Below, piece by piece: positions 1-64,000 of a stretch of 64,000 nt of DNA. The translations under genes and the position numbers were made by a program. The DNA is taken from positions 683,164 through 747,163 of the forward strand of contig NZ_NEWK01000002.1 in assembly GCF_002217655.1 (NCBI RefSeq). Direction: 5' to 3'. Origin of the DNA: Geobacillus thermocatenulatus. Its GTDB lineage: Bacteria; Bacillota; Bacilli; Bacillales; Anoxybacillaceae. Under the pieces are notes generated by a model. That model saw nothing but the letters and a program-made list of their open reading frames with translations. It ran no database searches and had not been told where the DNA came from. Position 1 is the stretch's first letter; every line of letters begins with the position of its first letter.

Positions 1-1419
1 CTGATCGTTCAAATGCTCCGCCGCCTGCGGCGAGACAATGCCGCGGCTTTTCGCCTTTTGCAGCACCTTCTCCCGGGAAATGCCGGCGCCGTCATCTTCG
101 ATTTCAATAAAGACATGGTTGCCGCTATGGTACGCTCGCAATTGAATGATCCCTTCTTCTGGCTTTCCGCGCCCCGCCCGGACGTCCGGCGCTTCGATGC
201 CGTGGTCGAGCGCATTGCGGATCAAATGGACAAGCGGGTCGCCGATTTCATCAATCACCGTCCGATCAAGCTCGGTATCCGCGCCAATGATGTCAAGACG
301 CACCTTTTTGCCGAGCTCGCGGGCGAGCTGGCGCACCATGCGCGGAAAGCGGTTGAACACCGTTTCGACCGGCACCATGCGCATATTTAAAATGATCGTC
401 TGCAAATCGCTCGAGATGCGAGACATCCGCTCGACCGTTTCCGTCAATTCGGCATGGTTCAGCTCGCGGGAAATTTGCTCAAGCCGACCGCGGTCAACAA
501 CCAATTCTTCAAATAGGTTCATCAACCGATCGAGCCGTTCAATGTTGACGCGGATCGTTTTCGTCGCCTGTTTTACTGTTTGTTTTTCCGGCGCCTCTGC
601 TTCGGCTTGAACGGCCGCGGCCTGCTCCATAGCGGCCGGTTGTTGGGAAGCGGCCGCTTTCTCACTTTCTGACGGCGGTCCATCGCTCGATAGCCTAGAC
701 ACCTTGACGTCATCAATTTCCGAAATGCTCATCAGCCGCTTTTGCAACTCATCGGCTGGCGCTTTGGATACGACCGTAACGAGAAACTCCCGGTCAAACT
801 GTTCTTCCTCCAGCATCTCGACCGGCGGCGTTGCTTTCACAATTTCTCCGACTTCATTCAGCTGTTCAAACACCATATAGACGCGCGCCGCTTTCAACAA
901 GCAGTCATCGCGAAGCCGAACGAGGATTTCGTAGACGGAAAATCCTTGCTCCATTGCCTGTTCAAGCACATGGTATTCAAATTCCCCATAGGCATGTTCA
1001 AGAGGCGGTTCTTCCCTTGCTGCCTGCTTGTTCGGCATCTCCCCTTGCTCGATTTGTTTCAACAGCTCGATTGTTCCCCTTACATCGCATGTTCCGTCGC
1101 CGCCTGCGGCAATGGAACTGATCATCGTCTCCAAATGGTCGACGGCCTCAAAAATGACGTCAAGCAATTCCGGGGTGACGGAAAGCCGCCGATTGCGGAT
1201 GCCATCGAGCACGTTTTCCATTTGGTGTGTCAAATTGGCCAAGTCCTCAAACCCCATCGTGGCAGACATGCCTTTCAACGTATGGGCCGAACGGAAAATA
1301 TCGTTCACCACCGACATGTCCTCCGGCGTTTTTTCAAGTTCCAGCAGCCGTTCGTTGATCGTCTGCAAATGCTCTTTGCTTTCATCAATAAATAAATCCA
1401 AATATTGGCTCATGTCCAT
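1..1419 (-). CDS. cheA: Chemotaxis histidine kinase CheA (N-terminal part, gene cut by window edge)
   Basis: CheA autophosphorylates on a P1 histidine and passes phosphate to CheY and CheB inside receptor arrays. About 473 codons are present. The P1 domain carries FRSAHTLKGM with the phospho-accepting His at residue 46. A CheY-binding P2 and a helical P3 dimerisation region follow. The HATPase P4 N-box (HLIRNALDHGIE) lies just before the frame runs off at base 1. The ATG at 1419 is preceded by a GGGGG ribosome site, and another in-frame Met lies two codons later. It starts 12 bp after the cheB stop, as expected for the fla/che operon. The regulatory P5 domain is outside the window. Identity is secure from the motifs and the neighbours. 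Confidence 0.95.
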   Translation of the reverse strand, partial: MDMSQYLDLFIDESKEHLQTINERLLELEKTPEDMSVVNDIFRSAHTLKGMSATMGFEDLANLTHQMENVLDGIRNRRLSVTPELLDVIFEAVDHLETMISSIAAGGDGTCDVRGTIELLKQIEQGEMPNKQAAREEPPLEHAYGEFEYHVLEQAMEQGFSVYEILVRLRDDCLLKAARVYMVFEQLNEVGEIVKATPPVEMLEEEQFDREFLVTVVSKAPADELQKRLMSISEIDDVKVSRLSSDGPPSESEKAAASQQPAAMEQAAAVQAEAEAPEKQTVKQATKTIRVNIERLDRLMNLFEELVVDRGRLEQISRELNHAELTETVERMSRISSDLQTIILNMRMVPVETVFNRFPRMVRQLARELGKKVRLDIIGADTELDRTVIDEIGDPLVHLIRNALDHGIEAPDVRAGRGKPEEGIIQLRAYHSGNHVFIEIEDDGAGISREKVLQKAKSRGIVSPQAAEHLNDQ

Positions 1420-1431
1420 GCCGTTTCCCCC

Positions 1432-2331
1432 CTACTCCCCGATCGATTGGACGATGGCAGCAGCGATGCTGTCAAGCGGTGCGATGACATCAACGACGCC
1501 AGCCTCAATGGCAGCAAGCGACTCAAATAATACGTCAACAGCCGGTCGATGGCCGGCGCGCGGCGGCGATTCGTCGAAACGGGCTTTAAGCGCGCCGCCT
1601 TCTTCGCGAACGATGAGATGGACGCCGCCTGGCGCGATATAGGCGGTGCCATTTTGCAGCACTTCCCCGTCTTCCGCCTCCTTGACGGTGATCGCGGCGA
1701 GCGCATGAAGCCGATTGGCGAGCGATGTCGTAAATCCTTTGGGCATATGCTGGACAGCGACGATCGGAGCGGCTAGATCGGGCGGAAGCTGCGTCAGCAC
1801 CGTCTCGAGCGCGCGCGGGCCGCCGGTGGAAGTGCCGATCGCGACGATGGCCTGTTGCGGCCGCCCCGCCGCTTTGAACGATGGGCGCCAAGACGGACGT
1901 TGGCGGCGCGGAGCAGTCAAGGCAGCCACGTTCGCTTCGCTCGCGTGCAGCACTTTGCCAATCAGCTCGTCTTTCACTTTGTACAAATCGAGCGAAATCG
2001 GTCCGGACGGCTTGGCGACAAAGTCGACCGCCCCGTACTGCATGGCGGCGATCGTGTTTTCCGCCCCTTCGGTCGTCGTGCTTGACACCATGACGACCGG
2101 CACGGGATGATCCCGCATGATGCGCTGCAACGTTTCGAGTCCGTTCATGACCGGCATTTCCACATCAAGCGTCACGACATCCGGCCTTAGGGCGGCGATT
2201 TTCTCGAGCGCCTCCCGGCCGTTGCGAGCTGTTCCGATGACTTCGAGGCGCGGATGCTCGGACAAAAAATCACTGATCCATTTGCGCATAAACGCCGAGT
2301 CATCGACGACAAGCACCTTGATCGTCTTCAT
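1432..2331 (-). CDS. cheB: Chemoreceptor methylesterase CheB, apparently lacking part of the catalytic domain
   Basis: CheB demethylates and deamidates chemoreceptors when its receiver is phosphorylated by CheA. The receiver (residues 1-120) is intact, with acidic D10/D11, phospho-site D56 (TLDVEMP) and K107. The esterase part has the nucleophile motif GTSTGG (S168) and the catalytic His in VQHMP (H195). After SPPRAGHRPAVDVLFE the sequence goes straight to AAIEAGVVDVIAPL. The usual segment of about 50 residues containing GMGxDG, with the third triad residue Asp, is missing. The protein is 299 residues against about 350 in the family. The frame is otherwise uninterrupted, so this is an in-frame loss or an assembly artefact. 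It lies between flhG and cheA. The gene call is sure; catalytic activity is doubtful. Confidence 0.93.
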   Translation of the reverse strand: MKTIKVLVVDDSAFMRKWISDFLSEHPRLEVIGTARNGREALEKIAALRPDVVTLDVEMPVMNGLETLQRIMRDHPVPVVMVSSTTTEGAENTIAAMQYGAVDFVAKPSGPISLDLYKVKDELIGKVLHASEANVAALTAPRRQRPSWRPSFKAAGRPQQAIVAIGTSTGGPRALETVLTQLPPDLAAPIVAVQHMPKGFTTSLANRLHALAAITVKEAEDGEVLQNGTAYIAPGGVHLIVREEGGALKARFDESPPRAGHRPAVDVLFESLAAIEAGVVDVIAPLDSIAAAIVQSIGE

Positions 2332-2340
2332 GTTCCGTCT

Positions 2341-3207
2341 CTACCTTTCTAGCAAAAGTTGACGCAGCTTCGCAAAAAAGCGGGGAGCCCGCTCCGGCTC
2401 TTTTTCTCCTCCCGCCGCATAGCGGCATGCCATTTGACGCACGGCCCGGCTCGCCTTCGCCGCCGGATCAAAGAGAACAAACGGCGTTTGCCGGACGACA
2501 CAGCGCGCCACCGTCCGGTCTTCAGGAACGACGCCAAGCAAGGCGATGTCTTTATGGAAAAACCGACTGGCGGCATGCTGCAGACGCGAAAAGACGCCAT
2601 ATCCTTCCCGCTCGCTGCCGGCGCGGTTGACGATGACGGAAAACGGCGCCTCGCTGCCAGCGGTGTGCATATATTTCATCATGGCGTAGGCATCCGTCAT
2701 CGCGGTCGGCTCCGGCGTCGTGACAATAAACACATCGTCGACGGACTTTAAAAAATACAATCGTTCTTCTGAGGCACCCGCCCCCATATCAAAAATGAGG
2801 TAATCATATCGCAACGACACCGTCTGCAGCTCGTCCAACAAATAGTCGATCGCAGATCGATTGAGACTCAACCATTGCGCGGCGCCCGTCCCTCCAGCAA
2901 TATACGATAGATGCTCCGGTCCGCTTTTTACCAGCTCGGAAAGCGGCAGCCGCGCGGAAAACCAATCCGAAAGCGTCAATGGCGACGACTGACCGAGCAA
3001 AATGTCGATGTTGCCCATGCCGATGTCCATATCAAGCAGCAAGACGCGAAACCCGAGCTTCGAGAGCGACAGCGAAAAATTGAGCGAAAGGTTTGACTTG
3101 CCGACTCCGCCTTTCCCGCTCGTCACCGCGATGGTCCGCGGCCCCGCCGCCGGCTGGCGCCGGCGGCCCAGCTCATAGCGCAGCCGTTCCGCTTGATCGC
3201 TCACCAT
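2341..3207 (-). CDS. flhG: MinD-like ATPase FlhG (YlxH), flagellar number and placement regulator
   Basis: FlhG is a ParA/MinD-family ATPase that acts with FlhF and the C-ring proteins FliM/FliY to set flagellar number and position. The deviant Walker A KGGVGKS lies at residues 32-38. A DMDIGMGN Walker A' partner and DYLIFDMGAG Walker B follow, and a C-terminal basic helical tail probably forms the membrane-targeting part. The N-terminal basic stretch (RLRYELGRRR) resembles the region that stimulates the FlhF GTPase. The length of 288 residues is normal. The start overlaps the flhF stop by 7 bp, which suggests translational coupling. The gene is followed 9 bp later by cheB. Confidence 0.94.
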   Translation of the reverse strand: MVSDQAERLRYELGRRRQPAAGPRTIAVTSGKGGVGKSNLSLNFSLSLSKLGFRVLLLDMDIGMGNIDILLGQSSPLTLSDWFSARLPLSELVKSGPEHLSYIAGGTGAAQWLSLNRSAIDYLLDELQTVSLRYDYLIFDMGAGASEERLYFLKSVDDVFIVTTPEPTAMTDAYAMMKYMHTAGSEAPFSVIVNRAGSEREGYGVFSRLQHAASRFFHKDIALLGVVPEDRTVARCVVRQTPFVLFDPAAKASRAVRQMACRYAAGGEKEPERAPRFFAKLRQLLLER

Positions 3208-4343
3208 CGCTCCGCCCCAAACAGCAGATGAACGAGCCGGTCTGCGGACGCTTCCACCATGTCGTCCGGCACATTTTGTCCGTTCGTGAAATAGGCGGCG
3301 GCAAGCCTGCTGTCAAGCAACATATTGACGATCGTTCCAAACGAGTCCGTCTCATCAAGCTTCGTCACGATCAGCCGATCGATCGGCAGGCGGGAAAAGT
3401 GGTTGTAAACCGTTTTCATATCGTCATACTTTCCCGTGGCGGCGAATACAAGAAACGTTTCCGTTTCACTGTCAAACTCGAGCGTTTGCTGCAGTTCATC
3501 CACGTATTGCGGATTGCGGAAGTTGCGGCCAGCCGTATCGATGAACACGAGATCGCAGCCGGCCAAATTCCGCTTCGCCATCCGAAAATCGTCGGCATTG
3601 TAGCATACTTCCAACGGAGCGTGCAAAATGTCGGCATACGTCTTCAGTTGGTCGATGGCGGCGATCCGGTACGTGTCGGCCGTGATGAACCCGACTTTTT
3701 TCCCTTGTTCGAGGACGGCCCGCCCTGCCATTTTGGCGAGCGTCGTCGTTTTTCCAACCCCGGTCGGACCAAGCAAAATCGTATACTTTTTTTGCTCCGC
3801 CGTTTTGACAAACGGAAGCGGCGACAATAGATCGCGCACCGCTTCTTTCGTCCAAGCGGCAACCGCAGCGGGCGACCGGCCGTCTTTGTCGGCATACCAC
3901 CGTTCAAGCAGGCGATCCATCACTTGGCGGACGTACACCTCCGCCATCCCTTGCCGAACGAGGCGCCGTTCCGCTTCCGCAAGCGGCGGAGGATACAAAA
4001 GCGAAGACGAGCGGGCGTTGAACTGACGGATGAGCGCCTTGACTTCCTCGAGTTCACTGACAAGCGAGCCGTCTCCCTCCCGCTCGGCCGCCGGCAAAGG
4101 GGCAAAAGACGCGGCGGCACTCGGCTGACGCGTCAAAGACGCGGCGGCACTCGGCTGGCGCCGCGGCAGCGGATCTGGATCAACGCCGGCCAACACTTCG
4201 ATCTTTTTTTTCGCAAACAGACCGAAAAATCCGCCGGTCTGCACCACTTTCGAGTGCAAAATGACGGCGTCGCGGCCAAGTTCGGCGCGAACCATTTTCA
4301 TCGCTTCGTTCATGGACGGGGCGACAAATTTTTTCACTTTCAT
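3201..4343 (-). CDS. flhF: SRP-type GTPase FlhF, flagellar placement
   Basis: FlhF is the third SRP-family GTPase beside Ffh and FtsY and marks the site of flagellar assembly at the membrane. The layout is a B domain (residues 1-90), an N domain with coiled segments (about 95-180) and a G domain. The P-loop GPTGVGKTT is at 192-200 and DTAGR at 269-273; VTKLDETDSFG lies near the end. The linker after residue 60 contains a ten-residue tandem duplication (QPSAAASLTR, then QPSAAASFAP), encoded by a 23-bp direct repeat at 4105-4157. Its start shares the ATGA overlap with the flhA stop. The function assignment is firm; the effect of the linker repeat is unknown. Confidence 0.95.
   Translation of the reverse strand: MKVKKFVAPSMNEAMKMVRAELGRDAVILHSKVVQTGGFFGLFAKKKIEVLAGVDPDPLPRRQPSAAASLTRQPSAAASFAPLPAAEREGDGSLVSELEEVKALIRQFNARSSSLLYPPPLAEAERRLVRQGMAEVYVRQVMDRLLERWYADKDGRSPAAVAAWTKEAVRDLLSPLPFVKTAEQKKYTILLGPTGVGKTTTLAKMAGRAVLEQGKKVGFITADTYRIAAIDQLKTYADILHAPLEVCYNADDFRMAKRNLAGCDLVFIDTAGRNFRNPQYVDELQQTLEFDSETETFLVFAATGKYDDMKTVYNHFSRLPIDRLIVTKLDETDSFGTIVNMLLDSRLAAAYFTNGQNVPDDMVEASADRLVHLLFGAERW
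4105..4157. repeat. 23-bp tandem direct repeat in the flhF linker
   Basis: Two identical 23-bp copies lie at 4105-4127 and 4135-4157, with a period of 30 bp (ten codons). They duplicate a QPSAAAS unit in the FlhF B-to-N linker without breaking the frame. The period being a multiple of three is consistent with replication slippage under selection for an open frame. Confidence 0.9.
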
Positions 4344-6385
4344 TCGATTTCCACCATCCCCACGCTTTGAACTTCGACATCCGCTTCAAGCTCGTTGTAC
4401 GACAACACCGGAACAGTCGGAAAATGGCGCTCGGTCAATTGGCGGACGTACATGCGCACCGCCGGGGAGCAGAGCAAAATCGGCGTCTGGCCGGCGAACG
4501 GATAGCGTTCAAGCGCCGCGGCGACCGCTTCCACAAACGCCTGCGCCCGCGCCGGCTCGAGCGCCAAATAGCGGCCGTGTTCGGTTTGTTGCACGGCGTC
4601 GGCGATCGTTTTTTCCGCCCTGCCCGACAGCGTAATGACGCGCAGCGGCTCGCCCGGCACGGCGTACTGCGAGGTGATTTGCCGCGCCAACGCTTGGCGG
4701 ACGTATTCCGTCAACAAATCGGTGTCGCTGGTCAGGCGGGCAAAATCGGCAAGCGCCTCAAAAATGAGCGGCAAGTTGCGGATCGACACTTTCTCTTTCA
4801 GCAGCTTGGCGAGCACTTTTTGCACGTCCCCGACAGACAACGGATTCGGCGTCACATCGTCAACAAGCACCGGATACGATTCTTTTAAATGATCGATCAG
4901 CTGTTTTGTTTCCTGACGCCCCAGCAGTTCGTGAGCATGGGCTTTCAGCACCTCCGTTAAGTGTGTCGAGACAACCGATGGCGGGTCGACGACTGTATAG
5001 CCAAGCATTTCCGCCCGGTCTTTTACGGTCTCGGAAATCCATTTCGCCGGCAGACCAAACGCCGGCTCGATGATGTCAATGCCATCAATCGAATCATCGT
5101 CAACTCCGGGGCTCATCGCCAAATAATGGTCAAGCAGCAGCTCGCCGCGCGCCACTTCCTCGCCTTTCACTTTGATCCGGTATTCATTCGGCTGCAGCTG
5201 GATGTTGTCGCGGATGCGCACAACCGGGATGACAATGCCGAGCTCGAGCGCGAGTTGACGGCGAATCATGACGATTCGGTCGAGCAAATCTCCGCCTTGA
5301 TTGGCGTCAGCAAGCGGAATGAGCGCATAGCCGAACTCAAATTCAATCGGATCAATATGCAGCAGTTGGATGACGCTCTCCGGACTTTTCAATTCATCGG
5401 CAGCCGCCGCCTCCTCTTCCGGAGCGGCCAATGCCGCTTCTTCTTGCTTTTGCCGCTCGATAAATCGGTAGCCGCCAAGCGCCAGCAGCCCGGCAATCGG
5501 CATCGTCAGCAAGTCGTTGATCGGCGTGAACAAGCCGAGCAGGAAAATCGTTCCTGCCGTGACGTACAACATTTTCGGAAACGCGAACAGCTGGCGCATA
5601 ATATCGCCGCTCAAGTTGCTGTCCGACGCCGCTCGAGTGACGATGATGCCAGTGGCCGTAGAAATGAGCAGCGCGGGAATTTGGCTGACGATTCCATCGC
5701 CCACCGTCAAAAGCGTGTAGCGCTTTGCCGCCTCCGCTATATCCATTCCTTTCTCCACAACGCCGATCACCATGCCAAACAACATGTTGATGACGACGAT
5801 AATGATGCCGGCGATGGCGTCGCCTTTCACAAATTTGCTTGCCCCGTCCATCGCTCCGTAAAAGTCGGCTTCTTGCGCCACTTTTTCCCGCCGCTTGCGC
5901 GCTTCTTGCTCCGAAATCATGCCGGCGTTCAAATCGGCGTCAATGCTCATCTGTTTGCCGGGCATCGCATCGAGCGTAAAACGGGCCGCCACTTCCGAGA
6001 CGCGCTCGGCCCCTTTGGTGATGACAACAAACTGGATGATGACCAAAATCAAAAACACGACAAACCCCACGACGACATCGCCGCCAACGACGAACGTTCC
6101 GAACGTTTCCACGACGCCACCCGCCTCCCCTTTGCTTAAAATCGAGCGGGTGGTGGACACGTTCAGCCCAAGCCGAAACAGCGTCAGCACTAAAAGCAAT
6201 GACGGAAAAATAGAAAACTCAAGCGGCTCTTTCGTGTTCATCGCCGTCAGCAAGACAAGCAAGGCAAGAGAAATATTGATGATGATCAATACGCTCAACA
6301 GCCATGTCTGCAGCGGAATGACGAGCATGGCGACGATGAGCACGACAAGAAACAATACGGATAAATCTTTGATTTGCGCTTGCAT
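4340..6385 (-). CDS. flhA: Flagellar type III export gate protein FlhA
   Basis: FlhA forms the nonameric export-gate ring that uses proton motive force and binds substrates and chaperones. The first half (residues 1 to about 310) is strongly hydrophobic with about eight membrane segments. It contains the conserved FHIPEP-family region (LTLFRLGLNVSTTRSIL and the following loop with ARFTLDAMPGKQMSIDADLNAG). The C-terminal half is the soluble ring domain. The length of 681 residues is standard. The ATG is preceded by a GGAGAG ribosome site. The stop overlaps the flhF start by 4 bp, and flhB lies 18 bp upstream. The call is secure. Confidence 0.97.
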   Translation of the reverse strand: MQAQIKDLSVLFLVVLIVAMLVIPLQTWLLSVLIIINISLALLVLLTAMNTKEPLEFSIFPSLLLVLTLFRLGLNVSTTRSILSKGEAGGVVETFGTFVVGGDVVVGFVVFLILVIIQFVVITKGAERVSEVAARFTLDAMPGKQMSIDADLNAGMISEQEARKRREKVAQEADFYGAMDGASKFVKGDAIAGIIIVVINMLFGMVIGVVEKGMDIAEAAKRYTLLTVGDGIVSQIPALLISTATGIIVTRAASDSNLSGDIMRQLFAFPKMLYVTAGTIFLLGLFTPINDLLTMPIAGLLALGGYRFIERQKQEEAALAAPEEEAAAADELKSPESVIQLLHIDPIEFEFGYALIPLADANQGGDLLDRIVMIRRQLALELGIVIPVVRIRDNIQLQPNEYRIKVKGEEVARGELLLDHYLAMSPGVDDDSIDGIDIIEPAFGLPAKWISETVKDRAEMLGYTVVDPPSVVSTHLTEVLKAHAHELLGRQETKQLIDHLKESYPVLVDDVTPNPLSVGDVQKVLAKLLKEKVSIRNLPLIFEALADFARLTSDTDLLTEYVRQALARQITSQYAVPGEPLRVITLSGRAEKTIADAVQQTEHGRYLALEPARAQAFVEAVAAALERYPFAGQTPILLCSPAVRMYVRQLTERHFPTVPVLSYNELEADVEVQSVGMVEIE

Positions 6386-6403
6386 GGTTTTCTCTCCTTG
6401 TTG

Positions 6404-7486
6404 CTACACGTTTCCTTTGAGCCGATAGACGTACGCCAAAATTTCCGCCACTGCCTTAAAAAACGCCTCTGGAATCATGTCGCCGACTTCCGTCTGGCGA
6501 TAGAGCGCCTGCGCAAGCGGGCGATTTTCGACCGTCACGACGCCATGGGTTTTGGCCACTTCCTTGATTTTCAACGCCATATAATCCGCCCCTTTCGCGA
6601 TGACGACCGGCGCTTCCATCTTGCCGTCTTCATACTTGAGGGCGACAGCGTAATGCGTCGGGTTCGTAATGACGACATCCGCGTTCGGCACTTCCTGCAT
6701 CATCCGCCTCATTGCCATCTCGCGCTGTTTTTGCTTGATGCGCGATTTAATGAGCGGATCGCCTTCCGTCTTTTTGTATTCATCTTTAATGTCCTGTTTG
6801 GACATGCGGATGCTTTTTTCAAATTCAAACCGCTGATACCAATAATCAAACAGCGCTAAACACAAGAGCGCCCCCGCAGCGTACAGCCCCATTTTCACCG
6901 TCAGCCCGCCGATGACAGTCAAAGCCTCACCCGGCGTCTTGGAAACGAGCGCCGCAAGTTCGCTTCGTTCGGCCAACAGCGCCGCGAACACGACCGCACC
7001 GATGATTCCAGCTTTTAACACAGATTTCAACAGCTCAACCAAGGCGCGCAACGAAAACAGCCGTTTCATTCCTTGCACGGGATTGAGGCGGTTCCCATCC
7101 ATTTTTAACGGTTCAACGGTAAACAAAGCACCGATTTGCAAAAAGTTGGCCAACCCAGCCGCCAGCACGGCGGCGGCGAACAGCGGCGCCAAAAGCAAAG
7201 CGGCATGAGAAAGCCAGTCAAGAAACAGCCGGTGAAGCGAATCAATCGTCAGCGAAGGGGAGGCAGAATCGGACAAGGCGCGGGTGAACAATCGCAACAG
7301 GCCGTCCCGTTCATACTCCCCGGCCAAAAACAAAGCAAGAAATGAAGCAAGCAACACAGAAGCGGAGACGACATCGCCGCTTTTGGCCACCTGTCCTTTT
7401 TCCCGCACTTCTTGCCGTTTGCGAGGCGTCGCCTTTTCCGTTTTTTCCCCAGCAAAAAATTGCAAATCGAGCCGCCACTCGCCCAT
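6404..7486 (-). CDS. flhB: Flagellar type III export switch protein FlhB
   Basis: FlhB switches the export apparatus from rod/hook to filament substrates. The N-terminal signature ends in FFAGEKTEKATPRKRQ. Four membrane helices span about 40-220, then a cytoplasmic domain carries the autocleavage motif NPTH at 275-278. Cleavage after that Asn would release FlhB-CC (about 275-360), which is the part bound by FliK. The 360-residue length matches the family. It starts one base after the fliR stop and precedes flhA, the normal order. A separate gene, ylqH at 32.2 kb, encodes a protein like FlhB-CC alone. Identity is certain. Confidence 0.97.
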   Translation of the reverse strand: MGEWRLDLQFFAGEKTEKATPRKRQEVREKGQVAKSGDVVSASVLLASFLALFLAGEYERDGLLRLFTRALSDSASPSLTIDSLHRLFLDWLSHAALLLAPLFAAAVLAAGLANFLQIGALFTVEPLKMDGNRLNPVQGMKRLFSLRALVELLKSVLKAGIIGAVVFAALLAERSELAALVSKTPGEALTVIGGLTVKMGLYAAGALLCLALFDYWYQRFEFEKSIRMSKQDIKDEYKKTEGDPLIKSRIKQKQREMAMRRMMQEVPNADVVITNPTHYAVALKYEDGKMEAPVVIAKGADYMALKIKEVAKTHGVVTVENRPLAQALYRQTEVGDMIPEAFFKAVAEILAYVYRLKGNV

Positions 7487-7487
7487 C

Positions 7488-8261
7488 TTATCCGCCCCCC
7501 AACAGCCGCATCAACTCGCGCAACGAGGCAAACATGAAGTGAAATACACTGCGCGCCGCAAGCAATATCGTCCCAATCCCCGCCAACAGGAGCAAAAACG
7601 CCGCTGCCGTTTTAACTGAAAAGCCGACCGCGAAAATGTTCATTTGCGGCACCGCCCGAGCGATGATGCCAAGCGCCACATCCACTAAAAAGAGTGATCC
7701 GACAAGCGGGGCCGCCATTTGGAACGCAGCGGCGAACATGGCTGCAAATGCCCGAACGGCATATTCCACCGCCCGCCCATCAGCAATATGCGGCAAACGG
7801 TCAATCGGCAGCCAATGATAGCTGTCAAACATGCCGGCAAGCAACAAATGGTGGCCATCGAGAGCGAGCAAAAGCAGCAGGGCGAGCAAATGAAGATATT
7901 CGCCAAGCAGCGGGCTTTGCGCTCCTGTTTGCGGATCGATGACATTGGCGATGGCAAACCCAATTTGAAAATCGATCAAGCCGCCAGCAATTTGCACCGC
8001 CGCCATGAGAATCGCTGCCAACAGTCCAAGCGCCAGGCCGACGAGCGCTTCCTTCACGACGAGCAAAACGTACACACCGTCAAGCGCCAACACGGGTTTG
8101 GGCATCGCCAAAAACAACAGCCAGCTGGACAGAAACGCCAAACCAACTTTATACGAAGCCGGCACGGTCCGATAGGAAAACAATGGCATCGCTGCAAAAA
8201 ACGAAGCAGTGCGGACAAAGACGAGCAAAAACGCTGGAAAATAAGTCCATGCTTGTTCCAT
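7488..8261 (-). CDS. fliR: Flagellar export gate protein FliR
   Basis: FliR is a polytopic subunit of the FliP5-FliQ4-FliR1 export gate at the base of the hollow rod. The 257-residue product is almost wholly hydrophobic with about six membrane segments. It has the family features RTASFFAAMPLFSYRTVP near the N-terminus and GGLIDFQIGFAIANVIDP (about residues 90-108) in the middle. It lies between fliQ (6 bp upstream) and flhB, as in B. subtilis. No irregularities were seen. Paralogues exist in virulence secretion systems, but the context fixes the flagellar role. Confidence 0.96.
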   Translation of the reverse strand: MEQAWTYFPAFLLVFVRTASFFAAMPLFSYRTVPASYKVGLAFLSSWLLFLAMPKPVLALDGVYVLLVVKEALVGLALGLLAAILMAAVQIAGGLIDFQIGFAIANVIDPQTGAQSPLLGEYLHLLALLLLLALDGHHLLLAGMFDSYHWLPIDRLPHIADGRAVEYAVRAFAAMFAAAFQMAAPLVGSLFLVDVALGIIARAVPQMNIFAVGFSVKTAAAFLLLLAGIGTILLAARSVFHFMFASLRELMRLLGGG

Positions 8262-8267
8262 CGCCGA

Positions 8268-8546
8268 TCAGCCTATAAACGAGGCAAGATTGTTGAAAAT
8301 ATCGTGCGCGTATGACACCATTTTCGTAAGCATCCACGGCCCAAAAAATACAAGCCCAAGCAAAACAGCGACGATTTTCGGCACAAACGCGAGCGTCTGC
8401 TCTTGAATTTGCGTCGCCGCCTGAAAAATGCTGACGACAAGCCCGACGGCAAGGGACAACAACAAGAGCGGCCCGCAGACGACAAGCACGATATACACGC
8501 CTTGTTCAGCAAGGCGGATGATGAAATCGGCACTCATAAACGCCAC
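8268..8546 (-). CDS. fliQ: Flagellar export gate protein FliQ
   Basis: FliQ is a small two-helix hairpin subunit that wraps around FliP/FliR in the export gate. Two hydrophobic stretches (about 18-40 and 55-75) flank the conserved ATQIQEQTLAFVPKIVA loop. The longest frame starts MAFMSADFIIRL. The internal Met at residue 4 gives the family-typical 89 residues and may be the real start. The gene lies between fliP and fliR with gaps of only 6 bp. The assignment is secure. Confidence 0.95.
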   Translation of the reverse strand: MAFMSADFIIRLAEQGVYIVLVVCGPLLLLSLAVGLVVSIFQAATQIQEQTLAFVPKIVAVLLGLVFFGPWMLTKMVSYAHDIFNNLASFIG

Positions 8547-8552
8547 CTATCT

Positions 8553-9221
8553 TTATTGAAAACTTTGCAACAATGATTTGACGACCAAATGCCAGCCATC
8601 AACAAGGACAAACAATAAAATTTTAAACGGCAGCGAAATCATCACGGGCGGCAGCATCATCATCCCCATCGACATTAAGACGCTGGCGACGATCATGTCG
8701 ATGACTAAAAACGGAATAAAAATCATAAAGCCCATTTGAAACGCCGTTTTCAACTCACTGATGGCAAACGCCGGCACGAGCGCGGTCATTGGGATGTCGT
8801 TGACCGTTTTCGGCTGTTTGGCGCCGCTGTATGATAAAAACAGCGCCAAATCTTCCTGCCTGGTGTATTGGCTCATAAACTGCTTCAGGGGGACAGCCGC
8901 CCGTTCATACGCCTCCTCCAAATCAATTTTGTCGGCAAACAGCGGCTGCAATGCCTGGTCGTTGATGTCTTTCCAAGTCGGCGCCATAATGAAAAATGTT
9001 AAAAACAAGGCGAGTCCGACAAGCACTTGGTTCGGCGGCATCTGCTGCGTGCCGAGCGCCGTGCGCACAAACGACAAAACGATGACGATGCGCGTAAAAC
9101 ATGTCATCATAATGAGAATGCCGGGAGCAATCGACAAAACGGTGAGCAACAGAAGAAGCTTCACCGCTGTCGAAACGTGCTCGGGAGCCATCGAATCAAA
9201 CATATGGACAAATTCACTCAT
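8553..9221 (-). CDS. fliP: Flagellar export gate protein FliP
   Basis: FliP forms the pentameric core of the flagellar type III export channel. Membrane segments lie at about 20-45, 55-75, 160-180 and 185-215. The signature LSIAPGILIMMTCFTRIVIV and the conserved FVRTALGTQQMPPNQVL region are present. This copy is 222 residues with no long cleavable leader, as in B. subtilis. Its start overlaps the fliO stop by 8 bp, suggesting coupled translation. The call is secure. Confidence 0.96.
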   Translation of the reverse strand: MSEFVHMFDSMAPEHVSTAVKLLLLLTVLSIAPGILIMMTCFTRIVIVLSFVRTALGTQQMPPNQVLVGLALFLTFFIMAPTWKDINDQALQPLFADKIDLEEAYERAAVPLKQFMSQYTRQEDLALFLSYSGAKQPKTVNDIPMTALVPAFAISELKTAFQMGFMIFIPFLVIDMIVASVLMSMGMMMLPPVMISLPFKILLFVLVDGWHLVVKSLLQSFQ

Positions 9222-9870
9222 CGCCCGCCGTCCCTTTCTTCTTCAACCGATTGAGCCACTCGTTTCGCTTTTCGGCCATTTGCTTCATCTCCTCCGCCAA
9301 CAGCGCCGAAAACGACGGCGGCAAACCGTTTTTCCTTTTTAAATTTCCCGTCCACTCGCCTCGAAGGAAGGAACCAAGCCGGCCGAACTCCGCCATTCGC
9401 TCCAACCGTGCGCGATGTTGCTCCAACAGTTCATTCATTTCTTGTTCGTCTTCAATTTCTTTCAGAAGCTGAATCGAATCACCGACACCGATGACGAAAA
9501 GCCGACGGCCGACTTTAATGAGCTGTACAGAGCGGTTCGTCCCGACGCTCGTCCCGCCGAGATGCTCGATGACGCCCTTTTGGCTTGAAATGAATGACTG
9601 GCGGCGAGATATCCATCTTAGCACGGCATAAAGAAGAACAAGGACAAAGGCGGTCGCGCCGATGAGCCGAAGCACATCGAAAGCGGAAACCGCATCAGCG
9701 GCTTGATTCGCTGTCTGTTTTGTCTGTTGCCCGGAAGGAGCTGGCGGCCCGCATGAATCGGGATGCTGCAGGCAGTCGGCGACCGTCGGGCTTTGGGCGG
9801 CCAATGCCGGCGTCGGCCCCAAAGCGATGGCTGCCGCCAGCAAAACGGCCGCCCAGCGCCAAATTGCCAT
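9214..9870 (-). CDS. fliO: Flagellar export assembly protein FliO (FliZ of Bacillus)
   Basis: FliO, called FliZ in B. subtilis, helps FliP assemble. The chosen ATG at 9870 follows an AGAGGTGG ribosome site and opens a clear signal peptide (MAIWRWAAVLLAAAIALG, cleavage near ALA-AQ). A longer frame upstream to 9981 would overlap cheY and has no ribosome site. Next come a short periplasmic Cys-containing segment, one membrane helix (about residues 70-90), then a cytoplasmic SH3-like FliO domain (VSVG-type strand, RRLFVIGVGDSIQLL) and a charged coiled tail. Length is 218 residues. It lies between cheY and fliP. Confidence 0.92.
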   Translation of the reverse strand: MAIWRWAAVLLAAAIALGPTPALAAQSPTVADCLQHPDSCGPPAPSGQQTKQTANQAADAVSAFDVLRLIGATAFVLVLLYAVLRWISRRQSFISSQKGVIEHLGGTSVGTNRSVQLIKVGRRLFVIGVGDSIQLLKEIEDEQEMNELLEQHRARLERMAEFGRLGSFLRGEWTGNLKRKNGLPPSFSALLAEEMKQMAEKRNEWLNRLKKKGTAGDE

Positions 9871-9889
9871 CGTTTCCACCTCTGATCGC

Positions 9890-10249
9890 TCACCCGATCG
9901 TTTTGTTGATCGCTTCGATGACGCGGTCGGCTTGGAACGGCTTGACCACAAAATCTTTCGCCCCGGCTTGAATGGCATCAATCACCATTGCCTGCTGCCC
10001 CATCGCGGAGCACATAATGACTTTGGCATTGCTGTCGATTTTTTTAATTTCCTTGAGCGCCGCAATCCCATCCATCTCCGGCATCGTAATATCCATTGTC
10101 ACGATATCGGGCCGCGTTTCCTTGTATTTCTCGATCGCCTGCCGTCCATCGGCCGCTTCGGCGACGACTTCATGTCCGTTTTTCGTCAAAATATCTTTAA
10201 TCATCATGCGCATAAATGCCGCATCATCAACGACAAGCACTCTTGCCAT
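9890..10249 (-). CDS. cheY: Chemotaxis response regulator CheY
   Basis: CheY is phosphorylated by CheA and binds the FliM/FliY switch to set motor rotation. It is a single receiver domain of 119 residues with acidic DDAAFMR at 8-14, phospho-Asp in VTMDITMPEMDG (D54), a Ser/Thr switch in MCSAMG and the conserved Lys in FVVKPF. There is no output domain. The gene lies between fliY and fliO, as in B. subtilis. Signal removal is probably provided by the neighbouring FliY CheC-type phosphatase. Confidence 0.97.
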   Translation of the reverse strand: MARVLVVDDAAFMRMMIKDILTKNGHEVVAEAADGRQAIEKYKETRPDIVTMDITMPEMDGIAALKEIKKIDSNAKVIMCSAMGQQAMVIDAIQAGAKDFVVKPFQADRVIEAINKTIG

Positions 10250-10274
10250 GTCCCCTAACCTCCCAAACGCCTGT

Positions 10275-11522
10275 TTATTTTAGCTTTGTCAGCCGATCGC
10301 TTTGGCTGATGATGTCCGTAATGCGGACGCCGAAATTTTCATCGATGACGACAACCTCGCCTTTGGCGATCAGCTTGTTGTTGACAAACACATCGACCGG
10401 TTCGCCGGCCAGTTTATCGAGCTCAATGATCGATCCAGTCGACAGCTGCAAAATTTCCTGCACCGACCGCTTCGTCCGTCCGAGTTCAACCGTCACCTGC
10501 AGCGGCACATCAAACAGCAGCTCCAAATTGCGCGCCTCCGTTGCCGCAAGCGGCGGGGCATCGAACTCGACGAAATCGGCGGTTTGAATATGCCGTGCAG
10601 CTGCACCCTCTCTCTCCTTGTTCGCGGTCGAGGCGTACGTGTCGGTCAATGCGAGCCCGCGTGCAGCTGCACCCTCTCTCTCCTTGTTCGCGCGCCCAGC
10701 CGGCGCTTGATCCGTCGAGCGGCTCGCCGCTTCTGAAACAGCCACACCGCCGTTTGTCTGAGCGTCAATCGCAACAGGCTGCGGCTCGCAAAACGGCCGG
10801 TCGTCCGCCGACGACTTAAGGCTCACTTCCGCTGCCCCCGGCTCCTCAAGCGGCGAGCCGAGCAATTGGGCAACCAATTCTTTCGCGAAATCGACCGGCA
10901 GCAGCTGCATAATGTTTGAGTCGATCAACTCGCCAATTTTGAGCCGAAATGACACTTTAATGAAAAAGTCTTCGTCCGGCAAATATTCCATCCCTTTTCC
11001 TTCCGCTAAATCAAGCAGATGGAGCGCCGGCGGGGAAATATCAACCCGCTTGCCAAAGACGGTCGACATTGACGTCGCCGCTGAGCCCATCATTTGGTTC
11101 ATCGCTTCTTGAACAGCGCTCAGCTGAATCTCTCCGAGCGGACCATCGGCCGCCGTTCCGTCGCCGCCAAGCATTAAATCAGCGATAATCGCCGCGTCTT
11201 GCTGTTTAATGACGAGCAAGTTTGTCCCGAGCAGCCCTTCCGTATAGTTAACTTGGATGGCGACATATGGTTGCGGAAATTCATCGGCGACGCTTGTGCG
11301 CTCGATAATGGACACACTTGGCGTCGTGATTTCCACTTTTTGATTCAATAACATCGACAGGGCAGTGGCCGAACTGCCGAAAGAAATATTGCCGATTTCC
11401 CCAAGGGCGTCCTGCTCAAGTGGAGAGAGAATATCATGAAGCTTCGGAATAGAGTCATCGCTGCCCATTCCGCGCAACAAAGCATCAATTTCATCCTGCG
11501 ACAGCATGCCATCATTCATCAT
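10275..11522 (-). CDS. fliY: Flagellar switch protein and CheY-P phosphatase FliY
   Basis: FliY is the Gram-positive FliN equivalent that also dephosphorylates CheY-P. The N-terminal peptide LSQDEIDALLRGM resembles the CheY-binding peptide of FliM. The CheC-type phosphatase domain (about 30-215) keeps both active motifs, E42/N45 (GEIGN) and E139/N142 (EAMNQ). A long low-complexity linker (about 225-325) carries a duplicated ANKEREGAAAR at 278-288 and 300-310. The C-terminal FliN/SpoA domain is at about 335-410. At 415 residues it is longer than the roughly 380 of B. subtilis, the excess being in the linker. The start overlaps the fliM stop by 11 bp. Confidence 0.96.
   Translation of the reverse strand: MMNDGMLSQDEIDALLRGMGSDDSIPKLHDILSPLEQDALGEIGNISFGSSATALSMLLNQKVEITTPSVSIIERTSVADEFPQPYVAIQVNYTEGLLGTNLLVIKQQDAAIIADLMLGGDGTAADGPLGEIQLSAVQEAMNQMMGSAATSMSTVFGKRVDISPPALHLLDLAEGKGMEYLPDEDFFIKVSFRLKIGELIDSNIMQLLPVDFAKELVAQLLGSPLEEPGAAEVSLKSSADDRPFCEPQPVAIDAQTNGGVAVSEAASRSTDQAPAGRANKEREGAAARGLALTDTYASTANKEREGAAARHIQTADFVEFDAPPLAATEARNLELLFDVPLQVTVELGRTKRSVQEILQLSTGSIIELDKLAGEPVDVFVNNKLIAKGEVVVIDENFGVRITDIISQSDRLTKLK
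10594..10692. repeat. 33-bp direct repeat in the fliY linker
   Basis: Two identical 33-bp copies lie at 10594-10626 and 10660-10692, with a period of 66 bp (22 codons). Each copy contains the 12-bp palindrome GTGCAGCTGCAC and encodes ANKEREGAAAR. The frame is preserved. The flanks of the copies differ, so only the 33 bp is conserved, not the full 66-bp period. Confidence 0.93.
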
Positions 11523-12516
11523 GGTCGTCTTCGTCCCCCTCGATCATCGCTAAAATTTGCACCGCCAGCTTTTTGTTCCGCTTCCCCGGCTGGCCGATAA
11601 ACTTTGGAATATGGCCAATTTTGACCACGAGCGGCTCATGAATCGACTGCTCGAGCTGAATGACATCGCCGGCCTCGAGTTGAAGAAATTCATTGACCGT
11701 GATGACCGCCGTTCCCAGTTCAGCGATAATCGGCAATTGGGCCGCGCGGATGCGCTGTTCGATCCGTTTCGCTTCCTCGGGGGAACGCTCCTTTTTTTGC
11801 GCCTGCATCCAGTAATGCACCGACAGCCGCGGCATAATCGGCTCCAAGACGACATGCGGAATGCACACATTCATCATGCCGCGCGCTTCGCCAATTTGCG
11901 TGTTGAGCGAAATGACGACGACGGTGTCGTTCGGCGCAATCATGCGCAAAAACTGCGGATTGACTTCAAAATTGACAAAGAGCGGGTCGACTTCCGCCAC
12001 CGATTCCCAAGCGTCGCGCCAATGGACAAACGCCTTGTCAAACAAATTGGACATGATGCGTGTTTCAATCTCCGTCAAATGCTCCACTTTATCCATGCCG
12101 ACGCCGCGTCCGCCCATCACCCGATCAAGAATGGCGTAAGCGATGTTCGGGTTGACTTCCAAAAGGACATGTCCGCCGAGCGGCGGCACCTCAAAGACAT
12201 TGATGATCGTCATTTTTGGGATGGAGCGGACAAATTCTTCGTATGGAATTTGGTCGGCCGATGCGACCGAAATTTGCACATATGTGCGCAACTGGGCGGA
12301 AAAAAACGTTGTCAGCAGACGGGCGAAATTTTCATGAATGCGCGTCAGGCTGCGGATTTGATCTTTGGAAAACCGGAGCGCCCGCCGGAAATCATACGTT
12401 TTGACGCGTCGGCCTTCCTCCTCTTTTTTCAGCTCCTCCGCGCTCATCTCCCCTGCAGAAAGCGCAGCGAGCAACGCGTCAATTTCGCTTTGCGACAATA
12501 CTTCCCCGGCCGTCAT
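11512..12516 (-). CDS. fliM: Flagellar motor switch protein FliM
   Basis: FliM forms the C-ring, binds CheY-P and contacts FliG. The N-terminal CheY-binding peptide LSQSEIDALLAAL is at about 7-19. A middle CheC-like domain without phosphatase residues contains GGxG-like MGGRGVGM, and a C-terminal SpoA/FliN-like domain occupies about 245-320. Length is 334 residues, normal. fliL lies upstream, and the coding end overlaps fliY, forming the usual fliL-fliM-fliY block. Nothing odd was seen. Confidence 0.96.
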   Translation of the reverse strand: MTAGEVLSQSEIDALLAALSAGEMSAEELKKEEEGRRVKTYDFRRALRFSKDQIRSLTRIHENFARLLTTFFSAQLRTYVQISVASADQIPYEEFVRSIPKMTIINVFEVPPLGGHVLLEVNPNIAYAILDRVMGGRGVGMDKVEHLTEIETRIMSNLFDKAFVHWRDAWESVAEVDPLFVNFEVNPQFLRMIAPNDTVVVISLNTQIGEARGMMNVCIPHVVLEPIMPRLSVHYWMQAQKKERSPEEAKRIEQRIRAAQLPIIAELGTAVITVNEFLQLEAGDVIQLEQSIHEPLVVKIGHIPKFIGQPGKRNKKLAVQILAMIEGDEDDHDE

Positions 12517-12544
12517 TTCATCTTCCCCCCTTCCAATGACAGGG

Positions 12545-12973
12545 CTACTGGAGGATAAACGAAGTAATGTAGACGTTCTCCACTCTCCCTTCTTGCATCA
12601 ATCCGTTGATCTCGCGCTTCAGCCTCTCTTTCAGCGCCGTCAGCCCTTCTTTTCCTTTAAAGTCGGCCGCTTTCATCTGCGAAAGTTGCTCGATGATCAC
12701 GTCTTTCATCTGAAAATCTCGTTTCTCCGCCTCTTCTTTTCCTTGATCGCTGTCTGTTTCAATTTTAAATGAGATTTTAATATAACGTCCGTCTGCTAAA
12801 TTGGTGGTCATTTCCGGAATGTCGATCGATCGTTCCGCCAGTTCGTCAGCGCTTGGCGCCCCTTGTTTTTCCGCATGCCCCATCTTCATCACCGCGACAA
12901 GCGCCGCCGTTCCAGCCAAAGCGATGACCGCCAGCACAATGATCATCGTTTTGATTGCTTTATTCCCTTTCAC
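12545..12973 (-). CDS. fliL: Flagellar basal body associated protein FliL
   Basis: FliL is a single-span membrane protein that surrounds the stator and supports torque. The start is taken at the GTG at 12973, because an AGGAGG lies 8 bp before it and the product (142 residues) then begins VKGNKAIKT directly before the membrane helix (about 9-32). An earlier ATG at 13012 lies inside swrD and lacks a ribosome site. The extracytoplasmic part holds the FliL domain with ending VYITSFILQ. The chosen start overlaps swrD by 14 bp. Confidence 0.93.
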   Translation of the reverse strand: MKGNKAIKTMIIVLAVIALAGTAALVAVMKMGHAEKQGAPSADELAERSIDIPEMTTNLADGRYIKISFKIETDSDQGKEEAEKRDFQMKDVIIEQLSQMKAADFKGKEGLTALKERLKREINGLMQEGRVENVYITSFILQ

Positions 12974-13184
12974 GGTCCAATCCTCCTGCTTTCGGTAAGC
13001 GAAACACACCAAGCTGCTGGTAAAACTCGCTCGCTCGCGCCGCCACTTGCTCGACCGTTTCGCGAATGACGAATTTTTTTCCGTTCGTCAGCGTCACGGT
13101 CGTATCAGGAAACGCTTCAATTTGTTCGATGTACAGCGCATTGAGCACAAACCGTTTGCCGTTGAGCTTCGTTAACGAAATCAT
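12960..13184 (-). CDS. swrD: FlbD-family protein SwrD (YlzI)
   Basis: SwrD is a small cytoplasmic FlbD-family protein which in B. subtilis raises flagellar motor power needed for swarming. The 74-residue product has the family pattern MISLTKLNGKRFVLNA, then IEQIEAFPDTTVTLTNGKK and a helical C-terminus (ETVEQVAARASEFYQQ). The B. subtilis form has about 71 residues. The ribosome site before its ATG is weak, so translation may depend on upstream flow. It lies between flgE and fliL. Confidence 0.9.
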   Translation of the reverse strand: MISLTKLNGKRFVLNALYIEQIEAFPDTTVTLTNGKKFVIRETVEQVAARASEFYQQLGVFRLPKAGGLDRERE

Positions 13185-13227
13185 CGGCCAGCAGGCGCAA
13201 GACGCCGCTCACGCCCTACCTCCTATT

Positions 13228-14043
13228 CTATTTTTTTAAGTTGACAAGCTCTTGCAAAATTTCATCCGATGTCGTAATGATGCGCGTATTCGCCTGGAAG
13301 CCGCGCTGGGCGACGATCATCTCCGTGAATTCCTCGGCAAGGTCGACGTTGGACATCTCAAGCGCGCCGGAGACGATCGTTCCTGTTCCGTTCGCTCCCG
13401 GCGCCCCTATCGTTAGCGTTCCAGAGTTGGTCGTTTCGCGGAACAAGTTGTTGCCGACTTTTTCTAATCCGTCATTATTTGTAAATTTGGCCAGCTGAAT
13501 CGTGCCGATTGTCTGCAAGTTTCCCGAATCGTCTACAATATTCACCTTGCCATCTGCCCCGATGCTTAAGCTTTTCGCAGTAGAAGAAATTTTCAAACTC
13601 GTGATTTTCCCAGTCGAATCAGTTCCAAGTAAATATTGCCCATCGGCATTGACCATATAGCCTTGCGAATCGAGATAAAAATTCCCGGCTCTCGTATACA
13701 TGCGATTGTTGCCGGACGCATCGCCGACGACGAAAAACCCGTCGCCGGAAATGGCCAAATCGAGCACGCGGCCGGTCGTTTGCAAGCTGCCTTGCGTATG
13801 GACGGTGTCGATCGCCGCCAGCTGCGAACCGAGCCCGACCTGCTTTGGATTCGTCCCGCCGCGGCCGGCACCGGCATTGGGTCCGCTTGCTCCAGAAATC
13901 GTCTGGCTCATCAAATCTTTGAAAATCGTTCGTCCTTTTTTAAACCCGTACGTATTGACATTGGCAATGTTGTTGCCGATGACATCCAACTTCGTTTGAA
14001 AGTTGCGCATGGCGCCGATTCCGGAATACATGGAACGAAGCAT
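13228..14043 (-). CDS. flgE: Flagellar hook protein FlgE (older name FlgG)
   Basis: This is the hook subunit of Bacillus-type flagella, long annotated FlgG because it is short. The N-terminal rod/hook signature LDVIGNNIANVNTYGFKKGR is at about 19-38. A Gly/Ser-rich middle and the ISGDGFFVV motif (about 99) follow. The C-terminal coiled-coil motif (SNVDLAEEFTEMIVAQRGFQANTRII) is present. Length is 271 residues. It follows flgD, which caps hook growth, and is followed by swrD. FlgG rod protein is the alternative name, but the position next to fliK and flgD favours hook. Confidence 0.92.
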   Translation of the reverse strand: MLRSMYSGIGAMRNFQTKLDVIGNNIANVNTYGFKKGRTIFKDLMSQTISGASGPNAGAGRGGTNPKQVGLGSQLAAIDTVHTQGSLQTTGRVLDLAISGDGFFVVGDASGNNRMYTRAGNFYLDSQGYMVNADGQYLLGTDSTGKITSLKISSTAKSLSIGADGKVNIVDDSGNLQTIGTIQLAKFTNNDGLEKVGNNLFRETTNSGTLTIGAPGANGTGTIVSGALEMSNVDLAEEFTEMIVAQRGFQANTRIITTSDEILQELVNLKK

Positions 14044-14060
14044 CGGTTCCCTCTCCCCTT

Positions 14061-14489
14061 TTATCCTTTTTGTTCGACTTTCACGACCGCATCCGCGGCA
14101 ATCGTTGTCCCGTTATCAAGCCCAATAGTCACTTGGCCGTCTTTTTGCATGACCGATTGAACGACGGCGCTCATCATCGTCTCGCCGTCTTGCCAGTGCA
14201 CCGTTTTGCCGATCCATTCGCTGTAGCGCAAAAGCGCATCGCGGCTTGACGCTTGCATCCATTGCTGCATCAAATTGGCGATGTTCATCATTTGCTCAAG
14301 CGAGGAGAAGCTCGCCATTTGCGCGATAAAGTCTTTATCTTCCATCGGATTGAGCGGATCTTGGTTTTCGAGCTGAGCGAGCAAAATTTTGAGAAAGTCG
14401 TCTTTTCCTAAAATTTGATTGCCCGTTTTCCGTTCCGGCTGAACCGCGTTTGTCAGCCATAAGCTTCCATCAATCGGATTCGTTGTCAT
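14061..14489 (-). CDS. flgD: Flagellar hook capping protein FlgD
   Basis: FlgD is the scaffold cap on which hook subunits polymerise. The 142-residue protein has the conserved N-terminal FlgD domain [42 protein letters not shown] at about 24-66, and a C-terminal beta part with [10 protein letters not shown]. It is shorter than enterobacterial FlgD (about 230), as usual in Bacillus. The gene lies 17 bp after fliK and 17 bp before flgE. Confidence 0.94.
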
Positions 14490-14506
14490 CCTCGTTCTTT
14501 TCCCCC

Positions 14507-15691
14507 TTATGCGTCAGCTTCGATCCCGTCTAGCGCAAACGGGAAAGAAGATGATGGCTCCCGCTTTTGTTTTTGCCGCGATTCGCCCTGCTGCTGCCCT
14601 CCTTGGCGGTTCCCGGAATATGGCGGCATCGCGGGGCTGTCATAATCCGACCAAACGGTCCATTTTTCGACCGTGATGGAACTCGCATCAAGCTGCTGAG
14701 CAAGCTGCGGCAAATGAGCGTTTAGCAACTCTTTCACCGCGTCGTTCGCCACGAGCAGCTTGGCGGCGAGCTTTCCACCTTCCTCTGTCATTTTCACCGT
14801 CACCGTCCCGAGATGTTCCGGATGCAGACGGATGACAAGCTGCATGACACCGTTTGGAAGCCTCATCCACCGCGCCGACCTTAGCACGTGGGCGACTTGA
14901 TCAGCGACGCTTCCGCCAGCTGACGCCGGCATCTCGCCAACCAGCCCGACAGATGAAGAGGAGGGTGATGAAAGCGCAGGAGGAGTGGTGAACGAAGGAG
15001 CGGCCTCGCCGCCCTGCCCCTCCCTTTTTGGCAACGAAACGTCTTTTTCACCAGCCGGACGGACAGAAGAAGCTTCGTTCGCCAACGCAACACCCGGTCT
15101 GTTGCCTCCTTGCTCATGGAATGGACGTTGGTCGCCGTCGCTTAGGAGCGATGGAAACACCCCGGTTTTTCCGCTGAAAGGCGAAACAGATTCAGCATCG
15201 ATATGACCACGTTTCCGTCCATCGGTTATGAGCGCACGTTCCAATCCCGCTTCATCGGCTGCCGGCTGAGCGGCAATCGTTTCTTCGCCATTCATCGCGC
15301 CGACAAACGGAAATGCCCCATGATCACTCGTTATCCCTTCCGCCTGCTGATCCGCCGTCAAAAGCGGCGCGCCTGCAGCTGCCGAAATTGGAGCGACAGC
15401 CCAAGCAGCCACGACGGAAGGGGCAAGCCACCATGATTCGATTGGCGCCGGCTTCTTTTCCGCTGAAGATGGTTGTCCGGCTGTTCCCGGTTCCACTCCG
15501 CCATTTTGCCAATCCGGCTCTTTGTTTCCGTTCGGTTGCTCTTGAAACAAGCGGTCCCTTGCCCAAGAGGGCAATAGCTCTTGTTGCTTATCGGCAAGCA
15601 GCGCCGCAAACACGTTTGCGTTTCCCGCCTCTTTTTTCACCGCCATAGCGCCTGCCGATAGCGGCGCGTTTGCTGTGATCGTCACTTTCAT
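14507..15691 (-). CDS. fliK: Flagellar hook-length control protein FliK
   Basis: FliK measures hook length and flips FlhB specificity. The first 270 residues are low-complexity and poorly conserved, rich in Pro/Ala/Gly/Ser, as expected for a molecular ruler. The conserved C-terminal Flg_hook domain is at about 275-350 ([21 protein letters not shown], then [19 protein letters not shown]). A Gln/Arg-rich tail follows. Length is 394 residues. The start overlaps the ylxF stop by 4 bp. The call rests on the C-terminal domain and position. Confidence 0.93.
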
Positions 15692-16299
15692 TCGGCCGCC
15701 TCCTTCTCCATCGCCTTTTTGCTTAACGATGCCAACAGTTTCGCCGCCTGTCCAGCCGGCATTTGTTCCAAAATGGCGCCTGCTTTGTCGCCGTCAATCC
15801 TGCTCAGCACACGGAGCGCTTCGCTCTCAGGCAGTTCCGCTAAAATCGCCGCCGCCTGTTTTTCCGACATGGCGCCATACATGCCGGCGACATCTTCTTC
15901 CGTCAAGGCCGGCTCGTCAACAGGCTCAGCCTGAGCGTCCGTTTTCCCGCTTGGCGCAGACAGCTGGGCGATTTCCTTTTCCTTTGCCGCCAATTCGTTT
16001 TTCAACTGCTTGATTTGCTTTTGTTGGTCGGCGATCGTTCGTTTTTGTTGGTCGATCGTCTTCTGTTGGGCTTCAATCGTTTTTTGCAACGCTTTCTCCT
16101 TTTTGTTCCAGTCGACCCACTCGGAGACAAACGGCGCCTTTATGGTCCACTGTTTTGCCGCCTTGGCCACATCAACGCCGGCAATGTTTAAAATCAACAA
16201 CAGAAAGGAGGCGGCAAACGCACTCGGAATGACAATGACAAACAACAGCCATTGCCACCAACTCGCTTGTATTTCCTGTTCAACTTTGCTCTCCGCCAT
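15688..16299 (-). CDS. ylxF: YlxF, MotE-like flagellar membrane protein
   Basis: This is a membrane-anchored coiled-coil protein of the fla/che operon with no precisely proven function in Bacillus. One membrane helix (about 15-38) is followed by a long heptad-rich coil (about 62-112, with KKEKALQKTIEAQQKTIDQQ). An acidic linker leads to an MgtE-N-like domain (about 130-195: AGMYGAMSEKQAAAILAEL). MotE-type proteins act as chaperones of stator proteins in other bacteria. It lies between fliJ (same transcript) and fliK, the conserved place. The 203-residue length is typical. Confidence 0.9.
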   Translation of the reverse strand: MAESKVEQEIQASWWQWLLFVIVIPSAFAASFLLLILNIAGVDVAKAAKQWTIKAPFVSEWVDWNKKEKALQKTIEAQQKTIDQQKRTIADQQKQIKQLKNELAAKEKEIAQLSAPSGKTDAQAEPVDEPALTEEDVAGMYGAMSEKQAAAILAELPESEALRVLSRIDGDKAGAILEQMPAGQAAKLLASLSKKAMEKEAAE

Positions 16300-16746
16300 C
16301 TATACCTCTCCTTGCCTTGCAAAACGTTGAACCGCCATTTCATCGAGCAGACGGCGTTCCGCTTCCCTCTCAAGCTGCTCGGCCCACCGCTTCATGCGCT
16401 CGCGCATTTTTTCGTATTTTTTCACTTCGATATTCAATTCCATCAAACGCTGCTGCCGGCGCTGCATCCGCTCGCGCGCCTGCATGACGACGAGCTGATA
16501 ATGGTCGATCATCCGCTCTAAATTCGCCATATATTGCAGCCTGAGGCGAATGTCTCCAACGGACAGGCCGGCTTGAAGCTGTTCATCCCGAGCCGCTGCG
16601 CATTCTTCTTTTTCCTTGAGCAGGCGGTAAAGCGTTTCGGCTGCCTGCTCAAACCGGCGGACCGCCTCCTCGTATTCGCCAAGCGCCTTCTCTTTTTCTT
16701 TTTCTTTCATCGCCAGCACTTTTTGCAGCCGAAACGTCGGCGTCAC
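16300..16746 (-). CDS. fliJ: Flagellar export chaperone escort FliJ
   Basis: FliJ is the coiled-coil stalk that links the FliI ATPase ring to FlhA. The GTG at 16746 is chosen because AAAGGGGG lies 7 bp upstream and the protein then begins VTPTFRLQKVLAMKEKEK like other FliJ proteins. The ATG at 16764 has no ribosome site. The 148-residue product is helical throughout, with heptads rich in Glu, Arg and Gln and no membrane segment. It lies 42 bp after fliI. Confidence 0.92.
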   Translation of the reverse strand: MTPTFRLQKVLAMKEKEKEKALGEYEEAVRRFEQAAETLYRLLKEKEECAAARDEQLQAGLSVGDIRLRLQYMANLERMIDHYQLVVMQARERMQRRQQRLMELNIEVKKYEKMRERMKRWAEQLEREAERRLLDEMAVQRFARQGEV

Positions 16747-16788
16747 ATTTGTTCCCCCTTTCATCGTCTGAACATGGCGCGCGATTTC

Positions 16789-18099
16789 TCACCGAACCGG
16801 CAACAAGCGCAACAGGGCATCAATGCTTTCGGCGCGCGTCATTTTTTCATCGATGTTTTGGCGGCAAAACGCCATCATTTGCGGATAAAATTCGATCGCC
16901 TCATCAATTTCTTGGGACGATCCTCGTTTGTACGCCCCGATTTGAATCAAATCCTCCGAATCGATATAAGTGGACAGAAGGCGGCGGAAACGGTTTGCCG
17001 CTTCGCGGTGCTCTGCGCTGATCACGTGGGGCATGACACGGCTGACGCTTTTGAGCACGTTAATCGCCGGATAATGCCCTTTGTTCGCCAGCTGGCGTTC
17101 CAACACAAAATGGCCATCCAAAATGCCGCGCACCGCATCAGCGATCGGCTCATTCATGTCATCGCCGTCAACAAGCACCGTATAAAACGCGGTGATCGTG
17201 CCGGAAGCGTTCGTTCCAGCCCGTTCAAGCAGCTTTGGCAGGAGGGCGAAGACCGATGGCGTATAGCCTTTCGTCGTCGGCGGCTCACCGACGGCAAGGC
17301 CAATCTCCCGCTGCGCCATCGCGACGCGGGTGACTGAGTCCATCATGAGCATGACATCCGCCCCTTGGTCGCGGAAATATTCGGCGATCGCCGTTGCCGT
17401 ATAGGCGCCTTTGACGCGCATCAGCGCCGGCTGGTCGGACGTGGCGACAACGACAACTGAGCGGGCCAAGCCGTCCGGGCCAAGGTCGCGTTCTAAAAAC
17501 TCGCGCACTTCGCGGCCACGCTCGCCGATTAAGGCGATGACGTTCACATCAGCCGACGTATGGCGGGCGATCATTCCCATGAGCGTGCTTTTGCCGACGC
17601 CCGAGCCGGCAAAAATGCCGACGCGTTGCCCCTTGCCGACGGCAAGCAGGCTGTCGATGACGCGGATGCCGACTTCAAGCGGTTCGACAATCGGCGGCCG
17701 AACGAGCGGATTGGGCGGATCGCGTTCGACCGACACCGGCTTCAGCCCGGGCGGCAACGGACTCCCGTCAAGCGGTTGGCCGAGCGGATCAAGAACCATG
17801 CCAATGAGCGCATCGCCGACGTGCACTTCAAGCGGCCGGCCGGTCGCTTCGACAAGGCAGCCGGGAGCGATATGGGTCGTGGCGGAAAACGGCATAAGCA
17901 AGACGTGCTGTTCATGAAAGCCGACGACTTCAGCAGGAATTTTCCGGCATCCGCTCTGTTCATGGATGTAACAAAGATCGCCAATCGAGCTTTTTGGTCC
18001 TTTCGATTCCATCATCAAGCCGATGACGCGCGACACTTTGCCAAACCGTTTATACAAGTCGACAGCGTCTATTTCATCAAGAAGCGCCTGCCAGTTCAG
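16789..18099 (-). CDS. fliI: Flagellar export ATPase FliI, probable CTG start
   Basis: FliI is the F1-beta-like ATPase that energises substrate unloading for flagellar export. The Walker A GSGVGKST is at about 165-172. ALIGERGREVREFLE and the Walker B MLMMDSVTRVAMA follow. The only ATG/GTG/TTG candidate near the N-terminus is a TTG at 18057, which has no ribosome site and lacks the usual N-terminal helix. The open frame extends upstream to a TGA and encodes NWQALLDEIDAVDLYKRFGKV, like the family. A CTG at 18099 sits 9 bp after AGGAGG. That start gives 436 residues, near the 438 of B. subtilis, and overlaps fliH by 23 bp. The start is inferred; the gene is certain. Confidence 0.95.
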   Translation of the reverse strand: MNWQALLDEIDAVDLYKRFGKVSRVIGLMMESKGPKSSIGDLCYIHEQSGCRKIPAEVVGFHEQHVLLMPFSATTHIAPGCLVEATGRPLEVHVGDALIGMVLDPLGQPLDGSPLPPGLKPVSVERDPPNPLVRPPIVEPLEVGIRVIDSLLAVGKGQRVGIFAGSGVGKSTLMGMIARHTSADVNVIALIGERGREVREFLERDLGPDGLARSVVVVATSDQPALMRVKGAYTATAIAEYFRDQGADVMLMMDSVTRVAMAQREIGLAVGEPPTTKGYTPSVFALLPKLLERAGTNASGTITAFYTVLVDGDDMNEPIADAVRGILDGHFVLERQLANKGHYPAINVLKSVSRVMPHVISAEHREAANRFRRLLSTYIDSEDLIQIGAYKRGSSQEIDEAIEFYPQMMAFCRQNIDEKMTRAESIDALLRLLPVR

Positions 18100-18847
18100 A
18101 AAACGCTCCCTCCTTCAATCGCCGGTAGAGCGCCTCGCGCAGCCGCTCAAGCTGTACATCGACGCCCGCCTCGATGCGCCCAAACGGCGTCTCCACGACA
18201 CAGCCATATTCAGGAAGCGCATCGTCCGGGTAGATGAATAGATCAACGCGATGCGGAAACAGAGATTTCAGCAGCTCTTTTTGTTCTGCCACGATTTCGT
18301 AGCCGTGCGGATGCACATAAACGGCCACTTCCGTTTGCTGGCGCACTTCCTGCAATGCTTGGTGCACGAGCGGCAAAAAAGCGTTTCGATCGCCCTCAAG
18401 CGCGGCGCCGAGAATGCGTTCGGCCGCTTTTAACGCCACCTCCAGCATCGCCTCAGCCGTCGATTCGATGCGAGCGTAAAATTCGGTGTTCGCTCGCTCC
18501 GCCAAGCGGCGGGCTTGCTCGATCAACGCGCGGTGCGCGCTCAAAGCCTCCTCACGCCCAGCCGCATAGCCGTCTTCATACCCGCGGGCGCGCGCTTCCT
18601 CGATGAGGCGCTCTTTCTCACGCTGCCATTCCTCTTTTTCGCGGGCCAACTGCTCGCGCACCGATTCGTAATATTGCTCTGCCTGGCGGCGAAGCTCGGC
18701 TGCTTCTTCCTTGGCGGCGGCGACCGCTTCCATCTCCCGTTGCCGATCGTCGACGGACGATGGAAGATCGGAAGCATGGCGCTGCACGACAATCGTCTTT
18801 TTCCCAGCGCGCGCCGCCAAATTGGGCGCTTTAATGACGTTAGACAA
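18077..18847 (-). CDS. fliH: Flagellar assembly protein FliH
   Basis: FliH is the negative regulator and peripheral stalk of FliI. It has an N-terminal basic part, a long Glu/Arg coiled coil (about 40-125, including EEWQREKERLIEEARARGYEDGY) and the conserved FliH C-terminal domain (ALKAAERILGAALEG onward). The TTG at 18847 sits 9 bp from GGAGGAG. An ATG at 18856 directly abuts that ribosome site and is less likely. Length is 256 residues from the TTG. The start region overlaps the fliG stop by 8 bp and the end overlaps the fliI start. Confidence 0.92.
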   Translation of the reverse strand: MSNVIKAPNLAARAGKKTIVVQRHASDLPSSVDDRQREMEAVAAAKEEAAELRRQAEQYYESVREQLAREKEEWQREKERLIEEARARGYEDGYAAGREEALSAHRALIEQARRLAERANTEFYARIESTAEAMLEVALKAAERILGAALEGDRNAFLPLVHQALQEVRQQTEVAVYVHPHGYEIVAEQKELLKSLFPHRVDLFIYPDDALPEYGCVVETPFGRIEAGVDVQLERLREALYRRLKEGAFSELAGAS

Positions 18848-19859
18848 TAATATCATCTCCTCCCCCGCGCGCGATGACGATTTCTCCGGCCTCTTCGAGA
18901 CGTCGAATCACGGCGACGATGCGCGACTGCGCCTCCTCGACATCACGCAGCCGGACTGGCCCCATATATTCCATTTCTTCTTTGAACGTCTCGGCCATTC
19001 TTGTCGACATGTTGCGGAAAATAATGTTTTTCACTTCGTCGCTCGCTACTTTCAGCGCCAACATGAGATCGTTGTTGTCCACCTCGCGGATGACGCGCTG
19101 AATGGCGCGGTGATCGAGCGTCACGATATCTTCAAAGACAAACATCCGTTTTTTAATTTCCTCGGCCAGTTCCGGGTCTTGAATTTCCAAGGCATCCAAA
19201 ATCGTCCGCTCCGTGCTCCGGTCGACTTGGTTCAGCACTTCCACGACCGCCTCAATTCCGCCGGCTTGCGTGTAATCTTGCACGACGGTCGCGGACAGCC
19301 GCCGCTCCAAAATTTGCTCGACTTCGTTGATAATCTCCGGCGATGTGCTGTCCATCAGCGCGATGCGCCGGGCGACATCCGCCTGCATTTCCTGCGGCAG
19401 CGCCGATAAAATTTGCCCTGCCTGCGCCGGCTCCAAATACGAAAGAATCAGAGCGATCGTTTGTGGATGTTCATTTTGAATGAAGTTTAACAGCTGCATC
19501 GGGTCGGCTTTGCGTGCGAAATCAAACGGCCGCACCATCAGCGCTGATGTCAGGCGGTTGATGATCTGCATCGCCTTATCCGGGCCGAGCGCTTTTTCAA
19601 GCACTTCTTTCGCATAGGCGATGCCGCCTTGGGCAATGTAATCTTGCGCCAGGGCGAGCTGTCGAAACTCTTCAAGCACTTCCTCTTTTTGTTCCGTCGT
19701 CACTTGACGGACGTTGGAAATTTCCAGCGTCAGCTTCTCGATCTCTTCCTCGGATAAATGTTTATAGACAGAGGCCGACACATCCGGGCCGAGGGAAATA
19801 AGCAGGATGGCTGCTTTTTGCCTGCCCGACAGCCCGCCTTTTCGTTCGCGCTTTGCCAT
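18840..19859 (-). CDS. fliG: Flagellar motor switch protein FliG
   Basis: FliG links the MS ring to the C ring and carries the charged helix contacted by the stator. All three armadillo-like domains are visible. The N-terminal domain (KAAILLISLGPDVSASVYKHL) binds FliF. The middle domain carries the EHPQ motif (about 127, NEHPQTIALILSYL). The C-terminal domain has the torque helix with charges in EDIVTLDHRAIQRVIREVDNND. Length is 339 residues. The ATG is preceded by GGGGGAA. It lies between fliF and fliH. Confidence 0.97.
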   Translation of the reverse strand: MAKRERKGGLSGRQKAAILLISLGPDVSASVYKHLSEEEIEKLTLEISNVRQVTTEQKEEVLEEFRQLALAQDYIAQGGIAYAKEVLEKALGPDKAMQIINRLTSALMVRPFDFARKADPMQLLNFIQNEHPQTIALILSYLEPAQAGQILSALPQEMQADVARRIALMDSTSPEIINEVEQILERRLSATVVQDYTQAGGIEAVVEVLNQVDRSTERTILDALEIQDPELAEEIKKRMFVFEDIVTLDHRAIQRVIREVDNNDLMLALKVASDEVKNIIFRNMSTRMAETFKEEMEYMGPVRLRDVEEAQSRIVAVIRRLEEAGEIVIARGGGDDIIV

Positions 19860-19871
19860 ACGCCGTTCCCC

Positions 19872-21455
19872 CTACTCTTCCGATAGCCACGTTTTTAATA
19901 GTTTGGCAAACTCATCCGGCTTTTCTTTCGCCAGCCGCTCAAGCTGTCGACGGCGCAACGCTGCCTCCGTCTCCGGCGGCTCCGGCAAATCCGGCTCCGT
20001 CGAAAGCGGCGGAGTGAACAAGTGTTCTTCTTCTTCCTCGTCTTCACGGCGGCGGCGCAGCCAGAGGAACAACAGCAAAGCAACGAGGAGCAGCGCTCCT
20101 GCACCGGCCGCATACCACCACCACACCGGCCGGTCCGGCGTTGATTCGGTGAATGTCGGCTTGCCGTTGAATTTTTGCACCGAAACGACGATGCGGTTGT
20201 TGATGTCTTGATCCGTGAGCGTTTGCGCCTCGCTTTTGTCAATTGACGTCCGAACGATCGTTCCTAGCAGTTTTTGAATATCATTGACCGTCTCGGGCGG
20301 CAGCGAGTTCGGATCATTAGGGTCAGGCGGCTCGACCATCACTTGGATGCCTAGGTCGCGGATTTTATATGGACTTTCGACGATTTGCTTTTTGATTTTG
20401 TTTACCTCGTTGTTGATCGTCTCTTCGGTTCGTTCATAGTTGCCGTTTGTCGCGCCGTTTGCATTTTGGTAGCCCGGCACTTCGTTCGCGCCTGTTCCAG
20501 CGGCGCCTCCGGGCGGCGCGCCGCTCCCGGAGTACGTCTCCTTAATGCGCTGGACGCTGACGGCAATACCTTGCTTCGTTTTCTCGTCCACTGGAGAAAC
20601 CAAATTTTCTTCTCGTTTCTCCTGCGTAAAGTCGACATCCGCCGTCACGGAAACGACGACTTTATCCTGCCCCATCATCGTGCCGAGCAGTTGCTGCACT
20701 TGGCGTTGAATGTCGCGCTCGATCTGCTTTTTGATTTGTTGCTGCGAGGCGAATGTCGTTCCTGTCGAATTTTCGCCGTCGTTTTTTAAATCGTAATACT
20801 CAAAAAACTGATTCATAATGACGATATTATCTGTAGAGAGATTCGGAACACTTTTGGCGACGAGATGATAGAGCGCTTTGATTTGCTCGTCGCTGAATTG
20901 ATAGCCCGGCTTCGTCTTCAGCACGATCGAAGCCGAGGCTTCCCCTTTCTCATCGGAAACGAATACGCTCGGCTGCGGAAGGTTGATCATGACTTTGGCG
21001 TCCTCGACGCCGTCGATCGTCTTGATCAAGTTGGCGAGCTCCGTTTGCATCGCCTTCAGCTTTACCATATTGAACTCGTTGTCCGTCATGCCGAAGCTCG
21101 CGTTTTGGCCGAAAAATGAATAGTCAATGACTCCACTGTTCGGGATGCCTTCAGCAGCGAGCTCGACTTTCAGCGCGTCCACTTGCTCTTTCGGCACTTT
21201 AATCGTCGTCCCGCCGTCCGCCACTTCGGCCGGAACGCCGCGCTGGTCAAGCGTTGCTTTAATTTGCCCCGCTTCTTGCGGCGACAAATTGCTGTAGAGG
21301 GGCACCATTTCCGTCCTTGTGGCGAAAAAGACGCCGACGCCAACAGCCAGAAGCACGGCCGCTGCCGCAGCGAGCACGAGCCATTTCTGTTTTTTTGTCC
21401 GTTCCTGCCAAAACGCGCGAGCGCGGCTCCACCACTCTTTCCATTTCCTTCTCAT
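19872..21455 (-). CDS. fliF: Flagellar MS-ring protein FliF
   Basis: FliF forms the membrane MS ring that is the foundation of the flagellum. An N-terminal membrane helix lies at about 25-46. The periplasmic YscJ/FliF domains carry MVPLYSNLSPQEAGQIKATL and a Gly-rich loop (about residues 310-330). A second membrane helix is at about 440-460. The acidic cytoplasmic tail ends in the FliG-binding FAKLLKTWLSEE. The ATG at 21455 (MRRKWKEWW) is chosen because GGGGG lies 6 bp upstream; an ATG seven codons earlier lacks a ribosome site. Length is 527 residues. Confidence 0.96.
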   Translation of the reverse strand: MRRKWKEWWSRARAFWQERTKKQKWLVLAAAAAVLLAVGVGVFFATRTEMVPLYSNLSPQEAGQIKATLDQRGVPAEVADGGTTIKVPKEQVDALKVELAAEGIPNSGVIDYSFFGQNASFGMTDNEFNMVKLKAMQTELANLIKTIDGVEDAKVMINLPQPSVFVSDEKGEASASIVLKTKPGYQFSDEQIKALYHLVAKSVPNLSTDNIVIMNQFFEYYDLKNDGENSTGTTFASQQQIKKQIERDIQRQVQQLLGTMMGQDKVVVSVTADVDFTQEKREENLVSPVDEKTKQGIAVSVQRIKETYSGSGAPPGGAAGTGANEVPGYQNANGATNGNYERTEETINNEVNKIKKQIVESPYKIRDLGIQVMVEPPDPNDPNSLPPETVNDIQKLLGTIVRTSIDKSEAQTLTDQDINNRIVVSVQKFNGKPTFTESTPDRPVWWWYAAGAGALLLVALLLFLWLRRRREDEEEEEHLFTPPLSTEPDLPEPPETEAALRRRQLERLAKEKPDEFAKLLKTWLSEE

Positions 21456-21481
21456 ACAATTCCCCCGATGATCCAATACCT

Positions 21482-21506
21482 GCCGCCATAGCGCAACAAT
21501 GGCGGC
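21482..21506 (-). other. Hairpin between fliE and fliF
   Basis: A perfect 8-bp inverted repeat (GCCGCCAT with ATGGCGGC, arms 21482-21489 and 21499-21506) with a 9-nt loop lies in the 81-bp fliE-fliF gap. There is no U-run, so it is unlikely to be a full terminator. It may limit read-through, pause transcription or mark a processing site in the long operon. Function is inferred only. Confidence 0.55.
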
Positions 21507-21536
21507 GGCTTTCGTATGTATTGCGATTCATGGCTG

Positions 21537-21833
21537 CTACAATGGCATGCGCATCATTTCTTGATACGCCTCGATCGCTTTGTTGCGGATCTCCAGCGTC
21601 AGCTGCAACGTGATGCTCGCTTTTTGCGCGGCGATCATCACATCATGCAACTGAACGTTCTCCCCGCGAACGAGCTTTTCCGTCAGCGCATCGGCTTGAA
21701 TTTGCGCTTCGTTCACGCGGTTGAGCGCCTCTTTGAACAATGCGGCGAATTGCTTTTGCGCCTCAGCCGGCTTCGCTGGGGGCGAAACGGCGGAAGACAT
21801 CGTCAGCCCAATGCGGCTTGCTCCATCAATCAT
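21537..21833 (-). CDS. fliE: Flagellar MS-ring/rod junction protein FliE
   Basis: FliE is the small adaptor between the FliF ring and the proximal rod and one of the first exported substrates. The 98-residue protein has a flexible N-terminus, then two helices with the family pattern FAALFKEALNRVNEAQIQAD and the C-terminal LHDVMIAAQKASITLQLTLEIRNKAIEAYQEMMRM. The ATG is preceded by GAGGGGG. It lies between flgC and fliF. Confidence 0.95.
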   Translation of the reverse strand: MIDGASRIGLTMSSAVSPPAKPAEAQKQFAALFKEALNRVNEAQIQADALTEKLVRGENVQLHDVMIAAQKASITLQLTLEIRNKAIEAYQEMMRMPL

Positions 21834-21852
21834 CGTTTATCCCCCTCGCATG

Positions 21853-22305
21853 CTATTTCCCGATCTCGAGCGCCTTCATGAGCATTCCTTTTGAAGCATT
21901 CAACACTGTAACGTTCGCCTCATACGAACGCGTCGCCCCGATCAAGTCCACCATTTCTTTCAGCGGGTCGACGTTTGGCAGACGCACATAGCCGTCGGCG
22001 CCCGCATCCGGGTGATTCGGGTCGTAGACGAGTTTAAACGGCGCCGGATCATCGACAATTTCGCGCACCCGCACTCCGCCGTCCACCGCGTCGGCACGGC
22101 CGAGCGCAGCCTGCAAATAGCCGGAAAACGACCCGCTGCGCGGTTCGATGATGACCATTTTGCGTCGGTACGGCTCCCATTCGCCGTTGACAAGGCGGGC
22201 GCGCGTCGTATCGACGTTAGCCATGTTAGAGGCAATCACATCCATGCGCAACCGTTGGGCGGTCAACGCCGAAGCCGAAATGTTTAGACTTTGAAACAAA
22301 GACAC
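21853..22305 (-). CDS. flgC: Flagellar proximal rod protein FlgC
   Basis: FlgC is one of the proximal rod subunits. The N-terminal rod signature (ALTAQRLRMDVIASNMANVDTTRA) is at about 13-36 and the C-terminal ETL-type coil contains EMVDLIGATRSYEANVTVLNASK. The start is a GTG (VSLFQSLNISASALT) about 9 bp after GGAGGG. Length is 150 residues. It begins 3 bp after flgB and precedes fliE. Confidence 0.95.
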   Translation of the reverse strand: MSLFQSLNISASALTAQRLRMDVIASNMANVDTTRARLVNGEWEPYRRKMVIIEPRSGSFSGYLQAALGRADAVDGGVRVREIVDDPAPFKLVYDPNHPDAGADGYVRLPNVDPLKEMVDLIGATRSYEANVTVLNASKGMLMKALEIGK

Positions 22306-22308
22306 CCG

Positions 22309-22698
22309 TTACTTCCCTCCTTTTATCACGGTTTTCAACGTGGTAAATTTGCCGTTGAGCCGCTCGATTAAAGCATTGTAATAAATTTGGTTTTCTGCTA
22401 GTTTTGACATTTCTTGATCGATATCGACACTGTTTCCATTATGATTGTAACTCACCGTCGTGTCCGTCGTCACGATGATTTTTCCATTTTGTTCGTTTGG
22501 AAACGAAAAATGCTTCGGATTCGTCCGTTTAGCCTCAAGCCGAAACGCCCGTTCCAATTCAGCCTGAAAGCGCACATCTTTCGCCTTATAGCCCGGGGTA
22601 TCGGCGTTGGCGATGTTGTCGGCGATCGCCTGTTGGCGAAGCGCAGCATAGCGAAGCCCTTGTTCAAGCCAACCGATCGTCGCTGAAAAGAGCGCCAA
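22309..22698 (-). CDS. flgB: Flagellar proximal rod protein FlgB
   Basis: FlgB is the first structural gene of the fla/che operon and a proximal rod subunit. A TTG at 22698 is chosen. It lies 6 bp after AGAGGGG and gives LALFSATIGWLEQGLRYAAL, matching the family N-terminus, and 129 residues. An ATG at 22731 would add 11 residues but sits upstream of the ribosome site. The rod motif ALRQQAIADNIANADTPGYKAKDV is near residue 20. The C-terminal part contains NGNSVDIDQEMSKLAENQIYYNALI. Confidence 0.93.
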   Translation of the reverse strand: MALFSATIGWLEQGLRYAALRQQAIADNIANADTPGYKAKDVRFQAELERAFRLEAKRTNPKHFSFPNEQNGKIIVTTDTTVSYNHNGNSVDIDQEMSKLAENQIYYNALIERLNGKFTTLKTVIKGGK

Positions 22699-22717
22699 TG
22701 GAATCCCCTCTTTTCTC

Positions 22718-22801
22718 CTATTTTTCGACAATTTCTGCTAGTTTTCATTTTACGGGAAAGAAAACCTAATGTATAGACGGAACTTGGTACTATTTTTCGA
22801 C
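22718..22801 (-). repeat. 12-bp direct repeats in the fla/che operon leader
   Basis: GTCGAAAAATAG on the minus strand occurs at 22790-22801 and at 22718-22729, 72 bp apart, between the codY terminator and flgB. No canonical sigma-A promoter is obvious here. A TATACA lies at 22771-22776, and AAAA-N15-GTCTATAC is a poor match to the sigma-D pattern TAAA-N15-GCCGATAT. The repeats could be protein-binding sites; this is unproven. Confidence 0.45.
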
Positions 22802-22845
22802 GATGCCATGACAGAAAAACGATGCCAAAGATGTTTGTCAACAAC

Positions 22846-22877
22846 AAAAAACCCGCCGGGCCAAAATCCCCAGCGGG
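22846..22877 (-). terminator. Rho-independent terminator after codY
   Basis: A 9-bp stem (arms 22852-22860 and 22869-22877, one G-U pair), an 8-nt loop and a run of six T on the transcript strand lie 18 bp after the codY stop. It separates the xerC-codY operon from the flagellar operon. Confidence 0.9.
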
Positions 22878-22895
22878 CTTAGGCGGCTACGCCGT

Positions 22896-23675
22896 TCAGC
22901 TTGATTTCAATTTTTCAAGTTCGCTTAAAAACTTGTCATTCAATACTTTAATGTACGTTCCTTTCATGCCGAGCGAGCGCGATTCGATCACGCCGGCGCT
23001 TTCCAGTTTGCGCAGAGCATTGACAATGACCGAGCGGGCGATGCCGACGCGGTCGGCGATTTTGCTCGCGACAAGCAGCCCTTCCGTTCCGTCAAGCTCC
23101 TCAAAAATGTGTTCGATCGCCTCAAGCTCGCTGTAAGAAAGGGAGCTGATCGCCATTTGCACGACCGCCTTGCTGCGCGCTTCCTCTTCAATTTCTTCCG
23201 CCTTTTCACGCAAAATTTCCATGCCGACGACCGTGGCACCGTATTCAGCCAAAATAAGATCGTCATTGTCAAACTCGCGGTCAAGGCGCGACAAAATGAG
23301 CGTGCCGAGCCGCTCGCCTCCGCCGTTGATCGGGACAATCGTCGTCAAACCAGTTTTGAACAAGTCACGATTTTCCACTGGAAACGCCGTATATTCGCTA
23401 TTAATATCAATATTAGGAGACGTTTCCGTAATGTTGAACAAGTTTTTCGTGTATTCTTCCGGAAACTGGCGCTCCTCCAGCATCCGCTTCATCCGTTCGT
23501 TTTCAATCGATTGTTTAATGGCAAATCCAAGCAGTTTGCCGCGGCGGCTGACGACAAACACATTGGCTTCAATCACTTCGCAAAGCGTTTCTGCCATTTC
23601 TTTAAAATTGACCGGCCGCCCGGCCGCCTTTTGCAACATGGCGTTGATTTTCCGCGTTTTCTCCAGCAAGTTCAT
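22896..23675 (-). CDS. codY: GTP- and branched-chain amino acid-sensing global repressor CodY
   Basis: CodY represses nutrient-acquisition, motility and stationary-phase genes when GTP and branched-chain amino acids are high. An N-terminal GAF domain (about 1-155, including [25 protein letters not shown]) binds Ile/Val. The C-terminal winged helix-turn-helix contains [20 protein letters not shown], at about residues 200-219. The ATG at 23675 is chosen, as it lies 9 bp after GAGGAG and gives the standard 259 residues. An ATG three codons earlier abuts the ribosome site. It is last in the xerC-hslVU operon and ends in a strong terminator just before the fla/che operon that it is known to repress in B. 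subtilis. Confidence 0.97.
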
Positions 23676-23691
23676 GGATTTCATCTCCTCC

Positions 23692-25089
23692 TCATAAAAT
23701 AAACTCGCTTAAATCTTTGTTTTTGACGATGCTGCCGAGTTTTTGCTCGACATATTGCGGTGTGATGACGACCTTGTCGATTCCGATGTCCGGCGCCTCA
23801 AACAGCAAGTCTTCCAGCAGTTTTTCCAAAATCGTGTGCAACCGGCGCGCACCGATGTTGTCGGTCGTCTGGTTTACTTCAAACGCCACCTCGGCAATCT
23901 TACGAATAGCATCGTCAGAAAATTCAAGACTTATACCTTCTGTTGCCAAAAGAGCTTGATATTGTTTAATGAGCGCGTTATTCGGCTCGACTAATATTCT
24001 TACGAAATCGTCGACCGAAAGTTTCGCCAGCTCGACGCGAATCGGGAAACGGCCTTGCAGCTCAGGGATCAAATCCGAGGGCTTCGCCATATGAAACGCG
24101 CCGGCGGCGATGAATAAAATATGGTCTGTTTTCACCGGTCCGTACTTCGTCATGACGGTCGACCCTTCGACAATTGGCAAAATGTCGCGCTGCACCCCTT
24201 CGCGCGAGACGTCGGCCGAGCCGGACACCGCTCCGCTGCGGGCGATTTTGTCGATTTCATCGATAAAAATGATGCCGGACTGCTCAGCCAGGCGGACAGC
24301 CTCTTGCGTCACTTCATCCATGTCGATCAGCTTTTGCGCTTCCTCGTTGATGAGCACTTTGCGCGCTTCACTCACTTTGAGACGCCGCTTTTTGCGCCGC
24401 TTCGGCATGAGGCTGCTCAAGGCGTCCTGCATGTTCATCCCCATCTGCTCAATGCCTGCCCCTTGCAAAAAGTCAAAGAACATTGGCGGCTGCTCCTCAA
24501 TTTCAATCGTGACCATCTCGTTTTCCAACTGCCCGTTTGCCAGCTGCCAGGCGACTTGACGCCGCTTTTGCTCGACTTGTTCATCCTCATGGCTGTAGCT
24601 GTTGTCCGTTTGGACTCCTTGGCCGCCAAACAGCAGCTCGAGCGGGTTTTTGATCGTTTGCTTTTGTTTGCCTGGAACGAGCAGTTCAACAAGCCGCTTG
24701 TTCGCCTGCTGTTCAGCTCGGTCTTTCACTTCGTTCATTTTTCGTTCTTTCACGATCCGAACTGACGTTTCCACCAAATCGCGCACCATCGATTCGACGT
24801 CGCGCCCGACATAACCGACTTCGGTGAATTTCGTCGCTTCGACTTTGATGAACGGGGCGCCGACGAGTTTGGCGAGCCGGCGGGCGATCTCCGTCTTCCC
24901 GACCCCGGTCGGGCCGATCATTAAAATGTTTTTCGGCATCACTTCATCGCGCAATTTTTCATCGAGCAAACTGCGGCGGTACCGGTTGCGAAGCGCGATC
25001 GCCACCGCCTTTTTTGCCTCTTTCTGCCCGACGATGAACTGATCGAGCTTTTCGACAATCTGCCGTGGAGTCAACGTTTCCGCCATCAT
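23692..25089 (-). CDS. hslU: HslU (ClpY, CodX) AAA+ unfoldase of the HslVU protease
   Basis: HslU hexamers unfold substrates and feed them to HslV. It has [17 protein letters not shown] at the N-terminus, Walker [10 protein letters not shown] (about 60), an intermediate I-domain (about 110-240), Walker [12 protein letters not shown] and a sensor-2 region ([16 protein letters not shown]). The C-terminal tail (KDLSEFIL) is the activator tail that docks into HslV. The start MMAETLTP (25089 or 25086) follows AAGGAGGAGG. A longer frame overlapping hslV is not supported. Length is about 465 residues. Confidence 0.97.
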
Positions 25090-25103
25090 CGGCCTCCTCC
25101 TTT

Positions 25104-25646
25104 TTACAGCTCTTCGACAATAATATGGCTGTTCGTATAAACGCAAATGTCAGCGGCGATCTCCAGCGCCGCCTTGGCAATCTCTTTCGCCGTCATCGAG
25201 CCGCCGGCGTACTTCTTCAATGCACGCCCAGCCGCCAATGCATACTGACCGCCCGAGCCGATGGCAAGCATGCCATCATCCGGCTCAATCACTTCGCCCG
25301 TGCCGGAGACAAGCAACAAATGCTGTTGGTCCATCACGATGAGCATCGCCTCGAGGCGGCGCAATACTTTATCGCTCCGCCACTCTTTCGCCAGCTCAAC
25401 CGCCGCGCGCGGCAAGTTGCCATTCCATTGTTCGAGCTTGCCTTCAAACATTTCAAACAGCGTAAACGCGTCAGCGACGGAGCCGGCAAAGCCGGCTAGC
25501 ACTTTGCCTTGAAACAGCCGCCGCACTTTTTTTGCTGTATGCTTCATGACGACCGCATTGCCGAACGTCACTTGGCCGTCTCCAGCCATGGCGGATGCGC
25601 CGTTATGGCGGATGGCAAAAATTGTCGTCGCATGAAAGGCTCCCAT
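25104..25646 (-). CDS. hslV: HslV (ClpQ, CodW) peptidase of the HslVU protease
   Basis: HslV is the proteasome-like peptidase chamber of HslVU. The start ATG at 25646 follows AAGGAGG by 7 bp (a second ATG lies just before) and gives [16 protein letters not shown] and 180 residues. Thr7 aligns with the catalytic Thr1 of E. coli HslV. Conserved [26 protein letters not shown] and [16 protein letters not shown] follow. B. subtilis CodW begins MSSFHATT and is reported to use an N-terminal Ser; that Ser is Gly-Ala here. The gene sits between xerC and hslU. Confidence 0.96.
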
Positions 25647-25669
25647 CATTTCTCCTCCTTGCCTGCGGG

Positions 25670-26572
25670 TTACGCCCGCGGATGCGCCTGCAAATAAATA
25701 TGCCGCAGCCGGTCTTTCGTTACATGTGTATACACTTGCGTCGATGACAAATGCGCATGGCCGAGCAGTTCCTGCACCGAACGGAGATCGGCCCCTTCGT
25801 TGAGCAAATGAGTCGCAAACGTATGCCGAAGCACATGCGGGCTGATGTTTTGCGTCAGCGCAGCAGCTTCGACAATCCGACCCAAAATATGGCGCACTCC
25901 CCGAGGTGTGAGCGGATTGCCTCGGGCGTTGACAAATAAATAGCGGTGGTCCGCCGGCAGCTTTCTTGTCAGCTCGCGTCTTCCCCCATGGATATACCGT
26001 TCAAGCGCTTCGCGGGCCGGACGGCCGAACGGAACATAGCGCTGCTTGTTTCCTTTGCCGTGAATGAGCACGGTTTCCGCAACCAAATCGACATCAGGCA
26101 ACTGTATGTGACAACATTCACTAACCCGAGCGCCCGTCGCGTACAACAACTCAAGCAACGCCGCATTGCGCTGGCCTAGGGCCGTATTTTCATCATTGAC
26201 AAGAAACAATGCTTCTAATTCTTTCGGATATAAAAAATTGGGAATTTTTTGCTCTTTTTTCGGCAGCGTCGCGAGCGCAAACGGATTTTCGGACGCCCGC
26301 CCTTCGCGCAACAAAAACTTGTAAAAGCTGCGCAGACTCGAAATTTTGCGGGCGACCGAACGGCTGGCCAACTGTTGCTCGTATAGTTTCGTCAAATAGA
26401 AACGAACATCGCTGTAGGACACTTCATCGAGCGCGCCGATTCCTTCTTCATCCATAAACCGGAAAAATTGCTCAATGTCACGCCGGTAACACACAATAGT
26501 ATATTGTGAATAATTTTTCTCGATTTGTAAATATTCCATGAATAATTGTAACGCAAGTTTCGAATTCTCCAT
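25670..26572 (-). CDS. xerC: Tyrosine recombinase XerC (CodV)
   Basis: XerC-type recombinase resolves chromosome dimers at dif with XerD. The N-terminal SAM-like DNA-binding domain (about 5-90) includes [17 protein letters not shown]. The catalytic domain carries Arg in ATGARVSE, Lys in HGKGNKQR, the HxxR box [10 protein letters not shown], His in LGHAHLSST and the nucleophile Tyr in TQVYTHV. The ATG at 26572 (MENSKLALQ) gives 300 residues; an upstream in-frame TTG is unsupported. It is first in the xerC-hslV-hslU-codY operon and has its own promoter. In B. subtilis trmFO lies between topA and this gene; here it does not. Confidence 0.95.
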
Positions 26573-26597
26573 CGCCTCACCCCGCAACGGCTACTAC

Positions 26598-26627
26598 ATC
26601 GTACCATATTCATCCGCTTGAACGCAA
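26598..26627 (-). promoter_or_regulatory. Predicted sigma-A promoter of xerC-hslV-hslU-codY
   Basis: On the minus strand a -35 TTGCGT (26622-26627) is followed, 18 bp later, by an extended -10 TGGTACGAT (hexamer 26598-26603). It lies in the 95-bp gap between topA and xerC, with the ATG about 25 bp downstream of the -10. Confidence 0.65.
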
Positions 26628-26667
26628 CTGTTTTTTTATAAAATTCTGAATTGTATCCGATGCCTGT

Positions 26668-28743
26668 TTAAGCTTCTAGCCGCTCTTCATAATCGCACGC
26701 CGTGCATTGCACTTGCACACCTTTTTTCAGCTCTTTCTCCACAAGCAGCCCCGCGCATTTCGGGCACGGGCGGGCGAGCGGTTTATCCCACGAGACGAAG
26801 TCGCAATCCGGGAAACGGTCGCAACCGTAAAACACCCGCTTTCGTTTCGTGCTGCGCTCGACGATGTTGCCCTCGCGGCATTTTGGGCACTTGACGCCGA
26901 TTTCTTTGACAATCGGCTTCGTATGGCGGCATTCCGGAAAATTTGAGCAGGCGATAAACTTGCCGAAACGGCCCATTTTGTACACCATCGGGCTGCCGCA
27001 CACCTCGCAGTCCATGCCGGCTGGCTCATCCTTAATCTCAACTGCGCGCATTTCTTTTTCCGCCACTTTCAACCGTTTTTCAAATTCCCGGTAAAATTCG
27101 TCGACGACTTTGATCCATTCCACTTTTCCTTCTTCAATTTCGTCTAATTCTTTTTCCATTTTCGCCGTAAACTCGACATCGATAATTTCCGGGAAAAATT
27201 CGAGCATCAGCTCCACAACGACTTCGCCGAGCTCGGTCGGGACAAACCGCTTGTTCTCAAGGACAACATAGTTGCGTTTTTGGATCGTATCAAGCGTCGG
27301 GGCGTACGTCGACGGACGGCCGATGCCGAGTTCCTCCAACGTTTTAACGAGGCGGGCTTCCGTGTAACGCGGCGGCGGCTGCGTAAAGTGCTGCTTCGAT
27401 TCGATCGTTTCGCTCTCAACCGTTTCCTCTTCTTCCAAATCCGGGAGGATACGGTCCTGCTCTTCCGTTTGATCGTCCGTTCCTTCAATATACACTTTCA
27501 TAAACCCTGGAAATTTCACCTTCGAGCCGCTGGCGCGGAACACGACACCGTTGTTTTCCAACTCGACGCTCATGGTGTCAAGCACGGCTGCTGCCATTTG
27601 ACTGGCGATGAACCGTTCCCAAATGAGTTTATACAACCGAAACTGGTCGCGCGTCAAATACGGTTTCACTTTGTCCGGATCGCGAAATGCCGATGTCGGG
27701 CGGATCGCTTCATGGGCGTCTTGGGCGTTCGTGCTTTTCTTCTCTTTCCGCTTTTCCTGGTTGACATACATCGCGCCGAACGTCGCCTCGATATACGCCG
27801 CTGCCTCTTGCTGCGCCGTCTCGGCGACGCGCGTTGAATCGGTGCGCATATACGTGATCAAACCGACCGTCCCTTCGCTGCCAAGATCGATTCCTTCGTA
27901 CAGCTGCTGGGCGATCATCATCGTCTTTTTCGTCCGGAAATTCAGTTTGCGCGCCGCTTCCTGCTGAAGCGACGACGTCGTAAACGGCGGCACGGGGCTG
28001 CGCTTGCGCTCTCGCTTTGTCACCGTTTTCACCGCAAATGCCGTTCCGTTTAAGCGATCCAGCACAGCTTTCACATCCGCCTCCGTCTTTAAATCGCGCT
28101 TTTGTCCGTCAATACTGTAAAACGAGGCGGCAAACGTCTCTCCTTCTTTTTGAAACGTCGCTTGAATCGTCCAATATTCTTCCGGCTGAAATTCGCGAAT
28201 TTCTCGTTCCCGATCGATGATGAGGCGCAGCGCCACCGATTGGACGCGGCCGGCGCTTAATCCTTTTTTCACCTTTTTCCATAAGAGCGGGCTGATGTTA
28301 TAGCCGACGAGGCGGTCGAGCACGCGCCGCGCCTGCTGGGCGTCAACAAGATTCATATTGATCGCGCGCGGCTTTTGAAACGATTGCTGAATCGCATCCT
28401 TCGTGATCTCATGAAAGACAACACGGCAATCAGAGTGAATGTCTAGATCGAGCATGTGGGCCAGATGCCAAGCGATCGCCTCTCCTTCCCGATCGGGGTC
28501 GGCGGCAAGAAACACTTTTTTCGCCTTCTTCGCCGCCGTTTTCAACTCTTTGATCACCTGGCCTTTGCCGCGGATCGTAATGTATTTCGGCTCGTAGCCG
28601 TGGTCTATATCAACGCCCATTTGGCTTTTTGGCAAATCGCGGACGTGGCCCATCGACGCTTTGACTGTATATTTTTTTCCCAAGTATCGTTCGATCGTCT
28701 TCGCTTTCGTTGGCGATTCGACGATAACTAAGTAGTCTGACAT
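26668..28743 (-). CDS. topA: DNA topoisomerase I TopA
   Basis: This type IA enzyme relaxes negative supercoils. The Toprim domain ([19 protein letters not shown], then [15 protein letters not shown]) is at about 1-115. The catalytic Tyr298 lies in [10 protein letters not shown]. Three C-terminal zinc-ribbon repeats with CxxC pairs (CEVCGSP, CPKCREG, CPKCAGL) follow. The ATG at 28743 gives 691 residues, the same as B. subtilis. An ATG at 28812 would add 23 residues of non-conserved sequence. It lies 78 bp after dprA. Confidence 0.97.
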
Positions 28744-28821
28744 CCATCTTCCACCCCTAGGAGGTAAATTGAAATCTTCATTATTATTAATGATTATTGC
28801 CGCATTTGTCAAACATGTGCA

Positions 28822-29703
28822 TTACACGTACGGGAATTCAGCCAAAATATCCGCCGCTTCTTGCACGAGTTTTGCCCCGTGTTGAATGAGCGTATTCGGC
28901 CCATCGGATTCCGCCAAACCGATCGGGCCGGGGACAGCGAACACTTCCCGCCCTTGCTCAAGCGCATAGGCAGCGGTAATGAGCGAACCGCTTTTTCGCT
29001 TCGCTTGCACGACAAGCGTGCCGAGCGACAGCCCGCTGATGATGCGATTGCGAGCGGGAAATTGCCATGCCTGTGGGCGCGTTGCCGGCGGATGTTCAGC
29101 GATGACCAGCTGTTCATTCATCAGCCGGGCGGCGAACGGTCGATGCTCTTTCGGATAAATGTGGTCAAGCCCCCCAGCGATGACGGCGATCGTCGCCCCG
29201 CCATGCTGGACGGCGAGTTGGTGGGCGCACACGTCAATTCCAAACGCGAGCCCGCTGACAATCGTGAAGCCGGCAGCAACAAGCGGCGGGACCAGTTTGT
29301 TCAACGCTTCGATTCCTTCCTTCGTCGGCCGCCGCGTACCGACGATGCTGATCAGCTTCCACTCCTGAAGCAAAGCGGGGTCCCCCTTTGCATACAGCAC
29401 CCACGGCGGGGCATAAATATGCCGAAGCAACGGCGGATAGTCATGATCAAACACGGTGACCAAATGAATGCACCGGTCCATATATGTTTTTATCACACGT
29501 TGCATATCGATGGAATGCAAATCATGAAAAAAAGCGGGCCATTGAGCGTCGGAAAGCGGAACGAGCGGGCGGAGATCATTAGGAGGCAGGGAAAATGGAG
29601 CGGTGAGCGTCGGATCAACCTTCAGCAAGGAATGAATCGTCTTCCATCCTGCCCCGCGGCAATGATGGAGATGAATAAGTCGATCGCGGACCGTATCGTA
29701 CAT
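28822..29703 (-). CDS. dprA: DNA processing protein DprA (Smf)
   Basis: DprA binds incoming single-stranded DNA during transformation and loads RecA. The Rossmann-like domain contains SIVGTRRPTKEG (about 118-130), VSGLAFGIDVCAH and the later GTLVVQAKRKSGSLITA and REVFAVPGPIG motifs. The 293-residue length matches the family. The ATG is 7 bp after AAAGGAG. The upstream 323-bp gap toward sucD contains a structured element. Function is known for the family; competence of this strain is not shown. Confidence 0.95.
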   Translation of the reverse strand: MYDTVRDRLIHLHHCRGAGWKTIHSLLKVDPTLTAPFSLPPNDLRPLVPLSDAQWPAFFHDLHSIDMQRVIKTYMDRCIHLVTVFDHDYPPLLRHIYAPPWVLYAKGDPALLQEWKLISIVGTRRPTKEGIEALNKLVPPLVAAGFTIVSGLAFGIDVCAHQLAVQHGGATIAVIAGGLDHIYPKEHRPFAARLMNEQLVIAEHPPATRPQAWQFPARNRIISGLSLGTLVVQAKRKSGSLITAAYALEQGREVFAVPGPIGLAESDGPNTLIQHGAKLVQEAADILAEFPYV

Positions 29704-29800
29704 ACTGCTCTCCTTTCTTTTTTCACCTTCAGCATGAATCTATCGGTGCAACGAAAACGTTTAACATATCCTTGACGGAAAAGTCCGCCTGTCTATTTTT

Positions 29801-29928
29801 TCGACTGTCGGAGGCAAGCCGCAAGCTTCCTCGTCACGCTTTGGCGTGACGGAAGACCGAACAGCCACCCGCTTCACAGATCCATACATAGGTCTTTAAG
29901 CGGCGTTGTTCGGTCGCCCGACAGTCGA
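29801..29928. repeat. Nested palindromic intergenic element between sucD and dprA
   Basis: This 128-bp element is bounded by perfect 11-bp inverted repeats (29801-29811 TCGACTGTCGG and 29918-29928). Inside are a compact hairpin (arms 29833-29839 and 29844-29850, extended by CTTCC/GGAAG) and a second long stem (GACCGAACA 29855-29863 with 29907-29915). That stem encloses CCGCTT/AAGCGG (29869-29874, 29898-29903) and a bulged AGATCC/GGTCT. The folding is seen directly. Whether it is a mobile palindromic repeat, an RNA element or part of a regulatory leader is unknown. The rest of the 323-bp gap (29704-30026) shows no gene. Confidence 0.8.
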
Positions 29929-29998
29929 TCCAATTGCTCTGTAAAAGCGGCAAATGGGAAAGCTTCAAATGGCATCGATAGACATGATATGCAACACC

Positions 29999-30020
29999 CC
30001 GCACGGCAACGTGCGGGGCT
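29999..30020 (-). terminator. Hairpin after sucD, probable terminator
   Basis: A perfect 9-bp GC-rich stem CCCCGCACG (29999-30007) with CGTGCGGGG (30012-30020) and a tetraloop lies 6 bp after the sucD stop. There is no good U-run (TGTTGCATAT follows), so termination may be partial or the hairpin may stabilise the 3' end. Confidence 0.6.
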
Positions 30021-30026
30021 AAACCA

Positions 30027-30929
30027 TTAGTGCGTTTTGCATTTTTCGTACAAGCCGCGTTCTTTCAGCACCGAAATGAGCGTTTCACCGATGACGGCCG
30101 GCGTTTCCGCCACTTTAATGCCGCATTCGGTCATTTTTTTGATTTTCTCTGCGGCCGTGCCTTTGCCGCCGGAAATGATCGCGCCGGCATGGCCCATCCG
30201 TTTGCCTGGAGGCGCCGTTTGCCCACCGATAAAGCCGACGACCGGCTTCGTCATGTTCGCTTTCACCCATTCGGCTGCTTCTTCTTCCGCCGTGCCGCCG
30301 ATTTCGCCGATCATAATGACCGCGTACGTCTCCTCGTCTTCGTTAAACGCCTTCAACACATCGATGAAGTTTGTGCCGTTGACTGGGTCGCCGCCGATGC
30401 CGACCGCCGTCGACTGGCCGATGCCGGCTTGCGTCAGTTGGTGAACGGCTTCGTACGTCAGCGTGCCGGAACGGGAAACAATGCCGACATGTCCTTTTTT
30501 ATGGATGTAGCCCGGCATAATGCCGATTTTGCACTCTTCCGGCGTAATGACGCCCGGGCAGTTCGGACCGATGAGGCGCGTCTTTTTGCCCTCCATGTAC
30601 CGTTTCACTTTCACCATATCAAGCACCGGAATGCCTTCGGTGATGCAAACGACAAGGTCGAGTCCCGCGTCGACCGCTTCCATGATGGCATCTGCAGCGA
30701 AGGCCGGCGGAACGTAAATGACCGATGCGTTCGCTCCCGTTCTTTCGACCGCTTCCGAAACCGTGTCAAACACCGGCACCCCTTCGACTTCCGTGCCGCC
30801 TTTGCCCGGCGTGACGCCGCCGACGATGTTCGTCCCGTACTCGATCATCTGCTTTGTATGGAACAGCCCTTGCGAACCGGTAATCCCTTGCACGATCACT
30901 TTCGTGTCTTTATTGACAAAAACGCTCAC
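30027..30929 (-). CDS. sucD: Succinyl-CoA synthetase alpha subunit SucD
   Basis: SucD with SucC interconverts succinyl-CoA and succinate with substrate-level ATP/GTP formation in the TCA cycle. The N-terminal CoA-binding domain contains [19 protein letters not shown] and GGVTPGKGG. The phosphorylated active-site His is His247 in [13 protein letters not shown]. The start is a GTG (VSVFVNKDT) after GAGGGAGA. Length is 300 residues. It follows sucC by 17 bp and ends in a hairpin. Confidence 0.97.
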
Positions 30930-30946
30930 GTGTCTCCCTCGCTTTC

Positions 30947-32107
<1,161 letters not shown>

Positions 32108-32139
32108 GCGCCAACCTCCTATGTATAAAATCAAAAAAG

Positions 32140-32153
32140 TCTTAGCGCTTTCA
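32140..32153 (-). promoter_or_regulatory. cre-like CcpA site at the sucC promoter
   Basis: The minus strand reads TGAAAGCGCTAAGA. It differs from the cre consensus TGWAANCGNTNWCA only at the penultimate base. It starts one base after the -10 hexamer, so it covers the expected transcription start, a position where CcpA represses. Binding itself is inferred. Confidence 0.6.
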
Positions 32154-32154
32154 T

Positions 32155-32182
32155 TTTATACCTAACATTTCGCGCTTGTCCA
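32155..32182 (-). promoter_or_regulatory. Predicted sigma-A promoter of sucCD
   Basis: A TGGACA (-35, 32177-32182) and TATAAA (-10, 32155-32160) are separated by 16 bp on the minus strand, about 48 bp upstream of the sucC ATG. Confidence 0.65.
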
Positions 32183-32205
32183 CCGTTTCGCCGCAAAATT
32201 ACGAA

Positions 32206-32238
32206 AGCGGGGAACGGAAACATCACTCCTTCCCCGCT
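32206..32238 (-). terminator. Hairpin overlapping the end of ylqH
   Basis: Perfect 9-bp arms AGCGGGGAA (32230-32238 on the opposite strand) and TTCCCCGCT (32206-32214) flank a 15-nt loop. The stop codon of ylqH is in the loop. Only a weak T-rich tail (TTCGTAATTTTG) follows, so termination strength is uncertain. Confidence 0.6.
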
Positions 32239-32510
32239 CTTTCTCCTTTCGCTTCCTGATCAAGCTGATACAAAAACGCGAACAATTCAGCCACTAAGGC
32301 GTACAGCTCCTCCGGGATCATTTCGTTGATCTCCACTTTCCCCAGCAGCTCAACAAGCGTCGGATCTTGGCGAATCGGCACGCCGTGCTCGCGGGCGGCG
32401 GCGATGATCGCTTCGGCGGCCTTGCCAACTCCTTTCGCCTTGACGATCGGAGCGGCGTCAAGTGCCGCATCGTAAGACAAGGCGACTGCTTTTTTCCGCT
32501 CCTCGTTCAT
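32223..32510 (-). CDS. ylqH: YlqH, stand-alone FlhB C-terminal-like protein
   Basis: This 95-residue cytoplasmic protein resembles the self-cleaved C-terminal fragment of FlhB. AVALSYDAALDAAPIVKAKGVGKAAEAI lines up with AVALKYEDGKMEAPVVIAKGADYMALKI of FlhB in this window, and EINEMIPEELYALVAELFAFLYQL lines up with the FlhB end. Its first residues sit where NPTH would be, so it needs no autocleavage. The ATG at 32510 overlaps the ylqG stop by 4 bp. Its role is unproven; related stand-alone proteins have been proposed to replace or compete with FlhB-CC. It lies outside the flagellar operon, beside the FliK-like ylqG. Confidence 0.88.
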   Translation of the reverse strand: MNEERKKAVALSYDAALDAAPIVKAKGVGKAAEAIIAAAREHGVPIRQDPTLVELLGKVEINEMIPEELYALVAELFAFLYQLDQEAKGERAGKE

Positions 32511-34057
32511 GCTTGGCAATCCACCTCGCTGCAACTGTCGGCAAACAGAAAAACGGAAGGCGGAGGAGGGGCGGAACGCGCTGTCTTTACATCAATGCCT
32601 GAAAGCGCATAGCCGTGCGCCTGAAACCGCTCTTTGACAAGCGGAGCCATCCGAGCGGCAGCAACCGCCAACCGCGGATCATCGTGAAAAATGGAGATGT
32701 GGACGATCCGTCGTTGCACGCGCATATCAACGATCACCTCTCCGAGCTCTTCAAGCGTCAGGCAACAAACAATGCGGTTGTAATCGGCATCAAGCGGCCC
32801 GCCTTGTTTCCTCCTTCCTTGCCAGCACACAGCAAAATCGCTGCTACGGCCGCCAAGCGGCAATGGAAACGAAATCCATACGTGCTCAATGGGCCCATCG
32901 CCGCCAGCAGCGATCGCCATGCCATCGAGCTGGTCGAGAATCGCTTCGGCCGCCCTCTTGGCCCCTTCGCTCCCCCCCGATTCATGAAGAAAGCGAAAAA
33001 GCAGCCGTTTCAACGACGGGGCGGAAGGCAAATCCTCGATTGTCCCAACGCGGACGAGCGCCGCCTCGTCCTCAAGCCCAAGCCGCACGGCCGCTCGCCT
33101 CAACCAGCAAAACAGCGACAGCGCCGGATCTCTCGTCGCTCGAGCGGCCGCCCACAACTTCGCTTCCGCGGCGGGCAGCGCTCCGCTTTGATAGGCAGCA
33201 TCGAGAGCGGTCCACCGTTCCAAAAACGCCTCCTCGTCCGTCAAGCCAAGCTGCCGAATGATATCGGCAAACCGGCGGCATTGCACCGCCTCCCGAAGCG
33301 CCAAGCGGCGGTCCTCCGGCAACGGGGCGAGCCCAAGGCGGGCAAGAAGCGCGCGGGCCGTTTCGGCCTCTTCCTCCCTTAGCAGCAACAAACGCACGGC
33401 CGTCTCGTAAGCGGACAGCGGCGGTGAAAGAAACTTCTCCATCGCCCGGATGAGCTCAAGCGCCGCCGGGTGGGCGGAAAGGGCGGCCATGGCCGCTTTC
33501 AGTTTCCCCAACCCCTCAGCGAGCGGCACCCCGGTTTTGGCTGCCCATAGCGCGCGAAACACGGCTGAAGAGAACGGCAGCCGGCGGCGAAACAAATGAG
33601 CGAGCACGTCTTCGGCCGCGTCCGGCTGGCCGGTCTCTTTTACCGCTTCAGTCAGTGCGGCAATTTCCTCTTTCGTTGCAGCCGCGCCAGCTTTCAGCGC
33701 TTGACGGAGCACCGGCAGCGCCGCATCCGGCAGTTTCCACGCTTTTTGCCACCGGCGCACCGCCTCTTCACCTGACGGAGCCAACGCCGGTTCGGAAAGG
33801 GGAATGGCTTTCCAATACATTGTTCCTTGTCGTTCGTGAATTTCAAACAAATACAAACGTCCGACGGCAAGCGGCGCCTCCAAACGGGCGCGCACAAGCT
33901 GTCCGCCAGCGCGGACGAGCGCCGCCCGCTCCCCGGTTTCCGTCTCCTCGACCCGCTCCACTCGGCCGACGACGGCCTGCCCCGGCTGAAACCGCCGGCT
34001 GGATGCCGCGTCGCGGACAGCGGTCGTTGGCATCGTCCGCTCCATGCGCTCGACCAT
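32507..34057 (-). CDS. ylqG: YlqG, large protein with FliK-like C-terminal domain
   Basis: This 516-residue protein is of unproven function. The N-terminal part (about 20-85) looks like a small beta domain (FQPGQAVVGRVERVEE, LVRAGGQLVRARLEAPLAVG). A long Ala/Leu/Glu helical middle follows. The C-terminal region (about 425-505) has the hook-length-control pattern, with LTLEELGEVIVDM corresponding to [13 protein letters not shown] of FliK. No membrane segment or signal peptide was seen. It starts 18 bp after rnhB and is translationally coupled to ylqH by an ATGA overlap. The FliK-like call for the C-terminus is by eye. Confidence 0.85.
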   Translation of the reverse strand: MVERMERTMPTTAVRDAASSRRFQPGQAVVGRVERVEETETGERAALVRAGGQLVRARLEAPLAVGRLYLFEIHERQGTMYWKAIPLSEPALAPSGEEAVRRWQKAWKLPDAALPVLRQALKAGAAATKEEIAALTEAVKETGQPDAAEDVLAHLFRRRLPFSSAVFRALWAAKTGVPLAEGLGKLKAAMAALSAHPAALELIRAMEKFLSPPLSAYETAVRLLLLREEEAETARALLARLGLAPLPEDRRLALREAVQCRRFADIIRQLGLTDEEAFLERWTALDAAYQSGALPAAEAKLWAAARATRDPALSLFCWLRRAAVRLGLEDEAALVRVGTIEDLPSAPSLKRLLFRFLHESGGSEGAKRAAEAILDQLDGMAIAAGGDGPIEHVWISFPLPLGGRSSDFAVCWQGRRKQGGPLDADYNRIVCCLTLEELGEVIVDMRVQRRIVHISIFHDDPRLAVAAARMAPLVKERFQAHGYALSGIDVKTARSAPPPPSVFLFADSCSEVDCQA

Positions 34058-34075
34058 TTCGTCCCATCCCTTCTT

Positions 34076-34858
34076 CTAGAGCTGCTCGCTCGCCTCGAGC
34101 ACCTCCCTCACCGGTGCGAACGAACGACGGTGCTCAGGCGTAACGCCGTAGCGGCGGATCGCCTCGACATGTTCCGGCGTTCCGTAGCCCATATGGCGCG
34201 CGAACCCGTATTGTGGATAGCGGCGATCCAGTTCTTTCATCCACCGGTCGCGCGTCACTTTGGCGATGACCGACGCAGCAGCGATCGAAGCGCTGTTGGC
34301 GTCTCCTTTTATGAGGCGCTGTTGCGGCAGTGGGCATGGCACCGCCATCGCATCCACAAGCAAATGTTCAGGCGGCGGGGAAAGGGCGTTCACCGCTTTC
34401 GCCATCGCTTGTCTTGTCGCTTCGTAAATATTCCTTTCATCGATCTCCGCCGCGCTGACGATGCCGATGCCGATGGCGACAGCGCACGCTTCAATTTGCG
34501 CAAACAATGCCTCGCGCTTTTCCGGCGTCAGCCGCTTCGAGTCGTCTAGCCCCGGCAAATAGGCGTCTTTCGGCAAGATGACCGCGGCGGCGACGACCGG
34601 ACCGGCCAGAGGGCCGCGCCCGGCCTCATCAACGCCGGCGATCCGTCTAACGCCAGCGGCGTATAGTTCTCGCTCATAACGCATCAGTTCTTCCCACCGC
34701 TGCTCGATGGCGTGCCGGCGCGCTTTCTGCCTTTCAAAACGGGCAAGAAGCGCCTGCACGCTTTTTCGCTCATCCTGCCGCAGCATCTCCCAGCGCGGGT
34801 CGTCCGCGCCAAGCTTCGGAAGCAGCGCTTCAATGTCTTTCACCGTATACCGCTTCAT
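34076..34858 (-). CDS. rnhB: Ribonuclease HII RnhB
   Basis: RNase HII removes ribonucleotides and RNA primers from DNA hybrids. An N-terminal helical extension (about 1-65) precedes the catalytic domain. The acidic pair is in [14 protein letters not shown] (D77, E78), [14 protein letters not shown] follows, the third Asp is in LLVDAM and later residues are in [17 protein letters not shown]. Length is 260 residues, close to B. subtilis. It follows the rbgA terminator by about 60 bp and leads the rnhB-ylqG-ylqH unit. A TAGTAT sequence upstream could be a -10, but no good -35 is seen. Confidence 0.96.
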
Positions 34859-34921
34859 GCTCCTCTCCCTCTTCTACTTATACTATCGGTTCTGTTTGGC
34901 CGACCGTAAAGCACCGCCGGC

Positions 34922-34965
34922 AAAAAACGCCCGCCGGACGCGCTACGTCCGTGAAGCGGGCGTTT
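34922..34965 (-). terminator. Terminator overlapping the 3' end of rbgA
   Basis: A 10-bp stem (34925-34934 with 34956-34965) is continued by a 6-bp inner stem (34935-34940 with 34946-34951), with a 4-nt bulge and a run of six T on the transcript strand (34922-34927). The stem begins in the last codons of rbgA and contains its stop. Confidence 0.9.
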
Positions 34966-35803
34966 CAAAGCTTAAGCGGCCTAATTTTTCCGTGCGGATG
35001 TCATACAAAACAATGTCAGCCACTTTATCGTAGTCAACAGCGCCGCCTGACGTCAAGCAGCCGCGCCGCCTTCCGATGGCGTCAAACAAGGCGACGATGT
35101 CATCCGGAATGTCATCAAGACCGTAGCGCTCCGCAAGCCGGTTGGGATAGTGGGTCGACAAAAAGCGGAGCGCATAGACGGCGACATCCTGCAAGTTCAA
35201 AATTTCATCCTTAATGGCCCCGGTCACCGCCAACTTGTAGCCCACGTCCTCATCCTCAAATTTCGGCCATAGAATGCCTGGGGTATCAAGCAGCTCCATT
35301 TCTTTGCCGACTTTGATCCATTGCTGCGCTTTTGTCACCCCCGGCTTGTCGCCGGTTTTCGCGATATGGCGGCCGGCGAGCCGGTTGATCAGCGTCGACT
35401 TGCCGACGTTCGGGATGCCGACGATGAGCGCCCGAACCGGGCGCGGGTTTTTAATCCCTTTCGCCCGCATTTTCTCGAATTTGTCTTTCACCATCTCTTT
35501 CGCTGCCGCCGCGATTTGCCGGACTCCTGTTCCGCTTTGAGCATCGATGGGCAAAGCCAGCCGCCCTTGATCGTGGAAATAGCGGATCCACTGTTCGGTC
35601 ACCGCCTCATCGGCCATATCAGCCTTATTGAGCAAAATGAGGCGCGGCTTTTGTCCGAGAATCTCGTCGATCATCGGGTTGCGCGAGGACATCGGCACAC
35701 GGGCGTCCAGCAGCTCAAACGCTACATCGATCCACTTTAATTTTTCTTGCACTTCCCGCTTGGCCTTCGCCATATGGCCGGGGAACCATTGAATCACTGT
35801 CAT
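34943..35803 (-). CDS. rbgA: Ribosome biogenesis GTPase RbgA (YlqF)
   Basis: RbgA drives late assembly of the 50S subunit. It is a circularly permuted GTPase, with G4 LLNKADMAD (about 60) before G1 GIPNVGKST (about 128) and G3 DTPG. The N-terminal signature [15 protein letters not shown] contains the catalytic-type His. A C-terminal ANTAR-like domain follows. The ATG at 35803 is 7 bp after AGGTG and gives 286 residues; an ATG three codons earlier has poor spacing. It lies after lepB and ends in a terminator hairpin. Confidence 0.97.
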
Positions 35804-35821
35804 TGGCATCACCTGCCTCGT

Positions 35822-36376
35822 TTATTTCACAATCCGGGCGTCAGAAAGCGGCCAATACACAAGATTCGCCTTGCCAACGACTTTTGACATCGGAATGAAG
35901 CCGATATGGCGGCTGTCTTTGCTGAAACGGCGATTGTCGCCCATGACAAACAAATGCCCCGGCGGCACCGTGCTTCGCCCGGTCAGTTCCTCCAACGTGA
36001 ACGATTCCGTCAGTGGACCGCCGTCGGACAACTGCTTTTTATACTCGTCCAAATACGGCTCTTCATACGGCTTGCCATTGATATAGAGCGTATCATTTTT
36101 GTATTCAATTCGGTCGCCCGGCAGGCCGATGACCCGCTTAATATAGTCTCTCCCTTCTTCAGCGTGAAAAACAATGATATCGAAACGGTGCGGCATGCCG
36201 ATTTTATACGCCAGTTTATTGACGATCATCCGCTCATGGTTATGTAAGGTCGGCATCATCGAATAACCGTCGACGATGATCGGAGCGAAAATAAAGTAGC
36301 GGATGCCCCCGGCGAGCAAGACAGCAACGACGATCGCTTTCATCCATTCGCGCCATTCGCTTTTTTTCTGTTCCAT
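35822..36376 (-). CDS. lepB: Type I signal peptidase LepB (SipS-like)
   Basis: This enzyme removes signal peptides from exported proteins at the outer face of the membrane. One N-terminal membrane helix lies at about 12-31. The catalytic Ser39 is in GYSMMPTL and the general base Lys80 is in DYIKRVIGLPGD. The C-terminal GDNRRFSKDSRHIGFI box is present. Length is 184 residues, typical of Bacillus SPases. It lies between the rplS terminator and rbgA. B. subtilis sip genes are elsewhere, so this is a local gene-order difference. Confidence 0.96.
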   Translation of the reverse strand: MEQKKSEWREWMKAIVVAVLLAGGIRYFIFAPIIVDGYSMMPTLHNHERMIVNKLAYKIGMPHRFDIIVFHAEEGRDYIKRVIGLPGDRIEYKNDTLYINGKPYEEPYLDEYKKQLSDGGPLTESFTLEELTGRSTVPPGHLFVMGDNRRFSKDSRHIGFIPMSKVVGKANLVYWPLSDARIVK

Positions 36377-36442
36377 TGTCCACCCACCTAAATCAAAGTT
36401 TGCAGTCGTGGATCACGACCATCATCATCATTGGCGGTAGTG

Positions 36443-36472
36443 AAAAAAGGAGCTTGAAAGCAAGCTCCTTTT
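36443..36472 (-). terminator. Terminator after rplS
   Basis: A perfect 12-bp stem (36445-36456 with 36461-36472), a 4-nt loop and a T-run on the transcript strand (36443-36448). The symmetry of A and T flanks would allow activity on either strand. It separates rplS from lepB. Confidence 0.92.
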
Positions 36473-36495
36473 CCGCTGTGATCCACCGTTGTCCA

Positions 36496-36852
36496 TTATT
36501 GCGCTGCGTTCGTATTTTCCTTGATGCGCGCCGCTTTGCCGCGAAGGTTGCGCAAGTAGTACAATTTCGCGCGGCGGACTTTCCCGCGGCGGATGACTTC
36601 CAGCTTGGCGATTTTCGGCGTATGCACCGGGAATGTGCGCTCAACGCCGACGCCATAGGACACTTTGCGGACCGTGAACGTTTCGCTGATGCCCGCTCCG
36701 CGCCGTTTAATGACGACACCTTCAAACACTTGGATGCGTTCGCGGTTGCCTTCGACGACTTTCACATGAACGCGCACCGTGTCGCCCGGGCGAAAATCCG
36801 GCAAATCCGTCCGCAGTTGTTCTTTCGTAATCTCTTGGATGAAATGATGCAT
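36496..36852 (-). CDS. rplS: 50S ribosomal protein L19
   Basis: L19 sits at the 30S-50S interface of the ribosome. The 118-residue product contains [22 protein letters not shown] at the N-terminus and the family signature [25 protein letters not shown]. The C-terminal basic tail ([23 protein letters not shown]) is typical. Two adjacent ATG codons (36855 and 36852) follow AAGGAG; the second is used here. It has its own promoter and a roughly 100-nt leader after trmD. Confidence 0.97.
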
Positions 36853-36984
36853 CATGATCCACTCCTTCCACAGATGTTCATGCCAATGATCTCTTCATTG
36901 CAGCGGAACATCGTTTTCCATCCTCAAGCCCATCGCTTAAGGTCACACAAAAGACATGATAGCATAAACGGTCGACTCAGGCAA
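36853..36984 (-). promoter_or_regulatory. Sigma-A promoter and untranslated leader of rplS
   Basis: TTGCCT (-35, 36979-36984) and TATCAT with an upstream TGC (-10, 36956-36961) are spaced by 17 bp. They start 4 bp... after the trmD stop in transcription order. The transcript would have a leader of about 100 nt before rplS. An L19 autoregulatory leader is known in Firmicutes at this place; the fold was not verified here. Confidence 0.65.
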
Positions 36985-36987
36985 TAG

Positions 36988-37722
36988 CTATTCGCGCTCC
37001 TTTTCCCACTCTTTCAGCCATTGCTTTTGCTTGTCTGTAAGCGGATAGTCATCTAGCAAGTCCGGACGGCGCAAAAACGTGCGCCGGAGCGATTCCTTCT
37101 CGCGCCACTCGGCGATGAGCTGATGGTTGCCAGAAAGCAATACATCCGGCACTTTCATGCCGCGGAAATCGGCTGGTCTTGTGTATTGCGGATACTCAAG
37201 CAGCCCGGAGCTGAACGAGTCATCGACCGGCGACGCCTCATTGCCGAGCACCCCGGGGAGAAGACGGACGATGCTGTCGACAATGACCATGGCGCCGAGT
37301 TCCCCGCCTGTTAAAATATAGTCGCCGATCGAAATTTCATCGGTTGCTAAATATTGACGGATGCGTTCGTCATACCCTTCGTAATGGCCGCAAATGAGCA
37401 CCAAATGCGTTTCTTTCGCCAGCTCTTCCGCCTTTTTTTGCGTGTAGCGCTCGCCTTGCGGGCAAAGTAAAATGATGCGGGCGCCAGACGATCCAGCCGT
37501 CACGTGTTCCACCGCGTCAAAAATCGGCTGCGGCTTGAGCACCATGCCGGCGCCGCCGCCATACGGATAATCGTCGACCGTTTTATGCTTGTTGTCGGCA
37601 AACTCGCGAAAATCAATAAGGCGGATGTCGACGGCCCCTTTTTCTTGCGCCTTCTTTAAAATCGACTCGTTCAACACCCCGGAAAACATGCCGGGAAACA
37701 ACGTTAAAATATCGATCCGCAT
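36988..37722 (-). CDS. trmD: tRNA (guanine-N1-)-methyltransferase TrmD
   Basis: TrmD makes m1G37 in tRNA, which prevents frameshifting. It is a SPOUT-fold enzyme. [21 protein letters not shown] is at the N-terminus. The trefoil knot region has [19 protein letters not shown] and [13 protein letters not shown], with [20 protein letters not shown] after it. The second of two adjacent ATG codons (37722) is chosen, giving 244 residues. Its start overlaps the rimM stop. Order rimM-trmD-rplS is conserved. Confidence 0.97.
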
Positions 37723-38240
37723 CATTCAAGCAGCCCTTCCATCGGCCGAATGATGATCGTTTTCCGCTCCGGATCGACGTGCAAAACAACCTCGTCAATG
37801 TACGGAATGAGCGCTTCCGATCCGTCTTCGCGCCGGACGACCCAGACGTCGTTCGCCCCTGGAGTCAAAATTTCCTTTACCGCGCCGATGGTTTCCCCGC
37901 CTTCTGTCACGACCGTGCAGCCGATGATCTCATGGAAATAATATTCCCCTTCCGCGAGTTCACCGAGCTGTCTTTCCGGCACTTTCAGCATCGCCCCCTT
38001 AAACCGTTCCACGTCGTTGATGCTGTCATAGCCTTCAAATGACAACAAGTCAAACGATTTATGGACGCGGTGGCTTTTCACCGTGACTTCAATCGGTTCC
38101 GTGTCTCGTTCGCGGAAAATGTACAGCTTGTTTCCTTTTTTATACCGTTCTTCAGGAAAGTCGGTGCGCGAAATGACGCGCACTTCGCCGCGAATGCCGT
38201 GCGTATTGACAATTTTTCCGACATTAAACCATCGTTCCAT
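37722..38240 (-). CDS. rimM: 16S rRNA processing protein RimM
   Basis: RimM is a 30S maturation factor that binds S19. The N-terminal beta-barrel has [18 protein letters not shown] and the C-terminal PRC-barrel has [14 protein letters not shown] and [14 protein letters not shown]. The ATG at 38240 is about 8 bp from AAGGG and gives 172 residues. An ATG three codons earlier abuts the ribosome site. It lies 15 bp after ylqD and overlaps trmD. Confidence 0.96.
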
Positions 38241-38255
38241 GGCGTTCATCCCTTC

Positions 38256-38642
38256 TTAGCGAATCTCTTTGACGACGCCGTCTTCAATGATGATGGCGCG
38301 CGTTTTTGTCACCTCTTCCCAACGGTCGCCGACGTTCACCTCAACGAGCGCCTCGACTTCCCGCTCTTTCAATTCGCTTCCTAACGGTAGCATATGCAAT
38401 TGTTCGAGCTGAAACTCAAGCAGTTTCATTTTCTCCATCCGCTCGTCGATCTCTTTGGCAAAATATTGTTTCATTAAAGCGGGCGGATAGTTTCCGCTTT
38501 TCTCCATTCGTTTCTGTTCAAAACGAAGCTGGTCGCACTCCCGCTTAAGTTGTTGCTTGCGCGCCAAAAACGCGGCGGCAAGCTCTTGTTTGCTCCGTTT
38601 GGTGACGATTTGCCGCACCTCAACCGTTTGAATGAGCTTCAT
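38256..38642 (-). CDS. ylqD: YlqD family protein, function unknown
   Basis: This 128-residue protein is conserved between khpA and rimM in bacilli; its function is not known. The N-terminus is IQTVEVRQIVTKRSKQELAAAF. A long charged coiled segment (about 28-85) includes RKQQLKRECDQLRFEQKRM. A C-terminal beta-rich part has VEVNVGDRWEEVTKTRAIIIEDGVVKEI. No membrane segment is present. A role connected with ribosomes or RNA is suggested only by the neighbours. The ATG follows AAGGGGGAAGAGG. Confidence 0.85.
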   Translation of the reverse strand: MKLIQTVEVRQIVTKRSKQELAAAFLARKQQLKRECDQLRFEQKRMEKSGNYPPALMKQYFAKEIDERMEKMKLLEFQLEQLHMLPLGSELKEREVEALVEVNVGDRWEEVTKTRAIIIEDGVVKEIR

Positions 38643-38710
38643 CCTCTTCCCCCTTTTGACACGGAATGAACGGCCCCCGGGCCATTTTTGCGCCCTTTGG
38701 CATCATATCA

Positions 38711-38739
38711 AAAAAGGGAGAGGAACATCCTCACCCTTT
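38711..38739 (-). terminator. Terminator overlapping the end of khpA
   Basis: A 12-bp stem with one mismatch (38713-38724 with 38728-38739), a 3-nt loop and a T-run. The upstream arm includes the last codons and stop of khpA. It would reduce read-through from rpsP-khpA into ylqD-rimM-trmD. Confidence 0.8.
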
Positions 38740-38967
38740 GTCTTTCACTTGCACAACAACCCGCTTTGGCGATCCGGCCGCGGCGGCGGCAACGACCGTG
38801 CGAATCGCCTGAATCGTCCGCCCTTGTTTGCCGATCACTTTGCCAGTGTCGTCTTCATGGACGGACAGCTCATAGATGACGGCCGTCTCTTCTTCGCGGC
38901 GCTCAACCGCTACCGCCTCCGGATGATCGACAAGCGCCTTGACGATCGTTTCAATGAGCGTCTTCAT
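38731..38967 (-). CDS. khpA: KH-domain RNA-binding protein KhpA (YlqC)
   Basis: KhpA is a small KH-domain RNA chaperone that pairs with KhpB in many Firmicutes and is linked to cell division and elongation. The 78-residue protein has TLIETIVKALVDHPEAV and the KH GxxG loop in GKVIGKQGRTIQAIRTVV. No other domain is present. It lies 12 bp after rpsP, the usual place. Its end is inside a terminator stem. Confidence 0.93.
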   Translation of the reverse strand: MKTLIETIVKALVDHPEAVAVERREEETAVIYELSVHEDDTGKVIGKQGRTIQAIRTVVAAAAAGSPKRVVVQVKDKG

Positions 38968-38979
38968 GTGCCATTCCGC

Positions 38980-39252
38980 TTATTTGCCGTATTTCAAGTT
39001 ATGGAACTTCTCTAAAATGCCTTGCTTCGACAGCAAGTTGCGCACCGTATCCGACGGTTTGGCGCCGTTTTGCAGCCATTTGAGCGCCAGTTCCTCATCG
39101 ATTTTCACTTGCGCCGGCTCAGCGACCGGATCGTACGTGCCGATCGTTTCAATGAAGCGACCGTCGCGCGGGGAGCGCGAATCAGCAACTACGATGCGAT
39201 AGAATGGTTTTTTCTTTGTCCCCATGCGTTTTAAACGAATTTTTACTGCCAT
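38980..39252 (-). CDS. rpsP: 30S ribosomal protein S16
   Basis: S16 is needed for 30S assembly. The 90-residue product has [20 protein letters not shown] at the N-terminus, then [20 protein letters not shown], and [16 protein letters not shown] in the second half. All are family signatures. The ATG is preceded by GGAGGTGCG. A sigma-A promoter lies in the gap to ffh, so it can be expressed apart from ffh. Confidence 0.97.
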
Positions 39253-39290
39253 AGAGTACGCACCTCCGTATAGAGTTCACACAAGATAGT

Positions 39291-39319
39291 ATATTAACAA
39301 TTCTTTTTCCGTTTGTAAA
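39291..39319 (-). promoter_or_regulatory. Predicted sigma-A promoter of rpsP
   Basis: TTTACA (-35, 39314-39319) and TAATAT (-10, 39291-39296) are spaced by exactly 17 bp in the 92-bp gap between ffh and rpsP. Confidence 0.7.
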
Positions 39320-39344
39320 GGTTTTTCGCTTAACAGATCTTCAT

Positions 39345-40685
39345 TTACATAAATGGAAAACGGAATCCTTTCTTTTTCCCTTTTGGCATATTCGTCATCA
39401 TTTTCATCATTTTTTTCATCTCGTCAAACTGCTTCAAAAGCCGGTTCACTTCCTGCACCGTCGTGCCGCTTCCTTTGGCGATCCGCTTTTTGCGGCTAGC
39501 GTTGATGATTTCCGGATGCGTTTTCTCTTCTTTCGTCATCGAGCGGATGATCGCCTCAACGCGGGCGATTTGCTTTTCATCGACTTGGATGTTGGCGAGC
39601 CCTTTGATTTTGTTGGCGCCCGGCAGCATTTTAATCAGTTCGTCAAGCGGGCCGAGCTTGCGCACTTGGCCGAGCTGCTCCAAAAAGTCGTCAAGCGTGA
39701 AGGTGGCCGTGCGCATTTTTTGTTCGAGCTCCTTCGCCTTCTCTTCGTCGACGGCCGCCTGCGCTTTTTCGATGAGCGTCAGGACATCGCCCATGCCTAA
39801 AATGCGCGACGCCATTCGCTCCGGATGGAACGGCTCCAAAGCATCAAGTTTTTCGCCCATCCCAGCAAACTTGATCGGCGCTCCAGTGACGGCGCGAATC
39901 GAGAGCGCCGCCCCGCCGCGCGTGTCGCCGTCCAGCTTCGTCAAAATCACCCCAGTGATGCCGAGCTGCTCATGGAAGCTTTGTGCGACATTGACGGCAT
40001 CTTGCCCGGTCATGGCGTCCACGACGAGGAAAATTTCATCCGGCTTGACCGCTTCTTTCATTTGCTTCAGTTCATCCATGAGCGTTTCATCAATGTGGAG
40101 GCGGCCGGCTGTGTCGATGAGCACGTAATCATAATGCTCTTCTTTCGCCCGCTCGAGCGCCTGTTTCGCGATGTCAACCGGATTGGCGTGCTCGCCTAAC
40201 GAAAAGACAGGCATGTCGAGCTGCTTGCCAAGCGTCTCAAGCTGTTTGATCGCCGCCGGGCGGTAAACGTCGGCAGCCACCAGAAGCGGCTTTCGGTTAT
40301 GCCGTTTGCGCAGCAAGTTGGCCAGCTTCCCGGTGGTTGTCGTTTTCCCAGCCCCTTGCAGCCCGACCATCATCACAACAGTCGGCGGTTTCTTTGCGAC
40401 AGCGATTTGGCTTTGCTCACCGCCCATTAACGCCGTCAGCTCTTCCTTGACGATTTTGATCACTTGCTGGCCCGGCGTTAAGCTTTTCATCACTTCCTGC
40501 CCGACAGCCCGCTCGCTCACCTGTCTGATGAAATCTTTGACGACTTTAAAGTTGACGTCAGCTTCCAAAAGCGCAAGGCGCACTTCGCGCATCATCTCTT
40601 TGACATCCGCTTCGGTGACTTTCCCTTTGCCGCGAATGCGGTTCATCACCTGCTGCAAACGTTCAGACAGTCCTTCAAACGCCAT
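39345..40685 (-). CDS. ffh: Signal recognition particle GTPase Ffh
   Basis: Ffh binds SRP RNA and signal peptides of nascent membrane and secreted proteins. N domain (about 1-90), G domain with GLQGAGKTTT (about 107), DTAGRLHID and LTKLDGDTRGG, then a Met-rich M domain ending KMMKMMTNMPKGKKKGF. The ATG at 40685 follows GGGGGTGG and gives 446 residues, the same as B. subtilis. An in-frame GTG three codons upstream is unlikely. It follows ylxM by 17 bp. Confidence 0.98.
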   Translation of the reverse strand: MAFEGLSERLQQVMNRIRGKGKVTEADVKEMMREVRLALLEADVNFKVVKDFIRQVSERAVGQEVMKSLTPGQQVIKIVKEELTALMGGEQSQIAVAKKPPTVVMMVGLQGAGKTTTTGKLANLLRKRHNRKPLLVAADVYRPAAIKQLETLGKQLDMPVFSLGEHANPVDIAKQALERAKEEHYDYVLIDTAGRLHIDETLMDELKQMKEAVKPDEIFLVVDAMTGQDAVNVAQSFHEQLGITGVILTKLDGDTRGGAALSIRAVTGAPIKFAGMGEKLDALEPFHPERMASRILGMGDVLTLIEKAQAAVDEEKAKELEQKMRTATFTLDDFLEQLGQVRKLGPLDELIKMLPGANKIKGLANIQVDEKQIARVEAIIRSMTKEEKTHPEIINASRKKRIAKGSGTTVQEVNRLLKQFDEMKKMMKMMTNMPKGKKKGFRFPFM

Positions 40686-40702
40686 GGCGGCCACCCCCTT
40701 TT

Positions 40703-41035
40703 TTAATCAAGTTCGTCAAGCTCGCGGACTAGCGCCGCCAATTCGGCGTCAGCGCCGTAGTGCCGGCTGATGTAGTCTTTCAGCCGCTCGATGATCTGCC
40801 GCCGCCGTTCATATTTTCGCAGCAGCCCGAGCTTCTCTTCATACTGCTCCAGCATCGCTTCTGTACGCCGGATGTTATCGTACACCGCCTGGCGGCTCAC
40901 CTCATATTGTTCGGCAATTTCCCCGAGGGAGTAGTCGTCCAAGTAGTAAAGCGCCATATAGTTGCGCTGTTTCGGCGTCAACAGCGCTTGGTAAAAATCG
41001 TATAAATAGTTCATGCGCATCGTTTTTTCCAGCAC
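40703..41035 (-). CDS. ylxM: YlxM, HTH protein associated with SRP
   Basis: This small helix-turn-helix protein is always next to ffh/ftsY; related streptococcal YlxM modulates SRP. The 110-residue product has [20 protein letters not shown] and then a sigma-70 region 4-like HTH ([21 protein letters not shown]). A coiled tail follows. The GTG at 41035 is chosen because GGGGGGAG is 6 bp before it and the length matches B. subtilis; the ATG at 41053 has no ribosome site. It is first in the ylxM-ffh operon. Confidence 0.92.
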
Positions 41036-41082
41036 CGGACTCTCCCCCCTCATTGTTAAGTAAAATACCTTTACAAAAATGT

Positions 41083-41111
41083 AGTGTACCGTCTTTTCGG
41101 CAAGGTGTCAA
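41083..41111 (-). promoter_or_regulatory. Sigma-A promoter of ylxM-ffh
   Basis: A perfect TTGACA (41106-41111) and TACACT (41083-41088) are spaced by 17 bp, about 48 bp upstream of the ylxM GTG. It is the best consensus promoter seen in the window. Confidence 0.85.
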
Positions 41112-41159
41112 GGGATGGAACGGACAAAGGGCTTATCGGTTACACCCCCGTGGACGCAA

Positions 41160-41200
41160 CAACAAAGGGCGCTCCATTGTTTTGGGAGCACCCTCTGTTG
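41160..41200 (-). terminator. Long hairpin terminator after ftsY
   Basis: A 16-bp stem with two G-U pairs (41160-41175 with 41185-41200) and a 9-nt loop starts 6 bp after the ftsY stop. The T-tail (TTGTTGTTG) is modest. It divides smc-ftsY from ylxM-ffh. Confidence 0.8.
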
Positions 41201-41206
41201 ACATTT

Positions 41207-42193
41207 CTATGATTCCAGCAAATCAGCAAACAATCCGTAGACGTACTGTTCTGGATCGAACACTTGCAAATCGTCCATCTTCTCGCCGAGGCCGACGAGT
41301 TTCACCGGGATGGCCATCTCGTTGCGAATGGCGAGCACGATGCCGCCTTTCGCCGTGCCGTCAAGCTTCGTCAACACGATGCCGGTCACATCGGTCGCTT
41401 CTTTAAACAGCTTGGCTTGGCTCATCGCGTTTTGCCCGGTCGTCGCATCCAACACAAGCAATACTTCATGCGGAGCGCCCGGAATTTCGCGGCTAATGAC
41501 ACGTTTCACTTTTTCGAGCTCTTTCATTAAATTCACTTTGTTTTGCAGCCGTCCGGCCGTGTCGCATAACAATACGTCAACGCCGCGCGCTTTCGCCGCT
41601 TGAATGGCGTCATACATAACAGCTGCCGGATCGGAGCCGGCCGCCTGCTTAATGACGTCGACCCCAACGCGCTTGCCCCACGCTTCGAGCTGCTCGATCG
41701 CCCCGGCGCGGAACGTGTCGCCAGCTGCCAACAAGACGGATTTCCCTTCCGATTTCAGCTTATGGGCGAGCTTGCCGATCGTTGTCGTTTTGCCGACGCC
41801 GTTGACACCGACGAACAACATGACCGTCAGCCCGCCTTCTTGTATATTCAAAGCGGAAAGTTCTTTGTCATCGGCGCCGGCGCGGTAAATGTCAACGAGC
41901 TTTTCGGCGATGACGTCGCGCATTTGCGCCGGGTCTTGAATGTTGCGGCGCTTCACTTCCATTTTCAGCTCATCGACCAATTCCATGACGGTCGTGACGC
42001 CCACATCGGCGGCGATCAAAATTTCCTCAAGCTCTTCAAAAAACGCTTCATCCACTTTCCGATAACGGGCGATGAGGTCGTTCACTTTCCCGGCGAGCGA
42101 ATTTCGCGTTTTTGACAGCCCTTCTTTAAACTTTTCGGTTACGGCATCCGCTTGCTTTGTCCATTTTTCTTTCCATTTTTGAAAAAAACCCAT
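41207..42193 (-). CDS. ftsY: SRP receptor GTPase FtsY
   Basis: FtsY is the membrane-associated SRP receptor. A short basic amphipathic N-terminus (MGFFQKWKEKWTKQADAV) is followed by the N domain and the G domain with GVNGVGKTTTIGKLA (about 133), DTAGRLQNK and LTKLDGTAKGG. The long acidic A domain of E. coli is absent, as in Bacillus. The ATG at 42193 is 9 bp after AAAGGAGG and gives 328 residues. It lies 19 bp after smc. Confidence 0.97.
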   Translation of the reverse strand: MGFFQKWKEKWTKQADAVTEKFKEGLSKTRNSLAGKVNDLIARYRKVDEAFFEELEEILIAADVGVTTVMELVDELKMEVKRRNIQDPAQMRDVIAEKLVDIYRAGADDKELSALNIQEGGLTVMLFVGVNGVGKTTTIGKLAHKLKSEGKSVLLAAGDTFRAGAIEQLEAWGKRVGVDVIKQAAGSDPAAVMYDAIQAAKARGVDVLLCDTAGRLQNKVNLMKELEKVKRVISREIPGAPHEVLLVLDATTGQNAMSQAKLFKEATDVTGIVLTKLDGTAKGGIVLAIRNEMAIPVKLVGLGEKMDDLQVFDPEQYVYGLFADLLES

Positions 42194-42212
42194 CCAAAGC
42201 GCCTCCTTTCCA

Positions 42213-45200
42213 TTATGACCGCACGAGCTCCTTCGAATCTTCCAAACGGACGGAAACAAGCTTTGAGACGCCCGATTCTTGCATCGTGACGCCGTACAGC
42301 ACGTCCGCTTCTTCCATCGTCCCTTTTCGATGGGTGATGACGATAAACTGCGTGTCGCGGCTGAACCGTTTTAAATATTGGGCATACCGTTGCACGTTCG
42401 CTTCATCAAGCGCCGCTTCGACTTCATCAAGGACGCAAAACGGCACCGGACGCACCTTTAAAATCGAAAACAAGAGGGCGATCGCCGTCAGCGCCCGTTC
42501 ACCGCCGGAAAGCAAGCTTAAATGTTGCAGCTTTTTCCCCGGAGGCTGAGCGACGATGTCGATCCCGGTTTCGAGAAGATCCGTCGGGTCGGTCAGCCGC
42601 AAATCGGCGCGCCCGCCGCCGAACAGCTCGCCAAATACCTCGCCAAAATGGGCCCGGATTTGTTCAAACGTCGCGAAAAATCGTTTTTTCATTTCATCGT
42701 CCATTTCATCAATGACTTGGTGGAGCGTCGCCTTCGCCTCTTCCAAATCGGTTTTTTGCTCGCTTAAAAAGCGGTGCCGTTCGGAAACTCGTTCGTATTC
42801 ATCGATCGCCCCCAAGTTGACGGTGCCGAGCTCCTCCATGGCGCGCTTGATCAGCTTCACCCGCTTGCGCGCCTCATCGGCGCCGATCTCAAGCGGATAG
42901 GTGGAGCGGGCCGCTTCAAACGACAGCCCGTACTCTTCGCGCAGACGGGCAAGCAAGTTCTCCAGCTCCACATCAAGCCGGTTCAATTTTACTTCTTCGT
43001 CTTTCACGACATCGGCGAGCTGTTTATGCTGCCGCTTCGTCTCTTTCCATTCCTGTTCCAAATGTTCAAGACGGCGTTGGAAATCGAGCCGCTGTTCGCG
43101 ACGGCTCGCGATCAGCTCCAATGTCTTTTGCTTGTCCTCAAGCTTTTGCTGTCGCAGCTGCTCAATCTCTTCCTCGTTCCATTCCGGCGCCTCCATTTCC
43201 GCATCCAAAGCGGCTCGTTCGCGCTCTGCTTCTTTGAGCCCACGGATCGTTTCGGCAAGCTCCGCTTCCCATTCTTCCACTTTCCGGCGTGCATGTTTCA
43301 CGCGCTCTTTCGTTTCCGCCAAGGCGATTTTTTGCTCCGTGATCGCTGCCTGGAGCGCCTCTTTCGTCGTTTGCTCCGTCTGTTTTTGCGCCTGCAGCCG
43401 ACTGATGTCGTCATCGATCGCCTGCAATTTCTCGGCAAGCTGCTCAAGCTGCCTGTCAATGGCGCCGAGGCGGCGGTTCAGTTCTGCCATTTCGCGCTCA
43501 TCGTTCGCCTTTTCTTCATCATACAAAGCGAGCCGCTCGTCGATCCGTTTTTTCTGCCATTCGAGCTCGCGTTGCTCGTCCTTTTGTCTTTGCAGGGCCT
43601 CCCGAAGCGCCGCAACCTCTTCTTGCAGCGCGGCCGCCTGCGCTTCCTGCTCCGCCAGCTCGTGTCGTTTTGCGGCAACAGCCCGCTCAAGCCGAGCGAT
43701 CGTTTCATCCATTTCCTGCAGTTTGGCCGAAAGCGTCTCAAGCTCGCGGTTTCGACTTAATAGCGACGCGGTCTTTTTCGCCGCCCCGCCGCCGGTCATC
43801 GCCCCGCCGGGGCTGACGATATCGCCGTCCAGCGTCACGAGACGATAACGGTACTGAAGAAGCTTGGCCAGCTCATTCGCGCCTTTTAAATCGGCTGTTA
43901 CGATGACATGGCCGAGCAAATGGTCGATCGCCGCCCTATAGGCGCGGTCGTATTCGACGAGCTCGCTCGCAATGCCGACAAACGCCGGATGGCGGTCAAT
44001 CGCCGCCCGCTCCCGTTCGGAAAGCGCACGCGCTTTTATGACGTCAAGCGGCAAAAACGTCGCGCGCCCGTAGCCGTTCGTTTTCAAATAGTGAATCGCT
44101 TGCCGCGCCGCCTGTTCGCTGTCAACGACGATATGCTGCATCGCCCCGCCAAGCGCCGTTTCAATCGCCGTCTCATAGTGGTCCGGCACGCGAATGAGCT
44201 CAACAATGGCGCCATGAATGCCGGGCAGAAGGTCGCGCGCCTTTAATACTTCCTTTACTCCTTGAACAAAACCGGAATAATCATGTTGCATCTCTTCCAA
44301 CCATTGCTTTCGCGCTTTCGTTTGCTGCCGGTATTGGCGCGCCTGATGCAGCAACGCTTCATGCTGCTCGAGCTCCGTTTTTTGCGCTTCGAGCGCCGCG
44401 GCGAGAGCGGCTTGTCTGTTATGCGCTTCCGCCAGCGCCTGTTCGAGGCGGGTCTGCTCGGCCCATAAGGCCGCCCGCTTCTGCTCGAGCTGTTCACGTT
44501 CGGCGAGATGGCGGCGGTTCGCTTCATCGAGCGCCGTCCGTTTGGCATGCAGCTTGCTGATGGCCTGCTCCACATGTGCGCGTTCGTTTTTCAACGCCGC
44601 TTGTTCATGAACAAGGTCGATGTAATCACCTTTTCGCCGCTCGATTTCTTCTTCAATGTCGGCTTCATGCGCCGAAAACAAAGCCTGTTTTTCTTTCAGC
44701 TCCCGCTCGAGCGCTGCGGCGCCCGCCTCAAGCCGGGCGAGTTCCTCCCGCTCGGCATGCAGCTGCTCCGTCAAGCGGCGCCGTTTCGCAGCCAGTGCAG
44801 CCGTTATGTCGTCCAGCTGCGCTTTTCGCCTCGCGGCATGCTTTTTTCTCTCTTTCAATACTTCTTTCCGCCCTTCGAGCTTCTCAAGCTCTTCGCTGGC
44901 TAAAAGCAGCACTTGCTGCAAACCGTCGATCGATTCGTCAATGGCGGTCATTTGATCGCGCAGCTGTTCGATTTGGGCTTCCATTTTCTGCAACGCCGCC
45001 GCCAGCGCCACTTCGTCCCGCTGGTGCCCATCAAGCGCTTCCTTCCACTCATTCCATTGCCCGCGCAGCTGCTCGATGTCGTGAACCATCAGCGCCACTT
45101 CAAATCGCTCGAGCTCTTCGCGTTTTTCCAAAAACTCTTTGGCGAGCGACGCCTGCATGCGGAGCGGCTCAAGCTGCTGTTCGAGCTCGTGCAAAATATC

Positions 45201-45776
45201 GTTGACGCGGTGCAAGTTGTCTTGCGTTTCCGCTAGCTTCGCCTCCGCCTTTTTTTTCCGCAGCTTGTACTTCAACACGCCGGCCGCTTCTTCAAAAATC
45301 GTGCGCCGCTCTTCCGGTTTGCTGCTTAAAATCTCTTCGACCCGGCCTTGGCCGATGATCGAAAACGCCTCCTTGCCGAGCCCGGAATCGAGAAACAAAT
45401 CGACGATGTCTTTCAAACGGCACGGCTGGCGGTTGATGAAAAACTCGCTCTCCCCCGAGCGATAGACGCGCCGGGTCACGCTCACTTCCTGGTACTCAAG
45501 CGGCAAAAAGCCGTCTTCATTGTCGAGTGTGATCGTCACTTCAGCCACATTGAGCGGCTTGCGCGATTCGCTGCCGGCGAAAATAACGTCTTCCATTTTC
45601 GCCCCGCGCAACGATTTGGCTGATTGCTCACCGAGCACCCAGCGAATCGCATCGGTAATGTTGCTTTTGCCGCTCCCGTTCGGACCGACGACCGCCGTCA
45701 CACCAGGAACAAACTCGATCGATACACGGTCGGCGAACGATTTAAAGCCGATCACATCCAATCGTTTCAGGAACAT
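42213..45776 (-). CDS. smc: Chromosome condensation ATPase SMC
   Basis: SMC dimers with ScpAB organise and separate chromosomes. The Walker A GPNGSGKSNI is at about 32-41. Two very long Glu/Lys/Gln coiled coils flank the hinge (about 500-640). The C-terminal signature LLSGGERALTAIALLFS and Walker B FCVLDEVEAALDEANV are present. The ATG at 45776 (MFLKRLDVIGFKSFADRV) gives 1187 residues, near 1186 in B. subtilis. The frame extends 29 codons upstream but that part is not family-like. It lies between rnc and ftsY. Confidence 0.97.
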   Translation of the reverse strand: MFLKRLDVIGFKSFADRVSIEFVPGVTAVVGPNGSGKSNITDAIRWVLGEQSAKSLRGAKMEDVIFAGSESRKPLNVAEVTITLDNEDGFLPLEYQEVSVTRRVYRSGESEFFINRQPCRLKDIVDLFLDSGLGKEAFSIIGQGRVEEILSSKPEERRTIFEEAAGVLKYKLRKKKAEAKLAETQDNLHRVNDILHELEQQLEPLRMQASLAKEFLEKREELERFEVALMVHDIEQLRGQWNEWKEALDGHQRDEVALAAALQKMEAQIEQLRDQMTAIDESIDGLQQVLLLASEELEKLEGRKEVLKERKKHAARRKAQLDDITAALAAKRRRLTEQLHAEREELARLEAGAAALERELKEKQALFSAHEADIEEEIERRKGDYIDLVHEQAALKNERAHVEQAISKLHAKRTALDEANRRHLAEREQLEQKRAALWAEQTRLEQALAEAHNRQAALAAALEAQKTELEQHEALLHQARQYRQQTKARKQWLEEMQHDYSGFVQGVKEVLKARDLLPGIHGAIVELIRVPDHYETAIETALGGAMQHIVVDSEQAARQAIHYLKTNGYGRATFLPLDVIKARALSERERAAIDRHPAFVGIASELVEYDRAYRAAIDHLLGHVIVTADLKGANELAKLLQYRYRLVTLDGDIVSPGGAMTGGGAAKKTASLLSRNRELETLSAKLQEMDETIARLERAVAAKRHELAEQEAQAAALQEEVAALREALQRQKDEQRELEWQKKRIDERLALYDEEKANDEREMAELNRRLGAIDRQLEQLAEKLQAIDDDISRLQAQKQTEQTTKEALQAAITEQKIALAETKERVKHARRKVEEWEAELAETIRGLKEAERERAALDAEMEAPEWNEEEIEQLRQQKLEDKQKTLELIASRREQRLDFQRRLEHLEQEWKETKRQHKQLADVVKDEEVKLNRLDVELENLLARLREEYGLSFEAARSTYPLEIGADEARKRVKLIKRAMEELGTVNLGAIDEYERVSERHRFLSEQKTDLEEAKATLHQVIDEMDDEMKKRFFATFEQIRAHFGEVFGELFGGGRADLRLTDPTDLLETGIDIVAQPPGKKLQHLSLLSGGERALTAIALLFSILKVRPVPFCVLDEVEAALDEANVQRYAQYLKRFSRDTQFIVITHRKGTMEEADVLYGVTMQESGVSKLVSVRLEDSKELVRS

Positions 45777-45975
45777 GGTATGACGCCTCACCATCTTTCC
45801 ACTGTGATCCACCACAAACACCCCGGAGCCCTTTTGGGAAACCGAGACGTTCGATCTTTTCATCCTACCATATGAGCTATCGAAAAAAACACCTTTCTTC
45901 CCTCGCTCAAGGCGCGCATGTTCATCGAAACACCCATGAGCAGCGTTTGCCCTCCATCTCTTCGCACGTTCACAG

Positions 45976-46003
45976 AAAAAAGACTGACGTAACAGCGCCA
46001 GCC
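45976..46003 (-). terminator. Terminator after rnc
   Basis: An 8-bp stem with two G-U pairs (45982-45989 with 45996-46003), a 6-nt loop and six T on the transcript strand start just after the rnc stop. The remaining 200 bp to smc hold no gene; a TATGGTAGGAT sequence could be an extended -10 for smc, but no clear -35 was found. Confidence 0.7.
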
Positions 46004-46004
46004 T

Positions 46005-46745
46005 TCACTGCTGATCGGCAGCCCGCAACGTTTCGAGCGCCATTTGCGCCGCATGCTGTTCGGCTTCCTTTTTCGAGCGGCCGACGCCGATGCCAAGCTC
46101 TTGGCCGTTTAACGCTACGCGGGCGACAAACTCCTTGTTGTGGGCCGGACCTTTTTCCTCCAAAATGGCGTATTCAAGCGTTCCGCTGCCGTCCCGCTGC
46201 ACCAATTCCTGCAGCTGGCTTTTAAAATCCATCACATGAGAAAAAGCACCTTCATCAATTTTCGGAAACATCGTTTTCTCCAAAAAGCGGATGACCGCGT
46301 CCATTCCTTGGTCCAAATACAAAGCGCCGATGAACGCCTCAAAGACGTCTGCTAAGAGCGCCGGACGCGTCCGCCCGCCGGTCAGCTCCTCGCCTTTGCC
46401 GAGCAAGACGAGCTCGCCGAACGACAGGGCGTTGGCAAATTTCACAAGCGACGGCTCGCAGACGATGGCCGCCCTCAGCTTCGTCAATTGCCCCTCGCTC
46501 ATATGGGGGAACTTTTGAAATAAATATTGAGAAACGGTCAGCTCCAGCACGGCATCGCCTAAAAACTCAAGCCGTTCATTGTCTTCGTGAAGCCGCCGCC
46601 GATGCTCATTCACATACGATGAATGGGTGAACGCTTGAATCAACAGCTTTTCGTTTCGAAAGGTGATGCCGATTTTGTTTTGCAGCTCTTGAAACTTCGC
46701 CCGCCTCTTTTCATGGATGCGCTCTTGATCTTTTTGTTTTGACAT
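46005..46745 (-). CDS. rnc: Ribonuclease III
   Basis: RNase III cleaves double-stranded RNA in rRNA and SRP RNA processing and mRNA decay. The catalytic domain has [20 protein letters not shown] (signature, about 55-74) and [18 protein letters not shown]. The dsRNA-binding domain is at about 170-242 ([19 protein letters not shown], then [18 protein letters not shown]). Length is 246 residues. It starts its own unit: a perfect TATAAT lies about 50 bp upstream (46796-46801), though no convincing -35 is visible. Confidence 0.97.
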
Positions 46746-46881
46746 AAAAATGCCCTCCGACTTCGTTCCAGAACAAAATGGCCGTGTCTTCTTCTATTAT
46801 ATCCGTTCTCCGGTCCGCTACGCGAGCGGGAATCGTGCGCTTTTTCCGCAAGACCCGCCGAGCATCCCTGAAAAAGCAGAG

Positions 46882-46909
46882 AAAGCCCCGTTCGAAGCAA
46901 CGGGACTTT
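46882..46909 (-). terminator. Terminator after acpP
   Basis: An 11-bp stem with one G-U pair (46882-46892 with 46899-46909) and a 6-nt loop, followed by CTCTGCTTTTT, lies 14 bp after the acpP stop. It ends the fapR-plsX-fabD-fabG-acpP operon. Confidence 0.8.
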
Positions 46910-46923
46910 GCAAAAAAGCGGCA

Positions 46924-47157
46924 TTACAGACGACTTTTTATGTAGTTCACAGCGTCTCCGACTGTGACGATTTTTTCCGCCTCTTCATCGGAAATTTCCA
47001 TGTTGAATTCGTCTTCAAGTTCCATGACGAGTTCGACGATGTCGAGCGAGTCAGCGCCCAGGTCGTCCTTAAACGACGCCTCGAGCGTCACTTGCGATTC
47101 GTCAACCCCCAGCCGGTCAACGATGATTTTCGTTACACGTTCCAATACATCGGCCAT
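46924..47157 (-). CDS. acpP: Acyl carrier protein
   Basis: ACP carries growing acyl chains on a phosphopantetheine arm. The 77-residue acidic protein has the attachment Ser37 in [11 protein letters not shown] and the usual [19 protein letters not shown] helix. The ATG at 47157 lies 7 bp after GGGAGGT; an in-frame GTG three codons earlier is less likely. It is last in the fapR operon, after fabG. Confidence 0.98.
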
Positions 47158-47218
47158 TGCGTTCACCTCCCTTCATGATTATAGTCGATTGGCAGAAAAA
47201 ATACTAGCGCTGTTTTTC

Positions 47219-47962
47219 TTACGGCATCACCATGCCGCCGTCAACATGAAGCGTCTGTCCGGTCATGTAGCTCGCGGCGTCGGAAGCGAGGAAAGCGACG
47301 ACGCGGGCGACATCATCCGGCTCGCCAAAGCGGGCGAGCGGAATTTGCTTTAACATTTCCGCCTTCAGCTCCGGGCTGAGCGCTTCGGTCATATCGGTCG
47401 TAATGAATCCTGGTGCGACGGCGTTAACGGTGATGTTGCGGCTGGCGAGTTCGCGCGCCGCCGTCTTCGTCAACCCGATGACGCCGGCCTTGGCGGCGAC
47501 ATAGTTCGCCTGCCCCGGATTGCCGATCACGCCGACGACCGAAGCAATGTTGACGATCCGCCCATAGCGCTGCTTCATCATCGGGCGCGTTGCCGCCTTC
47601 GTACAAAGAAATACCCCTTTTAAATTCGTGTTAATCACGGCATCCCATTCTTCTTCTTTCATCCGCATCAATAAATTGTCGCGTGTAATGCCGGCGTTGT
47701 TGACCAAAATATCGAGGCGGCCAAAATGGTCCATCGTCGTTTTCACCATGCGCTCCACATCTTCAGCGCGGGCGACGTCCGCCTGCACGGCGATCGCTTC
47801 GCGGCCGAGCGAGCGGATGGCCTCGACAACTTCATTCGCTTTCGCCTCGCTGCCGGCGTAATTGACGGCAACGTTCGCCCCTTGGCGGGCAAGCTCCAAA
47901 GCGACCGCCCGGCCAATGCCGCGCGATGCTCCGGTGACGAGCGCCATTTTTCCTTCAAGCAT
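47219..47962 (-). CDS. fabG: 3-oxoacyl-[ACP] reductase FabG
   Basis: FabG is the NADPH-dependent reductase of the fatty-acid elongation cycle. It is a short-chain dehydrogenase with cofactor loop TGASRGIG (about 10-17), LVNNAG and the catalytic S141, Y154 and K158 (NYVAAKAG). The 247-residue length is standard. It lies 4 bp after fabD and 61 bp before acpP. The genetic context rules out most other SDR roles. Confidence 0.97.
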
Positions 47963-47966
47963 CGCT

Positions 47967-48908
47967 TTATTCCCCTTTCAGCGCCGCAACGGCCGCTTCG
48001 AAGGAAGCAAGATCGTTCACCGCATAAACGCGGGCGTTGCGGTCGATTTTTTTCACAAGGCCGGACAACACTTTTCCCGGACCGATTTCAACAAACGTGT
48101 CGACGCCAAGCGAAAGAAGCGTGCGCACCGATTGCTCCCAACGCACTGGCGAGTACAGTTGTTCAATGAGAAGGCGGGCAATGTCCTCTTTTTTCGTCAC
48201 CGGCTCAGCCGTCACATTGGCGACGACCGGAATGACCGCGTCACGAATCACCAAACTGTCCAGAACCGCTTTCAGTTTTTCCGCCGCCGGCTTCATGAGA
48301 GCGGAGTGGAACGGACCGCTCACCTCAAGCGGAATAACGCGTTTGGCGCCGCGTTCTTTCAAAAGCTGCGCCGCTTTTTCCACTCCGGCTTTCGAGCCGG
48401 AGATGACAATTTGCCCTGGGCAGTTGAAGTTGGCCGGCTCGACCGGATCGCCTTGGGCGGCGATTTCATTTGTCACTGCTTCAAGCGCATCAGCGTCCAT
48501 CCCAAGCACCGCCGCCATCGTCCCTTCACCGGCCGGCACCGCTTCATCCATCAGCTCACCGCGGCGGCGCACCGCATAGACGGCATCGGCAAACGACATG
48601 GCGCCGGCGGCGACAAGCGCCGTATATTCGCCTAAGCTGTGGCCGGCGACATAGTCCGCTTTCAGCCCAGCGCCGTCGACAAGCTGGAGCAAGGCGATGC
48701 TGGCGGTCAAAAGCGCCGGCTGGGCGTTGTATGTCAACGTCAGCTCTTCTTGCGGTCCGTTGAACATGAGCTTGGAAAGCGCGAATCCAAGCCGCTTGTC
48801 AGCCTCCGCGATGACGGCGCGGGCGCGGTCGTCATGCTCGGCAGCGTCTTTCGCCATGCCAACCGTCTGCGATCCTTGGCCAGGAAATAAAAAGGCGATT
48901 TTCCCCAT
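47967..48908 (-). CDS. fabD: Malonyl CoA-acyl carrier protein transacylase FabD
   Basis: FabD transfers malonyl from CoA to ACP. The nucleophile elbow GHSLGEY places Ser at 91, [11 protein letters not shown] is at the N-terminus and the catalytic His lies in [10 protein letters not shown] (about 200). An active-site Gln is in GQGSQ and Arg in AVRRRGELM. Length is 313 residues. It follows plsX by 21 bp and precedes fabG. Confidence 0.97.
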
Positions 48909-48929
48909 TTTGGATTCCTCCTTTACCGA

Positions 48930-49913
48930 TTATGCCTGTTCCAGCTCCGCTCTGATCGTGCCGATGACATCATGAACCACCATCTCTCGCGCCTGACGGA
49001 TGGCGTGGAAGATGGCGTTCGCATTGGACGACCCGTGCGCTTTAATGACCGGAGCATTTAAGCCAAACAGCGCCGCGCCGCCATACTCCGAGTAGTCCAT
49101 CATCTTTTTCAGCCCGGCAAGCTTTGGCTTGAGGACGGCGGCGGCCAACTTCGCCGCGACACCGCTTGTCAGCGTCTGCTTGAGCAAGGAAAAGAGCGCC
49201 AGCGCCGTCCCTTCAATCGTTTTTAACGCAACATTGCCGGCAAAGCCGTCGGCGACGACAACATCAGCCACTCCCTCTAGCAGATCGCGCGCTTCGACAT
49301 TGCCGATGAAATGAAGGTTCGTTTCCTTGAGCAAGGCAAACGCCCGTTTCGTTGTTTCGTTTCCTTTTTGGTCTTCCGTTCCGACATTCAGCAAGCCGAT
49401 GCGCGGTTTTTCGACGCCGCGCACGTTCTTTGCGTACACATGCCCCATCAAAGCGTATTGCTGCAAATGTTCCGGCTTTGCATCGACGTTGGCGCCGACA
49501 TCCAGAAAGACAAAGCCGCGCCCATCCAACGTCGGCAGCGTCGGGGCAAGCGCCGGGCGGTCGATGCCGGCTGCCCGCCCGACGACAAACAGTCCGGCGG
49601 CCATGAGCGCCCCGGTATTGCCGGCGGAAATGCACGCCTCGGCACGCCCTTCTTTCACTTCTTCCGCCATGCGCACCATCGACGAGTTCTTTTTGCGCCG
49701 CACCGCCCGCACCGGCTCATCATCTGCTTCGATCACTTCGTCGGTGTGGATGATCGAAATGCGCTCTTCCCCCGTCACATGCGGGCGAATTTTCGCTTCA
49801 TCGCCAATCAGCGTAATCTCGATGTCAGGGAAATGAGCGGCGGCCATAAGCGCCCCGCGCACGATTTCGCCCGGGGCATGGTCTCCGCCCATGGCATCAA
49901 CCGCGATATTCAT
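48930..49913 (-). CDS. plsX: Phosphate acyltransferase PlsX
   Basis: PlsX converts acyl-ACP to acyl-phosphate for PlsY in phosphatidic acid synthesis. It has [18 protein letters not shown] at the N-terminus, [15 protein letters not shown] (about 95-110), [17 protein letters not shown] and [16 protein letters not shown]. The ATG at 49913 is chosen (GGGGA 5 bp before); an ATG four codons earlier abuts AAGGA. Length is 327 residues. It overlaps the end of fapR by 17 bp and is repressed with it by FapR in B. subtilis. Confidence 0.96.
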
Positions 49914-50493
49914 GGCTGTCCCCATCCTTTTTCTCTATGTTGGAACGATACATTTCAAACGTACCAGAAAAGACGAGCTCCTGACCGACGTAGCTGTTCA
50001 CCTCGACGATTGTGCGCCCGTGCGCCGTTTTTCCGGTCACTTTCGCTTTGGCTACGACCCGCTCCCCTTCTTTCACTTGACGCACAAAACGAATGGCCGC
50101 TTTCGCTGTCAGCGCCAGTTCATCATGGATGACAGCGACGGCAAGCGAGTTGGCCTGAGCGAACAAATGGTGGCCGCGGGCGATGCGGGTGCGCCGAAAG
50201 ACGTGCTCCTCTTTCACATCGAAAATCGAAATGGCGCTCGCATCCGGCTCGATGTCAATAATGTCGCCGATCACTTCTTCAAGCGGCAACGCCCTCACTT
50301 TATCAGCGAACGACTGGCGGGCGACATTCTTGATGCGCTCACGCAGTTCGGGAATCGACAGCTCAAGCCGATCAAGGCGGATCGTCTGCACGCTGACCGA
50401 AAATTTTTCGGCGAGCTCTTCATCGGTGATAAACGGGTTTTCCCGGATCGTCTCCTGCAACAACCGTTGCCGTTCGCGTTTGCTTTTTCTCAT
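49897..50493 (-). CDS. fapR: Malonyl-CoA-sensing lipid biosynthesis repressor FapR
   Basis: FapR represses fatty-acid and phospholipid genes and is released by malonyl-CoA. The N-terminal DeoR-like HTH ([21 protein letters not shown], then [18 protein letters not shown]) spans about 10-50. A hot-dog thioesterase-like effector domain with [18 protein letters not shown] and [17 protein letters not shown] follows. Length is 198 residues against about 188 in B. subtilis. It is first in the operon and its promoter overlaps a FapR-type operator, so autoregulation is likely. Confidence 0.97.
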
Positions 50494-50515
50494 TGATTCG
50501 TGACACCGTCCGATT

Positions 50516-50532
50516 TTATGACTAGGTACTAA
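50516..50532 (-). promoter_or_regulatory. FapR operator
   Basis: The minus strand reads TTAGTACCTAGTCATAA, with the TTAGTACC half-site of the known FapR box and a degenerate second half. It begins 4 bp after the -10 hexamer, so FapR would cover the transcription start, as at B. subtilis fapR. Confidence 0.75.
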
Positions 50533-50536
50533 AAGT

Positions 50537-50565
50537 AATATATAATATCAAAAAACGAAATGCAA
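50537..50565 (-). promoter_or_regulatory. Sigma-A promoter of the fapR-plsX-fabD-fabG-acpP operon
   Basis: TTGCAT (-35, 50560-50565) and TATATT (-10, 50537-50542) are spaced by 17 bp. The interval 50566-50744 between this promoter and the recG terminator shows no supportable gene. Confidence 0.75.
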
Positions 50566-50744
50566 GCACAAAAAATGAACAGCGCCACATGCTGTCGGCT
50601 GCTGTGGATCCGACGCCCCCTCGCCAAACGGCTTTCTGCTCCATCCTCGAGGCCCCCAAACGAAATAGTGGGACAGGCATCTCCTGCCTCCTCCGTCCGA
50701 GCAATGAAAATATAGGCTTCCACTGGCCAAAAAATCAATTGCCA

Positions 50745-50777
50745 TAAAAAACAGCGGGGCGCGAATGCGCCGGCCGC
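50745..50777 (-). terminator. Terminator after recG
   Basis: A two-part stem (outer 50754-50757 with 50774-50777, inner 50758-50762 with 50767-50771) with a GAAT-type loop and a run of T (50745-50750) lies 14 bp after the recG stop. Confidence 0.8.
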
Positions 50778-50791
50778 CTCCTCCCTGTCTA

Positions 50792-52840
50792 TTAATCTAG
50801 CTTTTCCCCGTCGAGTATGCCGGACGCTTCCAGCTCGGCGCGCAGCCCGGCGTACGCCTCATCGCGCCAAAACGCGGTCGAGGAAACGAGCTTGGCGGCA
50901 TCGCGGCGAGCGACTTCCAAAATGCGGTAATCATGCACTGGATCGCCGTAGCGGAATTCCGGGAGCCCGCTTTGTTTTGTACCGAAAACATCGCCCGGAC
51001 CGCGCAGCTCTAAATCTTTTTCGGCCAACACAAACCCATCGGCCGTTTCCGTCATGATGCGCATTCGTTCTTTGCCGACTTCCGATTTCGGGTCGGCGAT
51101 CAAAATGCAGTACGACTGGGCGTCGCCGCGCCCGACCCGCCCGCGCAGCTGATGGAGCTGGGCGAGGCCAAACCGTTCGGCGTCGTAAATGACCATCACC
51201 GTCGCATTCGGTACATTCACGCCGACTTCAACGACCGTCGTCGAGACGAGCACATGGATGCGGTTTTCGCTGAACGCCCGCATGACGCGTTCTTTTTCGT
51301 CGGCCGACAGCCGGCCGTGCATCAAGCCGATCTCATAGTTCCCGCGATAATAATGGACAAGCTGGCTATGGACATCGATGGCGTTTTGCACATCCAATTT
51401 GTCCGACTCCTCAATGAGCGGACAGATGACATACGCCTGATGACCACGGCGCAATTCCTTTTCGATAAAATCGAGCACGCGGGAGAACTGATGATGCTTC
51501 ACCCAATACGTCTCGACTTTTTTTCGTCCGGCCGGCATTTCATCGAGCACCGATACGTCCATGTCACCGAACGCTGTAATGGCGAGTGTGCGCGGAATCG
51601 GCGTCGCCGTCATCATCAATACATCTGGTGCATGCCCTTTCTCACGCAAAACGCGGCGCTGTTCGACGCCAAACCGGTGCTGCTCATCCGTAATCACGAG
51701 GCCGAGCCGGCGAAACTGCACTCCTTCTTGAATCAAGGCGTGCGTGCCTACGACGATATCAATTGTTCCTTCTTCCAGCTCGGAAAGCACCGCTTTGCGC
51801 TGCTTTCCCTTCACTGAGCTTGTCAAGAGCGCGATCGTCACATCCGTATCGGCAAACAGCTCGGTGAGCGAGCGGGCGTGCTGTTCAGCCAGAATTTCCG
51901 TCGGCACCATCAGCGCTCCTTGAAATCCGGACAAAGCAGCGGCGTAAAGAGCGACAGCAGCAACGACCGTCTTGCCAGAACCGACGTCGCCTTGCAAAAG
52001 CCGGTTCATTTGCCGCGGCGAGCGCATGTCCGCCAAAATTTCGCCGATGACACGGCGCTGGGCGTTCGTCAAGACAAACGGCAATCCGGAAAGAAAGGAC
52101 GAAAGCCGCTCTTCAGAAAACGAATGAACGACGCCGCGCCGCTCATCGCGCATCAATCGACGGAGCGCCTGCATTTTCAGCTGGTACAACAAAAACTCCT
52201 CATAGATGAGCCGGCGCCGCGCTTGATGCAACTCTTCGCGCGTGCGCGGAAAATGAAGGGCGCGGAGCGCTTCTTGTTTGTCGACAAGGCGATAAGCGCG
52301 GCGCAAAGCGGGCGGCAGCAGGTCGGGGATGTGCTCGCCAAACTGTTCGAACGCCGCTTTCATCAACCGGCGCATCGTTTTCACCGTCAGCGGGCTGCGC
52401 ACGGAGTAAACCGGCTCGATGCCGGTGGTCTCCGGAGCCGGTCCAAACCGAAGTTCGTAGGCGTTGATCGTTTGCCGATGCCGGTCCCATTTGCCGATCA
52501 CCGTCACCGTCTCGTTCAGGGCGATTTTTTCCTTCAAATAGGGACGGTTGAAACAAACGACGGTGATCAAGTAGCGATCGGCCAGCATGCGGAAGGAAAG
52601 GCGCGATTTTTTCTTTCCGTAATACGTCAACAGCGGGGCGCTGTATACTTTTCCTTCCAATGTCACTTTTTCTTCATGGCGGACAGCGGCCAAATCTTTT
52701 TGTTCGTAATCATCATAGCGGTACGGGGCGTACGCAAGCAGGTCACCGACCGTCGCGATGCCGATGTCGGCAAGCGCCGCCGCCGTCTCTTCACCGATGC
52801 CTTTGACGGCCGTCACCGGCTGCTGCATCGCTTCGTTCAC
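50792..52840 (-). CDS. recG: ATP-dependent DNA helicase RecG
   Basis: RecG reverses stalled replication forks and branch-migrates recombination intermediates. An N-terminal wedge/OB domain (about 60-160) contains VTLEGKVYSAPLLTYYGKKKSRL. Helicase motif I is GDVGSGKTVVAAVAL, motif II DEQHRFGVEQR, motif III TATPIPRTLA. The motif VI region QLRGRVGRGDAQSYC and the C-terminal TRG-like hairpin are present. The start is a GTG that overlaps the sdaAA stop by 4 bp. Length is 682 residues, the same as B. subtilis. Confidence 0.97.
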   Translation of the reverse strand: MNEAMQQPVTAVKGIGEETAAALADIGIATVGDLLAYAPYRYDDYEQKDLAAVRHEEKVTLEGKVYSAPLLTYYGKKKSRLSFRMLADRYLITVVCFNRPYLKEKIALNETVTVIGKWDRHRQTINAYELRFGPAPETTGIEPVYSVRSPLTVKTMRRLMKAAFEQFGEHIPDLLPPALRRAYRLVDKQEALRALHFPRTREELHQARRRLIYEEFLLYQLKMQALRRLMRDERRGVVHSFSEERLSSFLSGLPFVLTNAQRRVIGEILADMRSPRQMNRLLQGDVGSGKTVVAAVALYAAALSGFQGALMVPTEILAEQHARSLTELFADTDVTIALLTSSVKGKQRKAVLSELEEGTIDIVVGTHALIQEGVQFRRLGLVITDEQHRFGVEQRRVLREKGHAPDVLMMTATPIPRTLAITAFGDMDVSVLDEMPAGRKKVETYWVKHHQFSRVLDFIEKELRRGHQAYVICPLIEESDKLDVQNAIDVHSQLVHYYRGNYEIGLMHGRLSADEKERVMRAFSENRIHVLVSTTVVEVGVNVPNATVMVIYDAERFGLAQLHQLRGRVGRGDAQSYCILIADPKSEVGKERMRIMTETADGFVLAEKDLELRGPGDVFGTKQSGLPEFRYGDPVHDYRILEVARRDAAKLVSSTAFWRDEAYAGLRAELEASGILDGEKLD

Positions 52841-53721
52841 TTCGATGCCGCAGAAGCGCCGAAAATGCGAGCCGCAATGGCGCGGCCAGTCGGCGTCGCG
52901 GCCAACCCCCCTTGCGCCGTTTCTTTGAGCGCCACTGGCATGGCTGCACCGATGCGATACATCGCTTCAATCACTTCATCGCACGGGATGCGGCTTTTAA
53001 TGCCGGCTAGCGCCATATCCGCAGCGATCATGGCGTTCGCCGCCCCCATCGCGTTCCGCTTGACGCACGGCACTTCGACCAGGCCAGCAACCGGGTCGCA
53101 TACTAATCCCAACATATTTTTTAAGGCGATGGCCATCGCTTCGGCCGCTTGAGCAGGCGTCCCACCGGCCAGCTCAACCAGCGCCGCGGCGGCCATGCCA
53201 GCCGCCGACCCAACCTCGGCTTGACAGCCGCCGGCGGCGCCGGAAATCGAGGCGTTGTTGGCGACAATGTAGCCAAACGCCCCGGCTGTAAACAAAAACT
53301 CAATCATTTCCATTCTTGTCGGCCGCAGCTTCTCTTTCACGGCAAACAGCGTCCCCGGGACGACGCCGGCCGCCCCAGCCGTCGGCGTGGCGCAAATGAC
53401 GCCCATCGCTGCGTTCACTTCGTTGGTCGCCATGGCTTTGCTGACGGCGTCTAAAATCGTCTCTCCGGACAAAAAACGGCCGCCCTCAATATAACGCTGC
53501 ATCCGCACCGCATCTCCGCCTGTCAATCCGGAGCGGGACACAACCCCTTCGAGTCCCCTCTCGACGGCGCGCTCCATGACGGCTAGATGGTGATCCATTT
53601 GCGCGATCACCTCTTCCCGGCTTCGCCCGCTCACTTCCACTTCCTGACGAATCATCACTTCAGCGATTTTGATGCTGTCCTTTTCGGCCAACGCCACAAG
53701 TTCAGCCACATTGCGAAACAT
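52837..53721 (-). CDS. sdaAA: L-serine dehydratase alpha subunit SdaAA
   Basis: SdaAA is the iron-sulfur subunit that deaminates L-serine to pyruvate. Cys residues of the cluster region are seen in GVICATPTAGAAGVVPGTLF, GGCQAEVGSAAGMAAAAL, GLVCDPVAGLVEVPCVKRNAMGAANA. The protein is 294 residues. It lies 73 bp after sdaAB and overlaps recG. Together with the ACT-containing SdaAB it forms the two-subunit Bacillus enzyme. Confidence 0.96.
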   Translation of the reverse strand: MFRNVAELVALAEKDSIKIAEVMIRQEVEVSGRSREEVIAQMDHHLAVMERAVERGLEGVVSRSGLTGGDAVRMQRYIEGGRFLSGETILDAVSKAMATNEVNAAMGVICATPTAGAAGVVPGTLFAVKEKLRPTRMEMIEFLFTAGAFGYIVANNASISGAAGGCQAEVGSAAGMAAAALVELAGGTPAQAAEAMAIALKNMLGLVCDPVAGLVEVPCVKRNAMGAANAMIAADMALAGIKSRIPCDEVIEAMYRIGAAMPVALKETAQGGLAATPTGRAIAARIFGASAASK

Positions 53722-53794
53722 TTGATTCCCACCTGTCCTCTCTCCATCATGGCTTATCTTCTTCGATGCACATCAACATGAAACCGATTTCTTT

Positions 53795-54457
53795 TCAATC
53801 CGCAAGCTTCGCCACTTGAATGATGTTCGGCAGCTGCTCCAATTCTTGAATCAGATCATCGGTCAACGGCTGGTCAACTTCGATCGCCATGAGCGCCTCT
53901 TTCCCTTTCTCCTTGCGCGACACTTCCATATGGCCGATGTTGATTTTCTGTTTCGCCAACACCGAAGCCACCGCCCCGATCGTCCCGTACCGGTCGTTAT
54001 GCATAATGAGCAGCGCCGGATGGTGGCCAGACAGCTTCAAGGCAAACCCATTCAATTCGACGATTTCGATTTTGCCGCCGCCGATCGAAATGCCGACGAG
54101 CTCAAGCTCGCCTTCGTCATCGCCAATCCGCAGGCGCGCCGTATTCGGATGATGCGGAATCGCCTCCTCAGCGGAAAACGTCACATCCACCCCTTCCGCT
54201 TGGGCGATCTCGAGCGCATTCGGAAGACGTTCATCGAACGTGTCAAATCCGAGCAACCCGGCGACAATGGCAACATCGGTGCCATGCCCTCGATACGTTT
54301 CAGCAAATGAGCCGTAAAACGAAATGCGCGCCCACGTCGGCTTTCGGCCAAACAACTTGCGCGCGACTAAACCGATGCGCACCGCCCCGGCCGTATGTGA
54401 GCTTGACGGCCCAACCATCACCGGGCCAATGATATCAAAGACGCTTTTGTATTTCAT
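53795..54457 (-). CDS. sdaAB: L-serine dehydratase beta subunit SdaAB
   Basis: SdaAB is the partner of SdaAA. The N-terminal domain has SVFDIIGPVMVGPSSSHTAGAVRIG, the serine-binding family signature. A C-terminal ACT domain (about 147-220: HHPALLIMHNDRYGTIGAVASVLAKQKINIG) probably binds amino acid ligands. Length is 220 residues. It lies after the fakA terminator, with no clear promoter of its own in the 26 bp between hairpin and start, so expression may rely on read-through. Confidence 0.95.
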   Translation of the reverse strand: MKYKSVFDIIGPVMVGPSSSHTAGAVRIGLVARKLFGRKPTWARISFYGSFAETYRGHGTDVAIVAGLLGFDTFDERLPNALEIAQAEGVDVTFSAEEAIPHHPNTARLRIGDDEGELELVGISIGGGKIEIVELNGFALKLSGHHPALLIMHNDRYGTIGAVASVLAKQKINIGHMEVSRKEKGKEALMAIEVDQPLTDDLIQELEQLPNIIQVAKLAD

Positions 54458-54483
54458 CTCCGCTATTCCTCCACAAAACTGAA

Positions 54484-54518
54484 ATGAAGAAAAATAGAAG
54501 GGAATGCTCCCTTCTATT
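54484..54518 (-). terminator. Terminator after fakA
   Basis: A perfect 11-bp stem (54493-54503 with 54508-54518), a 4-nt loop and a T-run on the transcript strand lie 11 bp after the fakA stop. Confidence 0.92.
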
Positions 54519-54529
54519 ATTCTAACATA

Positions 54530-56200
54530 TTATTCGACGGAAATGATGAATGGATACAGCGGCTGCTTTCCGTTATGCACTTCCACTTCGATCCCGTCAT
54601 GTTTCGTTTCCAAATAGGCAACAACTGCTTCCACATCGATCTCCGTTGCGTCTTCGCCGTACAAAATGGTCACGATTTCGCTTTCTTCATCAATAAGCGC
54701 ATCAAGCAGCCGCTTCGTTACGGTGAGTTTGTCTTTGTGAGCGGCAATAATGCGGTCATCCCATAACCCCATGTAATCGCCCTTTTCAATCTCGATGCCG
54801 TCAATCGTCGTATCGCGCACAGAAAACGTCACTTGCCCCGTTTTCACTCGCGAAAGCGCCGCCGTCATCGCCTGCTCATTTTGCTCGGCCGGTTGCGCCG
54901 GATTGAACGCCAAGAGCGCCGCCAGACCTTGTGGAACCGTTTTCGACGGGATGACGATCACCCGCTGTTCGGAAAGCTCCGCCGCTTGTTTGGCCGCCAT
55001 TACAATGTTTTTGTTGTTTGGCAGCACAAACACCGTTTCCGCGTTGGCGAGGCGGATGGCGTCAGCGATTTCTTCCGTGCTCGGGTTCATCGTTTGCCCA
55101 CCTTCAATGATGGCGTGAGCACCGATGCTCCGAAACAGTTCAGCCACGCCAGCGCCCATGGCGACGGCGACGATGCCGTACGGCTTTGCTTCCTCTTTGG
55201 CAACACCAGGAAGCGTCTTTGCCTCCTTGCCGACGATGTTGGCATGTTGTTCGCGCATGTTTTCAATTTTAATATTGATCAAGCTGCCGTAGCGTTGACC
55301 GTATGTCAGCACCTCACCCGGCGTTTCCGAATGGATGTGCACCTTAACAAGCTCGTCATCCGCGACAACAAGCAGCGAGTCGCCGAACTGGCTTAACTCG
55401 CGGCGGAACGTTTCTTCGGAAAACGGGTGCTCGGCCAGCTTGTCCGGTTCAAAGCGGACCATGAACTCCGTGCAGTAGCCGAATTCGATTTCATCGGTAT
55501 GAATATGGCTTTGCGCGCTTTGATGGTGCACCATTTTCACTAAATCGTCCATCCGCGCCTCAGCGCGTGCGGCGCTCACGATTTCTCCTTTCAGAGCAGC
55601 AAGAAACCCTTCATAGATGTATACGAGCCCTTGACCGCCGCTGTCGACGACACCGACTTCCTTTAAGATCGGGAGCAATTCGGGTGTGCGCTTAAGCGCC
55701 GCTTTCGCCTCGGCGAGCGCCGCTTCCATCACAGCGATCACGTCGCGTTCTTTTTTTGCCACCTCCACCGCCTTGCGCGCCGCTTCTTTGGCAACGGTGA
55801 GGATCGTCCCCTCAACCGGCTTCATCACCGCCTTATAGGCTGTGTCCACCCCCGCCTGCAAAGCGGCGGCGAATTCGAAGCTGTTCACCGCTTGTTTGCC
55901 TTCGACTGCCTTGGCAAATCCGCGAAACAGCTGCGACAAAATGACGCCGGAATTGCCGCGCGCCCCCATCAACAGCCCTTTCGCCAGCGCCGCGGCGACG
56001 TTGCCGATATGGTCGGAGGCATTCGCCTTCACTTCTTTCGCCCCGGACGTCATCGACAAGTTCATGTTCGTTCCTGTATCGCCATCTGGAACCGGAAAGA
56101 CGTTCAGCGCATCGACCGCCTTGGCGTTGTTCGCCAAATGGGCGGCCCCTTGCTGCACCATATCGGCAAATCGTCTTCCGTCAAGCGTCCTCATTGTCAC
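54530..56200 (-). CDS. fakA: Fatty acid kinase catalytic subunit FakA (YloV)
   Basis: FakA phosphorylates fatty acids held by FakB (DegV-type) proteins, which feeds PlsX/PlsY. The N-terminal DhaL/DAK2 kinase domain (about 10-205) has VDALNVFPVPDGDTGTNMNLSM and GLLMGARGNSGVILSQLFRGF. A middle domain and a C-terminal FakA domain (about 330-556) follow. The GTG at 56200 (7-9 bp after GGAGGAG) gives VTMRTLDGRRF and 556 residues, matching the family N-terminus. It follows yloU by 17 bp. Confidence 0.95.
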   Translation of the reverse strand: MTMRTLDGRRFADMVQQGAAHLANNAKAVDALNVFPVPDGDTGTNMNLSMTSGAKEVKANASDHIGNVAAALAKGLLMGARGNSGVILSQLFRGFAKAVEGKQAVNSFEFAAALQAGVDTAYKAVMKPVEGTILTVAKEAARKAVEVAKKERDVIAVMEAALAEAKAALKRTPELLPILKEVGVVDSGGQGLVYIYEGFLAALKGEIVSAARAEARMDDLVKMVHHQSAQSHIHTDEIEFGYCTEFMVRFEPDKLAEHPFSEETFRRELSQFGDSLLVVADDELVKVHIHSETPGEVLTYGQRYGSLINIKIENMREQHANIVGKEAKTLPGVAKEEAKPYGIVAVAMGAGVAELFRSIGAHAIIEGGQTMNPSTEEIADAIRLANAETVFVLPNNKNIVMAAKQAAELSEQRVIVIPSKTVPQGLAALLAFNPAQPAEQNEQAMTAALSRVKTGQVTFSVRDTTIDGIEIEKGDYMGLWDDRIIAAHKDKLTVTKRLLDALIDEESEIVTILYGEDATEIDVEAVVAYLETKHDGIEVEVHNGKQPLYPFIISVE

Positions 56201-56217
56201 CGGCTAACTCCTCCTTA

Positions 56218-56580
56218 CTACGGGTTTGACACCCGAACCCCTTGAACGTAAATATTGATCGACTGAACCGACAGCCCGAGCGTCTGATCGAGCGTGTACT
56301 TCACTTTCGACTGCACGTTATGGGCGACTTCGGAAATTTTCGTTCCGTAGCTGACGATGATGTACATATCGATATGCACCTCGCCGTTTTCTTCGCGGAC
56401 AATAACCCCTTTGGAAAAATTCTCCCGGCGCAAAATGTCCGACAGCCCATCGCGAATTTGGTTTTTCGACGCCATTCCGACAATGCCGTAGCAATCGACG
56501 GCAGCTCCCCCCGCGATCATCGCAATGACTTCATTGGCGACTTCGATGCGCCCGTATTTCGTTTGCCATTCGATCGACAT
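56218..56580 (-). CDS. yloU: Asp23/Gls24 family protein YloU
   Basis: YloU is a 120-residue Asp23/Gls24 envelope-stress-type protein. It is always next to fakA and is thought to link membrane lipid state and cell envelope stress; the exact role is not known. It has KYGRIEVANEVIAMIAGGAAVDCYGIVGM and VHIDMYIIVSYGTKISEVAHNVQ, typical of the family. It is soluble with no signal peptide. It has its own sigma-A promoter and lies divergently from rpmB. Confidence 0.93.
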   Translation of the reverse strand: MSIEWQTKYGRIEVANEVIAMIAGGAAVDCYGIVGMASKNQIRDGLSDILRRENFSKGVIVREENGEVHIDMYIIVSYGTKISEVAHNVQSKVKYTLDQTLGLSVQSINIYVQGVRVSNP

Positions 56581-56618
56581 GCTCGTTCCCCCTTTGCGTA
56601 TCTCGCACAGCTACCCCT

Positions 56619-56646
56619 ATTGTACTATAACGCTTTCTGTTTTCAA
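56619..56646 (-). promoter_or_regulatory. Predicted sigma-A promoter of yloU-fakA
   Basis: TTGAAA (-35, 56641-56646) and TACAAT (-10, 56619-56624) are spaced by 16 bp, 38 bp upstream of the yloU ATG. The spacer contains AGAAAGCGTTATAG, which has a cre-like core but mismatches at both ends. Confidence 0.7.
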
Positions 56647-56734
56647 AGCGCTCCCCGTCCGCCCACTAGTATTATTTAGCCGAAAACTGAAATAGATGTC
56701 AAGGACAGTTTCTTGAAAGAAAACCGCACGTCTA

Positions 56735-56768
56735 TTGCAATCCCTACGGTTGTATGGTAAATTATAAT
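56735..56768 (+). promoter_or_regulatory. Predicted sigma-A promoter of rpmB
   Basis: TTGCAA (56735-56740), 17 bp, then TAAATT (56758-56763) with an extended TGG. A perfect TATAAT overlaps it at 56763-56768 but is 22 bp from the -35. The ribosome site AAGGAGG follows at 56794-56800. Confidence 0.6.
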
Positions 56769-56808
56769 AGTGTTTTTAGAGGGATGTGAAAGCAAGGAGG
56801 GAAAAACG

Positions 56809-56994
56809 ATGGCGAAGTGCTTCATTACCGGCAAGAAGAAATCGTTCGGCAACTCGCGTTCGCATGCCATGAACGCCAGCCGCCGTACATGGAAAGCCAA
56901 CTTGCAAAAAGTGCGCATTTTAGTTGACGGCAAACCGAAACGCGTTTGGGTTTCGGCGCGCGCGCTGAAATCTGGAAAAGTGAAACGCGTCTAA
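56809..56994 (+). CDS. rpmB: 50S ribosomal protein L28
   Basis: L28 is a small 50S protein. The 61-residue basic product has [20 protein letters not shown] and [20 protein letters not shown]. Only one of the Cys residues of the zinc-binding variant is present. The ATG at 56809 follows AAGGAGG by 8 bp; a longer frame to 56770 runs through the promoter. It is the only plus-strand gene in the window, divergent from yloU and convergent with spoVM. Confidence 0.97.
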
Positions 56995-57011
56995 CGCCCT
57001 AACAAAAAGAA

Positions 57012-57050
57012 GCCGCCCAAAAGGTTGCAACCCTCCTTTTGTTCGGCGGC
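57012..57050 (+). other. Hairpin downstream of rpmB
   Basis: A long stem (57012-57017 with 57045-57050, then 57018-57024 with 57035-57041) lies 17 bp after the rpmB stop, without a T-run. Together with the next hairpin it may terminate or protect the rpmB transcript end. Confidence 0.55.
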
Positions 57051-57053
57051 AAC

Positions 57054-57081
57054 AAAAAAGCACCAAAAATGGTGCTTTTTT
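57054..57081. terminator. Bidirectional terminator between rpmB and spoVM
   Basis: A perfect 12-bp inverted repeat (57054-57065 with 57070-57081) has a run of six A on one side and six T on the other, so it can terminate rpmB (plus) and spoVM (minus). Confidence 0.93.
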
Positions 57082-57082
57082 C

Positions 57083-57163
57083 TTATCCTTTTTTAAATGC
57101 GTTCAACACCGCCCGCACGATTCCGCCTAAAAATCTCGGCAGCTTGATCGTATAAAACTTCAT
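57083..57163 (-). CDS. spoVM: Stage V sporulation peptide SpoVM
   Basis: SpoVM is a 26-residue amphipathic peptide that recognises the curved forespore membrane and anchors SpoIVA for spore coat assembly. The frame reads MKFYTIKLPRFLGG, then an amphipathic helix ending in AFKKG, and keeps the functionally important Pro9. AGGAGGG lies 7 bp before the ATG. It is too short for routine gene finders. In B. subtilis it is sigma-E controlled; a TATAAT-like sequence lies at 57217-57222, but no clear sigma-E site was seen. It supports a spore-forming host. Confidence 0.96.
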   Translation of the reverse strand: MKFYTIKLPRFLGGIVRAVLNAFKKG

Positions 57164-57244
57164 CCCGATTCCCTCCTCACACCGATCATCACGAGCTTCC
57201 CGCCATTTCCTTATCCATTATATTCCGTCATAAGCCAAGCGCGA

Positions 57245-57895
57245 CTACGGGCAGCCGGCAAAATCGCTGCTCCTTATCATCATTAATATGCCTTCTGAAA
57301 ACGAAAAAGTACCAGAAGATTGGATAAGTTCGTTACTAATACATAATGTCGAACCACGGGAAATATGACAGTTTGTTAGCGGATATTTAAATCCGATCAG
57401 CGTAAGCTCCGCCACCGTTTCGGAAATCGGGATGTATGACACATAACGGTATCGATCGTCGCGGGCGACCGTATGCACGCCGGGCAGATGGACGGTGAGC
57501 ACGTTTTGCCGGTCGATGAGTTCAATGGGACGACCGGCGTATTTGAACAGCAGCTCAACGTTGCCAAACAAATGGTCAAGCCGCCCACCGGTCGCCCCAA
57601 ACAGACGGATGGCCCCATCTGTCTGCCTAACCGCCCAGTCAAGGGCGATCTCCATATCCGTTTTGTCTTTTTCCGCCGGCCAAATGTCAAGCTCCGGCAG
57701 CATCTCCCTTAGCCGCTTGACCTCCTCAGCCGGCAAGGAATCAAAATCGCCAAACGCCCGCACCGGGCGGAGTCCGAAATCCAAGAGCGCTTTCGTGCCG
57801 CGGTCGACGCCGACCCACTGCACATCGCTCCCATCATACGAGCGCAAATCGGGAAGAAGGTGGGGCGGACCGCCGCCGACAATATGAATCAACAC
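57245..57895 (-). CDS. thiN: Thiamine pyrophosphokinase ThiN
   Basis: ThiN transfers pyrophosphate from ATP to thiamine. The N-terminal catalytic domain has HIVGGGPPHLLPDL, VGVDRGTKALLDFG, AFGDFDSL and EKDKTDMEIALDWA. A beta domain with LFGATGGRLDHLFGN and TLIGFKYPLTN follows. GTG at 57895 is chosen since GGGGG lies 8 bp before it and the product (216 residues) matches the family. The longer frame to 57973 carries a non-conserved Arg/Lys-rich extension. It follows rpe. Confidence 0.94.
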   Translation of the reverse strand: MLIHIVGGGPPHLLPDLRSYDGSDVQWVGVDRGTKALLDFGLRPVRAFGDFDSLPAEEVKRLREMLPELDIWPAEKDKTDMEIALDWAVRQTDGAIRLFGATGGRLDHLFGNVELLFKYAGRPIELIDRQNVLTVHLPGVHTVARDDRYRYVSYIPISETVAELTLIGFKYPLTNCHISRGSTLCISNELIQSSGTFSFSEGILMMIRSSDFAGCP

Positions 57896-58003
57896 ATGCG
57901 TTTCCCCCTTTCGGCAAGGGCCGAGGCAGCCATCTTCCGTTCTTTTCTTTGCTCTCATCACCCTGCGGCTCAATAAGATGGCAAAAGCGGCGCTGCCTTT
58001 TGG

Positions 58004-58660
58004 CTAGTTGGCGCACGCTGTGCGAAGCGCACGAATGGCGGCGGCTCGATCCCGTTCATTGTAGATGGCCGAGCCGGCGACAAGCACGTTCGCTCCGGCT
58101 TCCACGCAAAGCGGCGCCGTTTCCGCATTGATGCCGCCGTCGACCTCAATATCGACCTCTTTGTTTTGTTCGCTGGCCATCCGGGCGACCTCACGGATTT
58201 TTGGCACGACCGCCGGAATGAACGCCTGTCCGCCAAACCCTGGATTGACCGTCATCAACAAGACGAGATCGACATCACCGATCACATGGCGGATCATCTC
58301 GACCGGTGTATGCGGATTGAGCACCACCCCGGCTTTGACGCCTTGTTCTTTGATAAAATGAATCGTCCGATGCAAATGCACGCACGCCTCAACATGGACG
58401 GAAATCACATCCGCGCCCGCTTTCGCAAACGCCGGAATGTATCGGTCCGGGTCGGCGATCATCAAATGGACGTCAAGCGGCAGCTTCGTCACCGGTCGAA
58501 TGGCGGCCACGACCGGCGGACCGAACGTCAAATTCGGCACGAAATGCCCGTCCATGATATCGACATGAATCCAATCCGCCCCGCCTTCCTCGACCGAACG
58601 AATTTCCTCGGCCAGGCGGGCGAAATCGGCTGATAAAATCGATGGCGCAATTCGAATCAT
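58004..58660 (-). CDS. rpe: Ribulose-phosphate 3-epimerase Rpe
   Basis: Rpe interconverts ribulose 5-phosphate and xylulose 5-phosphate in the pentose phosphate pathway. TIM-barrel motifs: IAPSILSADFARLAEEI, HVDIMDGHFVPNLTFGPP with the metal and catalytic Asp, LDVHLMI, MTVNPGFGGQAF and EVDGGIN. The ATG at 58660 follows GAGGT by 7 bp and overlaps the rsgA stop region; an in-frame TTG two codons earlier is less likely. Length is 218 residues. Confidence 0.97.
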   Translation of the reverse strand: MIRIAPSILSADFARLAEEIRSVEEGGADWIHVDIMDGHFVPNLTFGPPVVAAIRPVTKLPLDVHLMIADPDRYIPAFAKAGADVISVHVEACVHLHRTIHFIKEQGVKAGVVLNPHTPVEMIRHVIGDVDLVLLMTVNPGFGGQAFIPAVVPKIREVARMASEQNKEVDIEVDGGINAETAPLCVEAGANVLVAGSAIYNERDRAAAIRALRTACAN

Positions 58661-58662
58661 GT

Positions 58663-59544
58663 TCAATACCTCGGCTTTCGTTCTTTCATTTCGGCAACAA
58701 AACTAACGTAGTGGTCATAGCGGTACGATGGAATCTCCCCGGCCTCGACCGCCTCACGCACAGCGCATTTCGGCTCGGCGATATGAAGGCAGCCGCGGAA
58801 TTTGCACCCTTCCCCGTACATCCGGAATTCCGGAAAATAATGCGGCAATTCATCAAGCTCGATCTGGTCAAACTCAAGCGCGCCAAACCCTGGGGTGTCG
58901 GCGACAAGTCCACCGGCGACCTCAAGCAGTTCGACATGGCGGGTCGTATGCTTGCCGCGCCCTAAATGGGTGGAAATGTCGCCTGTTTTCAACCGCAAAT
59001 CCGGACGGAGCGCGTTCAGCAACGACGATTTGCCCACCCCGGACTGCCCGGCGACGACGGAGACGCGGCCGCGAAGGCGCAACGCCAGTTCATCGAGGCC
59101 GCCCTTGGTCACGGCTGACGTTTCAATCACGTCGTAGCCGATGCGCCGGTAATCATGCACGTAGCGGGCGATCTCTTCTTTCGATTCGCCATCTAACAAA
59201 TCGATTTTGCTGATGACAATGATCGGCGCGATGCGTTTCGATTCAACCAAGACAAGAAAGCGGTCGAGCAGCTTGGCGCTGAAGTCCGGGCTTACAGCCG
59301 AAAAGACTAAAATCGCCTGTTCGACGTTGGCGATCGGCGGCCGCACAAGCTCATTTTGCCGCTCGCCAATCTCCAAAATATAGCCTTCCGTTTCGCTCGT
59401 CGCCTGAAAAACGACGCGGTCGCCGACGAGCGGCGTCACGTTTTTCTTGCGGAACACACCGCGCCCGCGGCATTGGAACACGCGGCCTTCGGACAAGACG
59501 TAATAAAATCCGCTTAATGCTTTCATGATTTGTCCTTCCGCCAT
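58663..59544 (-). CDS. rsgA: Ribosome small subunit GTPase RsgA (CpgA)
   Basis: RsgA checks late 30S maturation and is a target of PrkC phosphorylation in B. subtilis. The N-terminal OB domain (about 1-70) has ALSGFYYVLSEGRVFQCRGRG. The circularly permuted GTPase has G4 ISKIDLLD before G1 GQSGVGKSSLLNAL and G3 DTPGFG. The C-terminal zinc site has CKFRGCLHIAEPKCAV. The ATG at 59544 (MAEGQIMKA) follows GGGGTGAGG. Length is 293 residues. It lies 4 bp after prkC. Confidence 0.96.
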   Translation of the reverse strand: MAEGQIMKALSGFYYVLSEGRVFQCRGRGVFRKKNVTPLVGDRVVFQATSETEGYILEIGERQNELVRPPIANVEQAILVFSAVSPDFSAKLLDRFLVLVESKRIAPIIVISKIDLLDGESKEEIARYVHDYRRIGYDVIETSAVTKGGLDELALRLRGRVSVVAGQSGVGKSSLLNALRPDLRLKTGDISTHLGRGKHTTRHVELLEVAGGLVADTPGFGALEFDQIELDELPHYFPEFRMYGEGCKFRGCLHIAEPKCAVREAVEAGEIPSYRYDHYVSFVAEMKERKPRY

Positions 59545-59548
59545 AGCC

Positions 59549-61519
59549 TCACCCCTTTTTTCCGTTATGTTTTGGGTACGGGATCGATCCTTCCTCTTTG
59601 ACGACATTGTTGACAATGACGCGGTAATAAGCGGTCTCCCCATATGGAATTTCAAACTCGACCATCTCGGTCGCTGGCGCCGTCAGCCGGTATGTTTTGT
59701 ATGGCGTTGACATATTGTGGGTGGCATCTTGGATGTAAAGCTGGGCTTCAACCATTTGCCCCGGCATCTCCGGTTCATACGGAATCGTAATCTCTTTAAC
59801 CACCGTTTTCGACGGCTTCGGTTCCGGCCCGCGGGAGATGACGACCGTAATCGTTTCCCCTTTTTTTACCTGCTCGTTCGCCGCCGGGGTTTGTGAAATG
59901 ACAAGCCCTTCTGGCACCTCGTCCGAATACTCGTACTTCACGTCAATGCGCAACCCTTGATCGGCCCCGTAATCGCGCACACTTTTTTCCGTATAGCCAG
60001 TCAAATCTTTAACGGTGACCTTCTCCGGCCCGAGGCTGACGGTGAACATCACTTCCGTTTCATCAGGCACGACTTCATCACCGGCGTACGGGTATTGATC
60101 CAAAATTGTCCCTTCCGGCTTGTCGCTGTAGCGGCCGCTGCGTGTGATGCGGGCAAATCCTTCGGCGCGCAGCTCCTCCTCCGCCGCAGCAATATCATCG
60201 CCAATGAAGCTTGGAAATTCGATTTTCTTTTTTCCAATGCTTTTATAAATGATGACGCCGGCCCCTTTCTTCACCGTCATGCCGGCTTCCGGATCGGTGC
60301 GCACGACTTTTCCTTCTTCGACTTGATCATCTTCCACATCAATCGTATCTTTGATTTCCAAACCGAGCGACGACAGCTGTTCAACAGCGTCATCATAGTT
60401 TTTGTTGACCACGTTCGGCATCGTCACTTCTTTTGGAAAAATGAGATCCGGAATCCATGTGACGGCGCTGACGCCGACAGCTCCAATGAACAGCAAGGCA
60501 GCCACAAGCCAGGCAATCCATGCCCGTTTCCGCTTTGGTTTCGGCTCGCCGGCCGCATGAGCCGGTTCGCTCGTTTGTTCCTCGTACACAAGCGTCTCTT
60601 GCTCCAGCGCCGCGCTTTCCGCATTCCTTATAATGGGAACGGCTTTCGTCGCTTCCTCATCGTCATCGGGTATGGTAAATTTCGGCTCGTTGCGCCGCCT
60701 TGGATCCAGCGCTGTCCGAATGTCCTCGTTCATTTCGCGCGCGGATTGGTAGCGGTAAAACGGGTCTTTCGCCGTCGCTTTTAAAATAATGTTTTCCACA
60801 CTTTGCGGGATGTCCGGATTCCACGCCTTCGGCGACGGCGTTTCCGCCTGCAAGTGCTTCAACACGATCGAAACGGCTGATTCGCCGGAAAACGGCAGCC
60901 GACCGGTAACGAGTTCAAACATGACAATGCCGAGCGAATAAATATCTGACTTTTCTGTCGCAATGCCCCCGCGCGCCTGCTCCGGCGACAAATAATGAAC
61001 CGAACCGAGCACCGAGTTGGTCTGCGTGATCGTCGTGCCGCTCATCGCCACAGCGATGCCGAAGTCGGTCACTTTCACATTGCCGTGCTCATCAAGCAAA
61101 ATGTTTTGCGGTTTAATGTCGCGATGGATGATGCCGTTCTCATGGGCATGGGCGATGGCTGACGTCAACTGATCCATGATGCGAAGCGCCCGTTCGACCG
61201 GAAGCGGAGCGTGCTGCTGGATGTATTGCTTCAGCGTCGCGCCGCGCACATATTCCATAACGATGTAATAGACGCCTTCTTCTTCGCCGACGTCATAAAT
61301 GGAGACGATATGTTCATGGTTTAAGCTCGTCGCCGCTTGCGCCTCGCGGCGGAACCGTTTGATGAACTGATCATCATTGGCAAAATCAAGGCGGAGCACT
61401 TTGACTGCAACATCGCGCTCCAAAATCATATCGCGGGCCAAATACACGTTGGCCATGCCGCCGCCGCCGATGAGGCTGATGATTTTATAGCGGTCATTCA
61501 ATCGCTTTCCAATGAGCAC
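59549..61519 (-). CDS. prkC: Membrane Ser/Thr protein kinase PrkC
   Basis: PrkC senses muropeptides and triggers germination and stationary-phase responses. The kinase domain (about 1-270) has GGGGMANVYLA, HRDIKPQNILL, DFGIA and the Thr-rich activation loop TTITQTNSVLGSVHYLSPEQA. A basic stretch and one membrane helix (about 337-357) follow. Three PASTA repeats (about 370-570) and a C-terminal beta domain complete the protein. The GTG at 61519 (VLIGKRLND) is chosen because AAGGTGG lies 9 bp before it; another GTG three codons earlier is possible. It is paired with prpC. Confidence 0.95.
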   Translation of the reverse strand: MLIGKRLNDRYKIISLIGGGGMANVYLARDMILERDVAVKVLRLDFANDDQFIKRFRREAQAATSLNHEHIVSIYDVGEEEGVYYIVMEYVRGATLKQYIQQHAPLPVERALRIMDQLTSAIAHAHENGIIHRDIKPQNILLDEHGNVKVTDFGIAVAMSGTTITQTNSVLGSVHYLSPEQARGGIATEKSDIYSLGIVMFELVTGRLPFSGESAVSIVLKHLQAETPSPKAWNPDIPQSVENIILKATAKDPFYRYQSAREMNEDIRTALDPRRRNEPKFTIPDDDEEATKAVPIIRNAESAALEQETLVYEEQTSEPAHAAGEPKPKRKRAWIAWLVAALLFIGAVGVSAVTWIPDLIFPKEVTMPNVVNKNYDDAVEQLSSLGLEIKDTIDVEDDQVEEGKVVRTDPEAGMTVKKGAGVIIYKSIGKKKIEFPSFIGDDIAAAEEELRAEGFARITRSGRYSDKPEGTILDQYPYAGDEVVPDETEVMFTVSLGPEKVTVKDLTGYTEKSVRDYGADQGLRIDVKYEYSDEVPEGLVISQTPAANEQVKKGETITVVISRGPEPKPSKTVVKEITIPYEPEMPGQMVEAQLYIQDATHNMSTPYKTYRLTAPATEMVEFEIPYGETAYYRVIVNNVVKEEGSIPYPKHNGKKG

Positions 61520-61524
61520 GCCGA

Positions 61525-62274
61525 TCACCCACCTTCACGTTCCGCTGAAACATCGATGACCGCCAGCGAAATGTTGTCTTCCCCGCCCCGCCCGTTGGCG
61601 AGCTCGATAAGCGCCTCCGCCTTCTCTTCCAGCGTGCCGTCCCCCGTCAAAATATGCATCATGTCCGCTTCCGGCACCTTGTTGGACAACCCGTCCGAAC
61701 ATAACAACAACATGTCGCCCTCGTCGAGCGCCACTGTTTTCACGTCGATTTTCACCGCCGGCTCTGTGCCGAGCGTCCGCAGCAGCACGTTTTTGCGCGG
61801 ATGATGCTCAGCCGCTTCTTTCGAAAGCTGCCCGCTTTTGACGAGCTCATTGACCAACGAATGGTCGTCGGTCAGCTGCTGAATTCCGCTTTTGTTGAGC
61901 ACGTAGCAGCGGCTGTCCCCGATATGGGCAACCGTCGCAAACGAATAAGCGCAAACGGCGGCGACGACTGTCGTCCCCATTCCTTGACATTCCGGGTGGG
62001 AACAGGCATGGCGAAACAGTTGTTCGTTCGCCGCCGCAATTTGCGTCTTGAGCCATTGCTCCGCCTCAGCCGGCGAAGCAAGGCCGCTCTCGTTCTCCCA
62101 TCGCTCCTGCAAATACGCCACCGCCATGGAACTGGCCACATCACCGGCGCGATGGCCGCCCATCCCGTCAGCGACGACCGCTAAATATTGGCCGCTTTGA
62201 TTGACAAATACGCCGCCGCTGTCTTCGTTATGTTCGCGAATTTGGCCGATGTCAGTTCGGAAAACGGCTCGCAT
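61525..62274 (-). CDS. prpC: PP2C-type Ser/Thr phosphatase PrpC (Stp)
   Basis: PrpC reverses PrkC phosphorylation. The PP2C motifs are RTDIGQIREHNEDS, VVADGMGGHRAGDVAS, GMGTTVVAA, VAHIGDSRCY, DMLLLCSDGLSN and GGEDNISLAV, which carry the metal-binding Asp residues. ATG at 62274 lies 6 bp after GAGGTG and gives 249 residues. It follows rlmN and precedes prkC, the conserved phosphatase-kinase pair. Confidence 0.97.
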   Translation of the reverse strand: MRAVFRTDIGQIREHNEDSGGVFVNQSGQYLAVVADGMGGHRAGDVASSMAVAYLQERWENESGLASPAEAEQWLKTQIAAANEQLFRHACSHPECQGMGTTVVAAVCAYSFATVAHIGDSRCYVLNKSGIQQLTDDHSLVNELVKSGQLSKEAAEHHPRKNVLLRTLGTEPAVKIDVKTVALDEGDMLLLCSDGLSNKVPEADMMHILTGDGTLEEKAEALIELANGRGGEDNISLAVIDVSAEREGG

Positions 62275-62279
62275 CCGAT

Positions 62280-63377
62280 TCACCTCGTCTCCTCTTTTCG
62301 CTCCTTCGCGCGAAGCTGTCCGCAGGCGGCATCGATGTCGTGTCCATGTTCGCGGCGAATGGTGACATTGATTCCATGTTTTTTCAACGCCCGTTCAAAG
62401 GCGAAAATTTGGCTGCGCGGCGTGCGCACATAGTTGCGCTCCGGCACATAGTTAACCGGAATCAAATTCACATGGCATTTCAGCCCTTTAATCAGCTCGG
62501 CCAACTGCTCGGCGTGCTCAAGCTGGTCGTTCACCCCGCCGAACAATCCGTATTCAAACGTCACGCGCCGGCCGGTTTTTTGAATGTAATACCGAACCGC
62601 CTCCATGAGCTTCGGCAGCGGGTACGCTTTATTGATCGGCATGAGTTTCGTCCGCAGCTCATTCGTCGGTGCATGCAACGAAATGGCGAAGTTGATTTGC
62701 ATTCCTTCATCGGCAAATTGATAAATTTTTGGGATGATGCCGCTGGTGGAAACGGTGATATGGCGGGCGCCAATGTTCAACCCTTTTGGGTGATTGACGA
62801 TGCGCAAAAACTTGATGAGCTCATCGTAGTTGTCGAACGGCTCGCCGATGCCCATGACGACGATGCTGCTGACGCGTTCATTCGTGTCATCGAGCGCCTT
62901 TTGCACTTGCACGACTTGGGCGACGATCTCGCCCGCCTCTAAATGACGCTTCAGCCCGCCGAGCGTCGAAGCGCAAAACGTGCAGCCGATGCGGCAGCCG
63001 ACTTGCGTCGTGACGCACACCGAATTGCCGTAGTTATGACGCATGAGCACCGTCTCGATCGAATAGCCGTCATGGAGCTCAAACAAAAATTTGATCGTCC
63101 CGTCTTTCGACGTTTGTTTGACCACGGTTTTCAACGTCGTGATCGAAAACGATGACGCCAGCTGTTCGCGCAGCCGCTTCGGCAAATTCGTCATGTCGGC
63201 AAAATCGGTGACGCGGTTTTGATACAGCCACTCATAAATTTGTGTAGCCCGAAACGGCTTTTCGCCTTGAGCGACAAGCCATTCCTTCAATTCGTCTAGC
63301 GTGAGCGAATAAATCGATGGCAACGGAGGCTGCGTTTCGCCGACAGAGCGGCGGGCAGCCGGACGAACCATTTCCAT
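62280..63377 (-). CDS. rlmN: Dual-specificity 23S rRNA/tRNA methyltransferase RlmN
   Basis: RlmN is a radical-SAM enzyme that makes m2A in 23S rRNA and tRNA. The cluster motif is in [12 protein letters not shown] (CxxxCxxC pattern). [21 protein letters not shown] and [13 protein letters not shown] follow, and the C-terminal Cys is in [10 protein letters not shown]. The ATG at 63377 follows AGGGTG by 7 bp and gives 365 residues; the longer frame overlaps rsmB without support. It lies 4 bp after rsmB. Confidence 0.97.
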
Positions 63378-63381
63378 GCTT

Positions 63382-64000
63382 TTACACCCTCTTTCGCAGT
63401 CGGGCGATAAAAAACCCGTCAGAGTCAAAATGATGCGGCAAAAGCTGCAACATGCCGCCTTTCACATGCGGCCGCACCGGTTTCGGCATCCGCTCGGCAA
63501 GGCTGGCGTCGAGGAAAAAGTCCGGATGATCCGCTAAAAAGCGGGCGATGGCGTCTTCATTTTCCTCGCGCTCCACCGTGCATGTGCTGTAGACAAGCGT
63601 ACCGCCTTTTTTCAAAAGCGGGGCGGCCGCCCGCAAAATGGCTTGCTGAATCTCGACAAGCGCGGCGATGGCGTCTTTCCCTTTCGTATATTTGATCTCC
63701 GGTTTGCGGCGAATGACGCCGAATCCAGTGCACGGCGCATCGACCAAAACGCGGTCAAACGATTCCGGGGCAAACCGCTCGCCGAGCCGGCGGCTGTCAA
63801 GGGCGAGCGTCGCAACGTTGTCAAGCCCGAGCCGCTTGGCCTGCTGTTCGATCAGCATGACCTTATGTTCGTGGATATCAACAGCAACGACCTCGCCGCG
63901 CCCGTCCATCCGCTCGGCGATATGGGTCGTTTTCCCGCCCGGCGCCGCGCAGCAGTCAAGCACCCGCTCGCCGGGGGCTGGGTCGAGCGCTCGAGCGACA
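63382..64000 (-). CDS. rsmB: 16S rRNA (cytosine-C5) methyltransferase RsmB (C-terminal part, gene cut by window edge)
   Basis: RsmB methylates C967 of 16S rRNA (E. coli numbering). About 205 C-terminal codons are present. The SAM-binding motif [16 protein letters not shown], the catalytic region [16 protein letters not shown] and the second Cys in [14 protein letters not shown] are visible. The N-terminal NusB-like half lies beyond base 64000. It precedes rlmN, as in the fmt-rsmB-rlmN order of B. subtilis. Confidence 0.95.

Follow-up and report, generated by a model that had tools for sequence, protein, structure and literature searches.

An in-frame deletion in cheB of Geobacillus thermocatenulatus removes the triad aspartate and probably methylesterase activity

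Does a cheB gene that has lost part of its catalytic domain in frame still encode a working methylesterase, and if it does not, what would carry chemotactic adaptation in the strain? The gene in question lies in a stretch of Geobacillus thermocatenulatus DNA of 64,000 nucleotides, referred to here as the window, whose minus strand carries what we take, from similarity and gene order, to be flhB, flhA, flhF, flhG, cheB and cheA. The short protein was identified as the CheB orthologue by sequence identity and by the gene order flhF-flhG-cheB-cheA, with cheB flanked by flhG and cheA as in the related genome G009. The coordinates of the features are collected in Table 1.

Table 1. Features of the cheB region, in positions of the window
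Feature	Position	Strand	Basis
cheB, shortened in frame	1432..2331	-	299 aa; ORF, Pfam receiver and truncated CheB_methylest match
Receiver domain, residues 6-112	1996..2316	-	Pfam PF00072 and conserved columns
Phospho-acceptor Asp56 (role by homology)	codon 2164-2166	-	Receiver domain
Methylesterase domain, retained part, residues 163-276	1504..1845	-	Pfam PF01339, profile positions 1-107 of 174
Catalytic Ser168	codon 1828-1830	-	Invariant column
Catalytic His195	codon 1747-1749	-	Invariant column
Deletion junction, 150 nt (50 codons) gone	1506..1507	-	Alignment with 13 genus relatives
C-terminal tail EAGVVDVIAPLDSIAAAIVQSIGE; aligns collinearly with the full-length C terminus	1435..1506	-	Alignment
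cheA, leaving the window; the whole gene in the genome encodes 666 aa	1..1419	-	Comparison with G009; sequence

The preliminary description of this DNA had reported a CheB without about 50 residues, including the GMGxDG loop, in an intact frame, and comparison with relatives bears this out and fixes the size at exactly 50 residues, the triad Asp among them. The window cheB corresponds to that of the nearest relatives (349 aa) with exactly 150 bp taken out in frame; the missing nucleotides, which fall between window bases 1507 and 1506, encode residues 276-325 of the relatives. A CheB orthologue was found by protein search in all 14 genus genomes, the window's included, and the alignment to other Geobacillus CheBs, which had been proposed as a check, revealed all 13 genus relatives to be full-length, with 348 or 349 aa and the GMG loop. 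The nearest CheBs are those of G013 (99% identity to the window protein) and G009 (98%).

The same picture was obtained in the family, where the catalytic profile was matched in 41 of 41 genomes, extending to position 173 or 174 in 40 of them and ending at position 107 only in the window's genome. Two other genomes of the family have frames too short for both domains, in which the deleted segment itself is present: the catalytic domain of G037 lies in a 227-aa frame (L112:1483-2055) that lacks the opposite end of CheB, with no intact receiver found just upstream of it, and the catalytic profile of G026 falls in a 242-aa frame at a contig end.

In the order, 348 of the 397 sampled genomes gave a CheB match in a survey that was ranked by best E-value per genome and is insensitive to loss of the receiver end, several of the printed rows having frames of only about 200 aa. 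By best E-value, only G207 and G385 stand out with a damaged catalytic domain beside the window's genome; four of the six weakest matches other than the window's cover nearly the whole profile, and the rest are G385 and G207. The cheB of G385 is spread over three frames, and that of G207 is a remnant consisting of profile positions 136-174, i.e. the last 39 positions (loci L137, L138 and L139 cover these two genomes). One short cheB was also met among 80 named loci, that of Bacillus methanolicus DE0196 (L085:5001-5881), with a frameshift in the catalytic domain that may be genuine or an error of sequencing. Within the 397-genome sample of the order, a cheB damaged in this domain is rare and sporadic.

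As to what the short protein retains, Pfam and the conserved columns agree with the earlier listing of the receiver, Ser168 and His195 as present. The PF00072 match scores 88.2 bits, and Asp10, Asp11, Asp56, Ser83 and Lys107 of the receiver are all kept, D11, S83 and K107 being invariant among the homologues and D10 and D56 nearly invariant. The CheB_methylest domain is incomplete, its match ending at profile position 107 of 174 yet exceeding the curated cut-off, and the Ser-His-Asp triad is incomplete as well, with the Asp absent together with the TGMGxDG loop (GMGSDG in the relatives).

In total, 37 columns are invariant among 68 full-length CheB homologues and 10 of them lie in the lost block, namely T286, G287, M288, G289, D291, G292, G295, G319, M320 and P321 (L004 numbering). 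This alignment comprises 68 of 93 homologues (13 genus loci and 80 named loci), the other 25, including the duplicate L032 and the short L085, having been removed by hand for thinning. Counted by hand on the 1a2o alignment, the lost block corresponds to Salmonella residues 271-319, including Asp286 and Met283, and the lost Asp aligns with residue 286 of Salmonella and residue 287 of P. atrosepticum, the latter counted in the same way on the 6ymz alignment. Salmonella Asp286 is presumably the triad residue, in agreement with D287 of P. atrosepticum. A figure legend (PMC7698151) lists S165-H191-D287 as the P. atrosepticum triad, and mutagenesis supporting the CheB triad is mentioned in an excerpt of another paper (PMC9825947).

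In the AlphaFold model of a full-length relative, the region of the lost block is predicted to form strands 279-284 and 305-310 and helices 293-302 and 320-326, the last of which extends one residue beyond the block, and the further strand 332-334 has no counterpart in the model of the window CheB. The pTM is 0.89 for the full-length relative versus 0.70 for the window protein, whose residues 271-280 have a mean pLDDT of 57, and the TM-score to 1a2o by query length, calculated with Foldseek, is 0.92 versus 0.79. The model of the short protein says little on stability because its alignment consisted of full-length relatives. Judged from these predictions, the damage exceeds the missing catalytic Asp, as two predicted strands and two predicted helices are also gone.

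The origin of the deletion was sought at its breakpoints. Deletion between short direct repeats, proposed in the preliminary description, finds no support at the DNA level: AAI is repeated at the protein level with unlike codons, the nearest relatives having GCTGCCATT ahead of the lost block and GCGGCGATC where it ends. With the sequences of the 13 relatives standing in for the ancestral sequence, 11 of them show no exactly repeated base at either breakpoint; of the other two, L010 has 3 bp of exact homology on the left side and L015 has 2 bp on the right side. Exact direct repeats were rejected as the cause of the deletion on this ground. Slippage between imperfect repeats is possible; a match of at least 6 in 9 is found in 1338 of 53,628 in-frame pairs within the L004 cheB (2.5%), and at a spacing of 150 nt in 2 of 297 pairs of the same gene, including the breakpoint pair.

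A single CheB match was obtained by profile search in the window's genome, i.e. a second, compensating CheB was not found there. Reading frames are open, and gene order follows G009, for cheA, cheW, cheC, cheD, sigD and the paired flagellar ORFs; general decay of the chemotaxis operon was rejected on account of these open genes and the kept order. With both ends aligned, length differences from G009 are confined to flhF (380 versus 389 aa) and ORFs of 415 versus 393 and 271 versus 265 aa; the pairs 264 versus 242 and 154 versus 148 look like start choices, the pair 289 versus 224 runs off the compared stretch, and the apparent mismatches at cheW, cheC, cheD and fliR/fliQ are overlapping or antisense ORFs. 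Fifteen ORFs of the window's genome, including fliR and fliQ, have no G009 partner in the comparison, the last ones lying beyond the G009 stretch. A short tandem repeat of the RQPSAAAS type lies in FlhF (window 4104-4160), a protein of variable length among relatives (370, 380, 389, 390 and 400 aa).

Elsewhere in the pathway, the window's genome holds a single copy of cheR, three flagellin-like matches and 9 chemoreceptor matches, 8 of them above the cut-off and one of these 8 split, the range across the genus being 9-13. The split chemoreceptor, located outside the window (G000:C2, L171:1508-3038), is 465 aa long in 4 of 4 relatives and is interrupted by a 133-bp insertion with terminal inverted repeats of about 15 bp, as judged by eye. 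Related copies of the 133-bp element occur in 12 of the 14 genus genomes, two of which have 49 and 40 matches, and the element gave no Rfam match at the gathering score. The split gene is a second chemotaxis lesion in the genome with the short cheB, and short chemoreceptor frames are found in other genus genomes too.

According to the CheW-family search, each of the 14 genus genomes has CheA, CheW and a further stand-alone CheW-like protein, which is 170 aa long in the window's genome; G006 and G011 each have a fourth match. CheV of B. subtilis has about 300 aa, and as the CheW-family frames other than CheA are all at most 240 aa, no CheV was found by this search in the 14 genus genomes. On contig 1, a frame of 184 aa that contains a CheW domain was considered as a broken CheV; it is the second CheW, also present in the other genus genomes.

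The best explanation, held with a probability of about 0.77, is that methylesterase activity was lost recently, and in this lineage alone among the genomes searched, from a chemotaxis system that is otherwise largely intact. The preliminary description had expected a CheB that can be phosphorylated and is probably inactive as an esterase, or else a strain with altered adaptation. The esterase part holds as the most likely outcome given the retained receiver and the lost Asp, the loss being strongly implied by the missing parts; phosphorylation stays a prediction from the receiver, and altered adaptation is plausible by analogy.

As to how this would work, the 150-bp in-frame deletion took away the triad Asp together with its invariant TGMGxDG loop and, by prediction, two strands and two helices, and the resulting protein may fold as a receiver followed by a broken catalytic domain. 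Such a CheB would still be phosphorylated by CheA and would be unable to hydrolyse receptor methyl esters, so that CheR would methylate the chemoreceptors without reversal, save through dilution and turnover. Adaptation would then rest on the CheC/CheD/CheY-P branch, because no CheV was found in the genus, and the cells would probably still swim and tumble while adapting imprecisely, by analogy with cheB deletions of B. subtilis. The intact frame keeps the cheB stop 12 bases from the cheA start and may spare cheA translation.

According to excerpts of one report, cheB deletion in B. subtilis does not abolish running and tumbling, and E. coli without CheB shows tumbling only (PMC340952). The phenotype of the strain is not simply deducible, because cheR cheB double mutants of B. 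subtilis move poorly with excess tumbling, as described in an excerpt of a further paper (PMC7542364); evolved E. coli cheB-deletion lines acquire receptor mutations, according to part of another (PMC12270135). Among the matches listed, judged by title and start of abstract, a published description of this deletion was not apparent.

An artefact of assembly or consensus, under which the strain would possess a full cheB and 150 bp would have been lost in assembly, has to be weighed since the collections used hold one genome per species. It is improbable in view of the genome itself (3.56 Mb, 2 contigs, with completeness rated at 100% and contamination at 0%) and of a deletion that is in frame, which chance would give in one case out of three. 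Collapse of a repeat in particular is less likely because the breakpoints lack an exact direct repeat, the nearest relatives offering none for an assembler to collapse. Far less credible still is a short CheB that keeps some esterase or other activity through rearranged packing. In its favour, the protein still has Ser168 and His195, and the predicted pLDDT exceeds 80 over most of what is left; against it, 10 invariant positions are missing along with two strands and two helices of the predicted fold, and AlphaFold, when its input alignment is made up of full-length relatives, is prone to reproduce the parent fold, stable or not.

Compared with six relatives, the window cheB has 5 synonymous and 0 nonsynonymous private changes, the sum over eight neighbouring genes, with sigD left out, being 81 synonymous and 21 nonsynonymous, and no further lesion was seen in the cheB remainder. 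This undecayed remainder fits a young deletion and, equally, a short protein still under selection, such as a dead-enzyme CheB whose phospho-receiver competes with CheY for CheA or drains phosphate, thereby tuning motor bias. The kept frame and receiver residues, the private changes and the phosphorylation of CheB by CheA in the B. subtilis scheme, as given in an excerpt (PMC340952), are all consistent with selection of this kind, but the short form occurs in only 1 of 41 family genomes, a positive sign of selection for it is absent and a young deletion explains the lack of decay equally well, which leaves it unlikely. A low probability is likewise given to a wider scheme in which receptor methylation would be locked one way, CheB would act as a phosphate-sink receiver tuning CheA and, with no CheV, adaptation would proceed through CheC/CheD/CheY-P only. 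The recent loss of methylesterase activity is preferred to each of these.

Compared with the two-domain CheB of B. subtilis and Salmonella, the window protein is alike in its receiver and in the Ser and His of the triad, and differs in lacking 50 catalytic-domain residues including the triad Asp. The expected effect resembles that of laboratory cheB deletions in B. subtilis and E. coli, where receptor demethylation is lost; unlike these, the window carries a natural in-frame deletion in which the receiver stays, and its effect is predicted. The damaged cheB genes of L085, G385, G207 and G037 resemble it in that the locus is kept in a damaged or shortened state, whereas they involve frameshifts, large loss or loss of the receiver end, and the window's keeps both frame and receiver.

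Should the strain just have lost its precise chemotaxis, whether in nature or under cultivation, the finding would be mainly a warning for annotation, since the short CheB passes the Pfam cut-off and would be scored as functional. The full CheB catalytic domain is present in 40 of 40 other family genomes searched, and a broken CheB beside flagellar genes is a natural experiment: with no CheV found in the genus, it asks what share of adaptation can be carried by the CheC/CheD/CheY-P branch.
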